DNA of 48,879 nucleotides. Source: a virus. Position 1 is the stretch's first letter, and the number at the start of each line of letters is the position of its first letter. Shown one piece after another: positions 1 to 48,879 of this stretch. Location: IMG/VR virus record IMGVR_UViG_3300047472_000431, positions 1-48,879 of that record; one strand, 5' to 3'. A program made the position numbers and the translations under genes. The notes under the pieces were generated by a model. It saw only the letters and a program-made list of their open reading frames with translations. It did not search any database and was not told the origin of the DNA.

Positions 1-1233
1 ATGAGTAAACGCAAACGCAACGAAAGAATATCCCTCCCTGGGGGATGCTCAATGAGCACGCCTTCTATCTACCCTGCCGATTGGCAAAAGACTTCCAAGA
101 CCAATTTCGACTGGTACATTCAATTCCGATTTTATGACCCTGTTAACAAGCCGGAGGGCAAGCAGCGTATCATTAAAGGGATGAATGACTATAAGGACCC
201 GGAGATTCGGCGCCAGATAACTGAACATCTCCTCGGCGACGAAATGCAAAAGCTCAAAGCAGGCTATAATCTGGTCACGGCTCAGTACAGCCAATCCGGA
301 GAACTCCACGAACACACTCCCCTATACCAGGCCCTGCAGCTGGCGTTCAAAGGATGCTCCTGCGACCCGAACTCTATGAAGGAAATAAAACACATGCTGG
401 TATATGTGTTGACGGCCATTGAACGAACTGGGCTAAACATGATGCCAGTCTGCCAAGTCCGGAAAAAGCACGTGCGCCGGATACTGGACGCTTGCGCCCA
501 AATCACCGGCCGTTACGATGAAAAGCTCAAAAAGACGGTCAACTTCACCTGGAGCGCTGACAGATTCAACAAGTACCGAACCTACCTGATGATCCTTTTT
601 ACGGAGATCGGAGAGGTTGATGCAATTGAAATGAACCCTTGCCGCGATATCAAGAAGAAAAAGACTATCAAGCGGATCCGGGAGACGCTTACCCCCGAGC
701 AGCGGCAAATTGTCAATGACCACCTTTGGAAGAATCACCGCACTTTTTGGCGCCTGCTGCATATATTCTTCCATTCGGGTGCCCGGGAGACGGAAATCAT
801 GAGAGTGCAGGGCAAGCACGTTAATCTCCAGAAGCAAACCTACATTCGAGTAGTAAAAAAGGGAAGATCTTACAAGGAAGTAGAAACAACGATAAAAGAC
901 ATCGCCCTTCCCCTCTGGACCGAAGCCATGGAGATGTGTGGAAAAGACGACTATGTTTTCGGTGAAGGGTTGGCACCCAGCTCGATGCCTATAAGGGCAG
1001 ACCAAATAAACAAGCGTTGGCATCGGAATGTAAAAAAGCCCCTTGGAATAACTGCCGACTTTTATAGCCTCAAACATTCGAATACGACAGAGACTGTCAG
1101 AATAGCCGGCGACCAGGTCGCGGCCAATCAGAATGCTCATAGCGGCACCGCAATGGTCGTGAAGATCTACGATGTCGAGCGGGGAAGCCGGGAACATGAG
1201 GCGATGAAGAAAGTTAACAATCCTTTCGCCTAA
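1..1233 (+). CDS. int: Tyrosine recombinase (phage integrase)
   Basis: A 410-residue tyrosine site-specific recombinase that would integrate and excise the prophage. The N-terminal part has the DWYIQFRFYDP core-binding/arm-type region usual in Bacteroidota phage integrases. The catalytic half shows Arg I in HSGARETEI (around residue 260), a box II around YSLKHSN near residue 355, a late His (NAHSG) and the nucleophile Tyr in KIYDVE near residue 388. The ATG at base 1 is the first possible start visible; a second ATG at 52 (MSTPSIYPADW) looks more like the usual family N terminus, so the true start is uncertain. The gene reads into the prophage, as expected next to an attachment site lying left of the window. 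Confidence 0.95.
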   Translation: MSKRKRNERISLPGGCSMSTPSIYPADWQKTSKTNFDWYIQFRFYDPVNKPEGKQRIIKGMNDYKDPEIRRQITEHLLGDEMQKLKAGYNLVTAQYSQSGELHEHTPLYQALQLAFKGCSCDPNSMKEIKHMLVYVLTAIERTGLNMMPVCQVRKKHVRRILDACAQITGRYDEKLKKTVNFTWSADRFNKYRTYLMILFTEIGEVDAIEMNPCRDIKKKKTIKRIRETLTPEQRQIVNDHLWKNHRTFWRLLHIFFHSGARETEIMRVQGKHVNLQKQTYIRVVKKGRSYKEVETTIKDIALPLWTEAMEMCGKDDYVFGEGLAPSSMPIRADQINKRWHRNVKKPLGITADFYSLKHSNTTETVRIAGDQVAANQNAHSGTAMVVKIYDVERGSREHEAMKKVNNPFA

Positions 1234-1878
1234 AGACCGCCCGGAGCTCTCGCCCCGGTACGGACCGCATACTAATCATCTCGCCTATAACCAACCTAAT
1301 CCAAAAGATAAAAACCCCGGCTTAAACAAGTCCGGGGTTATGTTATTACAATCAACGCTACTAATAAAATCTACAGGTTAAGCCATCCCTGACGAAGTCC
1401 GGAGCCAAGAGCTGCTGATCAGTCCAGCCCTCCAAGCCTTCTGAGAGATTTTGTGGAAACGAAACCGCTCGCAGGCCACGCTTTAAGACTTTATCGCAAA
1501 AACATAGAGACTATGTAAAACGACCCGCCGGAAAAAACAATGGCGCGGGCCTCAGCTTACCCGTCCTGGAGGCCCTTGGAAAGCCCGGCAACAGATAAGA
1601 GAGAACCCACGCCAAAGGCATGGGCTCTTCACTTTTCATTCTGTTGCCTGTGAAAATTTCCAAGGTTTCCAAGACAGAAATCAAAGCGAATTGCTTCAAA
1701 ATATGTTGAAGAATCGCGAAAGTACGGCTTAAAAGTAAAACGGCCCTGCCCTCAGGCAGCTGGACCGCCGCACCAATCGAACCCATAACCATTAACCAGG
1801 GCTAATATACGACTTTTTTCAAATAGTGTTCGGCTGTAGCCTAACAAAATTTAGTCGCCAAATATTGACCTTTCAACT
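1234..1878. other. 645-bp region without a convincing gene
   Basis: Apart from the hairpin at 1313-1339 I see no supported gene. The longest frame here (minus strand, 1511-1792) has low-complexity Leu/Pro-rich translation, no family resemblance and no partner gene, so I do not call it. The region separates the integrase from the XRE regulator and probably holds the latter's promoter, which I could not pinpoint. Confidence 0.5.
1313..1339. terminator. Hairpin after integrase, possible bidirectional terminator
   Basis: Perfect 8-bp stem AACCCCGG (1313-1320) with CCGGGGTT (1332-1339) and an 11-nt loop. On the minus strand the stem is followed by a T-rich run; on the plus strand the tail is poor in T. 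It lies 80 bp past the integrase stop. Confidence 0.6.
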
Positions 1879-2103
1879 ATGGAATATGGTCGAGAGCAGG
1901 AGATTATCAAAGAATTTGGAAAGAAATTAAAAGAATTTCGAGATGAGATCCATTTGAGCACTCGGCAGCTGGCGGATAAAGCAGGCCTTGATTATGGGAA
2001 TATTAATGAAATTGAGAATGGCAAGAAGAATCCTACATTAACCACGATCGTTCTCCTGGCAGAGGCCCTCGAAATTCATCCTGGTCAGCTTTTCGCGCAG
2101 TGA
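1879..2103 (+). CDS. XRE-family HTH transcriptional regulator (74 aa)
   Basis: A single-domain helix-turn-helix protein of the XRE/Cro-C1 type. Residues about 10-65 form the classic five-helix domain, with STRQLADKAGLDYGNINEIE as the turn and recognition helix and GKKNPTLTTIVLLAEAL following. There is no ligand or oligomerisation domain. It stands alone between the integrase and a convergent methylase gene and ends just before a bidirectional terminator, so it forms its own transcription unit. It may regulate integrase or the small genes around 3324-3554, where an 18-bp palindrome is found, but this link is inference. It is separate from the main repressor pair near 44.9 kb. Confidence 0.85.
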   Translation: MEYGREQEIIKEFGKKLKEFRDEIHLSTRQLADKAGLDYGNINEIENGKKNPTLTTIVLLAEALEIHPGQLFAQ

Positions 2104-2155
2104 TCCAAGCAGTTTATTAAACAGTTAGAAAATAGCTTGTTCCTTCAAAAAAGTA

Positions 2156-2186
2156 CCCGGGCTGCTGCAAGCGCCCGGGCTTTTTT
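2156..2186. terminator. Bidirectional terminator between convergent genes
   Basis: Seven-bp GC stem CCCGGGC (2156-2162) / GCCCGGG (2173-2179) followed by six Ts (2181-2186) on the plus strand; reading the other way the stem is also followed by a T-rich stretch. It sits between the XRE gene (plus) and the methylase gene (minus). Confidence 0.85.
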
Positions 2187-2979
2187 ATATAGGATAATTG
2201 GCTGTCAAAACCTCGGTTTTCTTTTTTCCGCTGCCTTTATTAACAGATACCTTCTGTTCAAATTGAACCGTATGCCATCCCCTGGCCAGAGTAAACTCGG
2301 AGAGCTCCTCCGAAGGATAGGAAGACAGCAAAAACCGGCCTTCAATTTCAGTAAGCGAGTTCAGCAGGTTAAGAAAGTTTCCCCGGGTATACCCTCCATA
2401 GTGCCCGCAATCGCTATTAAAATATGGCGGATCGCAGTAAAAGAAACTATCCTTTGTATCACGGGACCGGATTATGTATAGAGCATCGGCACTTTCCAGT
2501 TGGACGTTCTGCAGGCGGATGGCATACTCTTCCGTAAAAGCGGCCTTTTTGTTTTCCACTTTGCGAGACGTTTGATTGCTGATCTTATCATATCCCCAAC
2601 TGCCGTCCAGCATGCTGGAAAAACTCTGCGCAGCCAAAATCCATACGGCCCAGGCCCGTTGGATATCCGTAAATAGGTGAGGCGATGCATAAATTACCGC
2701 GGCGTCCTGATGGAGAGACCTACTGTGCAGGCTGATTTTGATCATCTTCTCCAGATCGATAAATTTGGCCTTGACAATGTGATAGAAGTTCATCAACTCC
2801 TTGTTGGTGTCATTGAGCACCTCCACCTCGGAGGGATCCTTTGCAAAGAACTCTGCGGCGCCGCCGGCGAACACCGATGCATAAAGAACGTGGTCAGCTG
2901 GTATCCGGGAGGTGATCTCTCCGGCCAGCCGCTGTTTGCCGCCATAATAAGTCAGCGGCGGTCTCAATTTAATGGACAT
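2185..2979 (-). CDS. DNA adenine methylase, Dam/D12 class
   Basis: A 264-residue N6-adenine methyltransferase. The N-terminal PPLTYYGGK motif (about residues 7-15) and SVFAGGAAEFF (35-45) form the AdoMet site, and DPPY (183-186) is the catalytic motif IV of the alpha-group Dam/D12 family; the length fits. Phage Dam proteins usually modify phage DNA to escape host restriction or to influence gene control; which applies here cannot be told. It is the last gene of a short leftward unit beginning near 3554, ending at the shared terminator at 2156-2186. The recognition sequence is not predictable from the protein alone. Confidence 0.93.
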   Translation of the reverse strand: MSIKLRPPLTYYGGKQRLAGEITSRIPADHVLYASVFAGGAAEFFAKDPSEVEVLNDTNKELMNFYHIVKAKFIDLEKMIKISLHSRSLHQDAAVIYASPHLFTDIQRAWAVWILAAQSFSSMLDGSWGYDKISNQTSRKVENKKAAFTEEYAIRLQNVQLESADALYIIRSRDTKDSFFYCDPPYFNSDCGHYGGYTRGNFLNLLNSLTEIEGRFLLSSYPSEELSEFTLARGWHTVQFEQKVSVNKGSGKKKTEVLTANYPI

Positions 2980-3091
2980 GGTCTTGATTTAAGGATGAAA
3001 TAATACTGCTTGTTCCCTCAAATCTGGCCTATATAAACAGTTGAAATGGCGAAAGAAATAAACGATAGGTGAGCCTCCAACTACTTCAAAA

Positions 3092-3337
3092 TCATTCAGT
3101 CATTTGGCGATCCTCCTGAAGGCCCTTTTTTGCCCTATACTGCCTAAAATCCTCCTTCTCCGCATAATCGGAGAAGGCAAGCTGAGCGATAACACAAGGC
3201 TTTACACCGGCCAGGGTCGCAATTTCGAATAACTCCCGCACCGTCCACTGTCCTGGATCCCGAAGTTTAGTCGCAATGGCTTTCCCGGTGATCCCGATAG
3301 ATCTTATTTTGACGCCCTGCTCGTTAAGCGATAATTT
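3092..3337 (-). pseudogene. HTH-like open frame lacking a canonical start codon
   Basis: An open frame of 81 codons runs from 3337 to the TGA at 3092-3094. Its translation reads like a real small phage regulator: ITGKAIATKLRDPGQWTVRE, then LFEIATLAGVKPCVIAQLAF, which resembles a helix-turn-helix segment. No ATG, GTG or TTG precedes the conserved part: the only nearby ATG (3341-3343) is followed at once by TAA (3338-3340). It begins over the 3' end of the 76-residue gene upstream. Options are a point mutation creating the TAA, a non-canonical start, or a +1 frameshift from the upstream gene. I cannot choose, and label it broken. Confidence 0.45.
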
Positions 3338-3554
3338 TTACATGGATTTCCACAAAAGACAGAAATTTGAGAATAGCCTTTAAGTCGTTGCCTTTGATAA
3401 CCAGCACGTGCTTTCCCGGGCATTCCTCATCCTCCTCATAAGAGAACGAAATCCCTTTGCTCTCTGAAGCTATATCGATCAGCCCTTGGTCCTCAATAAT
3501 GGTGTAATCCCGCACCGTCAATTCGTTGATTTCTATAATAAGATTGCATTTCAT
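3324..3554 (-). CDS. Hypothetical small acidic protein (76 aa)
   Basis: I do not recognise this family. The protein is acidic with alternating hydrophobic residues (CNLIIEINELTV, HVLVIKGNDLKAILKFL) suggesting a small alpha/beta fold, and has no signal peptide or membrane segment. It starts with ATG 17 bp downstream of a TTTG-rich stretch and about 33 bp from an 18-bp palindrome. It overlaps the start of the HTH-like open frame that follows, as do many neighbouring phage genes, which suggests that both are co-transcribed with the adenine methylase. Confidence 0.6.
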   Translation of the reverse strand: MKCNLIIEINELTVRDYTIIEDQGLIDIASESKGISFSYEEDEECPGKHVLVIKGNDLKAILKFLSFVEIHVKIIA

Positions 3555-3586
3555 GAGTCAAACGTACAAAGGCTGAAGAAGAATAA

Positions 3587-3604
3587 TTTACGGGAACCCG
3601 TAAA
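3587..3604. promoter_or_regulatory. 18-bp palindrome, candidate operator
   Basis: TTTACGGG (3587-3594), two bases, then CCCGTAAA (3597-3604): a perfect inverted repeat with 8-bp arms. It lies upstream of the 76-residue gene (start at 3554) and immediately after the late-operon terminator. The symmetry and 10-bp centre-to-centre half-site distance suit a dimeric HTH regulator. No second copy was found by eye in the window. Confidence 0.4.
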
Positions 3605-3637
3605 GAAGAAAAAACCCGGCGTAAACACGCCGGGTTT
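3605..3637 (-). terminator. Strong rho-independent terminator of the late operon
   Basis: Perfect 11-bp stem (AAACCCGGCGT at 3612-3622 with its complement at 3627-3637), 4-nt loop, followed on the minus strand by a T-rich tail (TTTTCTTCTTT). It closes the long leftward late operon just past the gene at 3682-4017. Confidence 0.92.
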
Positions 3638-3681
3638 AACCAAAACTAACTGCTTAAAATCTGCCGCTAAGCAGAGCTTCT

Positions 3682-4017
3682 TTACGCTGCAGTCTGGTCT
3701 GTAGGAGGTACAGTTGTATCGCCACCATCGACAGGAGCAGCCGGAGCATCCGGAACAATATCATCCAATTGCTGGGCGACAGTTTGTAGGTCGGAAAGAG
3801 CCTGCTGAGATTCAGGGCTGAGTGTGTCCTGGTTGTTGTTGATAGAATCAGTGAGCGTCTGGATTTTTCCGACGATCTCGCCCTTGGCTTTAGAAAGCTG
3901 GGCTACAATTGCTTCGAGGGTCTGACTTGTGTTTGACATAAAATGCCTGTTTTTTCTGTTAAAAATGAGGATGATGGCTACTATTGCCACTTCTCCGATT
4001 ATGAAAAGAAGCTTCAT
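3682..4017 (-). CDS. Hypothetical phage protein, possibly membrane-anchored (111 or 85 aa)
   Basis: Last gene of the late operon. From the ATG at 4017 it has an N-terminal hydrophobic helix (residues 2-19) followed by basic residues, then a helical, coiled-coil-like region (LEAIVAQLSKAKGEIVGKI) and a Pro/Ala/Asp-rich tail. A second ATG at 3939 (MSNTSQTLEA) gives an 85-residue soluble version that looks like the short coiled-coil proteins many tailed phages encode near lysis genes. I cannot decide between the starts. Function is unknown; if the long form is real, a lysis-related or inner-membrane role would fit its position. Confidence 0.65.
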   Translation of the reverse strand: MKLLFIIGEVAIVAIILIFNRKNRHFMSNTSQTLEAIVAQLSKAKGEIVGKIQTLTDSINNNQDTLSPESQQALSDLQTVAQQLDDIVPDAPAAPVDGGDTTVPPTDQTAA

Positions 4018-4134
4018 AGACTTCTGTTTTACTCTTGGAATACATTTTCGAAACTATCCCATCGCCATATTTTCCAGCCATCTTTTGGTATGGGTTGGCT
4101 TCTCCTGGTATTTTGGCCGGCGCCGGCCCACTGG

Positions 4135-4395
4135 TTAAGCTTCTGCCGGCGTGAAATCGATATAATAGCTTTTACCCTCTTCAAACTGCTCGAAGGCAGC
4201 GGGGTTGCTGATGTGGATCAAAAGCTGACCGGAAGGTGTCGCAGCACTCCATCCTTCATTTCCGTCCGACCGAACACCGCCCTCTCCGTAAGCGATGACT
4301 GCTGACATAGTGATGTTTTTACCGGCCACAGTCTTCCCGTCATCGTAGCTATAAGGTGCTACCTTATTGCATGTGAATTTTGCTCTTACTCCCAT
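4135..4395 (-). CDS. Hypothetical phage protein (86 aa)
   Basis: Small beta-rich soluble protein with the pattern VRAKFTCNKV near the start and QLLIHISNPAAFEQF and YYIDFTPAE at the end. Similar proteins of about 85-100 residues are common in unrelated tailed phages, but I know no assigned function. It lies between the lysozyme gene and the last gene of the late operon, about 30 bp downstream of the former. No membrane segment or signal peptide. Confidence 0.7.
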   Translation of the reverse strand: MGVRAKFTCNKVAPYSYDDGKTVAGKNITMSAVIAYGEGGVRSDGNEGWSAATPSGQLLIHISNPAAFEQFEEGKSYYIDFTPAEA

Positions 4396-4427
4396 AAAAA
4401 GACGTTCAGATATCCCTGTCCCCGGGT

Positions 4428-4979
4428 TTAAAGTGATTGATACATTTCTCGGTAGCCCCAGACAGCTTTGCTATAGTCTGCGCCTGTTGTCTTCGCGTCT
4501 ATATCCTCTTTTGCCGTCAGGACCTTGACCACATTCCCTTCTCCACAATTGTACGCTGCAGTGATCGCCCTAGCCAGGTCGTCTCCGGCAAGTGCGGGAA
4601 AATGCTCCTGAATATATTTTCGCTTGTCTTCCAGGACGGATATTGCCATGACGCAAGTCTTAGCTGGGTCTTTCCAGTCGCCCGCTTTGACGAATGCCGG
4701 GAAACTGTCGATATCAATCTGCCAGAAGCCATAACCGTGATACACGGCCTCTGTGTCATGATCCCTTTTGCTGAAGTCTCCCCGGGTAATAGCCGAGACA
4801 TCTATCAGTCTACCGTTTGGATATTTGGCGATGATCTGGCCCGTCTCCCGGACGCAGATACCAGCCAGCCAGTCTACAGTATAGAGTAGGTCCGGGCTTT
4901 TAGTCTTGGCCTGATTGATGGCCGAAATCATCACTGGCTCAATGTTTCGCTTGATCCATGAACAAACTGGGTGGTTCAT
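4428..4979 (-). CDS. Endolysin, lysozyme/SLT transglycosylase-like
   Basis: A 183-residue cell-wall hydrolase that would break peptidoglycan at lysis. The likely catalytic Glu is E45 in VRETG; GYGFWQID (83-89) matches the G-x-x-Q block and AYNCGEGNV (142-150) the AYN-G block of soluble lytic transglycosylases and goose-type lysozymes. There is no signal peptide, so it needs a holin for release. Its start overlaps the patatin stop by 4 bp (ATGA), so the two are translationally coupled. Whether it acts as a lysozyme or a lytic transglycosylase cannot be told from the motifs. Confidence 0.85.
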   Translation of the reverse strand: MNHPVCSWIKRNIEPVMISAINQAKTKSPDLLYTVDWLAGICVRETGQIIAKYPNGRLIDVSAITRGDFSKRDHDTEAVYHGYGFWQIDIDSFPAFVKAGDWKDPAKTCVMAISVLEDKRKYIQEHFPALAGDDLARAITAAYNCGEGNVVKVLTAKEDIDAKTTGADYSKAVWGYREMYQSL

Positions 4980-5839
4980 TTTGATAGAAATTTTTTAGTA
5001 TGGTCAATGCCCGACTGATAGAGCCGGTCTTTGTCCGCTTGTGAAATATTGAAAGCCGTAGGGCTAATGCCAAAGTCATCGATCTTCACCAGCCGGAAAT
5101 CATTCACGGTCGATGCAGAAATCAGGTCGGACTGAGCGGTCATTAGTGTTTCAAATAACGTCTTAATATAATCCGGGATGCAGCCGAAAGGAACCGGGTA
5201 GCTTTTTGCCTGCCCGGCGTAATCCCACAGGCAAAGCCCGAGTGTTTCAGGATTCAGAATATTCCCCGTGTCGAAAATCTCCAGAGGTAAATTCCACACC
5301 ATGCCACCATCCACGTACACGTTTTTCGACTCGATGCCCTTGCTGAATGTCCAAGCCTTGAAGAAAATAGGGATGGACATAGACGCCCGGACGGCCTCTG
5401 CTACGATAACATCGGGCGTCGAATCTGCGCTGAATATCTGAATGCCGCGGGTGTTGAGACAGGTAGCAACGACATGCAAATCTTTGAACCCGGCAGCACG
5501 AAGTTGAGCGAAAGTTGTGTCCTCATTGCCGGTCGCTGCCTTAATCGCGGTCTTGATCCATTTCAGAAAATAATCACCTCGATAGATTCCGTAGGTTTCA
5601 AGAATCCGGAACAGGTTTTTCCCGTCCTCCAGGTTGTTGAAGTCGAGGTCATTTACCAGGGTCTTTATTCCGGCCGCTGTGTATTTCAGAGCGACCAGGC
5701 AGGCCGTTATCGCTCCGGCGGATGTACCGGCAACTTTCTCAATGCCCGTCAAAATACCGGCGTCTTCAATAACCTGCAGCGCACCGAGGTACGCCGCCCC
5801 CTTTACTCCCCCGCCTTCAAAAACGAGATTCTTGTACAT
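4976..5839 (-). CDS. Patatin-like phospholipase
   Basis: A 287-residue lipid acyl hydrolase. All patatin motifs are present: oxyanion loop GGGVKG (9-14), nucleophile elbow GTSAG with Ser40, and DGG with Asp177 as the second catalytic residue. There is no signal peptide or transmembrane segment, so it is made in the cytoplasm. The gene is embedded in the lysis block: its ATG overlaps the stop of a 32-residue membrane peptide by one base and its stop overlaps the lysozyme start by four. That tight coupling argues for a role at lysis, such as membrane phospholipid degradation, rather than lysogenic conversion; this is inference. Confidence 0.92.
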   Translation of the reverse strand: MYKNLVFEGGGVKGAAYLGALQVIEDAGILTGIEKVAGTSAGAITACLVALKYTAAGIKTLVNDLDFNNLEDGKNLFRILETYGIYRGDYFLKWIKTAIKAATGNEDTTFAQLRAAGFKDLHVVATCLNTRGIQIFSADSTPDVIVAEAVRASMSIPIFFKAWTFSKGIESKNVYVDGGMVWNLPLEIFDTGNILNPETLGLCLWDYAGQAKSYPVPFGCIPDYIKTLFETLMTAQSDLISASTVNDFRLVKIDDFGISPTAFNISQADKDRLYQSGIDHTKKFLSK

Positions 5840-5937
5840 TAGAAATACTTATTCATCCAGTTGTTAAAAATTCTTACCCCGGCCCGGATGACGACCGGGA
5901 TAAGAAGGATTGATACTATGAATGCAGCGATGATCAT
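5839..5937 (-). CDS. 32-aa single-span membrane peptide
   Basis: A tiny gene (ATG at 5937, TAA at 5839-5841). Residues 2-17 (IIAAFIVSILLIPVV) form a hydrophobic span followed by a basic, aromatic tail ending KYF. It overlaps the upstream gene's stop by 4 bp (ATGA) and the patatin start by one base (TAATG), the signature of translational coupling on both sides. By position and shape it could be a small holin, antiholin or holin accessory, but it is shorter than typical holins and no family is recognised. Confidence 0.65.
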   Translation of the reverse strand: MIIAAFIVSILLIPVVIRAGVRIFNNWMNKYF

Positions 5938-6464
5938 GCGGCAGCTGCTGTCGCTGCGGGAGCCGGAGCAATTGCCGTTTGCGCAGACACTACTGCAGCC
6001 TGAATCTTTTGAAAGGCCTGGTCGGCAGTGTTAGCCCAGTCTATCCACGTCTTGTTCGTGGTCTTTCCATCATCGAATAGGATCACCAGAGACGCGGCCA
6101 GGTTGGTCCAGACCTTTGACTGTGCAGTAAAGTCTTTCGACGCGAAAGCTGCTATAGCACTTTGCGCCCATGCTGCCGCATCTTCGGGGGTAGCACCGGA
6201 ATTAAGCGCCTGCAATCCGAGCTCAGCGGCCAGAATTTTTGGCACAAGGACCTGCGCTGCTGTTAGCAATTTTGCTGGAATGCCCCCCATCGAAGGACTG
6301 ATTGCATTCACCACATCGGCAACTGTTCCTGACTTGATCGCTGTATTTACGTCTTCTGTGATGCTGATCGCTTCGGGCAGTAATACCTCTTCCGCCTTTA
6401 CAAAAAGGCTCTTAATGCCTGCCCATAGTTTGCCAAGAAATCCGGTTGAACTGAGAATGCTCAT
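5934..6464 (-). CDS. Hypothetical Ala-rich phage protein (176 aa)
   Basis: Helical Ala-rich protein beginning SILSSTGFLGKLWAGIKSLF, an amphipathic stretch that could touch the membrane. The middle (residues 45-110) holds helices rich in Ala and Leu, and the end is an Ala/Pro tail. No enzymatic motif is visible. Proteins of this look sit beside holin and endolysin genes in Bacteroidota prophages, but I know no function. Its stop overlaps the start of the 32-residue membrane peptide. A lysis-associated or virion role is possible. Confidence 0.7.
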   Translation of the reverse strand: MSILSSTGFLGKLWAGIKSLFVKAEEVLLPEAISITEDVNTAIKSGTVADVVNAISPSMGGIPAKLLTAAQVLVPKILAAELGLQALNSGATPEDAAAWAQSAIAAFASKDFTAQSKVWTNLAASLVILFDDGKTTNKTWIDWANTADQAFQKIQAAVVSAQTAIAPAPAATAAAA

Positions 6465-6515
6465 AGAAATTTGTGTGTTTATTAATGAAGAATGATTTGC
6501 ATTTTGGGCATCGTT

Positions 6516-6704
6516 TCATTTATTGGTGCCGGTAACATTATGATCTTTGGATATAACACCCAGCACTACAATAGCAATACCTACCCATAACTGAACGCCA
6601 GTTTTTCCGGTGAAACATCCTGCATTGTATGCGGATATTAACGCGTCAATAGCGACAGGGATACCAGCCAACAAGCCGGCTACTGTGGTTTTCCAACTTT
6701 TCAT
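6516..6704 (-). CDS. Holin candidate, two hydrophobic helices (62 aa)
   Basis: Small protein with a short basic N terminus (MKSWKT), a first hydrophobic helix about residues 7-24, a loop with Gly/Lys, a second helix about 38-52 (VQLWVGIAIVVLGVI) and a charged tail. Two helices, short length and location directly upstream of lysis genes fit a class II holin or a relative. Identification is by architecture and position only. Its start overlaps the stop of the preceding small membrane gene. Confidence 0.6.
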   Translation of the reverse strand: MKSWKTTVAGLLAGIPVAIDALISAYNAGCFTGKTGVQLWVGIAIVVLGVISKDHNVTGTNK

Positions 6705-6862
6705 GGTTGCCTATTTTTTTTGATTGAATAATAATAATTGACGCATCCCATTACGGAGGCGATACAACTAAGCGCAATGGGTATAGCCGAAGGGCTGATA
6801 GCTGCGAACATCCAGGACATTAGCGTGTTTATATTTCCAAAAAGAGTTCTTCCGTTTTCCAT
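6701..6862 (-). CDS. Small membrane protein (53 aa), second holin-region gene
   Basis: From ATG at 6862 (MENGRTLFGN) the protein has a hydrophobic stretch about residues 14-39 (MSWMFAAISPSAIPIALSCI and following) and a basic C terminus (KKNRQP). A longer frame starting at 6913 would overlap the upstream secreted-protein gene by 25 bp and is less likely. It overlaps the next gene by 4 bp. With its neighbour it makes a pair of small membrane proteins, which in phages often are holin and antiholin, but sequence alone does not show which. Confidence 0.6.
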   Translation of the reverse strand: MENGRTLFGNINTLMSWMFAAISPSAIPIALSCIASVMGCVNYYYSIKKNRQP

Positions 6863-6888
6863 GCTATGGGTATTAGGTAGACGTTGAA

Positions 6889-7338
6889 TTAAAAGGTGAA
6901 CGTTGGAGTCCATACCCCATTGACCAGGTTGAAAGTGACTGTTTTGGGTGTTAGCTGTACCGGAGCAGGATCAGGCACAACAATAAGCGTGTCGTAAACA
7001 GGGGCAATCGTTCCTGCCGCCGAAGTGGCAACCGATTTCCAAGCATAGATGCCGGGGTCAAGACCCTGTACCCAAAATGCAGAGCCAGCAGCAATTCCAG
7101 TCAGATACGAATTTTTAGGAACAATTTTTACAGCAGGCCCTGCTATCTGCGTCCATGCAATGTTGTTCACTACCGCGTTGGTTTGAATAGTGGACCAAAT
7201 CAACGTAGAGTCGCTCTGGCGACACCGCTGACTACTTGATGGGTTGAAGTAAAAATAGACGCTATTGGAAAGCGGCGCGACCTGCGCCGAAGCGGCCAAA
7301 CTGATCATCATCGTTAAGAGGACAAGTAGCTTTTTCAT
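6889..7338 (-). CDS. Secreted protein with Bacteroidota signal peptide (149 aa)
   Basis: Begins MKKLLVLLTMMISLAASAQ, a clear Sec signal peptide with the Gln at +1 favoured in Bacteroidota. The mature part (about 130 residues) has a beta-sandwich look: AWTQIAGPAVKIVPK and GLDPGIYAWKSVATSAAG match the WxQxxGP...G.Y.f.l pattern of PKD/Ig-like domains of the K319 type. No catalytic motif. Its ATG overlaps the stop of the 965-residue hydrolase gene by one base, so it belongs to the tail-fibre cluster of the late operon, where export signals are unexpected. Confidence 0.8.
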   Translation of the reverse strand: MKKLLVLLTMMISLAASAQVAPLSNSVYFYFNPSSSQRCRQSDSTLIWSTIQTNAVVNNIAWTQIAGPAVKIVPKNSYLTGIAAGSAFWVQGLDPGIYAWKSVATSAAGTIAPVYDTLIVVPDPAPVQLTPKTVTFNLVNGVWTPTFTF

Positions 7339-10235
7339 TAATGTGTTTTTACGCGTTTTGGAAATGTGAGATAATTGGTGAACGGGATCACAAACAAGTG
7401 CATCGTAGCTGTTGAGAAGTTGCTCAGATTGTCGGTAACCTTGATCTGAAAAACATATTCGCCCAGCTGCAGCCCGGAAATCGTCGGTGACGCGGTAGTA
7501 TTTCCTGTGATTGTTGTGGCTCCCGGGCCGGAAATCTTCGTCCAGAGATAGGCAATGCTTGTCGCCGGAGACACGGCCGCCCCGGATCCATGCAGGGTGA
7601 TGCTCGATGATCCAATCAGGATAACATCAGGCCCGGCATTTGCCGTTGGTGGCGTTCCCCCGCCGGACGTCTGTGTGATCGTTACATCGTCGGTAGAGGT
7701 GAATTGCCCATTATCGGTTGTGGTCAGCCGGAACACAGACGTTCCGGATAATCCGGAAACATGTATCTGCTTACCTGCCTGAACATCCATGACCACTGGC
7801 GATCCGCTGACCTGTGACCAGACATAGGAAATAATAGATCCCCCGGCTACCGTTGATCCGGACGCGTCCAACATCGTCGATGTACCGGAAATAGTTTGAT
7901 CCGCGCCTGCATTCGCGACCAGCGTTGTGGCCGGCCTGGCGCATACTGAGCAATTTGTCGAGAAAGTTCCGTTAGCGCATCCGGGCGGATAGGTTGGAAT
8001 CGGCGCTAATATTGCCTTTGGCGTTACTTGTGTCACGTAGGGGCGGTCAAAGCTGTTGGGGCGGTTGGCATCAAAGTAGCCGTTTGCACCCGTACACTCT
8101 TGGACGCCGTCACCCAATACACCACCTTTACCGCGACCGGAAACGTATAAACTATCCAGCCGATCAAGCGCAAACGTGCTGAACCCGAACAGCGGGCTAC
8201 CGAAGACCGCTTTCCAGTTGCCTTTGTTCGATATCCTTTTCGGACTGTAGACCATGAGCCCAAACTTTGCGGCAGGGTCGACGAAATAAGGATTAGCGAT
8301 CGTGGTCATGTTGGCCTCGTTGCCATCGCCAAGTGTGCCGCAGGCGTTGTCTCCCCAACCGTATAAGCTATCCAGCGTCGATATGGCGTGAAACGTTTGA
8401 GTCCTCGCAGCCAGATAACGGATGCCGCCTGGAATCAAGGCGTCGAGCGTGGCTGATGAATTGTGTGGTGTCGGCCAGCTCCCCGCCGTTGATTCACCAA
8501 GATACTGGTTGAAAGGACCCCAGACATAAGAATGCGATTTACCCAACGCGATAGTTCCTCCAACATCCCCACCGGCGATCAACCTGATGGAGTCTGCGGC
8601 GTCAAACCCCGTAACCTGGTGCCAGGTAAGATAGTCCGTAGCACTGTTCGTTGGAGTGTAGCCGAGTAAGGCATATACTGTTGCCGATGATCCCGTACCA
8701 CCGGCACCTGTGGTCCATACCGTTCCGTCATCCAGCAGTGCCACGCCATATTTCCCGCCTACCAACTGCTTAAATCGCCGGCCGGCCGGTGCCCAAACCA
8801 ATACAGGAGAGGACACAGTGTCGGCGCCGGCTGAACCGTCCCCGCGGATGCCGTTCGACCAGGCACCAGTATAAAAAAGACTGTCGCTGCCTGATCCGGC
8901 CTTCACGATGTAGAGGCCCTGTGCGAAGTTGCCCGTGAAGCAACCCTTGATTATCGTAATGTTTTCCATGACGCTTTTGCCGCTACTGTCAACTGTCGAT
9001 TGTTGCGGTGTATATACGTCCGCGGGGACAGGCGTCAGATAGCCGAGGCCCAGCTGTCCGCAGTCATTCCCGCCAAAAGAGAACAGGTGTCGATCGCTGG
9101 TAATCGCGGATATGCCATGCAGCGTATTGGACACATAACGGTAGGTATTTGCGCCCGACACCTTCATGTAGACGTTGTTTCCCTGTTGGTTCGATCCAGA
9201 CAGCGCCGTCCCGCCCGTAAAGGTCCAAAGCGATCCATCCGAATAGATTCGGCCGGTGACATATTCGCCGGCGGCGATGCTGTCCTCCTGGATGGGAATG
9301 AATACCGGCTGCGGAGTGGAAGCAACCAGTGCCGTGTCGCCCTGTCTCAGCATCCATTGGAAAATAGAAGAAGGTTTGAAATAAGACCCTACCTGATTGG
9401 TATACGCGGCCTTCGCCACCACCTGAGAGCCGGTGAGCCAGTCCGTCACTGAGGGATCGTACATATTATTCCAACAGCCATGACCGCCTGCTCCTACGCC
9501 TGAGCATGAATAATTCTCATATGTGGAAAATCCAGTTCCAGGAAAGGATCCATTCATTGCTACAGGAATGGTTCTGCCAGACTTCGTACTATCTGAACCA
9601 TTTCGATCCTGGCTGTCTGTCGATCCCCAAATACCCATGAACCGGCCGCCCCGGCCGGCCCAGGTCACAAAGGGCGTAGGCAGCGGGGCATCGCCGGCAA
9701 AATTGTCGCTGGGTGTCACCCCTTCCAGGTCAACAAACGATCGGATCATGTCCATTGATGCGGTAGACGACGCGCTATTATAAATGAGCATATGACCCAG
9801 TATCCAAACGCCTTGCGAGAGCCCGGCTAAGTGGATACTGCTCCATTTGATGCGATACCGATGGCGGATCGAATCGATCACCGCCGTGGTCACATTGCCC
9901 CTGACTGTTGCATTGCTGCTCAAAAGCGTAATCAGGATCGGAAAATGCCGGCCGTTGCCCAACTGTATACCGCCATCCCATCCGTTGTTGAGCCAATAAT
10001 GAGGCCCGTAAACAACCAAATTGTTGGTGTCGGTACCTACCTCGCCAGCCCCCGGCATCGTTATAAATGTCGGCCGTGCATTGGTATCGGAAATAGGCCG
10101 GGTTATACGAGCTGTCCAGGTGACCCCGCCGAAGACACCCAGTGTCGTATCATAGGTGGTCATGGGAACATAATCGGTCTGCGCGGAAGCGCAGAGAGAA
10201 AGCAGCAGGGCGAATATGGTCAGCAGTTTTCTCAT
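7338..10235 (-). CDS. Secreted alpha/beta-hydrolase + RCC1-like repeats + PKD domains (965 aa)
   Basis: Signal peptide (residues 1-19, ending SAQ). Residues about 20-300 resemble an esterase-type alpha/beta hydrolase, with GAGEVG near residue 62 and a nucleophile elbow GLSQG near residue 147. Residues about 310-740 contain RCC1-like beta-propeller repeats (DGSLWTFTGG, FSFGGNDCGQLGLG, LDDGTVWTTG, YGWGDNACGTLGDG). Two PKD/K319 domains follow (VANAGADQTISG, ANAGPDVILIG), each with a typical YxWxxxSG strand. Domain calls come from visible repeats only. It is coupled to neighbours by 4-bp and 1-bp overlaps. It could be a receptor-binding or depolymerising tail component, or a protein shown on the lysogen's surface. 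Confidence 0.8.
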   Translation of the reverse strand: MRKLLTIFALLLSLCASAQTDYVPMTTYDTTLGVFGGVTWTARITRPISDTNARPTFITMPGAGEVGTDTNNLVVYGPHYWLNNGWDGGIQLGNGRHFPILITLLSSNATVRGNVTTAVIDSIRHRYRIKWSSIHLAGLSQGVWILGHMLIYNSASSTASMDMIRSFVDLEGVTPSDNFAGDAPLPTPFVTWAGRGGRFMGIWGSTDSQDRNGSDSTKSGRTIPVAMNGSFPGTGFSTYENYSCSGVGAGGHGCWNNMYDPSVTDWLTGSQVVAKAAYTNQVGSYFKPSSIFQWMLRQGDTALVASTPQPVFIPIQEDSIAAGEYVTGRIYSDGSLWTFTGGTALSGSNQQGNNVYMKVSGANTYRYVSNTLHGISAITSDRHLFSFGGNDCGQLGLGYLTPVPADVYTPQQSTVDSSGKSVMENITIIKGCFTGNFAQGLYIVKAGSGSDSLFYTGAWSNGIRGDGSAGADTVSSPVLVWAPAGRRFKQLVGGKYGVALLDDGTVWTTGAGGTGSSATVYALLGYTPTNSATDYLTWHQVTGFDAADSIRLIAGGDVGGTIALGKSHSYVWGPFNQYLGESTAGSWPTPHNSSATLDALIPGGIRYLAARTQTFHAISTLDSLYGWGDNACGTLGDGNEANMTTIANPYFVDPAAKFGLMVYSPKRISNKGNWKAVFGSPLFGFSTFALDRLDSLYVSGRGKGGVLGDGVQECTGANGYFDANRPNSFDRPYVTQVTPKAILAPIPTYPPGCANGTFSTNCSVCARPATTLVANAGADQTISGTSTMLDASGSTVAGGSIISYVWSQVSGSPVVMDVQAGKQIHVSGLSGTSVFRLTTTDNGQFTSTDDVTITQTSGGGTPPTANAGPDVILIGSSSITLHGSGAAVSPATSIAYLWTKISGPGATTITGNTTASPTISGLQLGEYVFQIKVTDNLSNFSTATMHLFVIPFTNYLTFPKRVKTH

Positions 10236-11575
10236 GATGTGTATAAGATTACAAATCCATTGGCAGCGGTATTCCCGACAGTCCCGCCCAACGTATCCGC
10301 GTTCCAGTATAGTTTTATAATTCCGCTTCCGTCAGCCTGCAATCTGTAGTAGAATACGTGCGTGGTATTCTGTTCCATATCGAAAGTGTAGCCGGGTGAA
10401 CTGGTAGCGCCTGTACAGGAAAACCGGGTAATAATGTTAAGCGCAGAACTCGATGCCGATCCTCCCATAACAACGGTGTAAAATGCGCCGGGCGTAAGAC
10501 CGCTGAACTGCGCCTTAGGCTTGGTCACATCATAGGAGCCCGAGGTTTCACTGCTATACCAAACCTCGCGCAGGACCTGGTTAGGCACGTATCTGGTAAG
10601 CGAGTCTGTTACGCCAACGGTATTACCATTATTGGGTGTAGCACAGTGTCCCGTAAGTGGGGTCCAGTTTGCTTTGAAGACGGTGAAAGTAATGCTGCTG
10701 GATACACCGCCAACATAGGTTAGATTCCCCGGCGCCGTGGCGATATCAGCGTTTGTATTGGTCCAATTCCCGGTCGATTGTGGCTGAGTCGTATCCAGGC
10801 TGATCTTCATTGAATCGGCTGACGGTGCAGAGCTGCTGACTGTTCCACTTACCGGGATGTTGACGGCCGTCACATTGGCTCCTGTAAGGGCCAAAGTGCC
10901 AGAAATCGCCCCTGCTCCTGCCGCAGCTGTTGTTCGAATCAGCAACGACGTCGGTGAGCTACCGGATAAGGTCTGAGAACTGCCATAGGTGCTACCACCA
11001 TCCTTTGAAATCTCCGTATTGGTCGGAGCAACCGCGGCAGGCGTGGTTGTGCTGAAGGTTATAGTAACCGTCTGGCTGGTTCCGGGAGTGCCGACTATTC
11101 CATTCAAGCCGGTTATAGAAGTGGGGCTGGCTACCATCGAAGCCACAATAATCGTCACGGTCTTATCGATCTCAGTAGCGCCGGTCGATTTAAAGGCGAC
11201 AGTACCGGTATAGGTACCAGGCGCGGTTCCTGTGGGAACTTGGAAAGAGATATTTCGGGTGCTGACCGTTCCGGCACTTGGCGATACACTATAGGGAAAA
11301 GCCGAGTATGTAGTTCCATCGGGAGACACCTGCAGCTGGGTGATCGTACAAGTGATTTGGTAGGCCGCCGTCAGATTGGATCCTCCGATCGAAATTGTCT
11401 GAGCCGTTGAAGCCGCTGTTGGAGTCGTCACAAAATTTGAAAAAGTTCCGGTAGCCGAAATCGTCGGAGACGTCGGAGATGTCGAAGGCAGCGTGATCCG
11501 ACTGTAATCAGGCAGGCCGCCCTGAGCTTGCAGACACATCGGCAACAACTGAAATATGAAAAGTAGTTTTCTCAT
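10232..11575 (-). CDS. Secreted Ig-like repeat protein (447 aa)
   Basis: Signal peptide about residues 1-18 (MRKLLFIFQLLPMCLQAQ). Two tandem beta-sandwich repeats of about 100 residues follow (roughly 35-145 and 150-245). Each has a TxxTISIGG- or SQTVTITFS-type start, a strand of the form SPDGTTYSAFPY or SKDGGSTYGSSQ, and an ending like VTIIVAS or IPVSGTV; this pattern is common in Bacteroidota adhesins. The C-terminal 190 residues are also Ser/Thr/Gly-rich beta structure without a known motif. It overlaps the next gene by 4 bp and is separated from the long fibre gene by one base. Likely a fibre accessory or adhesin. Confidence 0.78.
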   Translation of the reverse strand: MRKLLFIFQLLPMCLQAQGGLPDYSRITLPSTSPTSPTISATGTFSNFVTTPTAASTAQTISIGGSNLTAAYQITCTITQLQVSPDGTTYSAFPYSVSPSAGTVSTRNISFQVPTGTAPGTYTGTVAFKSTGATEIDKTVTIIVASMVASPTSITGLNGIVGTPGTSQTVTITFSTTTPAAVAPTNTEISKDGGSTYGSSQTLSGSSPTSLLIRTTAAAGAGAISGTLALTGANVTAVNIPVSGTVSSSAPSADSMKISLDTTQPQSTGNWTNTNADIATAPGNLTYVGGVSSSITFTVFKANWTPLTGHCATPNNGNTVGVTDSLTRYVPNQVLREVWYSSETSGSYDVTKPKAQFSGLTPGAFYTVVMGGSASSSALNIITRFSCTGATSSPGYTFDMEQNTTHVFYYRLQADGSGIIKLYWNADTLGGTVGNTAANGFVILYTS

Positions 11576-11576
11576 T

Positions 11577-14500
11577 TTACTGAATGATTAAATAGTTCCA
11601 AGAATATGTGGTACTAAAAGCCATCGACTGCCCGGTTTTTAATATGATTTGAAATTGAGTAGTCGATATGGGATTTGCATAGACACTCAAAATATTCGCA
11701 TCTGTACTTTGCAAAAACACATGAAAGTTTGCTGAGGACTGAGTAGCAGAAAGGGTTATTGTTGCAATTACGGTACTGGCCGATCCGCCACTTGTTCCTG
11801 TTGTTACTGTAAAAGTGCCCGCTAAATTGTTTCCAGAAATCGAGGGCGATCCGCCACCCAATAGAGGTACACCCGGTCCTGTGGTGAAAGTTGGAGCACT
11901 TGACGATCCTCCTATTTGTGTTACACTTGTGAGTCCACGAATAAAAGCGTTCCCATTCTTATAAAATACAGTTGATACATCATCAAAGAGATTAAGGGAA
12001 TCCTTTGTTATATGAAGTGTTTTTGTTGTCTGATCTTCTCCGAGTAAATACGTACCTCGGTTAAAAGGCAGAACCTGATACCCGCCCGCCGCCGCCGGGA
12101 AGACGTTGTCGGATAAAAATATTTGGCCTCCGTCCAATCCAAGGTGCTGATTTATTGCACTGAGAAAAGAAAAGGAGCCGCTATTAATGTTAAGCGTATG
12201 CCCGTTTGCTGTCAGAGTTTGATCGCCCGGCCAAATTTTTGGTATATAACCGGCACGTATTGCTGCCGCCGTATCTGCAACAAGATGTCGGGGAGCCATG
12301 AGTGAGGTATCCGGACCATGATGGATAACCTTTCCAGTAGCAAGCTGGTATTCCCCCCACAAAGCTGCATTCCCTTTCGTATGGTACACCTTGTTGATAG
12401 GATCGTAGTAGGTGAGCGAATCTGTTCCTGCCAGTCCGGCCGAGTCGTTGACATAAAGTATTGGATTGAGCTTAGCAGCGATGGAGTCTATGCGATGAGA
12501 TAAGTTTGTAGTGTCCTCCGGTGATCCCCCGCCGCCGGCCGAATTGATGACGATCGTGTTCGTATCCGTCAAATCGAAAGTTACGTTCGTTCCGGCCTTG
12601 ATCGTTTTAAAGAAAAGCTGTGAATCAGATGCAGCAGCAAGGACAACGCCAGATCCCCTATTCCTGATGTAAACATTGAATGCCTGTCCGGCGGGGTCGG
12701 TGATCTTCACCCAGGCCGAGCCAGTGCTGTAAAGCATAAAGGCGGAGTCCGTAGCGTACCAAAAGCCTTTGCCGGTGGTTGCAACCGGCTTGCCGGCGAA
12801 CGTTCCTGATCCCAGGAACTTGGCAGTACCAGTATAGTTGTCAACTTTGGCGGCGGCCACAGAATCTATTTTTCCCTGACCGGTCCCACGGGTGAGATAG
12901 GAGTTTGTACCGGAGCTGTCAGATTTGTCAACCTTTGAACGGGATAATGAATCTCCCAATTTATTCCGATTACCTACCGTGCTAAAGCCTCCCAATCCGG
13001 TACTGTCGTTCCGGTACTTATATCGATTAAGAGTATCGGCGCTGTTCAGTTTGAGAGTCAATGCGGCGTTCATTACAGCGAAGATGCTATCCGAAATCTT
13101 GTAGCCCCACGTCCTGGTCATGAGAAAGTGAGCGTATGCGGTGTCTCCAATCGTCAACTTTTGGGCGATCATCGCCGCCAGGCTGTCAGATATTTTGTAT
13201 CCCCATGCGCGGGTCATCAATAAGTGAGTATAAGACGTATCGAGCAAATCCCTTTTTAAAGTCAGCCGGGAGATATAGTCGCCAGCAAGGCTATCCGATA
13301 TTTTGTATGCGGCCGCCCTGGTCAATAAAAAATGGGCGTATAGCGTGTCGAGAGTCGCCCGATACCGCGAGTCATTGACAATCCTCATACTGTCAAGAGA
13401 ATTGTAAAGACGCGCCCATTGTACCCATAGAGTAGCGCTATCAATAGGTTTCAGGTAACCCATATCATTGATGAAGAAAGATACGGCTGTGGGGAAAGTA
13501 CCGAGAGCGCCATTTCCTTTCCAATACTGTAAGGTGGTCCCGGTCGGATTCATGGGAATATATCCAAGCCACGAAGTAATGTCACTGATTCCAGGTGTGA
13601 AGTTGTTCCATTTCGAGGTTGACGAGTTCCACCGGACCAGCTGATTGCCGAGTATCGAAGATAAAGTCACATCCGAAAGAGAGGAATAGGCCGACGAGGT
13701 AGGCCCTACCTGCCAGCTGGGTAAGGCACCGCTTCCATTTGATACCAGGACCTGGCCCGCTGTTCCTGTTCCCGATATCTGCTGCAAAGGCCCAGTAGGT
13801 GAAGTACCGCCCGCTATCAACCAGTAAGGATTGAAGGAACTGTTACCTGATCCTCCCGCTGTGACCCCGACCGTTCCCGATAAATAACCTGGGCCGTTGC
13901 CAAAGGAGGATAAATCGGTGGGAAATACAGCCAAAGATCCATTTCCTCGAAAATATTGAGCGGACGTACCCGTCGGGTTGATTGGGACATACCCGAGCCA
14001 GCCGGTGGCGTCGGTAAAGCCAGGCGTAAAATTGTTCCACTTTGATGTCGTCGAATTCCACTTAGCAAGCTGGCCGTTTAGTATCGAGCTGAGGGCAACA
14101 TCCGTGAGTGCGGAATAAGCGGTCACTCCGGCGGACGGAGTCGCCCATGTACCGTCTTTTTTCAAGAAGTCGCTTGTAGTCCCGCCGGAGGCATTGAGTG
14201 CAGAGATGGGAATGGTGGAATTACCAAATCTACCGGAAGGCACCGATCCGGAGGTTAAATTGGAAGCATTCGTTTGATCGACGTTCTGAACGTTTCCAAG
14301 CCCAACGGCTACCGCGTTCAGTGTTCCCAGAGATAGATCCCCTTTGAAGTACTGAGCCGTATTGCCGAGAGTGATGGCGGACTGTTTTGCATTCCAGTTG
14401 GACGCCGATGAGATGTAAGAGTCAGATATCGGAGAGGCATTCCAAATTCCAGATATGACCGTTCCGAGTCGGGTTATGTTGATTGACCCTGCCCAGGTAG

Positions 14501-14942
14501 ACAAAGCCGTATTTTCAACATTTCCCAAGCCGACAAAACCCTTGTCTATGGTAAAATTATTCCACTTGTTGGTAGAGGCATTCCACTTGATGACCTGCCC
14601 ATCGCTTAAAGAGGTCAGCGTTACATCTGTCAAAGAAGCATATTGCCCTGGAGAAGACCCCGCCCCTACCCTAAGCAAAATATAAAAAGCCTTTACCTTC
14701 TTTCTCCAAAAGAAAAGCGTATCATTCGCTGTGCCCTGTGCCACCGACAAGGAGTCACCGGGCAAGACGTTCAGAAGGCCGTTAAAGAGAACATTCAGGT
14801 TTGTGGCCGTAACGGACCTCGCAGAATTTGCCACAACATACGTATTGTTATAGGCGCGGATAGCCCCCGTATCCGCAAGGTTCTGCGACAAGGCGCATAT
14901 GCCTTTCAACAAAATCAGGAGGAAAAGTATCTTTTTCATCAA
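11577..14942 (-). CDS. Long tail fibre protein with signal peptide (1121 aa)
   Basis: Modular fibre. Three copies of a module of the form LTDVxLSSxxxGQxxKWN followed by KWNNF occur in the first half, two of them extended by a GYxPxNPTGT block. Three copies of a YAHFLLTR...YKISDSL module (about 30 residues each) follow in the middle; a glycine-rich binding part and beta tail close it. Such repeats are typical of Bacteroidota phage side fibres. Unusually it opens with a Sec signal peptide, MMKKILFLLILLKGICALSQ. Its start overlaps the collar-fibre stop by 4 bp. Sixteen residues upstream of Gln+1 are hydrophobic, so the peptide is not a borderline prediction. Confidence 0.85.
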   Translation of the reverse strand: MMKKILFLLILLKGICALSQNLADTGAIRAYNNTYVVANSARSVTATNLNVLFNGLLNVLPGDSLSVAQGTANDTLFFWRKKVKAFYILLRVGAGSSPGQYASLTDVTLTSLSDGQVIKWNASTNKWNNFTIDKGFVGLGNVENTALSTWAGSINITRLGTVISGIWNASPISDSYISSASNWNAKQSAITLGNTAQYFKGDLSLGTLNAVAVGLGNVQNVDQTNASNLTSGSVPSGRFGNSTIPISALNASGGTTSDFLKKDGTWATPSAGVTAYSALTDVALSSILNGQLAKWNSTTSKWNNFTPGFTDATGWLGYVPINPTGTSAQYFRGNGSLAVFPTDLSSFGNGPGYLSGTVGVTAGGSGNSSFNPYWLIAGGTSPTGPLQQISGTGTAGQVLVSNGSGALPSWQVGPTSSAYSSLSDVTLSSILGNQLVRWNSSTSKWNNFTPGISDITSWLGYIPMNPTGTTLQYWKGNGALGTFPTAVSFFINDMGYLKPIDSATLWVQWARLYNSLDSMRIVNDSRYRATLDTLYAHFLLTRAAAYKISDSLAGDYISRLTLKRDLLDTSYTHLLMTRAWGYKISDSLAAMIAQKLTIGDTAYAHFLMTRTWGYKISDSIFAVMNAALTLKLNSADTLNRYKYRNDSTGLGGFSTVGNRNKLGDSLSRSKVDKSDSSGTNSYLTRGTGQGKIDSVAAAKVDNYTGTAKFLGSGTFAGKPVATTGKGFWYATDSAFMLYSTGSAWVKITDPAGQAFNVYIRNRGSGVVLAAASDSQLFFKTIKAGTNVTFDLTDTNTIVINSAGGGGSPEDTTNLSHRIDSIAAKLNPILYVNDSAGLAGTDSLTYYDPINKVYHTKGNAALWGEYQLATGKVIHHGPDTSLMAPRHLVADTAAAIRAGYIPKIWPGDQTLTANGHTLNINSGSFSFLSAINQHLGLDGGQIFLSDNVFPAAAGGYQVLPFNRGTYLLGEDQTTKTLHITKDSLNLFDDVSTVFYKNGNAFIRGLTSVTQIGGSSSAPTFTTGPGVPLLGGGSPSISGNNLAGTFTVTTGTSGGSASTVIATITLSATQSSANFHVFLQSTDANILSVYANPISTTQFQIILKTGQSMAFSTTYSWNYLIIQ

Positions 14943-15955
14943 TATCTTATTAAAGGGATTTTGCCTATGTTTTTTACAATGTTTTGTGTGCCGACACTAT
15001 CTCCCGTTCTCATGTCAGGATCAACCGTCTGGCGGCCACCTAAAGCATTTGAGCCGCCGCCTGAATAGCCCGCATTTTTATTGGTCATCCAATAGGGCCC
15101 TCCTCCACCGGGGATGGGTCCTTTGCCGTGCATGATATGGTCATGTTTTTGAAGTTGCTCTTCCTCGAAGCCACCCGCCTGATTGTACATCCGATAAATA
15201 TCAAGCCCCCGGCCTAAATCCAAATGCCTATCTGAAAGCCCACGCTCATCAGGTAAGCGGATGGTGGTTGAGCCATTTCCAGAACTATAGCACCCGCGAT
15301 AAACAGGTGCCCCTCCAGGATCAGAAAGCCATGTCGCATCGGATACTATTCCACCGCCGAGAGACAGAGCGAAAAGTGTTACCCTGGGTATATCAGATCT
15401 ATTGTAGGTTGTGCCATTCGCAACAAATGAATTCCTCGCTTGCTTACGTCCGCTGAAGCTCTCTCCGGCGTTATAGAAATTCCCATCGGCCTTTTCAACA
15501 ATCCAATGGTCATCCGCGGCGACCAAGATCAGTTTGTCCCCATCATGCAAATACATTCCTGACGTGGCGTTGTCATCCCATTTTACCCATGAGATCCCTC
15601 CGTCTATTATAGGATTCGAGCCTTGGACTGTCAAAGCTTTAATGGTGGGTATAATGGCCTGAATAGCAATACGAGTCCCAGAGGGAAGTGATTGGGAAGT
15701 AGGAAGGCTGAACGTTTTATTATCGGATATATTGAAAAGGAGAAGGTTGCCTATATCAGCGGCATTAAAATCATCGTTGTCTGTCAATACCTCAATCCCC
15801 TCCCACCTGTGAAGACGATTTTTCAAATAGTTAGTCTGATTAAAAAGCGCCTCAATGGGAAGATTAGCATCTCCAGTAGTACCGCCTTTTACCAGGTCGC
15901 TGAGATCATATATCTCGGCGTCGGAAAATGCATCAAGCGGAGTATATGGGCTCAT
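14939..15955 (-). CDS. Tail-collar type short fibre protein (338 aa)
   Basis: A fibre whose C-terminal third has the phage tail-collar signature: IRLPDERGLSDRHLDLG followed by the His-containing KHDHIMHGKG and the terminal NIGKIPLIRY, which matches the usual N-x-x-x-x-IKY ending. The N-terminal part (TPLDAFSDAEIYDLSDLVKG) probably docks to the baseplate through the small adaptor encoded just upstream. It has no signal peptide, unlike the four genes downstream. It overlaps both neighbours by 4 bp. Confidence 0.88.
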   Translation of the reverse strand: MSPYTPLDAFSDAEIYDLSDLVKGGTTGDANLPIEALFNQTNYLKNRLHRWEGIEVLTDNDDFNAADIGNLLLFNISDNKTFSLPTSQSLPSGTRIAIQAIIPTIKALTVQGSNPIIDGGISWVKWDDNATSGMYLHDGDKLILVAADDHWIVEKADGNFYNAGESFSGRKQARNSFVANGTTYNRSDIPRVTLFALSLGGGIVSDATWLSDPGGAPVYRGCYSSGNGSTTIRLPDERGLSDRHLDLGRGLDIYRMYNQAGGFEEEQLQKHDHIMHGKGPIPGGGGPYWMTNKNAGYSGGGSNALGGRQTVDPDMRTGDSVGTQNIVKNIGKIPLIRY

Positions 15956-16296
15956 TGGATTTTGATTTTGTAGGAAACTGTATAAGTGGCGCCACTTACC
16001 TTATTTTGCGGGGTAATCACTTGTCGGTAGCAGAGATCACCGGCATCGTCCAGGATGCCGACTTCCTGAATCACCATTTCGGGATCGGACGGATCAAGCT
16101 GAGTGTTAAATTGGACAAACCCTCCGCCAAGATTGTTCCACGTCAGAATGTCCTTGGCGACCTGGTTCTCCAGTGCCGTTTCCGTTCCAGTCACGTTTGC
16201 ACCAGACGTTCCGACAACGATCTTTGAGAATTTTTTACCTCCTGCGTCGCCGGCCAGCAACAACATTACATTCGTAACGCCTGTATTTAGGACCAT
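15952..16296 (-). CDS. Tail-fibre adaptor, gpH N-domain-like (114 aa)
   Basis: Small beta-rich protein. KFSKIVVGTSGANVTGTETAL and the closing YTVSYKIKIQ resemble the N-terminal attachment domain of P2-type tail fibres (gpH family), here encoded as a stand-alone gene. EMVIQEVGILDDAGDL matches the EIGI-DxxG block of that domain. It lies between gpI and the collar fibre, the position expected for a baseplate-to-fibre adaptor. Confidence 0.72.
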   Translation of the reverse strand: MVLNTGVTNVMLLLAGDAGGKKFSKIVVGTSGANVTGTETALENQVAKDILTWNNLGGGFVQFNTQLDPSDPEMVIQEVGILDDAGDLCYRQVITPQNKVSGATYTVSYKIKIQ

Positions 16297-16299
16297 AAG

Positions 16300-16941
16300 T
16301 TATATTTGAGTTATAGTAACCACATCGCCATCTCCACTAAAACTGTGATCCCCGTTGAACTCCGCCGAACCATCATAAAAGAGCGCCCCGGAAATAATCA
16401 AAACATCGTTCGCGTCGATTTCCCTGTTGACCATCACATCAGCGTCATCCACAAACAGCGCATCCGTCACCTGGATAGTCAGTCTTATTTCCATCAGTAC
16501 ACATACGGCTCTTTTGTACTCCAGCACCATCTGAGTGATGTCGTTTAAAGAACTGTCGGTCAGTTGAACACTCTCATTTGTTATCAGTATCCCGAACTTA
16601 GCCCAGTGGTCATATCCTGTTTTAATGAGAGCGACATCAGCAAAGCCTATGCTTTTTAATGCCTCCTTTATCGCCCACTCGGTGCCCTTGTATCTGTGCA
16701 GTTCGATGGCTCTTTTAATAATCGATCTCATGTCGGCGTCGGTCGTAGCCAGCCGAAAGCCCTTGTATCCCAGGACATCGAATTGAGCTCCTAAATAGGG
16801 CAGCGCCGACGGATCAACCAGATCCACCAAATACACCAGTAGCTTATTCAAATCAATTTGCGCGAGCTCCTGCGTGATCGTATTGTACCAGGCATCCATT
16901 TCCGGCAAGTACGCGACACTATCAGCCATCGGCTTAGCCAT
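16300..16941 (-). CDS. Baseplate/tail protein I (P2 gpI family)
   Basis: A 213-residue homologue of P2 gpI. The diagnostic segment is PSALPYLGAQFDVLGYKGF followed by IIKRAIELHRYKGTEWAIKEAL, matching the family's L-x-x-LA-x-x-xxVxxW and H-x-x-KGT-x-x-A blocks. In P2 gpI joins baseplate wedges to the tail fibre. It follows gpJ with an 8-bp overlap and precedes fibre genes, the canonical P2 order. The C-terminal part (LTIQVTDALFVDDADVMVN onward) is a beta-rich extension beyond the core. Confidence 0.9.
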   Translation of the reverse strand: MAKPMADSVAYLPEMDAWYNTITQELAQIDLNKLLVYLVDLVDPSALPYLGAQFDVLGYKGFRLATTDADMRSIIKRAIELHRYKGTEWAIKEALKSIGFADVALIKTGYDHWAKFGILITNESVQLTDSSLNDITQMVLEYKRAVCVLMEIRLTIQVTDALFVDDADVMVNREIDANDVLIISGALFYDGSAEFNGDHSFSGDGDVVTITQI

Positions 16942-18040
16942 CAGTACTACCAGTTATTGATACTGAAATTCCCGTACAACTGGTATAGGTGCTTTCGTCA
17001 GCAACGATATCAGCCGCCGGGCTTATTATCGAGCACTTATAAACCTGATCAGGAATAATGCAAAGGGCTATTATCTGGCTCACTACCACATCCATCCCCA
17101 GTTTATTCAGTCGATTTAGCTTGTAAGTACTCAGGGCTGTATTCACCTGATCGAGTACGCTTGAATTTATGGCGCCATTTAAGGTGACCAGCTGAACGTT
17201 AATTTGATATTCGATCACAGAAGGGTCAGCGACCAGCACGGTGTCGTTTTGAGGGCGAACCTTTTCGTCACTGCATATTGCCAGTATGGCATCTTTGAGG
17301 GCTGCTGCTGCCAGCGTCCCATTCGTGCACAATGGGTAGAGCGTAACCTCGCCGGGGTTGGTGGTGACGCAAGACACATCCACAATCGAAGGATCCGCCG
17401 ATTTCGCGAAATACTGGTAAGCTCCTTTAGGGCCAGCGACGCTGAAACTTGCCGGCGCCAGCTTTACCCGGCTCCGAAGCTGGTCATCAGTCTCAGCGTC
17501 ATTTCCACCGGATGTCCCCTCTGTGTTCTCGACCGTTGCGACAAATGGCTGAGGATCCAGGATAATACTGATCTTTCCGGCATCATATCCGTTACCAGCC
17601 TGTCCCGCAGTCTGACACACTGCATCTACTTGTACGGTATTCGTACCCGAAGGAATATCAACGGCTGCTATCGTCGTAAATATTACCTGCCCATCAACGC
17701 TTTGAACCCGAACTCCAGCCGGCAGCTGAACTGCGTTATGCCCGTCTACCAGGTCGAATTCCAGTGTGCATACTGCGCCGGATGCCGCCAGTCTGGTCAC
17801 CCCTATCAACGCGCATAGATATTCCAGCATAGCACCCGTTGCGAAGTCTACAAGATTCTGCCGGTACGCTTGGTTGCCGCTTATCCGCTGCAGCTGAATC
17901 TCATAAGCAAACGTATTTAAGATCAGCACCTCCAGATCCGCGGGTGCAAGGGATCGCCCCAGGCCTTGTTCAAGGCTGGCCTGCAGCCGTTGTTGGACTG
18001 GCGCAATATCTTCCGGGAATATGGATGGTAGGTCTGCCAT
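16934..18040 (-). CDS. Baseplate assembly protein J (P2 gpJ family)
   Basis: A 368-residue baseplate wedge protein. Features of the Baseplate_J family are LPAGVRVQSVDGQVIFTT (the V-x-x-G-x-x-V-x-x-x-x-GxxF-T block), TAGQAGNG and the conserved GGNDAETDDQLRSRV near residue 195. It forms the outer baseplate ring with the gp25-like protein, whose stop overlaps its start by one base. Somewhat longer than P2 gpJ, closer to Mu gp47. Confidence 0.93.
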   Translation of the reverse strand: MADLPSIFPEDIAPVQQRLQASLEQGLGRSLAPADLEVLILNTFAYEIQLQRISGNQAYRQNLVDFATGAMLEYLCALIGVTRLAASGAVCTLEFDLVDGHNAVQLPAGVRVQSVDGQVIFTTIAAVDIPSGTNTVQVDAVCQTAGQAGNGYDAGKISIILDPQPFVATVENTEGTSGGNDAETDDQLRSRVKLAPASFSVAGPKGAYQYFAKSADPSIVDVSCVTTNPGEVTLYPLCTNGTLAAAALKDAILAICSDEKVRPQNDTVLVADPSVIEYQINVQLVTLNGAINSSVLDQVNTALSTYKLNRLNKLGMDVVVSQIIALCIIPDQVYKCSIISPAADIVADESTYTSCTGISVSITGSTDG

Positions 18041-18984
18041 TATTGAGAAATAACCGCTATTGTGATTACTACTACACCGGCCTGACCGGTGATGACCTGT
18101 AGGAATTGAGTGTATAAATCGAAGTCATCCATAAAGTCGTCGTTGAAGCTTCCGTCATTTGTCAGGACCTGCCAAAATCCAAGAGCAGACAGAACAGGAT
18201 CATTTTGGACATAATTGAGCAGCTGCCCCGGAGTAAATATGTCTGACGTGTTTGTATAGATCCTTACCCCTAAGACAACTGTAAGCGAGTATTTAAACCC
18301 AATGGGTGCCACTGGTATTAACGATTCGTACCTGGTTTGAGCCAAAAGGCTTACGGATAGAGAACCCTGTGAATAACCGCCATTGATGAAGCCAACGATG
18401 CTGTTTGCAGTAAGATACCACTGGGCATAGTTTAGCCAGTTAGTTTGAACCCACGTATACATCTCCTGGATAGTGGAAAATCCCGTTTCAGGTGATGCCG
18501 GCAGTATCTGGCCTCCATCCAGGAGGAGACTGATTTGGTATTGAAAGCTATTCGGGTTTGGCGGGAAGTATCCGCGAAGTATGAGCCGTTGCTTACCGGT
18601 CCCTGCGTAAATGCCTCCGTTATTGATTAAAAAAGTCAGAGAATCTGTCAAGGCATCGTCTACAAGCGTATAGGTCAGGATGAATTGAAGATTTGAAGTG
18701 CCCACCAGTGATCCGGCTATAGACGAAATTTTTACACGTGGCTCCCAGAGGCTGATGGCATCCAAAAGAGCTTTCTTTATCCTTGGAATGGAAAGATTAA
18801 CAGGCAAATCCTGGTACTTGTAAACATCGCTGCCAAACTCAGGCCTCAGCGGATCCGTGCCTTTGGTGGTCCTTACGATAAGATCGATGCACTGCCGGAT
18901 TGCTTCTATGCCCTCCGCGACCTGGCCATTCCCCGAAATGCTCAAAGTCCAGACCGGGGATAATATTTGAGTTAGTGTTGCCAC
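18040..18984 (-). CDS. gp25/gpW-like baseplate wedge with long C-terminal extension (314 aa)
   Basis: Residues about 15-125 match the gp25-like lysozyme-fold family (P2 gpW): EGIEAIRQCIDLIVRTTKG, then PLRPEFGSDVYKYQD and RIKKALLDAISLWEPRVKI. The following 190 residues have no counterpart in standard gp25 proteins, which are only 110-150 residues; they look beta-rich (YQISLLLDGGQILPASPE). GTG is the start (18982-18984). The gene follows a 70-bp gap holding a repeated motif, unlike most junctions in this operon. Confidence 0.88.
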   Translation of the reverse strand: MATLTQILSPVWTLSISGNGQVAEGIEAIRQCIDLIVRTTKGTDPLRPEFGSDVYKYQDLPVNLSIPRIKKALLDAISLWEPRVKISSIAGSLVGTSNLQFILTYTLVDDALTDSLTFLINNGGIYAGTGKQRLILRGYFPPNPNSFQYQISLLLDGGQILPASPETGFSTIQEMYTWVQTNWLNYAQWYLTANSIVGFINGGYSQGSLSVSLLAQTRYESLIPVAPIGFKYSLTVVLGVRIYTNTSDIFTPGQLLNYVQNDPVLSALGFWQVLTNDGSFNDDFMDDFDLYTQFLQVITGQAGVVVITIAVISQ

Positions 18985-19025
18985 GTTTTGTGGCGCTAAA
19001 ATTCACAAATAAGGAGTCGGCCCGT

Positions 19026-19043
19026 TAGTCAAAGTTTAGTCAA
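19026..19043. promoter_or_regulatory. Repeated 18-bp motif, copy 1
   Basis: TAGTCAAAGTTTAGTCAA; on the transcribed minus strand two TTGACTAA/TTTGACTA half-sites stand 10 bp apart as a direct repeat. A copy with one mismatch lies at 29844-29861. It is between the spike gene and the gp25-like gene. About 18 bp downstream on the minus strand lies TATTTGTG, resembling a Bacteroidota -7 element, so it may be an internal promoter or activator site. Confidence 0.45.
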
Positions 19044-19056
19044 TCTTTCGTCAGGA

Positions 19057-19689
19057 CTATACCGGCACCCCCGTTGAAGATCCGCCGGAAGTTACGCCCG
19101 GATGTACGTGTGTCTTCAGCGAAACAGTCCCGACGTTGACATCGTTCACCGCCTCTAAATTGGGCGCAGTCAATTTTGTACCGTCGAAACTGACCTGGCC
19201 GCCGGATCCGCCGGCCAGCGTGCCTGAAAAAGACAGGTTTCCTGTGATAGAAACATTACCGACAATGTCCACTTCCGTAGCCTGGATCGTGGCTTTCGAC
19301 AGGGTAGTAATGGTCACATCGCTATCTGCATTAATAGTGGCCTTCCCCTTTATCGTTCCAGTAAATTCATGGGAAACCTTATCATATTCCAGGACCGTTC
19401 CGTCTTCAAAGACCTGACGAAATTTGCTCGGCGCTGCCCCGCTATCCGGAATGTCGTCATCATTGTGTATTGCTCCAATGACTACTCCATCCTCCAGTCT
19501 TTCGTCGCAAAGGCATACAACATGTTCGGTAGCATTCAGTGGCCAGCTCTGCTTATCCTTCAGGCTGGTCATCCGGATGACTGGCCACCAGTCCGTAACA
19601 ATGTTGTCTTCCTCAAAAAAAACCTTGGCGTAGCCCGATTTCGAGGCGTCGCTAACTATACCAAATTTAAAGGGGAGTGTGAATTTCAT
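19057..19689 (-). CDS. Baseplate spike protein V (P2 gpV family)
   Basis: A 210-residue membrane-piercing spike. The N terminus has an OB-fold (GIVSDASKSGYAKVFF, then SWPLNATEHVVCLCDERLEDGVVIG), followed by a short-repeat beta-helix (TINADSDVTITTLSKATI, VDIVGNVSITGNLSFSG). Near the tip is H-x-H in KTHVHPG (residues 194-196), which binds the iron ion in P2 gpV. It overlaps gpD by 4 bp. Order D-V-W-J-I is as in P2, except that fibre genes follow. Confidence 0.93.
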   Translation of the reverse strand: MKFTLPFKFGIVSDASKSGYAKVFFEEDNIVTDWWPVIRMTSLKDKQSWPLNATEHVVCLCDERLEDGVVIGAIHNDDDIPDSGAAPSKFRQVFEDGTVLEYDKVSHEFTGTIKGKATINADSDVTITTLSKATIQATEVDIVGNVSITGNLSFSGTLAGGSGGQVSFDGTKLTAPNLEAVNDVNVGTVSLKTHVHPGVTSGGSSTGVPV

Positions 19690-20699
19690 TTGAATAGCGA
19701 TTGATCAATTAATTTAACCCGCTTCACCGTAGCCGAAGACTGATAGGCTCCGTCCCTGCTGATTGTATGGCGACTGTCAAGAATGCTATAGATGCCACTA
19801 AACTTTCCAAGCTTCTGTAGCTGGACGTTATTACCGGCAAGAATAAGGATGTCCCCCGGCAGTGAAATTTCGCCGCCTACCATCTTGCTGTTATGGTTGT
19901 GCAACTGGTACGATGCAGTACTTTCGGCTTGCTGGTCATCCTCAATTCTATCCCTCATCTCCAGCTCGTCATCCGATGTACCCTCAGCTTCATCCTCTGA
20001 GGCGTCGTAAGAGACGACCTTTTTCGTTTTCGGGACATGGTAGCTTATATGTCCGTTTTTAAAGGTCATGTGCGCGGAATCCTTCATATTCCATTTGAGG
20101 AGGTCTTCCCGGCTTAGCACCAGAGACGGCGCCCTTCCCTCAACATCTTGATAATAGGTAAATGTCAGCTGATCTCCCCGAACAGAAAAGACATAACCGT
20201 ATTGGGCGCCGATCCTGTTTAAGAAGCCGAGATCCGTTTCCCTGTATTGGTGCGCTCTCACAAAGCGTATATCCTTGATATTTCCCATTAGGGTCAGCGA
20301 AGAGTTCGAGGCAACCGTGTTGGCAATCTCCCGGAGGCTTTTATTTTCATGAGCGACGCTATTCCTGGTCCTCAGCCGCTTGCTGGTTGAGGCGGCTATC
20401 CCTTTGATTGCAAAAATATCACCGTCAGTGCTGCCGGAGCATTCTATTTCGTCCACGGTAAAGGTGCCGCAATACAGCTGCTGGCCGGCCGATCGGATGT
20501 AGAGCTGCAGGGTATCACCCTTTGTTGGATACCAGCTGTTCTGCCATCGCCGGTCGGTGTCTTCCAGCGTGACAGATATCTCGTCCGCCTGACCGGTGAC
20601 CTTATCCTGATACTCCACAGTTAAAACCTGATTGGACACATCTTCCGAAATGTCCTTCCCGTTGTAGATAAGCGTAAAGGTGGCGACGGATAGGTTCAT
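19686..20699 (-). CDS. Tail hub/late control D protein (P2 gpD family)
   Basis: A 337-residue baseplate hub protein. Family marks are VEYQDKVTGQADEISVTLED near the start, the FTVDEIECSGSTDGDIFAIKG block, and HQYRETDLGFLNRIGAQYGY, the conserved RETDxxFLxRLxxxxG motif. It connects the spike to the tube. It follows gpX by one base and overlaps gpV by 4 bp. Confidence 0.93.
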   Translation of the reverse strand: MNLSVATFTLIYNGKDISEDVSNQVLTVEYQDKVTGQADEISVTLEDTDRRWQNSWYPTKGDTLQLYIRSAGQQLYCGTFTVDEIECSGSTDGDIFAIKGIAASTSKRLRTRNSVAHENKSLREIANTVASNSSLTLMGNIKDIRFVRAHQYRETDLGFLNRIGAQYGYVFSVRGDQLTFTYYQDVEGRAPSLVLSREDLLKWNMKDSAHMTFKNGHISYHVPKTKKVVSYDASEDEAEGTSDDELEMRDRIEDDQQAESTASYQLHNHNSKMVGGEISLPGDILILAGNNVQLQKLGKFSGIYSILDSRHTISRDGAYQSSATVKRVKLIDQSLFK

Positions 20700-20700
20700 T

Positions 20701-20955
20701 TTAATTCGTTTTCCACGGCGGCAACAAGCTCAAATCAGTCTGAGGCGTTGCTGAAACAATAATTGGAATTTGCAATAGCAGTCCTTCCGGAATGATATCC
20801 GTTACCGAAATATCCGGGTTTTGCTGGATGACAATGGCCATAGGGCTAACCAGGTTGCCGTCGTCGTCTACGATCATATTGAGGGTGCCATATGCCCGGT
20901 AAGCAATAAGATCCCACCGGTCGCCGGGCTTGGTGATATATTCGGTATTGGCCAT
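20701..20955 (-). CDS. Tail protein X (P2 gpX family)
   Basis: An 84-residue LysM-like tail protein. The typical motif GDRWDLIAYRAYG is followed by IQQNPD and PEGLLLQIP, matching the Phage_tail_X family (D-x-x-a-xxxYG ... N-P ... lxxG-x-x-IxxP). It overlaps gpU by one base. It probably helps join hub and tube or tail terminator. Confidence 0.9.
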   Translation of the reverse strand: MANTEYITKPGDRWDLIAYRAYGTLNMIVDDDGNLVSPMAIVIQQNPDISVTDIIPEGLLLQIPIIVSATPQTDLSLLPPWKTN

Positions 20956-21788
20956 CAGGGTATTATTGCTTTTTGAATAACTGAGCTCGAGGCGGACACG
21001 AGGGCAGAAATCCCCGATTGAAGTAATGTATTCTCAGATTTTAAAGTGTCGGACCCAACTTGGAAGTCAGCGGTATCTTGCCGAAGGTTATCAGCCTCGG
21101 TTTTCACATTGTTGGCGTTAACCAGGACATTTTCATTACCAAATAAGCAACTGCCGGTCGTATTAACTCCTGAGATGATTGCAATGCATTCAGTTATGAT
21201 ATTTTCGCAATAGAGTACTGTTGCGCCTGACCGCTCCGATTTTGATACAGCCAGATTCACGCCCTGCCCATAGGATCGTATTCTACTGATTGAGTCGCTA
21301 AATTTTTTCTGACAACTATCCGGGTTTACCCTCACGCTTTTCGTGGCCGGCTTCTTATTACCGGTGGCAAATGCGTTTTTCTGCGCGTCCTGCTGAGCCT
21401 GGTCCAGTTTGTTATCGTTTACACATTCCTTCAGGACCACGGTGATCGCCGCTGCATAGGTGTTGCCGAGCTCGTCCTGCTGGACTTTGTCGCGGGTAAT
21501 TTGTTTGATTACAAAATTACCCTCCACTTTCCCATTACCCCACAGCAAAGGCAATATTTCAAATGTATCCCGGGAGTTGATCAGTTTTGCAATTTCTTCC
21601 TCTACAATGCAGTATTCCTGATGGAGGAAAAGAGTAAGCGTGGCTGTCTCCAGATTCAATCCGGACGGCTGTAGTCTGGGCTTGATCCCGATTAATGCAT
21701 GCTCAACCAGGACCACATCCCCGTCTTGCGAAAAAGAGGTAAAGCTTTTCAGCCCGTCATACACCGTTGTGCCTAACTGACAATACAT
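20955..21788 (-). CDS. gpU-like tail protein with C-terminal extension (277 aa)
   Basis: The first 140 residues carry the gpU fold (SQDGDVVLVEHALIGIKPRL, FLHQEYCIVEEEIAKLINSR, LPLLWGNGKVEGNFVIKQI), characteristic of Phage_P2_GpU. The remaining 130 residues are absent from P2 gpU (about 160 residues) and resemble the Ser/Asn/helix-rich tails of DNA-circularisation-type proteins. In P2 gpU helps tail completion. It sits between tape measure and gpX, as in P2. Confidence 0.85.
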   Translation of the reverse strand: MYCQLGTTVYDGLKSFTSFSQDGDVVLVEHALIGIKPRLQPSGLNLETATLTLFLHQEYCIVEEEIAKLINSRDTFEILPLLWGNGKVEGNFVIKQITRDKVQQDELGNTYAAAITVVLKECVNDNKLDQAQQDAQKNAFATGNKKPATKSVRVNPDSCQKKFSDSISRIRSYGQGVNLAVSKSERSGATVLYCENIITECIAIISGVNTTGSCLFGNENVLVNANNVKTEADNLRQDTADFQVGSDTLKSENTLLQSGISALVSASSSVIQKAIIP

Positions 21789-21797
21789 CGCGTCATA

Positions 21798-23636
21798 TTA
21801 AAAGTTTTTCCGGATTTGATTCCTTTCGTGGTTCTTCATAAGCCTTTCGAAGTCCGCGGAAAGGCGTTCCGATATTTTTTCAGCGTCAGCCACCGCCCCC
21901 CCATGCATATGGATAATCGGATTAAAATGGACACTTGTAGTTGCCGTTGATGAAGTAGCCGGAATTGCACTTGGTCGATTCATCTGATTATACAAGCTTC
22001 TCGTTGCCCGGCTCCATGCGACAACCATAGGTTTTGCGTTGATAGATGCCGCAATTGTTTCGGCAATCTTTACCCGATGGATGTCCCTCAGCGGCCCTTC
22101 CTTTGCCGGCGAGAAAGGCAAAAAGTTGCGGATCTTCTTAACTATCCACATAATAGCCCGTACGGGTGCCATGGCAACCGCCCACACCCCTTTTGCGATA
22201 CTTGTCACTATGTTCCGTCCAGCCTGAACAAACCGGCCTGCAAGGCCTGCTATCCAATTCCAGGCAGACGCAAATACATTTTTAACACTCGCCCACAATC
22301 CGGTAAAGAACGAAGCTATCTTAGACCAATGTTTTATGATCAGTCCCTCTGGAGTGAAGTTGAAGAATACCCATTTTATGCCCTCCCATGCAGCCAGCAT
22401 GATGCTCTTTACTCCTGCCCAGAGCCGCTGGAAGAAGGCCGATATTTTACTCCAGTTTTTAATCACCAAATAGACGACCGCAGCGAGTGCTACGGCTGCT
22501 AAAATATACCAAGTAATAGGGCTGGCGAGCAGCGTCATCCCGAACCGAACAACGGCGCTTCCCATAGCCTTCATAGCCGGGATCACATTGAAAATTGCCT
22601 CATATTGCAAGGTCCTCAACGCCCTGGCGCCCAAAAGATAGCCCTGGCCAGCAAAAGCCGATACACGGCCGCTCCAGGCAACGATATTTCCGAAATTGGC
22701 AATGCCCCATTGAGCCACCTTTGCCACAGTCGCTATTCCAGATAAGCCAAAGCTCAATAGTTTGATTCCGCTGCTAAATAATAAAAGGAATACGGCGCCT
22801 TTAGCCATAGCGACAATTAGCCCTTGATGGCTCTTTACAAAGGACATCACCTTCGGTAATATTTCCGTTATTTTAGTGAGAAGCGCAGTGTAGGCGGGAC
22901 GAAGCTGATTGCCGATCTCAATGCTTAATTCATGCATTTGGACTCTCATCAGGTCGCCCATAGTGCGGGTTTTCTCCCCGGCATTTTGAAATCGTTTTTC
23001 AACCAGTCCCAAAACGTAGCTCTGTGCTTCAGTGGCCCGATTCTGCTCGTAAAGAAGAAGCACATGCTTCTTTTGCAGGGGGGTTATTCTTCCCAGCACT
23101 TTGCCCATGGAATTGAGATTATTCAGCGGGTCATTAAGAAGCTTTCCCAGTTTTTGTGCATTGGTCGCGGCATCATCGCCGAAGCCGAGGGCCTTCATAT
23201 CAAAGGCAGCCTTTGTTGCTCTTTCAAATATTTTGGCCTGCCGAGCGTTTTCAGTAAAGATTTTATGGAATACGGCCAGCCTGGTTTCGGCCGCTTGGAT
23301 CTCATCGTCGTTGACTCCTATTTTGAATTGGTAAGCCTCGGCGAATTTTTTACCCTGCTCGGCCATTTCCTTTCCCTTGGATCCCAGGTTATCGAACGCA
23401 GCATTCAAACGCCGAGTAGCCTTGGCGGCTTCTCCGGCATCCTTTAAAGTCTTCCCAAAGAAAGCCGTAATTACTCCCCCGGCAACAATTCCTTGGGTGC
23501 CCAGCCGTCCGAGACCTGCGCTGAAAGTTGACAGGCGTTTCGCGCCGGCCTCGGCTCTTGCAAACACCTTTCCCATCACGGCCGACGCTCGGTCGGTTGC
23601 GGATAGAATCAGCGCTATTTTAAGATTTTTCTCCAC
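21798..23636 (-). CDS. Tail tape measure protein (612 aa)
   Basis: A short tape measure. N-terminal coiled-coil helices (RASAVMGKVFARAEAGAKRL), a minor-tail region (AETRLAVFHKIFTENARQAK, FERATKAAFDMKALGF), then hydrophobic segments around residues 265-300 and 360-390, and a C-terminal SPAKEGPLRDI motif as in P2/Mu-type tape measures. Because helix length sets tail length, the tail should be shorter than in P2, whose tape measure is about 815 residues. The start is GTG (23634-23636); the stop of the E' frame lies just inside the start. Confidence 0.92.
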   Translation of the reverse strand: MEKNLKIALILSATDRASAVMGKVFARAEAGAKRLSTFSAGLGRLGTQGIVAGGVITAFFGKTLKDAGEAAKATRRLNAAFDNLGSKGKEMAEQGKKFAEAYQFKIGVNDDEIQAAETRLAVFHKIFTENARQAKIFERATKAAFDMKALGFGDDAATNAQKLGKLLNDPLNNLNSMGKVLGRITPLQKKHVLLLYEQNRATEAQSYVLGLVEKRFQNAGEKTRTMGDLMRVQMHELSIEIGNQLRPAYTALLTKITEILPKVMSFVKSHQGLIVAMAKGAVFLLLFSSGIKLLSFGLSGIATVAKVAQWGIANFGNIVAWSGRVSAFAGQGYLLGARALRTLQYEAIFNVIPAMKAMGSAVVRFGMTLLASPITWYILAAVALAAVVYLVIKNWSKISAFFQRLWAGVKSIMLAAWEGIKWVFFNFTPEGLIIKHWSKIASFFTGLWASVKNVFASAWNWIAGLAGRFVQAGRNIVTSIAKGVWAVAMAPVRAIMWIVKKIRNFLPFSPAKEGPLRDIHRVKIAETIAASINAKPMVVAWSRATRSLYNQMNRPSAIPATSSTATTSVHFNPIIHMHGGAVADAEKISERLSADFERLMKNHERNQIRKNF

Positions 23637-24191
23637 TGTTTACGGCTTTCCACTTTTCCTTCTCCAATTTTACCGCCTCGTTATACCATTCATCTATTTG
23701 AGAGGTCTTCCAGGTTTCTATAGCCAAGGGGCTTTGGCCGTAATAATGTGCCGTATAGGCTACCACATCACGGCTAACTAAAAATTTAGGTCCTGGAACA
23801 TCGCTATGAGCTTGTTCAGACTCTTTAACTTCATACCCTCAAAATATTCGAAGATTTCCGCTTTGCCGTCGATCGTTGTGGCTACAGCTACCGCTGCGAT
23901 CATATACCGTTCCTGATCCTGCCCCTGATATCGCGAAATAGATTTTGTATCCCGTCCGGTAAGCTCCCTCACTACTGCCGTCTTGCCATCGAATAGCGAG
24001 ACTGTTTTCGTTCTATTGCCGTTATCAAACAATTTTGTTCTAATCCCGAGTTCCCGATCTATCTCTGTTTCAAAAAAATAGCCATCGTTGGTGTCTGATT
24101 TAGAAGGACTTTCGATGGGTCTTTTGCTATGCATACCATTATTATTAGGATCGCCGGTAAGGGATAGCTGCATTTCAGTTTCGTTGTGCAT
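23620..24191 (-). CDS. Tail assembly chaperone fusion gpE+E' by -1 frameshift (190 aa)
   Basis: Reading gpE to the slippery site and shifting -1 adds 53 residues (from LVSRDVVAYTAHYYGQSPLA to the TAA at 23620-23622). The extension is like E' in P2, with YYGQSPLAIETWKTSQIDEW typical of the T-side of such chaperones. The fusion would be 190 residues, and its downstream part overlaps the tape-measure start. The chaperone coats the tape measure during tail assembly in related phages. The frame is otherwise free of stop codons and start codons in this stretch, supporting frameshift expression. Confidence 0.82.
23778..24191 (-). CDS. Tail assembly chaperone gpE (137 aa)
   Basis: The unshifted product. 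Chosen ATG is at 24191 (MHNETEMQLS); a frame extending to 24242 would start inside the terminator hairpin and is rejected. The C-terminal half is a compact helical part (GRDTKSISRYQGQDQERYMIAAVA, FEGMKLKSLNKLIAMFQDL) like the P2 gpE/Mu gp41-type chaperones. The reading frame stops directly at TAG after the slippery heptamer. Confidence 0.8.
   Translation of the reverse strand: MHNETEMQLSLTGDPNNNGMHSKRPIESPSKSDTNDGYFFETEIDRELGIRTKLFDNGNRTKTVSLFDGKTAVVRELTGRDTKSISRYQGQDQERYMIAAVAVATTIDGKAEIFEYFEGMKLKSLNKLIAMFQDLNF
23781..23787 (-). other. -1 ribosomal frameshift slippery site A AAU UUU
   Basis: Minus-strand heptamer AAATTTT in the gpE frame (A AAT TTT), an X-XXY-YYZ sequence, immediately followed by the TAG stop at 23778-23780. 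Slipping by -1 continues into the 53-codon E' frame. Spacing and arrangement parallel the E/E' site in P2. Confidence 0.8.
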
Positions 24192-24210
24192 GTCAGTTGA
24201 TTTTAAGAAT

Positions 24211-24263
24211 AAAAAAAAGGAGAGGATGACCGCTAAAACCAACTGCTGCCGGCCACCCCTCCC
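24211..24263 (-). terminator. Terminator/attenuator after the tail tube gene
   Basis: On the minus strand GGAGGGGTGGCCG (24250-24262) pairs with CGGTCATCCTCTCC (24219-24232), about 13 bp including three G-U pairs, followed by eight Ts. It sits between the tube gene and the gpE start. It should lower expression of chaperone and tape measure relative to sheath and tube. Confidence 0.8.
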
Positions 24264-24276
24264 ACATATTTAAAGG

Positions 24277-24801
24277 TTACAATCCCAGTGCTATACGGTA
24301 GTTAACCAGCTGATCGTCATCATTGAGGAAGAAGATTTGTGCGAAGGCATCCACCTCAATGATCCTGTTGCCATCTACTTCCAACCGGTAATAAGTCGAG
24401 CTGAATTCACTCTCCAGGTCAGGGCTGTCATTCTGCTTGAGGGTAATCGGAGGTAATACATCCTTGAAGCGGATCGACATGAAGGCTACGATGGGAACCT
24501 CGGCGATCCTGCCACTGCTGTCGTAGGTTTCAAGATTTGACCGAACCTGAACTTGCCGGGTAATATAAGGACTGCCGAATTCCGATATCAGTTCGGGATA
24601 AACGGCATTGAACTTCATTTTACCGGTCATCATTTCAAAGCCACTCGGAAGCTCGATACCCATTATCATTCCTAGAGCTTTTTGCTCCACAAATTTAGCC
24701 TTGATTGCAGGAAGCGTTAATTCTTCCAGCTTACCCAAATAGCTGTTCCCCGAGCTATACAGGTTGGCATTGGTAATCTTATTCAGGTTTATATTAGCCA
24801 T
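24277..24801 (-). CDS. Major tail tube protein (P2 FII family)
   Basis: A 174-residue tube protein. Family motifs are TNANLYSSGNSYLGKLEELTLP at the start, GFEMMTGKMKFNAVYPEL in the middle and YYRLEVDGNRIIEVDAFAQI near the end, typical of contractile-tail tubes. It forms the hexameric inner tube. It follows the sheath gene by 6 bp and ends before an intrinsic terminator, as often seen for highly expressed structural genes. Confidence 0.93.
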   Translation of the reverse strand: MANINLNKITNANLYSSGNSYLGKLEELTLPAIKAKFVEQKALGMIMGIELPSGFEMMTGKMKFNAVYPELISEFGSPYITRQVQVRSNLETYDSSGRIAEVPIVAFMSIRFKDVLPPITLKQNDSPDLESEFSSTYYRLEVDGNRIIEVDAFAQIFFLNDDDQLVNYRIALGL

Positions 24802-24807
24802 TTTCGA

Positions 24808-26226
24808 TTATTGAAACTGATTGAGTAATGAAATGTCGAGCACGTCCTTATATGTGATCCGCTCAGCTGGAGGAGGGACCATATAGGTTCTTTCAAAAAC
24901 TATCTGGCCATTGGCTAACTGATCCGAAGGGTTATCATCCTTACTATAGGTCACCCGGCTTCCCGGAAGAATGGCCCCCCGGCCAATAAGTGTTCGCATA
25001 AAGGTGTTTCCTGCCTCGCGCATGGTATCTATGAATGCCTGATTGATTGGCTGGTCGATGTACGGTAATGCAGCCTCTTCCATGCTTTCTATTACCATAT
25101 CGTCGGTACGGCGTATGGAAACAAAGTTTTTGACCGAGTTGGAAGTAGGAAAGCTTGCATTGCGATTACCCCATGTCAGCATTCCAGTTCCATAGCCTGC
25201 GGCTATAGTAGTGATTCCCGCGCCGTTCAGTTGGTTTGCCTCGCAGCTCGCATCGTTAATAGACCACTCGATCACTCTTTCCGATCCGGTTGCGTTTGGT
25301 ATTGCCTTGTTTGAAGGCGAGAACCAGTAGCCATTTGCAAGATCATTTGCGACAATTACCCCTGCCATAAAGGCCGAATAAGGATAGTCCTGATCCGCCT
25401 GGGTGGCATCATCAAATGTTTTGATAAAGGGATACAGTAGGTAGGCTCGTGGATCCGCGGTATTGAAGACGATGGCGCCAGCAACTCCCCGACCAGCAAT
25501 AGCATTCGCAATGGTGGTCCCATAAGGGGCATCTACCAAATAGATTGCCCGAAATTTTGCAGCAGCTGTAGCCATTGCTATAACATTGTCAGCTACGCTG
25601 CTATAGCCAGGTGCGACAAAGATTTTTGGTTTATACCCGAACATATTGTAAGACAGATCGTACAACGCGATACCCGTCCGGGCGTTATTTCCATCCACGG
25701 AGCCGGTGATCTGCACGGGTGTAACGCTGGCAGGATTTAGTTTCTTATACGAGAATTTATACGTTGTCCCGTCCGTTATATTGGCGGAAATGACTTTGAA
25801 ATTTCCGTAATCGTCGATAGTGAAGTCTGTTCCCTGGACAATGGTTGCGGCTGTTCCGTCATTATTTTTTAGGGCTACCGCTGCTACTGGCGCTGCGGAA
25901 AGGGATAGTACCCCATTTACGACCTCGATTGCTTCGTCGGTGACCTGTGTGGTGTTCGCAGTGCCGTCAAAAGTATTGACGACCAAAATAGGCGTACTTC
26001 CGGCTATCCCCCGGATTATCTGCAGAGTCTTAGGAATGTTGAACCCAGGCACCGGGTTGCCAAATTGAGCGTCATCTGTCGGGTTCAAACAGAGAATCAG
26101 TTGGTTTACCGGCCCTATCGGCGCGATCCCGTAAAGAGCAATTATGGAGGATTTAACAACTTGGACGGTCTGGCCGCCTATTTCTTCCTCGATAGTTTCT
26201 ACACCATGCAAATATTGAGCGGGCAT
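24808..26226 (-). CDS. Tail sheath protein (P2 FI/Mu sheath family)
   Basis: A 472-residue contractile sheath. The sequence opens with HGVETIEEEIG, contains the sheath core LVDAPYGTTIANAI, GRGVAGAIVFNTADPRAYLL and the conserved YSAFMAGVIVANDLANGYWFSPSN, and ends with FVSIRRTDDMVIESMEEAAL and ERTYMVPPPAERITY. This is the standard order of sheath domains. It precedes the tube gene. Confidence 0.95.
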   Translation of the reverse strand: MPAQYLHGVETIEEEIGGQTVQVVKSSIIALYGIAPIGPVNQLILCLNPTDDAQFGNPVPGFNIPKTLQIIRGIAGSTPILVVNTFDGTANTTQVTDEAIEVVNGVLSLSAAPVAAVALKNNDGTAATIVQGTDFTIDDYGNFKVISANITDGTTYKFSYKKLNPASVTPVQITGSVDGNNARTGIALYDLSYNMFGYKPKIFVAPGYSSVADNVIAMATAAAKFRAIYLVDAPYGTTIANAIAGRGVAGAIVFNTADPRAYLLYPFIKTFDDATQADQDYPYSAFMAGVIVANDLANGYWFSPSNKAIPNATGSERVIEWSINDASCEANQLNGAGITTIAAGYGTGMLTWGNRNASFPTSNSVKNFVSIRRTDDMVIESMEEAALPYIDQPINQAFIDTMREAGNTFMRTLIGRGAILPGSRVTYSKDDNPSDQLANGQIVFERTYMVPPPAERITYKDVLDISLLNQFQ

Positions 26227-26236
26227 TATTACGAAT

Positions 26237-26446
26237 TTACTTTTTAGAAATTGGGTTTTCTTCTACCAGCAGTCCGGCAGCCACCATGCTTTTGACATGC
26301 TCATTGTCTTGCGGCAGATCCGCAGACGACCCTTTTGACAGGCTAACATTGAGAAGTTTTGAGGTCTTTTTTCCCTCAGCGTCGGTTTCAATAAACCGAA
26401 GCGTAGCCTGATGCAAGTGCTTCCCCGTATACGTATACTTCTTCAT
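26237..26446 (-). CDS. Small hypothetical tail protein upstream of sheath (69 aa)
   Basis: A short protein with a beta-type pattern and the central LNVSLSKGSSADLPQDNEHVKSM. In Mu-like phages a small DUF2635-type protein is encoded immediately before the sheath; position and length here match, but resemblance is loose. It lies 11 bp from the sheath start. Function is unknown. Confidence 0.65.
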   Translation of the reverse strand: MKKYTYTGKHLHQATLRFIETDAEGKKTSKLLNVSLSKGSSADLPQDNEHVKSMVAAGLLVEENPISKK

Positions 26447-26451
26447 TACTG

Positions 26452-26985
26452 TTAATTTGTGATATTTTGGTCAGTTTGGCCGTTATCCGCATCCAAAGGA
26501 TTCCCGGCGTTTTGGAATTTTACATCAACACGTTGAAGGCTGGGAACCACAATCGGTTCACTCAGGCTATCCTGGACCAGCACAGTCATTGCCTCCACCT
26601 GAAATTCCCTCGTCCATAGTTTGTCCTCTCCCCGGGTAGATTCGTCCTTCACCAGGTAGATACGATCGCAGTTCGTCGGCCGAAACCCAATGATCGATTT
26701 TTCTACATAGTCGCCAGCATTATGAAGACCGTTGGCGTTATACAAAAGGAGACCAATAACCTGGATGCTAAACTGAAGCTTTCGATCTTGGGAAGTCGGA
26801 TTGGTATTTTTTACGCCGGGAGAAGTACTGCCGGTATAAGCGACGAAACAAATAGGCGATTGAACGGCTTTCTTATATTCAGCATCGGATTCCGGCAACC
26901 GTTGTGCCGTAAAGGCTAACGATCCCGCCGTAAATGAGGCCTGGATCTGCGCTACGATGCTATCTTGTATCACCTCTATGTTCAT
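26452..26985 (-). CDS. Gp37-like tail completion protein (177 aa)
   Basis: An all alpha/beta protein with the profile of the Mu gp37/DUF1834 family: a short N-terminal helix (IEVIQDSIVAQIQASF), the SPICFVAYTGS strand and the RKLQFSIQVIGLLLY strand, and a helix containing GDYVEKSIIGFRP. Mu gp37 is a head-tail completion component. It overlaps the upstream gene by 4 bp and is followed 6 bp later by the small pre-sheath protein. Confidence 0.75.
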   Translation of the reverse strand: MNIEVIQDSIVAQIQASFTAGSLAFTAQRLPESDAEYKKAVQSPICFVAYTGSTSPGVKNTNPTSQDRKLQFSIQVIGLLLYNANGLHNAGDYVEKSIIGFRPTNCDRIYLVKDESTRGEDKLWTREFQVEAMTVLVQDSLSEPIVVPSLQRVDVKFQNAGNPLDADNGQTDQNITN

Positions 26986-27323
26986 TGCTCGAGTTCGATA
27001 TAAATAATGACCGTTTTTCCGTCAAACTTTGAACCCACCTTATAACAGACATAATTAAGCCCGGCGATCGTGACAATCTCATTCTGGCTGCTGCGTACTG
27101 CTTCATAAAGACCATCAAAATCACCCTGCAGAAACTCGATCTTTGCGGAGATGTCGCCGTAGTCCTGATCTGTCACTTCCGCTTTTTGTATCGGATTATT
27201 GAAAAGAACTGTGGCAGTTTGTGTCGCACCACCTGCCGATGGCGTCCATGCCGCAGGATAACCCATGCTTGTGGTAACCACTGAGTGGGCTGTGATCTGA
27301 AGCACGTCGAACAGATTGCCCAT
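26982..27323 (-). CDS. Head-tail joining protein candidate (113 aa)
   Basis: Small beta-rich protein with ATVLFNNPIQKAEVTDQDYG and FLQGDFDGLYEAVRSSQNEI, a pattern of lambda gpFII/ATP-binding-sugar-like connectors; the last strand (GKTVIIYIELEQ) is typical. It sits between the decoration gene and the gp37-like gene, where a neck protein is expected. Identity rests on position and fold-like pattern only. Confidence 0.65.
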   Translation of the reverse strand: MGNLFDVLQITAHSVVTTSMGYPAAWTPSAGGATQTATVLFNNPIQKAEVTDQDYGDISAKIEFLQGDFDGLYEAVRSSQNEIVTIAGLNYVCYKVGSKFDGKTVIIYIELEQ

Positions 27324-27326
27324 GGC

Positions 27327-27653
27327 TTAGTGGCTTAAAAGAACATATCCGGTGGTATCGGCTGATGCGGCATCTGCCCAGGCATACCCTGCCTGGGTGT
27401 TGCTAGCCGACGTGGTGGTGAAACTCTTTGCGGTATCATCCCAATACAGGATGGCGCCGGCAGTCCATGCTTGTGTGGCAGTCTTGGCAACAAAATGCGT
27501 ACCGAGCAGCCAGATCACAGCGGTATCCCCCTGGGCGTAGGTGTTTGAGCTGATGCCGACAAGGGCGCCGACTTTAACGACCTGACCACTTGCGTATCCT
27601 CCGGCCGGAGTAGTTATTTCGATTGATTTCCCTTTATTGATCTGCGTTTTCAT
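27327..27653 (-). CDS. Capsid decoration/cement protein, DUF2190-like (108 aa)
   Basis: A 108-residue protein with the beta-tulip/SH3-type pattern of DUF2190: KGKSIEITTPAGGYASGQVV, KVGALVGISSNTYAQGDTAV, then AGAILYWDDTAKSFTTT and GYAWADAASADTTGYVLLSH. Such proteins, encoded directly after or before the capsid gene, stabilise the head. It follows the capsid gene across a 72-bp gap with overlapping hairpins. Confidence 0.88.
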   Translation of the reverse strand: MKTQINKGKSIEITTPAGGYASGQVVKVGALVGISSNTYAQGDTAVIWLLGTHFVAKTATQAWTAGAILYWDDTAKSFTTTSASNTQAGYAWADAASADTTGYVLLSH

Positions 27654-27659
27654 CGCTTA

Positions 27660-27698
27660 TTTTTTGTAGGAAGGCCTTTCTACAAAAAAGGCCTTCCT
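27660..27698. promoter_or_regulatory. Two mutually exclusive hairpins between capsid and decoration genes
   Basis: A perfect 12-bp inverted repeat (27668-27679 with 27687-27698, 7-nt loop) overlaps a second perfect 10-bp repeat (27660-27669 with 27680-27689). The two stems share strands, so only one can form in a transcript. It lies in the short gap after the capsid gene. No good T-tract follows the larger stem on the minus strand, so it is not a classic terminator. Confidence 0.6.
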
Positions 27699-27725
27699 GG
27701 TATAAAATCTTTTTAGAGCCGACTA

Positions 27726-29798
27726 TTATGCGCCAGCGTTTTTATAGAGAGATCTCCATTCGATCGCCTTTGCACCAAAAACAGTCCGCACCTTCCATTG
27801 CAGAGCATCTACTTCAAATCCGTAATGGCTGTCAGTGTAAATTTCCTGCCCATCGAGCGTGGCATACTCGACAGTATCTACGGTATTCGGATCAGCACTG
27901 AGAAACCAGGCATTATCGGCAATACGAGCCTCGATGACGGGGGTCATTGAGCCAGCCCACACATTTATATCGGAGCCTTTTGTAGCTGTGTAGTTTGCTG
28001 AAAGAAACTGGAGAGCAACCTGCTCTTTGTTTGGGCCGCAAATCAGAAACTTCGGCACTAGGTTAAGGACATTGCCACCGGGCGATTTTTGAACCCGGAG
28101 TGATTTCCTTGCTACGGTCAGACTGGCGATACTAATATCGGTACCTGGTGTGGTATAATTTCCGTGATTAGCTGCGTCGAAAAGCTGGTTCGTGTCCCCC
28201 ATGAGATGGGAACCGGTGAGAATCGCATATATAAGATCGGACTGCTGTTGTGCCACGGCTGCGGACAGGAAAGTCGGTATACGGGAAAGGGCGCTCAGAT
28301 CATCGTTAACGATCGCCTCCCAGTCGATATTTACAATCTTGCCATATTTCGCGACCTTATATACTTCCCCGGAGTCGGACACAGTTGCGAACGAGTATTC
28401 GCCGCCTTCCTGAACTTTAGAGAGTTTGATATCACCCAGCTGCGCACGAAGGATTTGTTTGAAATCGGAGGTTGTCGATTTCCGCGTCCACGGGGTGAAT
28501 GTTTTTGTTTGAAGATCGTACATGGCGCGCAGGGTCTTATTAAGGACATTCTGCAGGATGTATGAAAAATCTCCGGAAGACATTCCTCCGCCACCGTCGC
28601 GGGATGCCATCTGAAGGGCGCGATTCGCAATTTCCCTTTGAGAAAGTCCGCGCCATTCGATTTGCCTTTCGGACAGACACTCTTTAGCAAGATCCATCAG
28701 GGTCATGCCTCTATATTGGCCAGGATCGGCGATATCTTTATCAGGCAATGCGCCAGCTCTTTGCAACAAAGAAGCCTCCATACCTTTTGACTTTTTATCC
28801 TTCTCGTCCGCTCCGGCCCGAACTCCGCTTTGAGGCCTTGGCTCAACAGGATTCAACCTCGCGGCCTCATCGATCATCAATGACCTGGCACGGTCGGGAG
28901 CCACTTCTGTTTCGATAAGATTTTCAATGAAAATATCAGGAAGGCTGAGCATGCGGCCAGCACTTCGGATGCCGGTAATACGTTCACGCTCCGCTTTTCT
29001 TGCAGCGCCGTCATTTACCGGAGCTGGCTCAGCTGCAGGAACAGGTGCCGGTGCTGGAGGATTGAGAGCCCTCCCTTTTTCCAAGATAGCCGCCTGGGCT
29101 TGTTCCAGGGTCATATCACCTTCAATCAATTCTGCCGCATAATCTTCGCTCAAATTGGCGGCGCGGCAGGCCTTAAGGATTTCAGCATTGCGCTTGCGTC
29201 GTGCCGCTTTTTCAGCTTCTGTCATTGTATTAGAATTTGTATGATTGCGAATAAATAAAATATCGTGTTTTTCGTCCGATGCCTTTGCTCTCCCCACTCC
29301 CGACTCGATATCGGCCTGTACAGGCGCTAAAGAGATCTCGGTTGCCTCCCATTTGTTGGCGCGAACCAGCGGTAGGTTTTCCTTCTCCCCTATCTCCTCG
29401 TATTCATACACTATATAGCCGACGCTAATGCCGGTAACAATGCCATCCTGAACGTCCTGCCAAACCAGCTCAGCATCAGCGCGTTTGCTAAAGCGAACAG
29501 TCGCCCGACCGAGGCCAGACTCAAACCAGGCCTTCTCAACAACGCCGAGAACATTTTTAACAGAAGAAGTGTCGTGGGTATCACAAAGTGGAGCGCCATT
29601 ATTTAGGCGCGTAAGATCGCCTTGCGTTTCATTACAGGGGAGAACTTCGAAGAAAAGGCCCATGTTCCAGTTGTACATCATTACCTGACGTTCTGTAACG
29701 AAGACAACATCAACAGTCCGCGCATCTTTGTTAATGGAGTTCTTGTCAAGGGTAGCCCTGAAATACTGTTTACCTATTATTTGACGCGTTTCCTTCAT
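27726..29798 (-). CDS. Prohead protease-scaffold-major capsid fusion (690 aa)
   Basis: The N-terminal third is a U35-type HK97 prohead protease with His75 (CDTHD) and Ser125 (GISVGY), the expected catalytic pair. Residues about 190-330 are a charged, Ala/Glu-rich helix (TEAEKAARRKRNAEILKACR) with Pro/Ala linkers, a scaffold-like delta region. The rest, from about 340, is an HK97-fold major capsid protein (AMYDLQTKTFTPWTRKST, AQLGDIKLSKVQEGGEY, ending in TVFGAKAIEWRSLYKNAGA). Protease and capsid in one chain means one gene makes protease, scaffold and shell in equal amounts. An internal start could also make free capsid protein, but this is inference. Confidence 0.92.
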   Translation of the reverse strand: MKETRQIIGKQYFRATLDKNSINKDARTVDVVFVTERQVMMYNWNMGLFFEVLPCNETQGDLTRLNNGAPLCDTHDTSSVKNVLGVVEKAWFESGLGRATVRFSKRADAELVWQDVQDGIVTGISVGYIVYEYEEIGEKENLPLVRANKWEATEISLAPVQADIESGVGRAKASDEKHDILFIRNHTNSNTMTEAEKAARRKRNAEILKACRAANLSEDYAAELIEGDMTLEQAQAAILEKGRALNPPAPAPVPAAEPAPVNDGAARKAERERITGIRSAGRMLSLPDIFIENLIETEVAPDRARSLMIDEAARLNPVEPRPQSGVRAGADEKDKKSKGMEASLLQRAGALPDKDIADPGQYRGMTLMDLAKECLSERQIEWRGLSQREIANRALQMASRDGGGGMSSGDFSYILQNVLNKTLRAMYDLQTKTFTPWTRKSTTSDFKQILRAQLGDIKLSKVQEGGEYSFATVSDSGEVYKVAKYGKIVNIDWEAIVNDDLSALSRIPTFLSAAVAQQQSDLIYAILTGSHLMGDTNQLFDAANHGNYTTPGTDISIASLTVARKSLRVQKSPGGNVLNLVPKFLICGPNKEQVALQFLSANYTATKGSDINVWAGSMTPVIEARIADNAWFLSADPNTVDTVEYATLDGQEIYTDSHYGFEVDALQWKVRTVFGAKAIEWRSLYKNAGA

Positions 29799-29843
29799 TG
29801 AAGATTATCAGCGTCAAAACTATATTTGAAACAAAGGGTCCTA

Positions 29844-29861
29844 TAGTCAAACTTTAGTCAA
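29844..29861. promoter_or_regulatory. Repeated 18-bp motif, copy 2
   Basis: TAGTCAAACTTTAGTCAA, identical to 19026-19043 except for one base (position 9). On the minus strand two TTTGACTA-type half-sites lie 10 bp apart. It lies in the gap between the portal and capsid genes, upstream of the capsid start at 29798. Confidence 0.45.
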
Positions 29862-29873
29862 AACTTCGACAAA

Positions 29874-31403
29874 TCACTTTTTAGCGGTGGGCTTCTCCGG
29901 TTCCTCATCCTGCTCGGATTCAGAACCACCCTCTAATTCATCGGGTGGCCGGTTGCTATCGAATCGGGCGTCGGAGGTAGGCATTAGCTGCAGCTTGTCC
30001 CACATTTCCTTGTCCTTTTTGAGCTCGGCCATTAATTCTTCCGGAACATAGCCATTCATCCGGACTACTTCCTGCCAGGAGATCATGCCGGCGCGCATTT
30101 GCTCCTTGATTGCCTGGGCCTCTTTCAGCGGATCTATCATTTCGCGGCGTGGCGGAGTCCAGGTTACTTTAGGGGTTGCACTAAGTGGTATGTATCCAGC
30201 GAGTTGGATTGCCTCTATGAACCACGGATACACCTTGTCGCAAAAACGTGCCACCATAAGATTCCATTGTAGCCGCTCGACATTCTTATTCATTTCAAGC
30301 CACCCCATTCTACCGGAACTAAAATTCACATTGCTGTAGTCGTTGGTAAGCGATTCATATGAGGCCCCAAAACCGGCGGATATGCCGCGAAGGTTACTTT
30401 TTACATAATCAGAATAGCCGGCTGTTGTCGGAGGCTGTGCAACCGAGATGGATTTCCCTGGTGGAAGATATTCAATGGAGCCAGGTTCTATCTTTTCAAG
30501 CTGTGGGGTTTCGCCAGAATTGGTGGATTCTACCGAATCTTCTGTCACGAAGACCGCGAACGATGCAGCAACCTTCGCCCTGGTTCGCTCGGTAAATTCG
30601 TAGTCCTCCAGGTCCTTAAGTCGAAGCATTACTCCGCAGCTCATCGGAACCCCACGAATCTGGCCGGCGCGCTCGACCTCATAGAGATGGCAGATTTCTT
30701 TAGCGTCAACGAATTCCGACTCCCCGCCAAATTCATTCGGGTGGCCTTTGAAGATCCAATAGCCCAACCGGCGCCCCTGCCTATTAAACTTAATCCCGTA
30801 ATAAGTAATGGTATTATCAGTCTGCCAAACCCCGTTGTGTACTGCAGTGTCTATGAAATCGCCATCTAGCAGTTGGAGCCGCAAAGGCACCTCGTCTTTG
30901 CTGGTCCCGCGAACCCTTCGGACAAGGCACTCCCCGCTCTCAATAATAGTTTTCATGATGAGCCACTGCAGACCATAGAACGTGTTCATGTCATCATAGT
31001 CGCAAATGGTTTTCCCGGCCCATTCGCTCCATTGATCCTTTATGACCTTTAACTGCGAGTCTCGGATTCCCCTGGGGCTGGGTATTATACCAATTCCAAC
31101 GACATTGTTGGAAATAACGCGTGTTGCGTTTATTGCATAAGCGTTATTACGCCCGAGATCCCGGCTCCTGTTTCTTAATAACGACAGCGATTGTAGCACC
31201 TCCTGGTTGGCGCTGAGTTCTGCGGAATACCAACCATGATAGTGCCTACCCTTCGACGCTCCGTCATACTTGCGCTGCTGCGCCTTCTTTATTTTCTCAA
31301 AGTTATTCCGAACAACGTCAAGCCGGGCCTGATTAGAGTACCGTTGGAGTGCCGCGCGTGGTGACACAAATTCTATTGTTTTATCAAGAAGGCTCCTTTT
31401 CAT
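29874..31403 (-). CDS. Portal protein, lambda gpB family
   Basis: A 509-residue portal. The opening ALQRYSNQARLDVVRNNFEK and the following HYHGWYSAELSANQEVLQSL, RNRSRDLGRNNAYAINATRVI are the hallmarks of the lambda-type portal (R-x-x-R-x-L-x-RNNxxAxxAxxxxxxNVVG). LLDGDFIDTAVHNG and GFGASYESLTNDYSNVNFSS are further conserved blocks. It forms the dodecameric DNA channel. A charged C-terminal tail (GGSESEQDEEPEKPTAKK) is present. Confidence 0.95.
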   Translation of the reverse strand: MKRSLLDKTIEFVSPRAALQRYSNQARLDVVRNNFEKIKKAQQRKYDGASKGRHYHGWYSAELSANQEVLQSLSLLRNRSRDLGRNNAYAINATRVISNNVVGIGIIPSPRGIRDSQLKVIKDQWSEWAGKTICDYDDMNTFYGLQWLIMKTIIESGECLVRRVRGTSKDEVPLRLQLLDGDFIDTAVHNGVWQTDNTITYYGIKFNRQGRRLGYWIFKGHPNEFGGESEFVDAKEICHLYEVERAGQIRGVPMSCGVMLRLKDLEDYEFTERTRAKVAASFAVFVTEDSVESTNSGETPQLEKIEPGSIEYLPPGKSISVAQPPTTAGYSDYVKSNLRGISAGFGASYESLTNDYSNVNFSSGRMGWLEMNKNVERLQWNLMVARFCDKVYPWFIEAIQLAGYIPLSATPKVTWTPPRREMIDPLKEAQAIKEQMRAGMISWQEVVRMNGYVPEELMAELKKDKEMWDKLQLMPTSDARFDSNRPPDELEGGSESEQDEEPEKPTAKK

Positions 31404-31404
31404 T

Positions 31405-31620
31405 TTAACAATTTCTGTTCAGGCCAGTGGAAAATTGCGCATACCTGCGTGAGGACTTTCCTGCTGCGCCTATGTTTAACTCCAATTCCATATCCCTTTT
31501 GAGACGGATCATGTCATCAAGGGATCTATACTGAACCTCTTTGTCAGCATATTTTACGATCATCGCGCCCTGGGCTAAGGCTGAGACTAATGTTTGGTAC
31601 TGATCGGTAGTATATGCCAT
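31405..31620 (-). CDS. gpW-like head-tail joining protein (71 aa)
   Basis: A small helix-strand protein of the lambda gpW family: YQTLVSALAQGAMIVKYADK, then QYRSLDDMIRLKRDMELEL, matching the family's L...G..v..v...dk.V.y....d...Lk..I..le pattern. It lies next to the portal as in lambda, one base away, and overlaps the DnaA-like gene by 34 bp. It stabilises packaged DNA and forms the tail attachment site in lambda. Confidence 0.85.
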   Translation of the reverse strand: MAYTTDQYQTLVSALAQGAMIVKYADKEVQYRSLDDMIRLKRDMELELNIGAAGKSSRRYAQFSTGLNRNC

Positions 31621-31961
31621 GAATAGTTTTTTTCAAAATTATCGGCTATACGGGCAATGCCCTTCAAATTGTCTAAAGTTTGTCTATAGATATCCTTGTG
31701 CGCATCAATCAGGCTCACTCCATAAAGAACAGAACTCCTTGCCTTGTCGAAGGCCTGCCCGATCATATAATCCTTTAAATGGGTGTTATGGCCAATAAGC
31801 CAGAAGCACAAAAACCGGATGTTAGCTACTGTCGGAGTGGAATCCTCCATCAATCTTTCCTCGGTGATGTCGAAATATTGACAGGTAGCCTTCTTTATTG
31901 CTTGTACCAGTTCCCGGTCCGCAGGATTTAGAACGCTTTGCTTTATGATAAGATTTTGCAT
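31587..31961 (-). CDS. DnaA domain IV-like DNA-binding protein (124 aa)
   Basis: Residues about 18-95 align by eye with DnaA domain IV: IKKATCQYFDITEERLMEDS, then VANIRFLCFWLIGHNTHLKD followed by IGQAFDKARSSVLYGVSLID. The block IGxAF-x-x-R-x-S-SVLY resembles the IGxAFGxRDHTTV DnaA-box-binding motif, with RDHTTV replaced by KARSSV. No AAA+ domain is present. It stands between gpW and terminase. A role in binding phage DNA for packaging or regulation is inference; the family match is by pattern only. Confidence 0.72.
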   Translation of the reverse strand: MQNLIIKQSVLNPADRELVQAIKKATCQYFDITEERLMEDSTPTVANIRFLCFWLIGHNTHLKDYMIGQAFDKARSSVLYGVSLIDAHKDIYRQTLDNLKGIARIADNFEKNYSWHILPISTKH

Positions 31962-31970
31962 ATTAGGATT

Positions 31971-33878
31971 TTAGCTGTTCCCCCAAAATTTCGATTTCTT
32001 TTTCGCAGGTACTTGATTTTTCGGCGATGGCGCGACCGGTACCGCTTCGTCCCTTTCGGGTACGTAGGCATACTGCTCCTGCGCCCACCTGCTATCCGTC
32101 CACCGGTCCATTCCAAGGACATATGCCGCTGCCCGGGCGTAAACCCTGCAGTCCAAAGGCTCGTTCCTTTTATACTTTTTCATCCATACAACAACATCGT
32201 ATCCCCGTTTATTTTTTGTCAGGATAATCTCCTCAGCGGTGATGCCCCTGAAATAATTGGTATCCCGGTGCGGAAAATGACAATACCCGTCGGGAATCTC
32301 TCCAGTCTCCAGATCGATCTTTGATTTCAGAAAACCGTATAGCTCGCTCTTGATCATGCTAACCCCTATTCCCCAAACCTTGACCTTCCCGATTTTCTTA
32401 CCCGCCTTGACGATATCCACAGCTTTAGGGGCTGCGACGTAAGTATCAAGGTTTTCGCGGCCCTTTATCGGAATTACCCGGCTTATGCTATGCTTTCTGG
32501 TAAAAGAATAGACTTTTTCAGTATTATACCCCGTATCAACAGCCATAAGACGCAGTGGAAGAACGGCCTTGTCGCCGTCGCGTATCCAGGTCTCATTAAG
32601 TATCTTCTCCAGATCATCCCACACGGCCGACTGTGCAGTATCGCCGTACAGGACCCGGTAGTCGATTTGCTGAGAACGCTTCCCTTTCATCCAGCCTACA
32701 ATTTCTATTTCCAGTCGATCAGCCTGAACATCCACGCCGGCAGTGATAATGGTCACCGATGAGAATGGCCTATTAAGGTCATATTTCTCAGCGCGCTCAT
32801 AAAGCGCCTCCCAATCAGGCTTGTCCCCCTGATCTGCTTCATAACACTCGCCGAGCTTTGTATTGATGAAGACTATCTTTTTAGGAATATCGTTTTTGCT
32901 TTCTTCGTAATCCTTCGCCATGCGGCCCCAGGAGTACATGCCGTAAGGGCTATACATCGCGGAAAGATGATACCCGAAAGTATACCCATCCTCTTTCTCC
33001 GGATATTTGGCTACCCATTTACCGGCATTGAGCATACGGGTTTTATGGCGCTCTTCTATAGTTTTATTACATTCCAGACATTCATAGGTGACAGCCTGGT
33101 ACTTTCCAACCTCATAACGCAGCTGCTCGATAACCAGCACCTGGTAAGCATTGCAATGGGGACAGGGAACGTGGAAATAACGCTGGCCAGTCTTTTCGAA
33201 TTCATTGTCGATCTGGCTGGCGCCTTTTTTGGTAGGGGTGCTGGTCAGCAACATTTTGCGCCGATTACCGAATGTCGCTGTCCGGGTCTCAGCCAGATCA
33301 ACTGCTGATCCCTCGCCGCCAACGCTTTCAGGATACCGATCAATCTCATCACCGTAAATGTTTTTTGCCGGTGTCGAAGACAAACCAACAGGGCTATTGG
33401 CGCCAACCATTGACAAAAAGCCACCAGGGAATTCCTTGTACATAAGCGTGTTGCCTGAATCCTTACCCTTTGATCTCGAAACCTTCGCTCGAAGCTCGGG
33501 AGTACTTTCGATCATTTTCTCTATACGCTGCTTTGATGTCTTCTTCATCATGGTATCGGTGGGCATAATATACAGAAAAGGCGCCGGCGCGACGTCGATG
33601 GAGTATCCCACCCAGTTGTTCCCAATCTCAGTAGCGCCAACCTGGGATCCTTTCTTCATTACGATTTTCTGCGCAGGATCGCTGACCGACAGTTTTTCCA
33701 TTATTTCACGGGCGTATGGGGTTCGGCTGGTTCTGAACTTACCCGGTTCGGCTGACGTCTCCGGTAGGATTCTTTTCTGATCAGCCCACTCAGCGACGGA
33801 CATCACAGCATCCGGCGCCAGGCCAGTGTAGAATCCTTTTATTACCGAAAGGTCAATATCATCAGCAAGTTCAGGCAC
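31971..33878 (-). CDS. Terminase large subunit, lambda gpA family
   Basis: A 635-residue packaging motor. Visible are the Walker A-like KKGSQVGATE (75-84), Walker B YGDEID (175-180), a zinc-type CPHCN...CLECN pair near residue 240-270, and nuclease-domain acidic residues (GVDVQADRLEIEIVGW; LMAVDTGYNTEKV). This is the lambda gpA/phage GPA type that cuts cos DNA. It overlaps the small subunit by 8 bp and precedes the DnaA-like gene. Confidence 0.95.
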   Translation of the reverse strand: MPELADDIDLSVIKGFYTGLAPDAVMSVAEWADQKRILPETSAEPGKFRTSRTPYAREIMEKLSVSDPAQKIVMKKGSQVGATEIGNNWVGYSIDVAPAPFLYIMPTDTMMKKTSKQRIEKMIESTPELRAKVSRSKGKDSGNTLMYKEFPGGFLSMVGANSPVGLSSTPAKNIYGDEIDRYPESVGGEGSAVDLAETRTATFGNRRKMLLTSTPTKKGASQIDNEFEKTGQRYFHVPCPHCNAYQVLVIEQLRYEVGKYQAVTYECLECNKTIEERHKTRMLNAGKWVAKYPEKEDGYTFGYHLSAMYSPYGMYSWGRMAKDYEESKNDIPKKIVFINTKLGECYEADQGDKPDWEALYERAEKYDLNRPFSSVTIITAGVDVQADRLEIEIVGWMKGKRSQQIDYRVLYGDTAQSAVWDDLEKILNETWIRDGDKAVLPLRLMAVDTGYNTEKVYSFTRKHSISRVIPIKGRENLDTYVAAPKAVDIVKAGKKIGKVKVWGIGVSMIKSELYGFLKSKIDLETGEIPDGYCHFPHRDTNYFRGITAEEIILTKNKRGYDVVVWMKKYKRNEPLDCRVYARAAAYVLGMDRWTDSRWAQEQYAYVPERDEAVPVAPSPKNQVPAKKKSKFWGNS

Positions 33879-34473
33879 GTGTAAAATCGGGTTTCAGGTT
33901 TATAAACGAATTGAGCGCTTGCGTCAATTCAGTATTAAAGATATTGATCGCCTCAACCTCATTCGGGGCGGCCATGATGTCCCGGACTATCCGCTGAGGT
34001 ATATTAAAAAGAGCCTTCTTCAGTTCGTTGCCGGCCGCATAGAGGGCTTTATCTACCTTCTCCCTTTGAACAAGCTTACCCTCGGCTTCCTCCAGCTTCT
34101 TTTTATCCAGTGCAGCGCCTATAACCTCCCTTATCCTCATCGCCTCATGCGCCTGCATCCCGCTGGTTATTTTCAATGACGTCAGCAGCTGGTCTAAACT
34201 TTCTTCCTCGAAAAGAGCTCCGGCCGGCTGATCCTTCGATGGCTCTGCGACCAGTTTTTCAATTGCCTTCGCCCTGCTTACACCGGCCTTTGGTTTTATA
34301 ACCAAGTGCTGGTGTCCCCACTCTTTGTCCGCAACGACAGGGTTGATCTTTTTCAAAGCTTTATCATATCCCCGAGTGATCAGGCCTTTGGATATTGCCT
34401 TACGGACCGCCGCCTCGTCGATGTTCAACCGCCGCGCATATTCCCTCGCCGATATATGTTCCTTTTTTGCCAT
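33871..34473 (-). CDS. Terminase small subunit, Nu1-like (200 aa)
   Basis: The N terminus is a winged-helix DNA-binding segment (ISAREYARRLNIDEAAVRKA, ISKGLI), as in lambda Nu1, followed by a helical region (ALDKKKLEEAEGKLVQREKV) for oligomerisation. It would recognise the packaging site and load the large subunit. The stop overlaps the large subunit start by 8 bp. Its own start lies behind a 118-bp gap with a partial G/C-rich inverted repeat. Confidence 0.85.
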   Translation of the reverse strand: MAKKEHISAREYARRLNIDEAAVRKAISKGLITRGYDKALKKINPVVADKEWGHQHLVIKPKAGVSRAKAIEKLVAEPSKDQPAGALFEEESLDQLLTSLKITSGMQAHEAMRIREVIGAALDKKKLEEAEGKLVQREKVDKALYAAGNELKKALFNIPQRIVRDIMAAPNEVEAINIFNTELTQALNSFINLKPDFTRA

Positions 34474-34591
34474 CCAACTGCGGACTTGTGCGGACTTAAA
34501 AAAAACCTGTAACTAAAAATTGTTTGCGGCTCAGCGTAGCCGCATAAAAACTAAGGGGGGAAGGACCCAAACGGCCACCCCCTACATTCCT

Positions 34592-35263
34592 TTATGGCCC
34601 CGGGGAGCCCATTAGGAACGCGACATTGCGCTCAAAAATTCGTGGGAACACTTCATTAACTTTCTTTTCTATCGCCTGCAATGCCTTGTCATTGATGACA
34701 GCAGCATGAATTGTAATAGACAGTAAAGGCTTGATAGGAATGTCGTTTCCTGTGCTGTTTATACGCTTATTTCGCTGTACAAACCCGAATAGATTGCCGC
34801 TTTTATATGCACCGCGGGCAAATACCCTTGGTTTGGCGTTCGGAATCATGAAGGCGAAAGGAATAGTCTGCGACTGGCCTTTGATGACCTCGATAGTGAC
34901 GCCCTGCCCTACTACCTGCGTCTTCTTGGCACCCTTGATCTTCTGCACGCCTCTGCGCGTGATTGATATGGTGCGGGTTGCTGTATGGAAAACAGGATTG
35001 AATGCGTCCATCGGTATAGGAGTGGCGCTCGCAAACAAAGTCGTCACCAAAGATTTCGATGACGACTTCTGTATGTTGATCCCCGAAAGATTCTTTTGCG
35101 GGATATTGTAGATGGCTTTAACGGAGGTTCTTGCCTGAGTTCGGCCTTGAAGAATAGTTTCATTTAATGCTCTGGAAACAGCGCGGGCAAGATTAGGCTC
35201 GCTCAATTCTTTGGAGATGGATCGCAATTTTAATATTGCAGGTCCCGCATTAACATAAACCAT
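34592..35263 (-). CDS. Minor tail protein Z-like (lambda gpZ family)
   Basis: A 223-residue protein using the ATG at 35263 (MVYVNAGPAILKLRSISK); an upstream ATG at 35290 is possible. The family signature is the helix ELSEPNLARAVSRALNETIL followed by basic beta segments (QTIPFAFMIPNAKPRVFARG), as in lambda gpZ, a tail-completion protein. It is unusual in lying ahead of terminase rather than in the tail block, though this occurs in other Bacteroidota phages. It directly follows the LuxR-type regulator. Confidence 0.8.
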   Translation of the reverse strand: MVYVNAGPAILKLRSISKELSEPNLARAVSRALNETILQGRTQARTSVKAIYNIPQKNLSGINIQKSSSKSLVTTLFASATPIPMDAFNPVFHTATRTISITRRGVQKIKGAKKTQVVGQGVTIEVIKGQSQTIPFAFMIPNAKPRVFARGAYKSGNLFGFVQRNKRINSTGNDIPIKPLLSITIHAAVINDKALQAIEKKVNEVFPRIFERNVAFLMGSPGP

Positions 35264-35292
35264 AAGACGAAGATACAACCGATGTTTCACGA

Positions 35293-35322
35293 AGAGGAAT
35301 AGCTATTTTTAGCTATTCCTCT
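35293..35322. other. Perfect 12-bp hairpin at the LuxR-type gene end
   Basis: AGAGGAATAGCT (35293-35304) pairs with its complement at 35311-35322 with a 6-nt loop. The regulator's stop codon lies in the loop/right arm, and the gpZ-like gene follows. It has no T-tract on the minus strand, so it may be a processing or stabilising hairpin rather than a terminator. Confidence 0.55.
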
Positions 35323-35536
35323 GAACGCTTCCCAACTGAAAGACTGCATTCGATATATTTCCGCATGCTAGTTTTTTGATGATCTTTTTCCTATGATTTG
35401 AAACCGTATTAACCGAAATTTTGAGATCGGAAGCTGTTTTTTTAATGCTCGATCCTATTGCGGCGGATCTGATTATCTCAATTTCCCTGGCTGTTAATTT
35501 ATTCCAGTTATCTGGACCGGATTGGATATTATACAT
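35309..35536 (-). CDS. LuxR/GerE-type HTH regulator (75 aa)
   Basis: A stand-alone LuxR-family DNA-binding domain: NKLTAREIEIIRSAAIG, the second helix KKTASDLKISVNTVSNHRKK, then IIKKLACGN. It matches the GerE helix-turn-helix without any sensor domain. It sits at the head of the late operon, just before gpZ-like, terminase and all structural genes, so it may act as the late activator (the role of P2 Ogr or Mu C). The link to the repeated motif at 19026 and 29844 is only a guess. Confidence 0.85.
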   Translation of the reverse strand: MYNIQSGPDNWNKLTAREIEIIRSAAIGSSIKKTASDLKISVNTVSNHRKKIIKKLACGNISNAVFQLGSVQRNS

Positions 35537-35590
35537 GAATGCTGATTCTCATGGTTTGGGCAGGATGTAATTCGTCAATCGTTTCGATTT

Positions 35591-36043
35591 TCATCCGTTC
35601 GAAAGTAATTTAAAATTGGTTGATTTCAGGCTTTCATAGAAGGTCTGATCTTTAGTCGGATCATAGACATATGGTAGGAATATCTGCAGCGCTTCCGCCT
35701 GCTCGAGCTGGATCATCGACAGCTGGACTTCTACCCAGTCGCAGATAATCTTCCAGGCAGTACGTTCTGCCTGGGTCATCCATTTTTTGCGGTCAGCCTG
35801 ATTTTGCCCTCGGCTGGTCATGCTTCCCCAAAGGTTTTTGAAACAAGCGTCAACCTTTGCCGGCAGCTGGAAAAATACCGGGACCTGGTTGACAATCATC
35901 CGGAAAGTGACGGACGTGCAGACGCCGTCAGTATACTTTTTGCTGATGTCGGTGGCGCCGGCCTGCACCAGGCAGTGTTCGATTTTGCCAATTGACGTGA
36001 TCGCCGGGACTTCGGAGGTGTAGTTTTTAAGATTGGTTGTCAT
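35591..36043 (-). CDS. Hypothetical phage early protein (150 aa)
   Basis: A 150-residue protein with a beta-rich N terminus (CTSVTFRMIVNQVPVFFQLP) and a helical C-terminal half (QADRKKWMTQAERTAWKIIC, DWVEVQLSMIQLEQAEALQI). I recognise no family function, although proteins of this type recur in Bacteroidota prophages near replication genes. It precedes the LuxR-type gene in the same leftward unit. No membrane segment. Confidence 0.75.
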   Translation of the reverse strand: MTTNLKNYTSEVPAITSIGKIEHCLVQAGATDISKKYTDGVCTSVTFRMIVNQVPVFFQLPAKVDACFKNLWGSMTSRGQNQADRKKWMTQAERTAWKIICDWVEVQLSMIQLEQAEALQIFLPYVYDPTKDQTFYESLKSTNFKLLSNG

Positions 36044-36066
36044 GTATTCTTTCCTTTTGCGGGTAA

Positions 36067-36237
36067 TTACCCTTTTGTAATGATGATAGTTCCTTCAGGG
36101 CGCTCCATTGTAAAATGCTCTCCGGGCGGGAACGCCTCCATCAGCTCCCTTACTTCGCGCCTAACTAAGGCCCCGGCAACAGCTTGCAATGTCTCTTTTT
36201 CGTTTAGGACCAGATCGGCCTCGATTTTGACTTTCAT
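36067..36237 (-). CDS. Small hypothetical protein (56 aa)
   Basis: Starts with the ATG at 36237, which overlaps the YopX stop by 4 bp (ATGA), and ends at TAA 36067-36069. The sequence KVKIEADLVLNEKETLQAVA is followed by a helix with Arg/Glu pairs and ends HFTMERPEGTIIITKG, suggesting a small alpha/beta fold. No family recognised. The tight coupling to YopX and clean translation support it as a real gene. Confidence 0.68.
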   Translation of the reverse strand: MKVKIEADLVLNEKETLQAVAGALVRREVRELMEAFPPGEHFTMERPEGTIIITKG

Positions 36238-36716
36238 ATTGTTTGCTTTAATAATTCAGGATGCTGGTAGACGTTGCCTATGACCTCCATCTCCGGCACG
36301 GGGAGGTCATGAAAGCTGAAGAACTGGCCGGTGAACCGGCCGATCCAACCGAAGGCCCCATCTTTAAAAACTACTGCATAATATATTTTTACGGTTATCG
36401 TGCCGGCCTCTTCCTCCCATGTCTCTGGCTGGATGTCCTCATACTGGTCCATCAGGATATCCCCTTCGTATATCTTCTTCCCGTTCTTGTCCAGCAGCCC
36501 CACAAACTGCATCAGTTCGAATCCGTTCATTATGAAAATCCAATCATCGCCGACGTAGATGTGGCCGTCACTTCCTTCCAGTTGATCTTCGGTATAGTGT
36601 GCTGATGCTTCATCAAGGTCAATACCAAGGTGATCAGAGGCCGCATATACTGTTACACTCTCCAACATTACTTTATGCTGGGTATCCCAGGCCCTGAATT
36701 TAATTATCCTGCTCAT
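36234..36716 (-). CDS. YopX family phage protein (160 aa)
   Basis: Clear YopX-family pattern: IIKFRAWDTQHKVMLE at the start, FELMQFVGLLDKNGKKIYEGDIL in the middle, and a C-terminal MEVIGNVYQHPELL. These proteins are widespread in phages, form a beta-barrel-like fold and have no established function. It overlaps the genes on both sides by 4 bp within the middle leftward operon. Confidence 0.92.
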   Translation of the reverse strand: MSRIIKFRAWDTQHKVMLESVTVYAASDHLGIDLDEASAHYTEDQLEGSDGHIYVGDDWIFIMNGFELMQFVGLLDKNGKKIYEGDILMDQYEDIQPETWEEEAGTITVKIYYAVVFKDGAFGWIGRFTGQFFSFHDLPVPEMEVIGNVYQHPELLKQTI

Positions 36717-36937
36717 AAGCTATCCCTCCTTCTCATCTGGCTTGATTCGTTATGTTCGATAGTAGGGATCTCGGAATGGTTCATCAGCAGAGTATCGTCC
36801 ATAGCCGGCTCCGTGTCAGCCTGATCTTGGGATGAGGGAAATTCAGGGCGCCATCCCAATTCTAGCAAAACGATGGTTGTAAAGCCGGCTATAGCAATAG
36901 TTATAATGCCGCCGACGATGGTTTGTTTAAGCTTCAT
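36713..36937 (-). CDS. Small single-span membrane protein (74 aa)
   Basis: N-terminal hydrophobic helix about residues 5-27 (QTIVGGIITIAIAGFTTIVL and following), then a hydrophilic acidic tail to residue 74. No family is recognised. The short basic N terminus would place the tail outside or in the periplasm, as in a type II signal anchor, but topology is not certain. It overlaps both neighbours by 4 bp. Confidence 0.65.
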   Translation of the reverse strand: MKLKQTIVGGIITIAIAGFTTIVLLELGWRPEFPSSQDQADTEPAMDDTLLMNHSEIPTIEHNESSQMRRRDSL

Positions 36938-37485
36938 TGATGTAACTGGTTTTGAGATTGAACGAATAGGTCGTATAACTCGTCATCGGAGGTATCGCTG
37001 TGGGAATGATTCTCCCAAGTTCCGTCAGATAATTGCATCCAGGCCTCAATGTGAATCCATGTTGCGAAGGCAATCCCGATATTTCTCGCGATCGCCGGCA
37101 CAAGGGGATATTCCAATTCATCCGACAGGGGTAATGGCCGAGGCATACGACCCATGATGATTGGAAATTTGGCGAAAGCGGCATCTATCATTTCTTCAGG
37201 ATTGCCAAATCCTGTGCCTACGATGGTAGCGATCGTCGAGGGCCTGGTGTATACGGAATAATCCCGCCAAGAAACAATCATAACGGGACCAATAGTAGAT
37301 ACTTGATATAATCCCTCTATTGAAGAATCAGCAGGTGCAAATCCACCATCAATCATATGTAGCAGAATCCTCTGTAGGGGAGGAAAAAATTTCAGAACTG
37401 AATCCGGGGGATAGCCGATGGACACATAAGGACTAGGAGAAAAGGGAGCGGAGCCAAGAAATTCAAGCTGTTGTTTGTTCGGCAT
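36934..37485 (-). CDS. Hypothetical protein (183 aa)
   Basis: No domain recognised. The sequence is rich in Pro and aromatic residues (APFSPSPYVSIGYPP; IMGRMPRPLPLSDELEYPLV) with a hydrophobic patch at ARNIGIAFATWIHIEAWMQL that is too mixed for a clear membrane span. The end is acidic and polar (HSHSDTSDDELYDLFVQ). It is in the middle operon between a winged-helix-like gene and a membrane protein. Function is unknown. Confidence 0.65.
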   Translation of the reverse strand: MPNKQQLEFLGSAPFSPSPYVSIGYPPDSVLKFFPPLQRILLHMIDGGFAPADSSIEGLYQVSTIGPVMIVSWRDYSVYTRPSTIATIVGTGFGNPEEMIDAAFAKFPIIMGRMPRPLPLSDELEYPLVPAIARNIGIAFATWIHIEAWMQLSDGTWENHSHSDTSDDELYDLFVQSQNQLHQ

Positions 37486-37488
37486 AAT

Positions 37489-37857
37489 TCAATAATTTTT
37501 TAAAACGTGATCAATAAGCTCCTGCTGTGAGCGGTTGCTATAAATAGTCGGCGGCCGGACAATTTTCGGCTTTGGGGGATCTGGGATAACGGTAGGACAG
37601 TCCCCGGCCAGTACCCACGGCTCGCGTTTGCGCGGCGTGACATCGATATCGACTTCTTCCCATCCAGGCGCCAGGCTGACCTCGATCCCTTTCTTGCGGG
37701 ATTTCTCTTCAACGAGGATGCCCAGTTCGACCATCCGGCGGAGTAGCATGATGCCCGCGGAGTCATAACGAACATACTTGCCGGCAGTTCGCGTGTTAAG
37801 GATTACCTGACGCTGCGCCGGCGATAGATCTCTGATGAGTTCTTTAGTCGGTTTCAT
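37489..37857 (-). CDS. Winged-helix-like hypothetical protein (122 aa)
   Basis: The N-terminal 60 residues resemble a small DNA-binding winged helix: TKELIRDLSPAQRQVILNTR, then AGIMLLRRMVELGILVEEKS. A Pro/Lys-rich linker and a short helix (SQQELIDHVLKNY) finish it. It overlaps the HTH gene upstream by 14 bp. A regulatory or replication accessory role is possible. Confidence 0.65.
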   Translation of the reverse strand: MKPTKELIRDLSPAQRQVILNTRTAGKYVRYDSAGIMLLRRMVELGILVEEKSRKKGIEVSLAPGWEEVDIDVTPRKREPWVLAGDCPTVIPDPPKPKIVRPPTIYSNRSQQELIDHVLKNY

Positions 37858-38083
37858 TCTTTGATAGTTTTTGAGTCAAAAGTTTGAAAATGTCGTAATA
37901 GTCAAAGTATTCACAGAGCTGGATCAGGAGGCTCTCCTTCGGGAAGCACTTCGCCTCTAACCAGGCCTTCACCCGGGGCGGCGCAATGAAAAGCTCCGTG
38001 GCCAGCTCCTTGGTTCCCAGGTCGCGCTGGTTCATCAGGTAGCGCAGGTTACCGGCGAATATCTTTACGTCAGCTTTTGCCAT
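37844..38083 (-). CDS. XRE-like HTH protein (79 aa)
   Basis: A single HTH domain: FAGNLRYLMNQRDLGTKELA then TELFIAPPRVKAWLEAKCFP, followed by LLIQLCEYFDYYDIFKLL. It is truncated at the front relative to long XRE repressors but has the helical order of the family. It overlaps the RuvC-like gene by 19 bp. It may modulate the middle operon. Confidence 0.78.
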   Translation of the reverse strand: MAKADVKIFAGNLRYLMNQRDLGTKELATELFIAPPRVKAWLEAKCFPKESLLIQLCEYFDYYDIFKLLTQKLSKNETD

Positions 38084-38517
38084 TGATTGGGGTTTTGGAG
38101 TCCAAAGACGAGCATAGCCGCATCCCGGCCGTGCTCAGAGGTTTTGCCGGTATACCCTGTGATCTTGCGGAAGGTATCGGCGTTCAGTTTCGTCAGCTGC
38201 TTACGAGGCCTGACCATCTCGAAGGGGACTTTTAGGTCTGTAAGAAAATCCTCCCAGATCTTGGCGTCACGCATGACAGAGCCTGCGCCTTTCAGCCGGT
38301 GCTGCTGCAGCTGGCGCCCAAAGACAGCCTGGCGCGAATCCTCGACCAGGATTTTGACGATATGGCGCTGCATGGTCTGGACTGTATCCATAGCCACGTG
38401 AATCGGGTATGTGTAAATCCCCAAGTGCTTAACCTCTGGAACCCAGAAAGCCAAACCCGTCTTTACGCCAGTGTCGATGCCGACAAAATACCAGTATTTC
38501 TTATGCAGTTCGATCAT
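38065..38517 (-). CDS. RuvC-like Holliday junction resolvase (150 aa)
   Basis: RNase H-fold nuclease with the RuvC order of acidic residues: Asp15 in GIDTGVKTG, Glu59 in LVEDSR, and His129/Asp132 in EHGRDAAM. Residues 63-75 (QAVFGRQLQQHRL) form the helix between. It should cut four-way DNA junctions during recombination or before packaging. It overlaps neighbours by 4 and 19 bp, next to the replication protein. Confidence 0.88.
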   Translation of the reverse strand: MIELHKKYWYFVGIDTGVKTGLAFWVPEVKHLGIYTYPIHVAMDTVQTMQRHIVKILVEDSRQAVFGRQLQQHRLKGAGSVMRDAKIWEDFLTDLKVPFEMVRPRKQLTKLNADTFRKITGYTGKTSEHGRDAAMLVFGLQNPNQWQKLT

Positions 38518-39563
38518 AACAAGAATAAAGTCCCCATCCCCAGTGTTTTATTTTGTTTGAAAAATTCCAGAACTCCGTATGCCTTCATCAGGCGCTTGCC
38601 GACGATATCTCCTTCCAGCTGGTGGTCGGTCATGTATTGCTGAACATGCGCCTTGATTCGCTGTACCTCTTCCTGTGAGAAGGCAACCAGGTGAGTACTC
38701 TTCAGGAAGTTGTAGTGATCGGCCGTTATGCTGATGACCGTCACCATGCTGCTGTTATCCAGCCAGAGCTCATACATGGCATTGAGTTCACGCTGTATGT
38801 CGTTCAGCTTTGGCCCGTCATATACCTGATGGGTGCGCGGGGGCGTCGGCTTCTCATCGCGTTTGGGACGATCCGGCGGCTTAAAGATGCCCTGGATCTC
38901 GTGCCGAATCCAATTCCGGCCAGCTGCCTGCCAGTTCTTGATCGGCTTGTTCTTGCCCTGCACCCAGCCGTTCGTTTCGTAATGATCGACGAACAGGCCT
39001 GCCTGATTGTAACATTTGTCCTCTGGCCAATGCTGGGGATGTTGCGGATCGCCCACGGTAGCCTTGAAAAATGTAGCGACCTGCTGATGTGTAGGAGGCA
39101 TGATTTTTTTTTTATCTCCCCTACTCTCACCCGATCTTGTGTGTGGCGCCGAAGGCGTCCCTGTATTCTTTTCTTTTTCTACTTCTACTTCGGTTTCTAA
39201 TTCAGCCCGGAACTCGTTAACGACTTCCGGGAAGTCGGTGGAATTTGGTAACGGATACTTATTCTTCGCTTTATCAAGGCGTTGACGGAAGTCCTGTATC
39301 TGTAGGTACCTTTTGCCTGTGGCTTCGTAGAGAACAATCAGTCCGGCCTTCTGGCACTCGGCCATCCAACGGGAAATGTCGGCCTCTCTCACTCCATCGA
39401 GCATCAAGGGAAACAGGCTCGCCTTCAACAGGCTTATATTGGCGAATAAGCAACCATAGTCATCCGCCTTCATGATCAGTCGAACAAAGAACCGCTCAGC
39501 ATGAACAGAGAGTAATTTGATCTTATCGCTATCGGTCCAGTCGCGTAACATTCTATTTGGCAT
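38514..39563 (-). CDS. Winged-helix phage replication protein (349 aa)
   Basis: The first 100 residues are a winged-helix domain (LSVHAERFFVRLIMKADDYG, then LFPLMLDGVREADISRWMAE), as in phage replisome-organiser and O-like proteins. A linker rich in Glu/Lys/Ser follows, then a block FVDHYETNGWVQGKNKPIKN WQ (around residues 193-215, spacing added), ending NWIRHEI, which is typical of DnaT/DnaD-like loader proteins. It likely binds the origin or loads helicase. No helicase gene is visible in the window, so host DnaB would be used. Confidence 0.8.
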   Translation of the reverse strand: MPNRMLRDWTDSDKIKLLSVHAERFFVRLIMKADDYGCLFANISLLKASLFPLMLDGVREADISRWMAECQKAGLIVLYEATGKRYLQIQDFRQRLDKAKNKYPLPNSTDFPEVVNEFRAELETEVEVEKEKNTGTPSAPHTRSGESRGDKKKIMPPTHQQVATFFKATVGDPQHPQHWPEDKCYNQAGLFVDHYETNGWVQGKNKPIKNWQAAGRNWIRHEIQGIFKPPDRPKRDEKPTPPRTHQVYDGPKLNDIQRELNAMYELWLDNSSMVTVISITADHYNFLKSTHLVAFSQEEVQRIKAHVQQYMTDHQLEGDIVGKRLMKAYGVLEFFKQNKTLGMGTLFLL

Positions 39564-39647
39564 TCGGTCTTGGATTTTTGCCTGTTCTATGTATTCGCGG
39601 GTACGGAAGGGTATAAATGAAAGAAGGGTCTTACCCCGGAACTTGGG

Positions 39648-39842
39648 TCAGCTCCGGCATACTCGGGGCAACTGATGCAACAACTGATCAACATCCTGCT
39701 CGCGCCGCTGCGCCTCCTGCAGGTAGGATTTCTTCATAGGATCGGTTTTCGGGTCACCCCGGTAACCGTAGTAGTCTTTCTGCGCCTTGCGCATGGCAGC
39801 TGTCTTATCAAAAAGTTGCTGCAGTAAATACTTTGCGTCCAT
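39648..39842 (-). CDS. Small hypothetical protein (64 aa)
   Basis: Starts at the ATG at 39842 (MDAKYLLQQLFDKTAAMRK); a longer frame overlaps the gene upstream. It is charged and helical with many Lys/Asp/Gln (AQKDYYGYRGDPKTDPMKKS), without a recognised family. It lies between the replication protein and the AbrB-like gene. Function is unknown. Confidence 0.65.
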   Translation of the reverse strand: MDAKYLLQQLFDKTAAMRKAQKDYYGYRGDPKTDPMKKSYLQEAQRREQDVDQLLHQLPRVCRS

Positions 39843-39862
39843 ATAGCGTGTTTTAATGATGA

Positions 39863-40271
39863 TTACAGGGAAGGCCGGAAAATGATACCCCAATACTGTG
39901 TGCCGGCCTTATCCCCTTTCATGACGGTGGGTTGGCCGGCGATCATCGCTTTGGCGCTCTTTTCCCGATCGAGGCCCAGTGCTTCTACCAAAGTGCGAAC
40001 CAGGACAGCATGCGAAAAGAGGCATATCTTCTTTTTGACATCTTCCCGGATCGCGAAGCCGTGCTCCCGGTCTTTGAAGAAATACCAATTCTCCGGGTGT
40101 TCTTCGTCCTGGGTCAGTGTCACCTTGTCGCCGTTTTTTATGCCCATCAGTTCGACGGCTTCGGTGTTGAAGGTGATGGTCCCGGCCTTGGCGAATGTTA
40201 CCCGGGGAACCTTGTTTACCCCCCCCCCATTCTTTTGGCAGGGTCTGCTCAGAGAAATAGATCAATTTCAT
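39863..40271 (-). CDS. AbrB-like small protein interrupted at a G10 tract
   Basis: The gene reads MKLIYFSEQTLPKEW from ATG 40271, then crosses ten consecutive G residues (minus strand, 40219-40228) and leaves frame. With nine Gs it continues VNKVPRVTFAKAGTITFNTE, then VELMGIKNGDKVTLTQDEEH, to the stop at 39863; an ATG at 40147 alone gives a 94-residue fragment. The beta-type pattern with AKAGTITFNTEAVEL resembles SpoVT-AbrB swapped-hairpin proteins common in Bacteroidota phages. The frameshift could be a sequencing or assembly error, a true mutation, or phase variation. The downstream part shows no sign of decay. Confidence 0.7.
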
Positions 40272-40336
40272 TTTATTGACTTTTGGTGTTAAGATATTGG
40301 CGTCCGGCGCCTATTAGTTACTGTAAATGAAAATCA

Positions 40337-42118
40337 TCAGGCTTCTTCCAGCTCGGGATTACCCTCAGAAGTTGGAGGCAAATGTTCCGGAAGGACCTCA
40401 AGGCCGTAACTTGTGAGCTCCTGCCCGAGATGATTTTTACGGGGCGCGGATTTTTGGCCATGATCACTTTCGCTTTTACTCCCCTTCTTGACCGTTGCCT
40501 TATCAGCCGGTTTCGGCTTGTCTTTCGCCTCGAGCTCTTTCTTCTCCAGCTTAAGGGCAGCAAGGCGCTTGTCCGCCCGGACGATGCGTTTGTCGGACTC
40601 AGCCTTCTGGTCGGCAACGACAGTCTCCATCTCCGGCTTCAGGTATTGAGGCAGCTGCAGGACAGGCATGAGCATAAAGGCGCCATCGCTTTGATCAGCG
40701 GATAATCCGCCGCAGAGCTTAGAGAGCATATATAGACGAAGAAGATGGGACAGAGTGTCCTCTGTTACCGGCTTCATCTTTTTGGCATGACTAAGCTGCA
40801 GGACATAATATCCGTTGCCGCCGGATTTGAAGTCGAGCAGTTTAAAAGCGGCCTTGCGGTATTCATCATGTTCCATCCCTTCAACCAGGGCATACGCCAT
40901 AGCATTGCGCTCCTCCAGGACAATGATGTTATTTGCGAACTGCAGGCGGGTCAACAGAGCGGGCTTTTTGAACAGCTCCTGCGCTTTGGTCCAGACCTTT
41001 TCACCGTCAAGCTCCAGCGCACGATTTTGACGGGTCTTGATACCTTCAACCTCTATGTCGATGTCCGAAACGGTCCGCTTTACGAGGCCTGTCTTTTTAT
41101 CTACCTGAGCAGCTGCTTTGCCGAGAACATAAATGTTTTCAATCTTTCCTCTATTGAGCCCGCTGAGGTAAAATCCTTTCGCCTTCTTATTGTACCGGCC
41201 TGACTGATAGGTTTGGCAATCTTCCAAAGGCTTAACATTCATCTGTCGAAGAAGCGTAGTGACAGCCTTTACCGGGGAGCCATCCTGGATGAGATGGATC
41301 TCGGGTTTGGTCTCGATGATCTCCTGCAGCTGCCGGACAAAGAACACCTCCGCCTTGTTCTCAAAGCAGGCCTTATCAAAACAGCGATCATTCTCCTTGA
41401 TGTCCGCAAAAAGGAGCGTATTGCAACCGGAGCGCTTCGGGCAGGTAGTGCAGGGACCGGCCTTAATATCCAGAGTGGTGTCATCCTGTTTAAAAGCCGC
41501 TGAAGACAGACGACGAAGGATATTCCGGTTTACAGCGTCCTGAAGGTTTTCAACGGATCCGAATGTACTGTTGTGACTCGAGACGGATTGCTGATCCTGA
41601 GCCTTCAGCCGGCAAAGGATCATAGCATGCCCGAGCAGGATAGCGTTTTTCTGAAAACGCTTCCGAAGTTCAGGTATAAGGTCGTTGAGCTTTAACCGCA
41701 TTGTAACGAATTCAGGCTTCTGGACGAACCTGGCGGCGATCTCCTCGATCGTATGGCCCTTATCAACCCTTAGCGACTGAAAGGCTATCGCCTCATCCAT
41801 GGGATGAACATCTTTTCTTTGAAGGTTTTCCGTGATCTGGACCATAAGGATATCTTCATCGGAGACGGCCTTAATATTTGCCGGGATCGTGGGTCGTCCA
41901 GCCATGCGGCTGGCGAACAGCCGACGATTACCGAAAACGAGCTCGTATTTCTCGGCAACCGTTGGATGGGGCCTGACCAATACTGCCTGCCATACGCCAT
42001 CCTTTCTAATGCTGGCGGCCAGCTCAATCATATCCGGATCAGATTCAGAGACGGGCTCCGTCTGACGGTAGTTGTGTAATAGCTCGATATCATCGAGTGC
42101 GAGGTCTTTTACTGCCAT
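40337..42118 (-). CDS. ParB-like protein with Cys cluster (593 aa)
   Basis: The N-terminal ParB/Spo0J domain shows LVRPHPTVAEKYELVFGNRR (GxRR/GNRR box), then ITENLQRKDVHPMDEAIAF (ENxxRxxLxPxExA box). An HTH segment follows (GHTIEEIAARFVQKPEFVTM). Residues about 217-255 hold a Cys cluster (CTTCPKRSGCN and CFDKACFENK), the pattern seen in ParB relatives of PRTRC-type loci. The C terminus is Lys/Glu-rich. There is no ParA nearby, so partition in the classical sense is doubtful; a DNA-binding or nuclease role in phage replication is more likely. Confidence 0.88.
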   Translation of the reverse strand: MAVKDLALDDIELLHNYRQTEPVSESDPDMIELAASIRKDGVWQAVLVRPHPTVAEKYELVFGNRRLFASRMAGRPTIPANIKAVSDEDILMVQITENLQRKDVHPMDEAIAFQSLRVDKGHTIEEIAARFVQKPEFVTMRLKLNDLIPELRKRFQKNAILLGHAMILCRLKAQDQQSVSSHNSTFGSVENLQDAVNRNILRRLSSAAFKQDDTTLDIKAGPCTTCPKRSGCNTLLFADIKENDRCFDKACFENKAEVFFVRQLQEIIETKPEIHLIQDGSPVKAVTTLLRQMNVKPLEDCQTYQSGRYNKKAKGFYLSGLNRGKIENIYVLGKAAAQVDKKTGLVKRTVSDIDIEVEGIKTRQNRALELDGEKVWTKAQELFKKPALLTRLQFANNIIVLEERNAMAYALVEGMEHDEYRKAAFKLLDFKSGGNGYYVLQLSHAKKMKPVTEDTLSHLLRLYMLSKLCGGLSADQSDGAFMLMPVLQLPQYLKPEMETVVADQKAESDKRIVRADKRLAALKLEKKELEAKDKPKPADKATVKKGSKSESDHGQKSAPRKNHLGQELTSYGLEVLPEHLPPTSEGNPELEEA

Positions 42119-42171
42119 GGTTTATATTTTGGTGATTGGGTGAGATTTATAAAGCTTAGATTAGTTGGCTA

Positions 42172-42480
42172 TTAAAAGAGGCTTGCCTGTTCGGGCTCGT
42201 CAGCGCGCTTGCCCTGATCCACGGAAGACTGCTTCATCCGGCCTTTTATTTGGATAACCTTGGCGATGCGGGTACCCGATTCACTGCCGGCAGCCTTTGC
42301 GCAATCAGCCAGGTTATCGGTAAGCTCATAGTCGACCATGCAGAACTTTTCGCCGCCGTCCACTGACTGAACGATGAAAATGCCATGATCGCCCTTTACG
42401 ATGATGACCTCGGTACCAGCCTTCGCATATAGCTTGTTCGGGTTCTGGTTACTATATGTATCCTCTTTGACGTATGGCAT
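42172..42480 (-). CDS. Hypothetical protein (102 aa)
   Basis: Beta-rich N-terminal part with KLYAKAGTEVIIVKGDHGIF and a polar, acidic C-terminal tail ending RADEPEQASLF, a terminal pattern QxxLF reminiscent of the beta-clamp-binding peptide seen in proteins acting with the replicative polymerase. That resemblance is speculative. The gene lies just upstream of the ParB-like gene. No domain recognised. Confidence 0.65.
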   Translation of the reverse strand: MPYVKEDTYSNQNPNKLYAKAGTEVIIVKGDHGIFIVQSVDGGEKFCMVDYELTDNLADCAKAAGSESGTRIAKVIQIKGRMKQSSVDQGKRADEPEQASLF

Positions 42481-42483
42481 AGA

Positions 42484-42726
42484 TCAGGGTTTGAAGATTT
42501 TTTGATACTCAGACTTTCTCTTCGGGAGGATAGCCGATGAATCCCGTTTGCCGAACACCCGATCGTAAGTAGCTGCGTCGTGAACACCGCCGATATCGTC
42601 TTTGTAAAACAGGACGCCGCCCTGGGTGAAGGTGCCGACGACCTTAGGCGCCCGGACAAACTTTTTTTCCGCGCGGAATGCGGTTTCTTTGCCAGGTCCT
42701 CCATGGTCGATAAATTCTTTACGCAT
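42484..42726 (-). CDS. Small basic hypothetical protein (80 aa)
   Basis: Basic protein with many Lys and Arg (AFRAEKKFVRAPKVVGTFTQ, KRDSSAILPKRKSEYQKIFK). No domain recognised. It overlaps the HNH-type gene upstream by 8 bp and is followed 3 bp later by the 102-residue gene, so it belongs to the early operon. A nucleic-acid-binding role is compatible with its charge. Confidence 0.6.
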   Translation of the reverse strand: MRKEFIDHGGPGKETAFRAEKKFVRAPKVVGTFTQGGVLFYKDDIGGVHDAATYDRVFGKRDSSAILPKRKSEYQKIFKP

Positions 42727-43255
42727 GCGGTTTAATTTGAGATGATATTAAATAGGAAACTCTATCAGGAAAGGCGGCAAAGGCCGCTTCCAAAAAAAGA
42801 GTATAGTATTTCAAAGCCTTCTCCTTTGCTGTAAGACGATGCTCGAACTCAAGGAAACGATCAACCGCCTCGCTGAATATTTTCATTTTACAAAATCGGG
42901 CTACAGTATGTGACCGGTCATGGCAGCATCCAGCGCCCAGTAAAAGGTAGTTGCTCGGATGAGTAGCTACAGAGATAAAATCTTTCTTTGGGAAAATATG
43001 AGCGGTTGCCGCCCTCAGCAAAGCATCCGGGATTCTACTATTGCACTCCCAACAGACAGCCTCCCCTTTAACCGTTGCAGCGACTGCCTCAAACCAGACG
43101 TCAAGAGCTTTTTTATCCTTGTTTTTTTCTGAGGGAGTTCGCCTGAGAGGTTTCCGATCCTTTGGACCCGAGTGGACAACAGGTACGTGAGAACCTTCAT
43201 CCGGAATTAATCCGGTTTGCCGATGCTTTAGCGCTCTTATTTCGTTGAGTCCCAT
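42719..43255 (-). CDS. HNH/NinG-type zinc nuclease-like protein (178 aa)
   Basis: Contains VCWECN followed by TAHIFPK about 20 residues later and SNYLLLGAGCCHDRSH further on: a CxxC zinc pair, an AH motif, and N...CCH-D-R as in HNH-type proteins such as the phage NinG/recombination endonuclease group. The N-terminal 60 residues are basic with Pro/Arg. It would bind or cut DNA during recombination; identity as a NinG relative is loose. It overlaps the small basic gene downstream. Confidence 0.7.
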   Translation of the reverse strand: MGLNEIRALKHRQTGLIPDEGSHVPVVHSGPKDRKPLRRTPSEKNKDKKALDVWFEAVAATVKGEAVCWECNSRIPDALLRAATAHIFPKKDFISVATHPSNYLLLGAGCCHDRSHTVARFCKMKIFSEAVDRFLEFEHRLTAKEKALKYYTLFLEAAFAAFPDRVSYLISSQIKPHA

Positions 43256-43297
43256 GAATGATATCGACTATGAAAGGTTAGAAAATCCGGTGAAATA

Positions 43298-43321
43298 AGG
43301 GCCGGCCATTGCACCGGCCCT
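43298..43321. terminator. GC hairpin between small early ORF and HNH gene
   Basis: Perfect 8-bp stem AGGGCCGG (43298-43305) with CCGGCCCT (43314-43321), 8-nt loop. On the minus strand it is followed by TATTTC, a weak T-tract, so termination is possible but probably partial. Confidence 0.45.
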
Positions 43322-43348
43322 GTAACTTAAAAGCTCAACAAAGAGGAT

Positions 43349-43432
43349 CTACTCGACATCGTCATCTTCATCCTCGTCCTCTCCGGGGCCTTTTACGGCC
43401 AGTTTCAATTCGTCAGGAAAGTGATTGCGCAT
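43349..43432 (-). CDS. 27-aa acidic ORF (open frame extends upstream to 43570)
   Basis: From ATG 43432 the product is MRNHFPDELKLAVKGPG and a run of Glu/Asp ending DDDVE. The same frame is open upstream to the TAA at 43571-43573 (73 codons) with protein-like composition (VTSLKSTPDRTVPATLLANL), but no ATG, GTG or TTG begins that part. The real product could be longer with a rare start. Very acidic C termini occur in DNA-mimic proteins, but I do not claim that here. Confidence 0.4.
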   Translation of the reverse strand: MRNHFPDELKLAVKGPGEDEDEDDDVE

Positions 43433-43799
43433 ATGTATAGAACCGGGTAACCGACCCGGCAGGTTTGCCAATAAAGTTGCGGGGACGGTTCGGTCAGGTG
43501 TGCTTTTCAGTGAGGTTACTTTACGAGTATTTTCGCCGCCAGCTTTACCGGCACTTATTACCTCGCGTACTTACGCCACCCGCAATATGTTGATCAACCG
43601 CCCCGGAGACCATTAAACCTTATCCTATGAAAAAAACATTTTTTTAAAAGGAGGCCTTGCATAGACATGCGAGGCCGATTAACCCCTAAATTCTAAACCG
43701 TAGAAAAACTTAGTAGTATTGATTAAAACCGAGGCCGCTTTCCTCCAAGGAGAATGTAAAGGACTGAAGGATGCGATCCTACCCGGTTAATTTGTTATC
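43433..43799. other. 367-bp gene-poor region with an early terminator hairpin
   Basis: The main feature is a 10-bp stem with one wobble pair (43653-43662 with 43667-43676, 4-nt loop). On the minus strand it is followed by TCCTTTTAAAAAAATG and a T7 run, which makes it a likely leaky terminator of the leftmost early genes. Otherwise I see only the startless open frame that ends at 43349. Confidence 0.5.
43636..43676 (-). terminator. Terminator/attenuator in the early leftward operon
   Basis: Stem GGCCTCGCAT/ATGCAAGGCC on the minus strand with loop GTCT, then a T-rich stretch interrupted by As. It lies downstream of the four short early genes (43800-44521) and upstream of the HNH gene, so it could mark a point for antitermination. 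Confidence 0.5.
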
Positions 43800-43964
43800 T
43801 TAATTGTCCCGCACTGCCTTGGGCATACTTGCCTGTACTTTTCGCCAAGCCTTGAGTGAGCGTTTATCAATTGAGCGACGATGCCTCCATGCCCCGAACG
43901 CCGATCCAATGATGAAAGTCAAAACCAGCAAAATGAACAATTGATCTATGGGTACCTGCATCAT
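43800..43964 (-). CDS. Small membrane protein (54 aa)
   Basis: ATG at 43964 overlaps the upstream gene's TGA by 4 bp; stop TAA at 43800-43802. Residues about 7-24 (DQLFILLVLTFIIGSAFGAW) are a membrane span; the rest is strongly basic (RHRRSIDKRSLKAWRKVQ). No family recognised. It is one of a set of four very short overlapping genes transcribed leftward from the lysogeny switch. Confidence 0.62.
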   Translation of the reverse strand: MMQVPIDQLFILLVLTFIIGSAFGAWRHRRSIDKRSLKAWRKVQASMPKAVRDN

Positions 43965-44170
43965 AAGCCCTCCTTTTCTGCTTTTTGAGAGAAATAATTA
44001 GACACAATTGCTCCTGCTACGGTAGTAAGGATAAAAGCGGCCGTTATGAATGTCGTTATCCAAAATAGCCAAAGCCAAAAGATCATGCAATAGAGGAGAA
44101 GAAAGGCGAAAATGAGACTTCTGAAAAGGATAGATGGTTTCATACAGTTTTTAATTTCGGGTTGCTGCAA
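43961..44170 (-). CDS. Small membrane protein (69 aa)
   Basis: Two hydrophobic stretches about residues 13-38 and 40-56 (SLIFAFLLLYCMIFWLWLFW, then ITTFITAAFILTTVAGAIV), then a charged tail SQKAEKEGL. The start may instead be the internal ATG at 44143 (MKPSIL), which avoids overlap with the gene upstream. Function unknown. Two spans and tiny size resemble superinfection-exclusion or holin-like proteins, without sequence proof. Confidence 0.65.
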   Translation of the reverse strand: MQQPEIKNCMKPSILFRSLIFAFLLLYCMIFWLWLFWITTFITAAFILTTVAGAIVSNYFSQKAEKEGL

Positions 44171-44300
44171 AAAATGTATAGTTGAGAAGGGCGGATTGCT
44201 GGTGTTTCACGGTGAATATCGGGCGCCCCATCTGCCGGGCGTATTGACGCACGATCTTGTGAAAAGCGGCATTTGGCACATTGATGAATAAGCGGGTCAT
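44151..44300 (-). CDS. Small hypothetical protein (49 aa)
   Basis: ATG at 44300 overlaps the upstream TGA by 4 bp; stop TAA at 44151-44153. The sequence has a helix FHKIVRQYARQMGRP and a polar end. No recognised domain. The overlap pattern matching its neighbours is the main support. Confidence 0.58.
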   Translation of the reverse strand: MTRLFINVPNAAFHKIVRQYARQMGRPIFTVKHQQSALLNYTFFAATRN

Positions 44301-44521
44301 CGTTTCCTTAGTTTTTGCTTTTCGAGCCTGGCGCTACGTTTTGCAGATATCCCGGCCAACTGAAGAGGAGTGAGTAGCTGGGCGTTGGATGAGGTAGAAA
44401 CCTCTTCCGCCTGCAGCATTCTTCTTGCTTCGTAACTCTCTTGTATCAGTGCAGAAGCCAGGGCCTCCAAGCTGAGTAATTTATTTTCTAAAGCTTGATG
44501 TTTATGTATTGTATTATTCAC
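44297..44521 (-). CDS. Coiled-coil-like hypothetical protein (74 aa)
   Basis: Helical throughout, with Leu/Glu/Lys-rich LENKLLSLEALASALIQESY and a basic C terminus (SAKRSARLEKQKLRKR). No domain recognised. It is the second gene of the leftward early unit after the Cro-like gene and overlaps the next gene by 4 bp. Confidence 0.65.
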   Translation of the reverse strand: MNNTIHKHQALENKLLSLEALASALIQESYEARRMLQAEEVSTSSNAQLLTPLQLAGISAKRSARLEKQKLRKR

Positions 44522-44588
44522 AATAGACTGATTAACAACATGTCGGTGTAAAATTTCGCTTATTGCTTGCAGCTATCAGAATTCGCAC

Positions 44589-44819
44589 TTAACTTGCGGT
44601 CTCTTTCAGAATCGTCCCTTCCTCCAATATTTCCGAGATCGGAACCCCAGTTATTTCAGACATCGCTTGCAGTGCATCATATTTGGTCATGCGACCATTT
44701 TCCTTGTTCCTGCGAAGATGAACAGCGATAGTTTGCTCGCCAATGCGGAGTTTTGAGCCCAATGTGTTACGTGTGGTAGGATTGTCTATTTTGTCCAATA
44801 CCTGTTGGTTAACTTTCAT
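44589..44819 (-). CDS. Cro-like HTH regulator (76 aa)
   Basis: Using ATG 44819 (MKVNQQVLDKID) gives 76 residues; an upstream frame start at 44918 would run through the promoter region. The segment NTLGSKLRIGEQTIAVHLRR followed by TKYDALQAMSEITGVPISEI resembles a helix-turn-helix of the Cro/C1 kind. It is divergent from the 127-residue regulator, the arrangement of a lysis-lysogeny switch, and leads the leftward early operon. Confidence 0.78.
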   Translation of the reverse strand: MKVNQQVLDKIDNPTTRNTLGSKLRIGEQTIAVHLRRNKENGRMTKYDALQAMSEITGVPISEILEEGTILKETAS

Positions 44820-44847
44820 ATATTCGTGTCGTAATGTTTGTACGCCC

Positions 44848-44878
44848 CAAAAGTAGGACACAAAAAGATACAAAACAA
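44848..44878 (-). promoter_or_regulatory. Candidate early leftward promoter
   Basis: On the minus strand TTG (44876-44878), 20 bp, then TACTTTTG (44848-44855), a full match to the Bacteroidota -7 consensus TAnnTTTG. It lies 29 bp upstream of the Cro-like start. A GACACA repeat (44857-44862 and 44887-44892) flanks it and could belong to operators. Confidence 0.55.
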
Positions 44879-44930
44879 TACATAAAGACACATTTAGATA
44901 ACATTCAATTACAACCAAATACGTTAGAAA

Positions 44931-45314
44931 TTGTCTAAGGAACTGGAAACTTTACTCGATGAAATTCAGTTTAAGACGCAATTGACGCTTGAGGAGATTG
45001 CGCAAAAGATAGGCTATTCGAGGCCTTGGCTGAACAAACAGAAAAAATCCGGGGGAGGCAAAAAACTGGTTGGCATCTTAAAAGAGGCATTCCAGGACGA
45101 ATTACAAAAAGATACTAATAACAACAAAATGGCCATTGGTCTCGATAAAGAGTCAATGGCCAAGGAGATTTTACATCTCAAAGCAGTTGTTAAGGCTCAG
45201 GGGCAATTTTTAGCGAAGATTGCTGCAGACCATTACAATCGACCGGTTGCTGACATGATGAAGGAACTGCGGGATAATACCATGCTAATAATGCTTGATC
45301 AGGGCGACAGCTAA
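44931..45314 (+). CDS. Phage repressor-type HTH protein (127 aa)
   Basis: Starts with TTG at 44931. An HTH with LEEIAQKIGYSRPWLNKQKK occupies about residues 20-40, and a helical C-terminal region (EILHLKAVVKAQGQFLAKIA) probably oligomerises. It has no S24 peptidase domain, so it is not a classic RecA-cleaved C1. Divergent from the Cro-like gene across 111 bp, and rightmost of the regulatory genes, it is the likely maintenance repressor. Confidence 0.78.
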   Translation: MSKELETLLDEIQFKTQLTLEEIAQKIGYSRPWLNKQKKSGGGKKLVGILKEAFQDELQKDTNNNKMAIGLDKESMAKEILHLKAVVKAQGQFLAKIAADHYNRPVADMMKELRDNTMLIMLDQGDS

Positions 45315-45502
45315 AGCCATCAAATTTTTTCTTTCGTCTCTTCTTCGACATAGGCCTTCTGGTTAAGGGTTTAAACAATAGCGGATTAGGCTGGTGAAGG
45401 CGAGAGGAAAATCATAGAATGAAGATTGGGGAGGCAATAATAATCGATTTGGTTAGACGTAATAGGAAATAAATCTAAAATTAAATAGAAACACTTAGTC
45501 GA

Positions 45503-45895
45503 ATGGAAAACAGAAGATCACCCAAATTCCTTATCCCGATAGTGGGAGTTGCCGCTGCCCTGGTGATCGGGTTGGCAGTATGGTTCCTTCGAGGTAACAA
45601 TTCCGAACCTTCCCCCAAACCCGATATTTACTTCTACATTGATGGTACCTGGGTAAATGAGCACGGCTTTTCTGTTACCATCAATTCAAAGGAGCATACA
45701 TATCGCGGAACTGCGCTCGGCGAAACATTTAACCAAGACTACCAACTAAAAGGATTTCACGATAACGTTATTGTCTTCGAGTCGAAAGGCCATCGCTTTG
45801 TCGCGCAATTCAATTCTCCGGATGAAATGACCTTAACAAAAGAATCATCGGGCGTTCCCGTTGTTGTGAAGAGATTGAAAACAACAGCGCAATAA
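45503..45895 (+). CDS. Membrane-anchored lysogeny gene (130 aa)
   Basis: An N-terminal basic residue cluster (NRRSPKF) and membrane helix about residues 9-29 (FLIPIVGVAAALVIGLAVWF), then a roughly 95-residue beta-rich domain (YIDGTWVNEHGFSVTINSKE; EMTLTKESSGVPVVVKRLK), the shape of lipocalin- or calycin-like small proteins, though that is only a pattern. It is transcribed away from the early operon, next to attR and after the repressor, the usual place for a cargo gene expressed in the lysogen. A role in superinfection exclusion or host fitness is possible. Confidence 0.75.
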   Translation: MENRRSPKFLIPIVGVAAALVIGLAVWFLRGNNSEPSPKPDIYFYIDGTWVNEHGFSVTINSKEHTYRGTALGETFNQDYQLKGFHDNVIVFESKGHRFVAQFNSPDEMTLTKESSGVPVVVKRLKTTAQ

Positions 45896-46039
45896 AATGT
45901 GGGATAATTAAGCCAGCCGGGGCTTTCTACCATTAACGAAATCATTAACAGAACATCATAGAACAAGAATTTTCGGCGGATCTCAATAACAATAACACGC
46001 TGCAAATCAGGAATTTATAAGAATGGAAAACGAGCGGCG

Positions 46040-46086
46040 ATGGCTTCCCAAGCTGTAGGTCGCGGGTTCGAGCCTCGTCTTCCGCT
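46040..46086 (+). repeat. tRNA-Gly(CCC) 3'-half fragment, probable attR
   Basis: The sequence carries an anticodon arm ATGGC-TTCCCAA-GCTGT (46040-46056; anticodon CCC), a 5-nt variable loop, a T arm GCGGG-TTCGAGC-CTCGT (46062-46078), the acceptor 3' strand CTTCCGC and discriminator T (46079-46086). There is no D arm or 5' acceptor strand (GCGGAAG) upstream. This is a partial tRNA left by site-specific integration at a tRNA gene. The intact copy should lie left of base 1. Confidence 0.85.
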
Positions 46087-46353
46087 CAGAATTAGCAAGG
46101 GTTTCGGCGTAGAGCTTGAATCCTTGCTTTTTTATTTGCATACAAAGGCTGGTAATTGAAGGGAAAGAACTATTGACAGTTCAAGTTACGTTATCTCTCG
46201 TGAAGGTGCAACGGGTTAGCTGTACCAGCGGTTTCCTGGTCGGCTAGGCGGGTCAGGTGTCTGCCCCTTAAGCATCTATACAGCGGATTTTCGAAATGAA
46301 TGCTGCCGTTATCCGGTAAGGTTCGGAATTCCAAACACTCCCTTAGTAAGCTA

Positions 46354-46644
46354 TTAAATTCGAATCCAGTCAATGTCAGAGTGGCTCAGTATAGCTTCAT
46401 TATATGAATGATCTGTGTAAATCCAAATGAGATACCTTCCTAAATCGTCTGGTTTAATATCTTCGATCCGCGTTCCCTGATATTGGGGAAATATTTTGCA
46501 ACGATCAGGAGTCTGTCTGTGCTTGAATTTTATCTCAACAAATCCACCTTTTCGGCAATGTTCCCAGTAGTCAAGTAGATAATTTCTAGCCATCTGATGA
46601 ATTAAAATGTAGTTGTTTGCTTGTCGCAAAGTAAAAACGATCAT
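46354..46644 (-). CDS. Hypothetical host protein (96 aa)
   Basis: A 96-residue protein with aromatic and charged residues (NYLLDYWEHCRKGGFVEIKF, LGRYLIWIYTDHSYNE). No known domain. It lies outside the prophage end and may be the first host gene right of attR. No membrane span or signal peptide. Confidence 0.55.
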   Translation of the reverse strand: MIVFTLRQANNYILIHQMARNYLLDYWEHCRKGGFVEIKFKHRQTPDRCKIFPQYQGTRIEDIKPDDLGRYLIWIYTDHSYNEAILSHSDIDWIRI

Positions 46645-46753
46645 TTCCTCATTATATTATCGCCACTGGATTAAAGGAAGTTTGCCTTAATTAAGCGGGC
46701 AAAAGGCGGGATTTTTTTTATTGGGGATAGGTAATTATCTTTGTGGTGATCAT

Positions 46754-46780
46754 AAAAAAACCGGGGGCTGCTATCCCCGG
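46754..46780 (-). terminator. Minus-strand intrinsic terminator
   Basis: Stem CCGGGG (46761-46766)/CCCCGG (46775-46780) followed on the minus strand by seven Ts (46754-46760). It could stop leftward transcription arriving from the gliding-motility gene. Confidence 0.75.
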
Positions 46781-46810
46781 CTTTTCCACTAGCCCAGTAA
46801 TAACTGGACA

Positions 46811-46855
46811 ATGGCGATCGCTAACTTGATTATCATCAAGATCTTGATGATGTAA
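46811..46855 (+). other. Possible 14-aa hydrophobic micro-ORF
   Basis: ATG to TAA encodes MAIANLIIIKILMM, all hydrophobic apart from one Asn and one Lys. A perfect 20-bp palindrome (46832-46851) lies inside it, and it is followed directly by a plus-strand terminator. It may be a leader peptide, a small toxin-like peptide, or only a structured RNA; I cannot decide. Confidence 0.35.
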
Positions 46856-46885
46856 CCCAGTAATGACATACTGGGTTTTTTTATT
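46856..46885 (+). terminator. Plus-strand intrinsic terminator
   Basis: Seven-bp stem CCCAGTA (46856-46862)/TACTGGG (46869-46875), loop ATGACA, then TTTTTTTATTTT. It starts right after the stop codon of the micro-ORF. Confidence 0.82.
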
Positions 46886-46896
46886 TTATCCATAAG

Positions 46897-46922
46897 AAAA
46901 AAATCGGGGTTTTACAGCCCGA
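46897..46922 (-). terminator. Probable terminator of the gliding-motility gene
   Basis: On the minus strand TCGGG (46918-46922) pairs with CCCGA (46904-46908), 9-nt loop, followed by seven Ts (46897-46903). A short stem, so of moderate strength. Confidence 0.55.
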
Positions 46923-47154
46923 AAAAACTTCACTAATACAGCACCATTGCCGCACCAGTCATCATTTTTTTTATTGGCTAAATAGCAGCGGGAGGTACAA
47001 CTCCTGAACCCACTCAAGCGCGAGAATAAAGTTAGAGATTTCAAATAAGAGTAAACGTTAGGGAATCACTTAGTCCGCCTGCACAACGCGGCTTTTTCAG
47101 CAGCGTCTGAATGCGGACTGTGACGTATCGAATGGCGTATCGGACCGGTACGTC

Positions 47155-48879
47155 TCAGCGTATCACCATCACCGTCCCCTTCCGGAATACGGGTTGTTTG
47201 ACCACCGGGTTAAAGTACCGCACCGCCCAGACGAAGGTACCGGGCGCCACTTTACGGCCGTGGTAACTGCCGTCCCAGCCCTCGTCGACATTGAGGCTGC
47301 GGAAGACCAGGTCGCCATAGCGGTCATAGATATTCATCTCATAGTTGGTCATCTCACAGGCATGCAGGGGACGGAAGGTGTCGTTACGGCCATTCCCATC
47401 CGGCGTAAAGGCATTGGGCAGCAATAACTGACAGTCGCAGGACACGAAGTTGACCGTGGCCGTAAGCGTGTCCTTTCCGCAGCCATTCTGCGTGACGACC
47501 GTGTAGATGCCCGGCTGTACCGGATGATACATCGTAGTATGCGAGCTATCCTGCCAGGCATAGGTATCCGCGTTGCCTTTTACCTGCAGCCAGAAATCCT
47601 CTCCGTTGCAGAGTGTGGTATCCTTTATCATCAAGACGTTCAGACTATCATCGAAGGTAACGGTGAGCGTATCGGTATAAACGCACTGCCCTACCGAGGC
47701 GGTGACGGCATATTTGCCCGGCTCGTAAACGAAGTAGGTAGACTGCCCCGTCTGATTCTGGTCGTTGCGCTGCGGGGGTATAGCGGTCCAGTCATAGATC
47801 CCCTGTCCAAAATCGGCGTTGAGGACAAGCGTACTGCCTTTACAGATCGCCGTGTCGTGAAAGTCGAGCGGTTTATCGTTGCGATAGGTGACAAGAACAC
47901 TGTCGGTCACCTGGCACCGGCCGTTATAGGTCACGAATACCCAGTAGTTGCCGGGTGAAGTGATCCTGATCAGGCTGTCGGCAGCGCCCGTACTCCAGCT
48001 GTAGGCGGTCGCGCCGGGGATGGCGGCATTGAGCGGAAAGATCTGTTTGGGACAAAGCAGGGTATCGGGACCAAGGTCAAATGGCGGCGCCATCGGCTGT
48101 GCATACGTGATGGTCACCGTCGTATCGTATACGCCGCAGCCCGGAACGGTAACAACGACCCCGTAGGTGCCGCCGGGATAGTGTGTCTGCAATTGATCAT
48201 CGGTGACGGGTAAGATGTTGCCGTCAAGTGTCCAGACATAGGTGCCGTTCTGAGAGGCTGCATTGAGCACCAGGTTGGCGCTGTCGCACATGACATGATT
48301 TTTGCCCAGGTCGATAGCCGGTGTATCGCTGGCAAAGACCCCGATGCTATCCGTAATCCCGCAGCCGTTGACAGCAACCGTAAAGATGCCGGATGTGGTG
48401 ATGCGGATCGTATCGGTGTGTGTGGTGTCGGCATCATTCCAGGTGTAGGTGGCGCCGGGAATGACGGGGCCCTGAACCAGGGTATCGGGAGTCTTTCCGC
48501 AGACATAGATATCCGGCCCCAGGTTATAGTTCAGCGGTGTCACGATAGTGATGGAGCCCAGGATCTTTATGGTGTCGCTGTTCTTATACCATACATCCAG
48601 CTCAATCGGATATATTCCCGTGGACGCGAACACATGACGGGGTTTATAACCGGCGGAACTGTCGTTATAGCCCGACGCGGGATCGCTGAAATGCCATTTG
48701 ACATAGTCGGGTTGAAAAAAAGTATCCAGTAAAGGGGAAGCAAACAAAATAGTCGAGTTGACACAGGTGGACGAATAGCTGATCGTATCTGTTCCCCTAC
48801 CCTGCGCGGAAGCGCCGGCCGGCGACAGAATCGCCGGCAACACGAACAACAGGAGTACAAAAAGAAAGGGCCTGGACAT
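47155..48879 (-). CDS. T9SS type B sorting-domain (gliding motility C-terminal) surface protein
   Basis: A 574-residue host protein with a signal peptide (MSRPFLFVLLLFVLPAIL..ASAQ). A PKD-like domain (about 55-115) is followed by several SprB/Ig-like repeats with YxWxxG patterns (GATYTWNDADTTHTDTIRIT; AYSWSTGAADSLIRITSPGN; NGTYVWTLDG). The C-terminal CHU_C/type IX sorting domain begins at LLPNAFTPDGNGRNDTFRPL and ends GTVMVIR, with NYEMNIYDRYGDLVF and GWDGSYHG typical of the family. It is probably exported through the type IX system and attached to the cell surface. The protein ends at the window edge with its start at 48879. Confidence 0.93.
   Translation of the reverse strand: MSRPFLFVLLLFVLPAILSPAGASAQGRGTDTISYSSTCVNSTILFASPLLDTFFQPDYVKWHFSDPASGYNDSSAGYKPRHVFASTGIYPIELDVWYKNSDTIKILGSITIVTPLNYNLGPDIYVCGKTPDTLVQGPVIPGATYTWNDADTTHTDTIRITTSGIFTVAVNGCGITDSIGVFASDTPAIDLGKNHVMCDSANLVLNAASQNGTYVWTLDGNILPVTDDQLQTHYPGGTYGVVVTVPGCGVYDTTVTITYAQPMAPPFDLGPDTLLCPKQIFPLNAAIPGATAYSWSTGAADSLIRITSPGNYWVFVTYNGRCQVTDSVLVTYRNDKPLDFHDTAICKGSTLVLNADFGQGIYDWTAIPPQRNDQNQTGQSTYFVYEPGKYAVTASVGQCVYTDTLTVTFDDSLNVLMIKDTTLCNGEDFWLQVKGNADTYAWQDSSHTTMYHPVQPGIYTVVTQNGCGKDTLTATVNFVSCDCQLLLPNAFTPDGNGRNDTFRPLHACEMTNYEMNIYDRYGDLVFRSLNVDEGWDGSYHGRKVAPGTFVWAVRYFNPVVKQPVFRKGTVMVIR

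Follow-up and report, generated by a model that had tools for sequence, protein, structure and literature searches.

Why does a tailed phage carry host-type export signals on four consecutive late genes of its tail-fibre cluster? The assembly of tailed phages is taught as being fully cytoplasmic until lysis, and host-like signals on such genes appear odd. The locus lies in a 48.9 kb virus record (48,879 nucleotides, analyzed as a whole and called the window in the following), which represents a temperate phage with a contractile tail, as GpA terminase, lambda-type portal, capsid, tail sheath, baseplate genes and collar were all found. Of the named relatives of its gpI gene, the closest (68%) is that of Chitinophaga sp. 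CF418. The initial annotation offered two alternatives for the four genes, namely fibre assembly via the periplasm late in infection or display of the proteins on the infected cell.

Baseplate and collar genes of the window are followed by the four genes in question (genes 1-4), then by a patatin gene and by an SLT-like lysis gene together with small genes. The collar or short tail fibre (14939..15955, minus strand), assigned to tail and tail fibre families of PHROG (best match 3.1e-11), carries no signal peptide and is the last such tail protein before the putatively exported block. Gene 1 (11577..14939, minus strand) encodes a long tail fibre of 1120 aa, predicted to be exported by the signal peptide scan, whose base domain is also found in relatives. 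Predicted exported proteins are likewise encoded, on the same strand, by gene 2 (10232..11575; 447 aa), which is Ig-like by appearance and gave no family above the cut-off in the Pfam scan, gene 3 (7338..10235; 965 aa) and gene 4 (6889..7338; 149 aa). Gene 3 combines an alpha/beta-hydrolase-like N-terminal half (GLSQG) with RCC1 repeats at 8094-8861 (Pfam RCC1-like, 4.6e-18) and PKD domains at 7389-7919 (Pfam K319L-like_PKD, 2.6e-33). The AlphaFold model of the hydrolase reached a pLDDT of only 42, and a search for relatives among solved structures gave none. Homologues of gene 3 exist in three relatives, where the hydrolase is encoded in the vicinity of either the lysis region or the fibre block (L055 16145-17104, L053 15614-16804, L021 16792-19362); it bears a signal in L055 and L021 and none in L053.

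Downstream of the fibre block, a signal-free patatin-like phospholipase (4976..5839, minus strand; Pfam Patatin, 2.7e-35) stands at the passage to the lysis region. Weakly, and below the cut-off, it resembles phospholipases of CBASS and of other anti-phage systems, and it could be a lysis or a defence gene. The probable SLT-like endolysin (4428..4979, minus strand) matches Pfam SLT at 6.5e-4, slightly below the cut-off, and its homologues come after the fibre block in two relatives (L008 and L061). Elsewhere in the window, an early-region protein of 593 aa (40337-42118) contains ParB N-terminal and HTH domains, and 2185-2979 encodes a D12-class adenine methylase by the look of its sequence alone (YYGGK, DPPYF). 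The ORF at the right end (47155-48879) contains a T9SS CHU_C sorting domain and is probably host DNA adjoining the prophage.

Signal peptides were assigned by a home-made n/h/c-region rule rather than by SignalP, and the residue at +1 was ignored. As initially annotated, the four adjacent genes each begin with a Sec signal followed by Gln at +1, and all four pass this rule at the expected places: MKKILFLLILLKGICALS in gene 1 (14886..14939, minus strand; predicted cleavage before Q), MRKLLFIFQLLPMCLQA in gene 2 (11525-11575), MRKLLTIFALLLSLCASA in gene 3 (10182-10235) and MKKLLVLLTMMISLAASA in gene 4 (7285-7338), each directly preceding Q. The n/h/c layout with small residues at -3 and -1 is present throughout, and Gln occupies +1 in 4/4. 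When 41 minus-strand genes with late, lysis, head, tail and regulatory functions were scanned uniformly, Sec signal peptides were found in genes 1-4 only, in agreement with the earlier statement that the collar and the preceding structural proteins have none. The gene coordinates were likewise placed correctly, except that gene 1 starts at the ATG at 14939 and not at the TTG at 14942; this ATG overlaps the stop codon of the collar gene as TGATG.

Gln at +1 is known as the Q-rule for substrates of the Bacteroidetes signal peptidase I (PMC5837995, PMC10653852). The signals of the window resemble these substrates in Sec signal, small residues at -3/-1 and Gln at +1; the rule has, however, been described for cellular proteins, whereas it is seen here on phage tail fibres. 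Relatives were compared, a check that the initial annotation had named: of 43 distinct Bacteroidota loci, 22 carry a signal on the first gene after the collar. Among the upstream structural genes of these relatives, 3/425 pass the same rule, and these three are false positives by their look. This difference excludes a chance origin of the signals. Gln was present at +1 in all 22 signal-bearing relatives, compared with 35/54 signal peptidase I (SPI) proteins identified by the same rule in 400 kb of a Chitinophaga genome, which served as host control, and with more than 60% in P. gingivalis (PMC5837995). In signal-bearing loci, the later fibre genes often have a signal too, whereas mostly none is found there in signal-free loci. 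Export of the products of genes 1-4, as predicted from these features, is well supported and nearly certain.

Directly after the cleavage site of gene 1 lies a fibre-base domain (14763..14885, minus strand) with the pattern DTxxLRxYINxxIxxNxxRxITAxxLNxxLNGxLN. Without signal, this domain occupies the corresponding position in about 20 relatives, and a profile-profile comparison (hhalign) of signal-bearing and signal-free versions gave a probability of 97 and an E-value of 7e-11. A profile built from the signal-bearing copies was run against the complete set of predicted proteins from 166 loci; apart from the signal-bearing set, its matches were confined to the post-collar gene of signal-free relatives, and no other protein class was matched. 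Gene 1 thus has the homologous base domain at the conserved post-collar locus that identifies it as a phage tail fibre. Since the base domain also occurs signal-free at the same position, the signal is, judged by sequence, a variable add-on to a real fibre. In line with this, the signal state switches at least five times on the gpI tree. One signal-bearing and one signal-free phage (L022 and L027) are sisters by gpI, and they form a natural pair for studying the effect of the fibre signal. Two further loci (L041 and L061) are mixed: their base adaptor has no signal and the distal genes behind it bear one, which implies that the compartment boundary can shift. The distal exported protein of L041 matches PHROG minor tail (1.4e-28) and tail fibre families.

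The AlphaFold model of the base domain shows a helical hairpin plus strands (pLDDT 70), and a comparison with viral models yielded nothing better than an E-value of 0.04. A search for relatives of the fibre among isolated phages gave only weak matches. Region 222-310 of gene 1 shares 34% identity (E 4e-6) with the MS/MS-detected virion fibre gp085 of phi40:1, in a repeat-like region. The base-domain profile gave no significant match among the ORFs of the Cellulophaga phages and the Flavobacterium phage FCL-2.

If the fibres leave the cytoplasm, they may bear traces of the compartment they enter. In Bacteroidota, O-glycosylation of exported proteins takes place at D[ST][AILVMT], and only outside the cytoplasm (PMC12871550, PMC8729774). 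The exported fibres contain 145 such motifs with 50 expected, a ratio of 2.88 (bootstrap 2.27-3.45), which is 2.47 when the base domain is left out by removing the first 60 residues. The corresponding values are 1.49 for signal-free fibres (36 vs. 24 expected; 0.94-2.14, an interval including 1) and 1.12 for upstream proteins (481 vs. 428; 1.03-1.22). In the Chitinophaga host, SPI proteins showed a ratio of 1.75 and cytoplasmic proteins of 0.90. At motif position 1 of the exported fibres D alone is strongly enriched, and at position 3 L, A, M, V and I are enriched; the same preferences have been published for noncytoplasmic proteins (PMC12871550, PMC8729774). A control for shared ancestry of signal and motif had no power, with only three phylogenetically independent pairs. 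From the motif counts, O-glycosylation of the exported fibres appears somewhat more probable than its absence. The enrichment resembles that of the general O-glycosylation system of Bacteroidota, which is likewise seen in noncytoplasmic proteins; phage proteins are not reported in the two papers on that system, neither of which contains the word "phage" (PMC12871550, PMC8729774).

Evidence from isolated viruses comes from eight Cellulophaga phages, for which notes in the GenBank records name 112 proteins found by MS/MS. Fourteen of these pass the signal rule, one of them (phi39:1 9480-9848) looking like a false positive, and Gln is present at +1 in 12 of the remaining 13. Mostly encoded consecutively, these 13 proteins lie at the tail end and comprise gp85-87 of phi18:3 (KC821620), gp101-104 of phi19:1 (KC821607), gp91-94 of phi10:1 (KC821618), gp26 of phi39:1 (KC821626) and gp08 of phiSM (KC821616). 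The MS/MS-detected gp25 of phi39:1 has a similar N terminus that was missed by the rule. No signal-peptide virion protein was found among the proteins examined from phi40:1, phi14:2 and phi4:1, and two proteins with a signal and a lyase annotation (phiSM gp09 and phi10:1 gp095) are without MS/MS mark. phi10:1 gp93 and phi19:1 gp102 share 97% identity over 777 aa, and their N-terminal 118 aa are 82-83% identical to gp86 of phi18:3, a member of another virus family. Signal-bearing fibre modules are thus common to phages of different families infecting the same host species (L194, L196/L200 and L197/L199, i.e., phi18:3, phi19:1 and phi10:1).

These phages resemble the window in having tail-end Q-rule genes, mostly consecutive and recorded as structural; they differ in that their fibres belong to other families, their motif is depleted instead of enriched, and the records are silent on signals. 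As no homology to the base domain of the window is detectable in the Cellulophaga fibres, their support is by analogy: they suggest that such an arrangement can end in virions and are no proof for the four proteins studied here. Co-purification of free protein may also lie behind the MS/MS detection. The depletion of the glycosylation motif in exported Cellulophaga virion proteins (0.45 after deduplication, 0.28-0.67, vs. 0.97 in signal-free virion proteins) looks as if glycosylation were avoided. This implies that glycosylation is not a general purpose of export.

Of the two alternatives offered initially, display on the infected cell is not favored. By Pfam scan, no T9SS C-terminal domain was found in genes 1-4, whereas the same type of scan was positive for the ORF at the right end of the window, and by sequence none of the four has a lipobox, the +1 residue being Gln in all of them. 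Although unknown routes exist, this speaks against display, and by known routes the proteins should stay in the periplasm until lysis; in addition, the Cellulophaga counterparts are recorded as virion proteins. Assembly via the periplasm is the better supported alternative because the base domain occurs with and without signal, the motif signature is present, and signal-bearing proteins are among the MS/MS-detected virion proteins of Cellulophaga phages. An idea involving disulfides was dropped, the exported fibres being poor in Cys (2.2 per 1000).

The signals could also be genuine and yet belong to non-virion proteins, such as adhesins, receptor-masking proteins or polysaccharide-active enzymes, either located in the envelope of the infected cell or released at lysis, with the signal-free collar as the sole receptor-binding protein. 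The resemblance of gene 3 to an esterase with RCC1 and PKD domains fits this explanation, as do the two Cellulophaga phage proteins lacking an MS/MS mark and the view of the authors describing Q-rule genes in P. gingivalis prophages that these might modify the outer membrane (PMC10367356). Yet gene 1 has the base domain and the position of signal-free fibres, T9SS domain and lipobox are missing, and in three Cellulophaga phages the annotation lists blocks of such proteins among the virion components. For the whole block we therefore regard a non-virion role as unlikely, while genes 2-4 may well have such a role.

Fibres commonly attach through their N-terminal region, and the hydrophobic segment directly precedes the base domain; it might hence be retained as an anchor into baseplate or collar instead of serving export. 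The strict n/h/c layout with small residues at -3/-1 and Gln in 22/22 follows the host export rule, the glycosylation motif signature is typical of exported proteins, and relatives have the base domain without any hydrophobic N terminus, all of which makes an anchor improbable. Even less credit is given to lysogenic conversion, i.e., host adhesin genes that the prophage has acquired and that the lysogen expresses independently of assembly. The signals are of host type and gene 3 carries PKD and RCC1 domains, which are common in cellular proteins, but gene 1 is translationally coupled to the collar gene inside the late cluster, the base domain is confined to the post-collar gene across the 166 loci, and the same arrangement exists in isolated Cellulophaga phages.

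We consider it likely that the fibres, after export, undergo maturation in the periplasm and become attached, at or after lysis, to a particle built in the cytoplasm. The tail part encoded by genes 1-4 would be distal and face the host; the genes would be translated late and their products exported by Sec, signal peptidase I would expose the Gln, and the host would probably cyclize it to pyroglutamate. The exported proteins would fold and oligomerize in the periplasm and, in phages of Chitinophagales, would probably be O-glycosylated there. Head, tail, baseplate and collar would be built signal-free in the cytoplasm, and once the lysis proteins break the envelope, the particles would meet a concentrated periplasmic pool of fibres that dock by their base domain. 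By analogy with the Cellulophaga phages, gene 1 is likely to end up in the virion; the products of genes 2-4 may be parts of the fibre or enzymes released along with it. That docking takes place at or after lysis is inferred as the simplest model and seems fairly likely.

The fibres share with P2/Mu-type long tail fibres the place after baseplate J, I and collar, a repeat-rich shaft and an N-terminal base, but P2/Mu-type fibres are cytoplasmic and attached before lysis. Sec-exported and cleaved virion proteins are known from filamentous phages (pIII, pVIII); these phages, however, form their particles in the membrane and exit without lysis, whereas the window encodes a tailed phage with a lysis gene. 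Membrane assembly of this type was ruled out by terminase, portal, capsid and sheath together with the SLT-like lysis gene. We know of no tailed phage shown to dock fibres outside the cytoplasm. In P. gingivalis prophages (Nixviridae), Q-rule signals were described on five genes of unknown function (PMC10367356), a similar use of the host export rule on phage genes; the accessible part of this account proposes outer membrane modification and makes no link to fibres or virions. The target proteins in a study on DGR proteins of Bacteroides phages have no signals (PMC6199706). Full-text searches, not extending to the Cellulophaga proteomics paper, found no account of signal-bearing tailed-phage fibres. 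The earlier impression that no such system has been described thus holds insofar as no text found ties signals to tail fibres, but the Nixviridae genes and the Cellulophaga proteomics are precedents for parts of it.

Taken together, some Bacteroidota viruses tag their tail fibres with the secretion signal of the host, so that these are probably exported from the cytoplasm. It seems slightly favored that the virions of many Bacteroidota tailed phages are put together in two compartments, with signal-free head, tail and collar from the cytoplasm and Sec-exported receptor-binding fibres from a shared periplasmic pool, which are joined at or after lysis. Cellulophaga phages already in hand, and perhaps stored mass spectrometry data, offer a direct test. 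If true, exported fibres would represent a second assembly compartment and explain the odd host-like signals on phage genes. Fibres from a shared pool could attach to whichever particle is present (phenotypic mixing) and affect host range, and receptor-binding proteins of phages would acquire host glycans, as their fibres can bear the periplasmic glycan or else have to avoid it.
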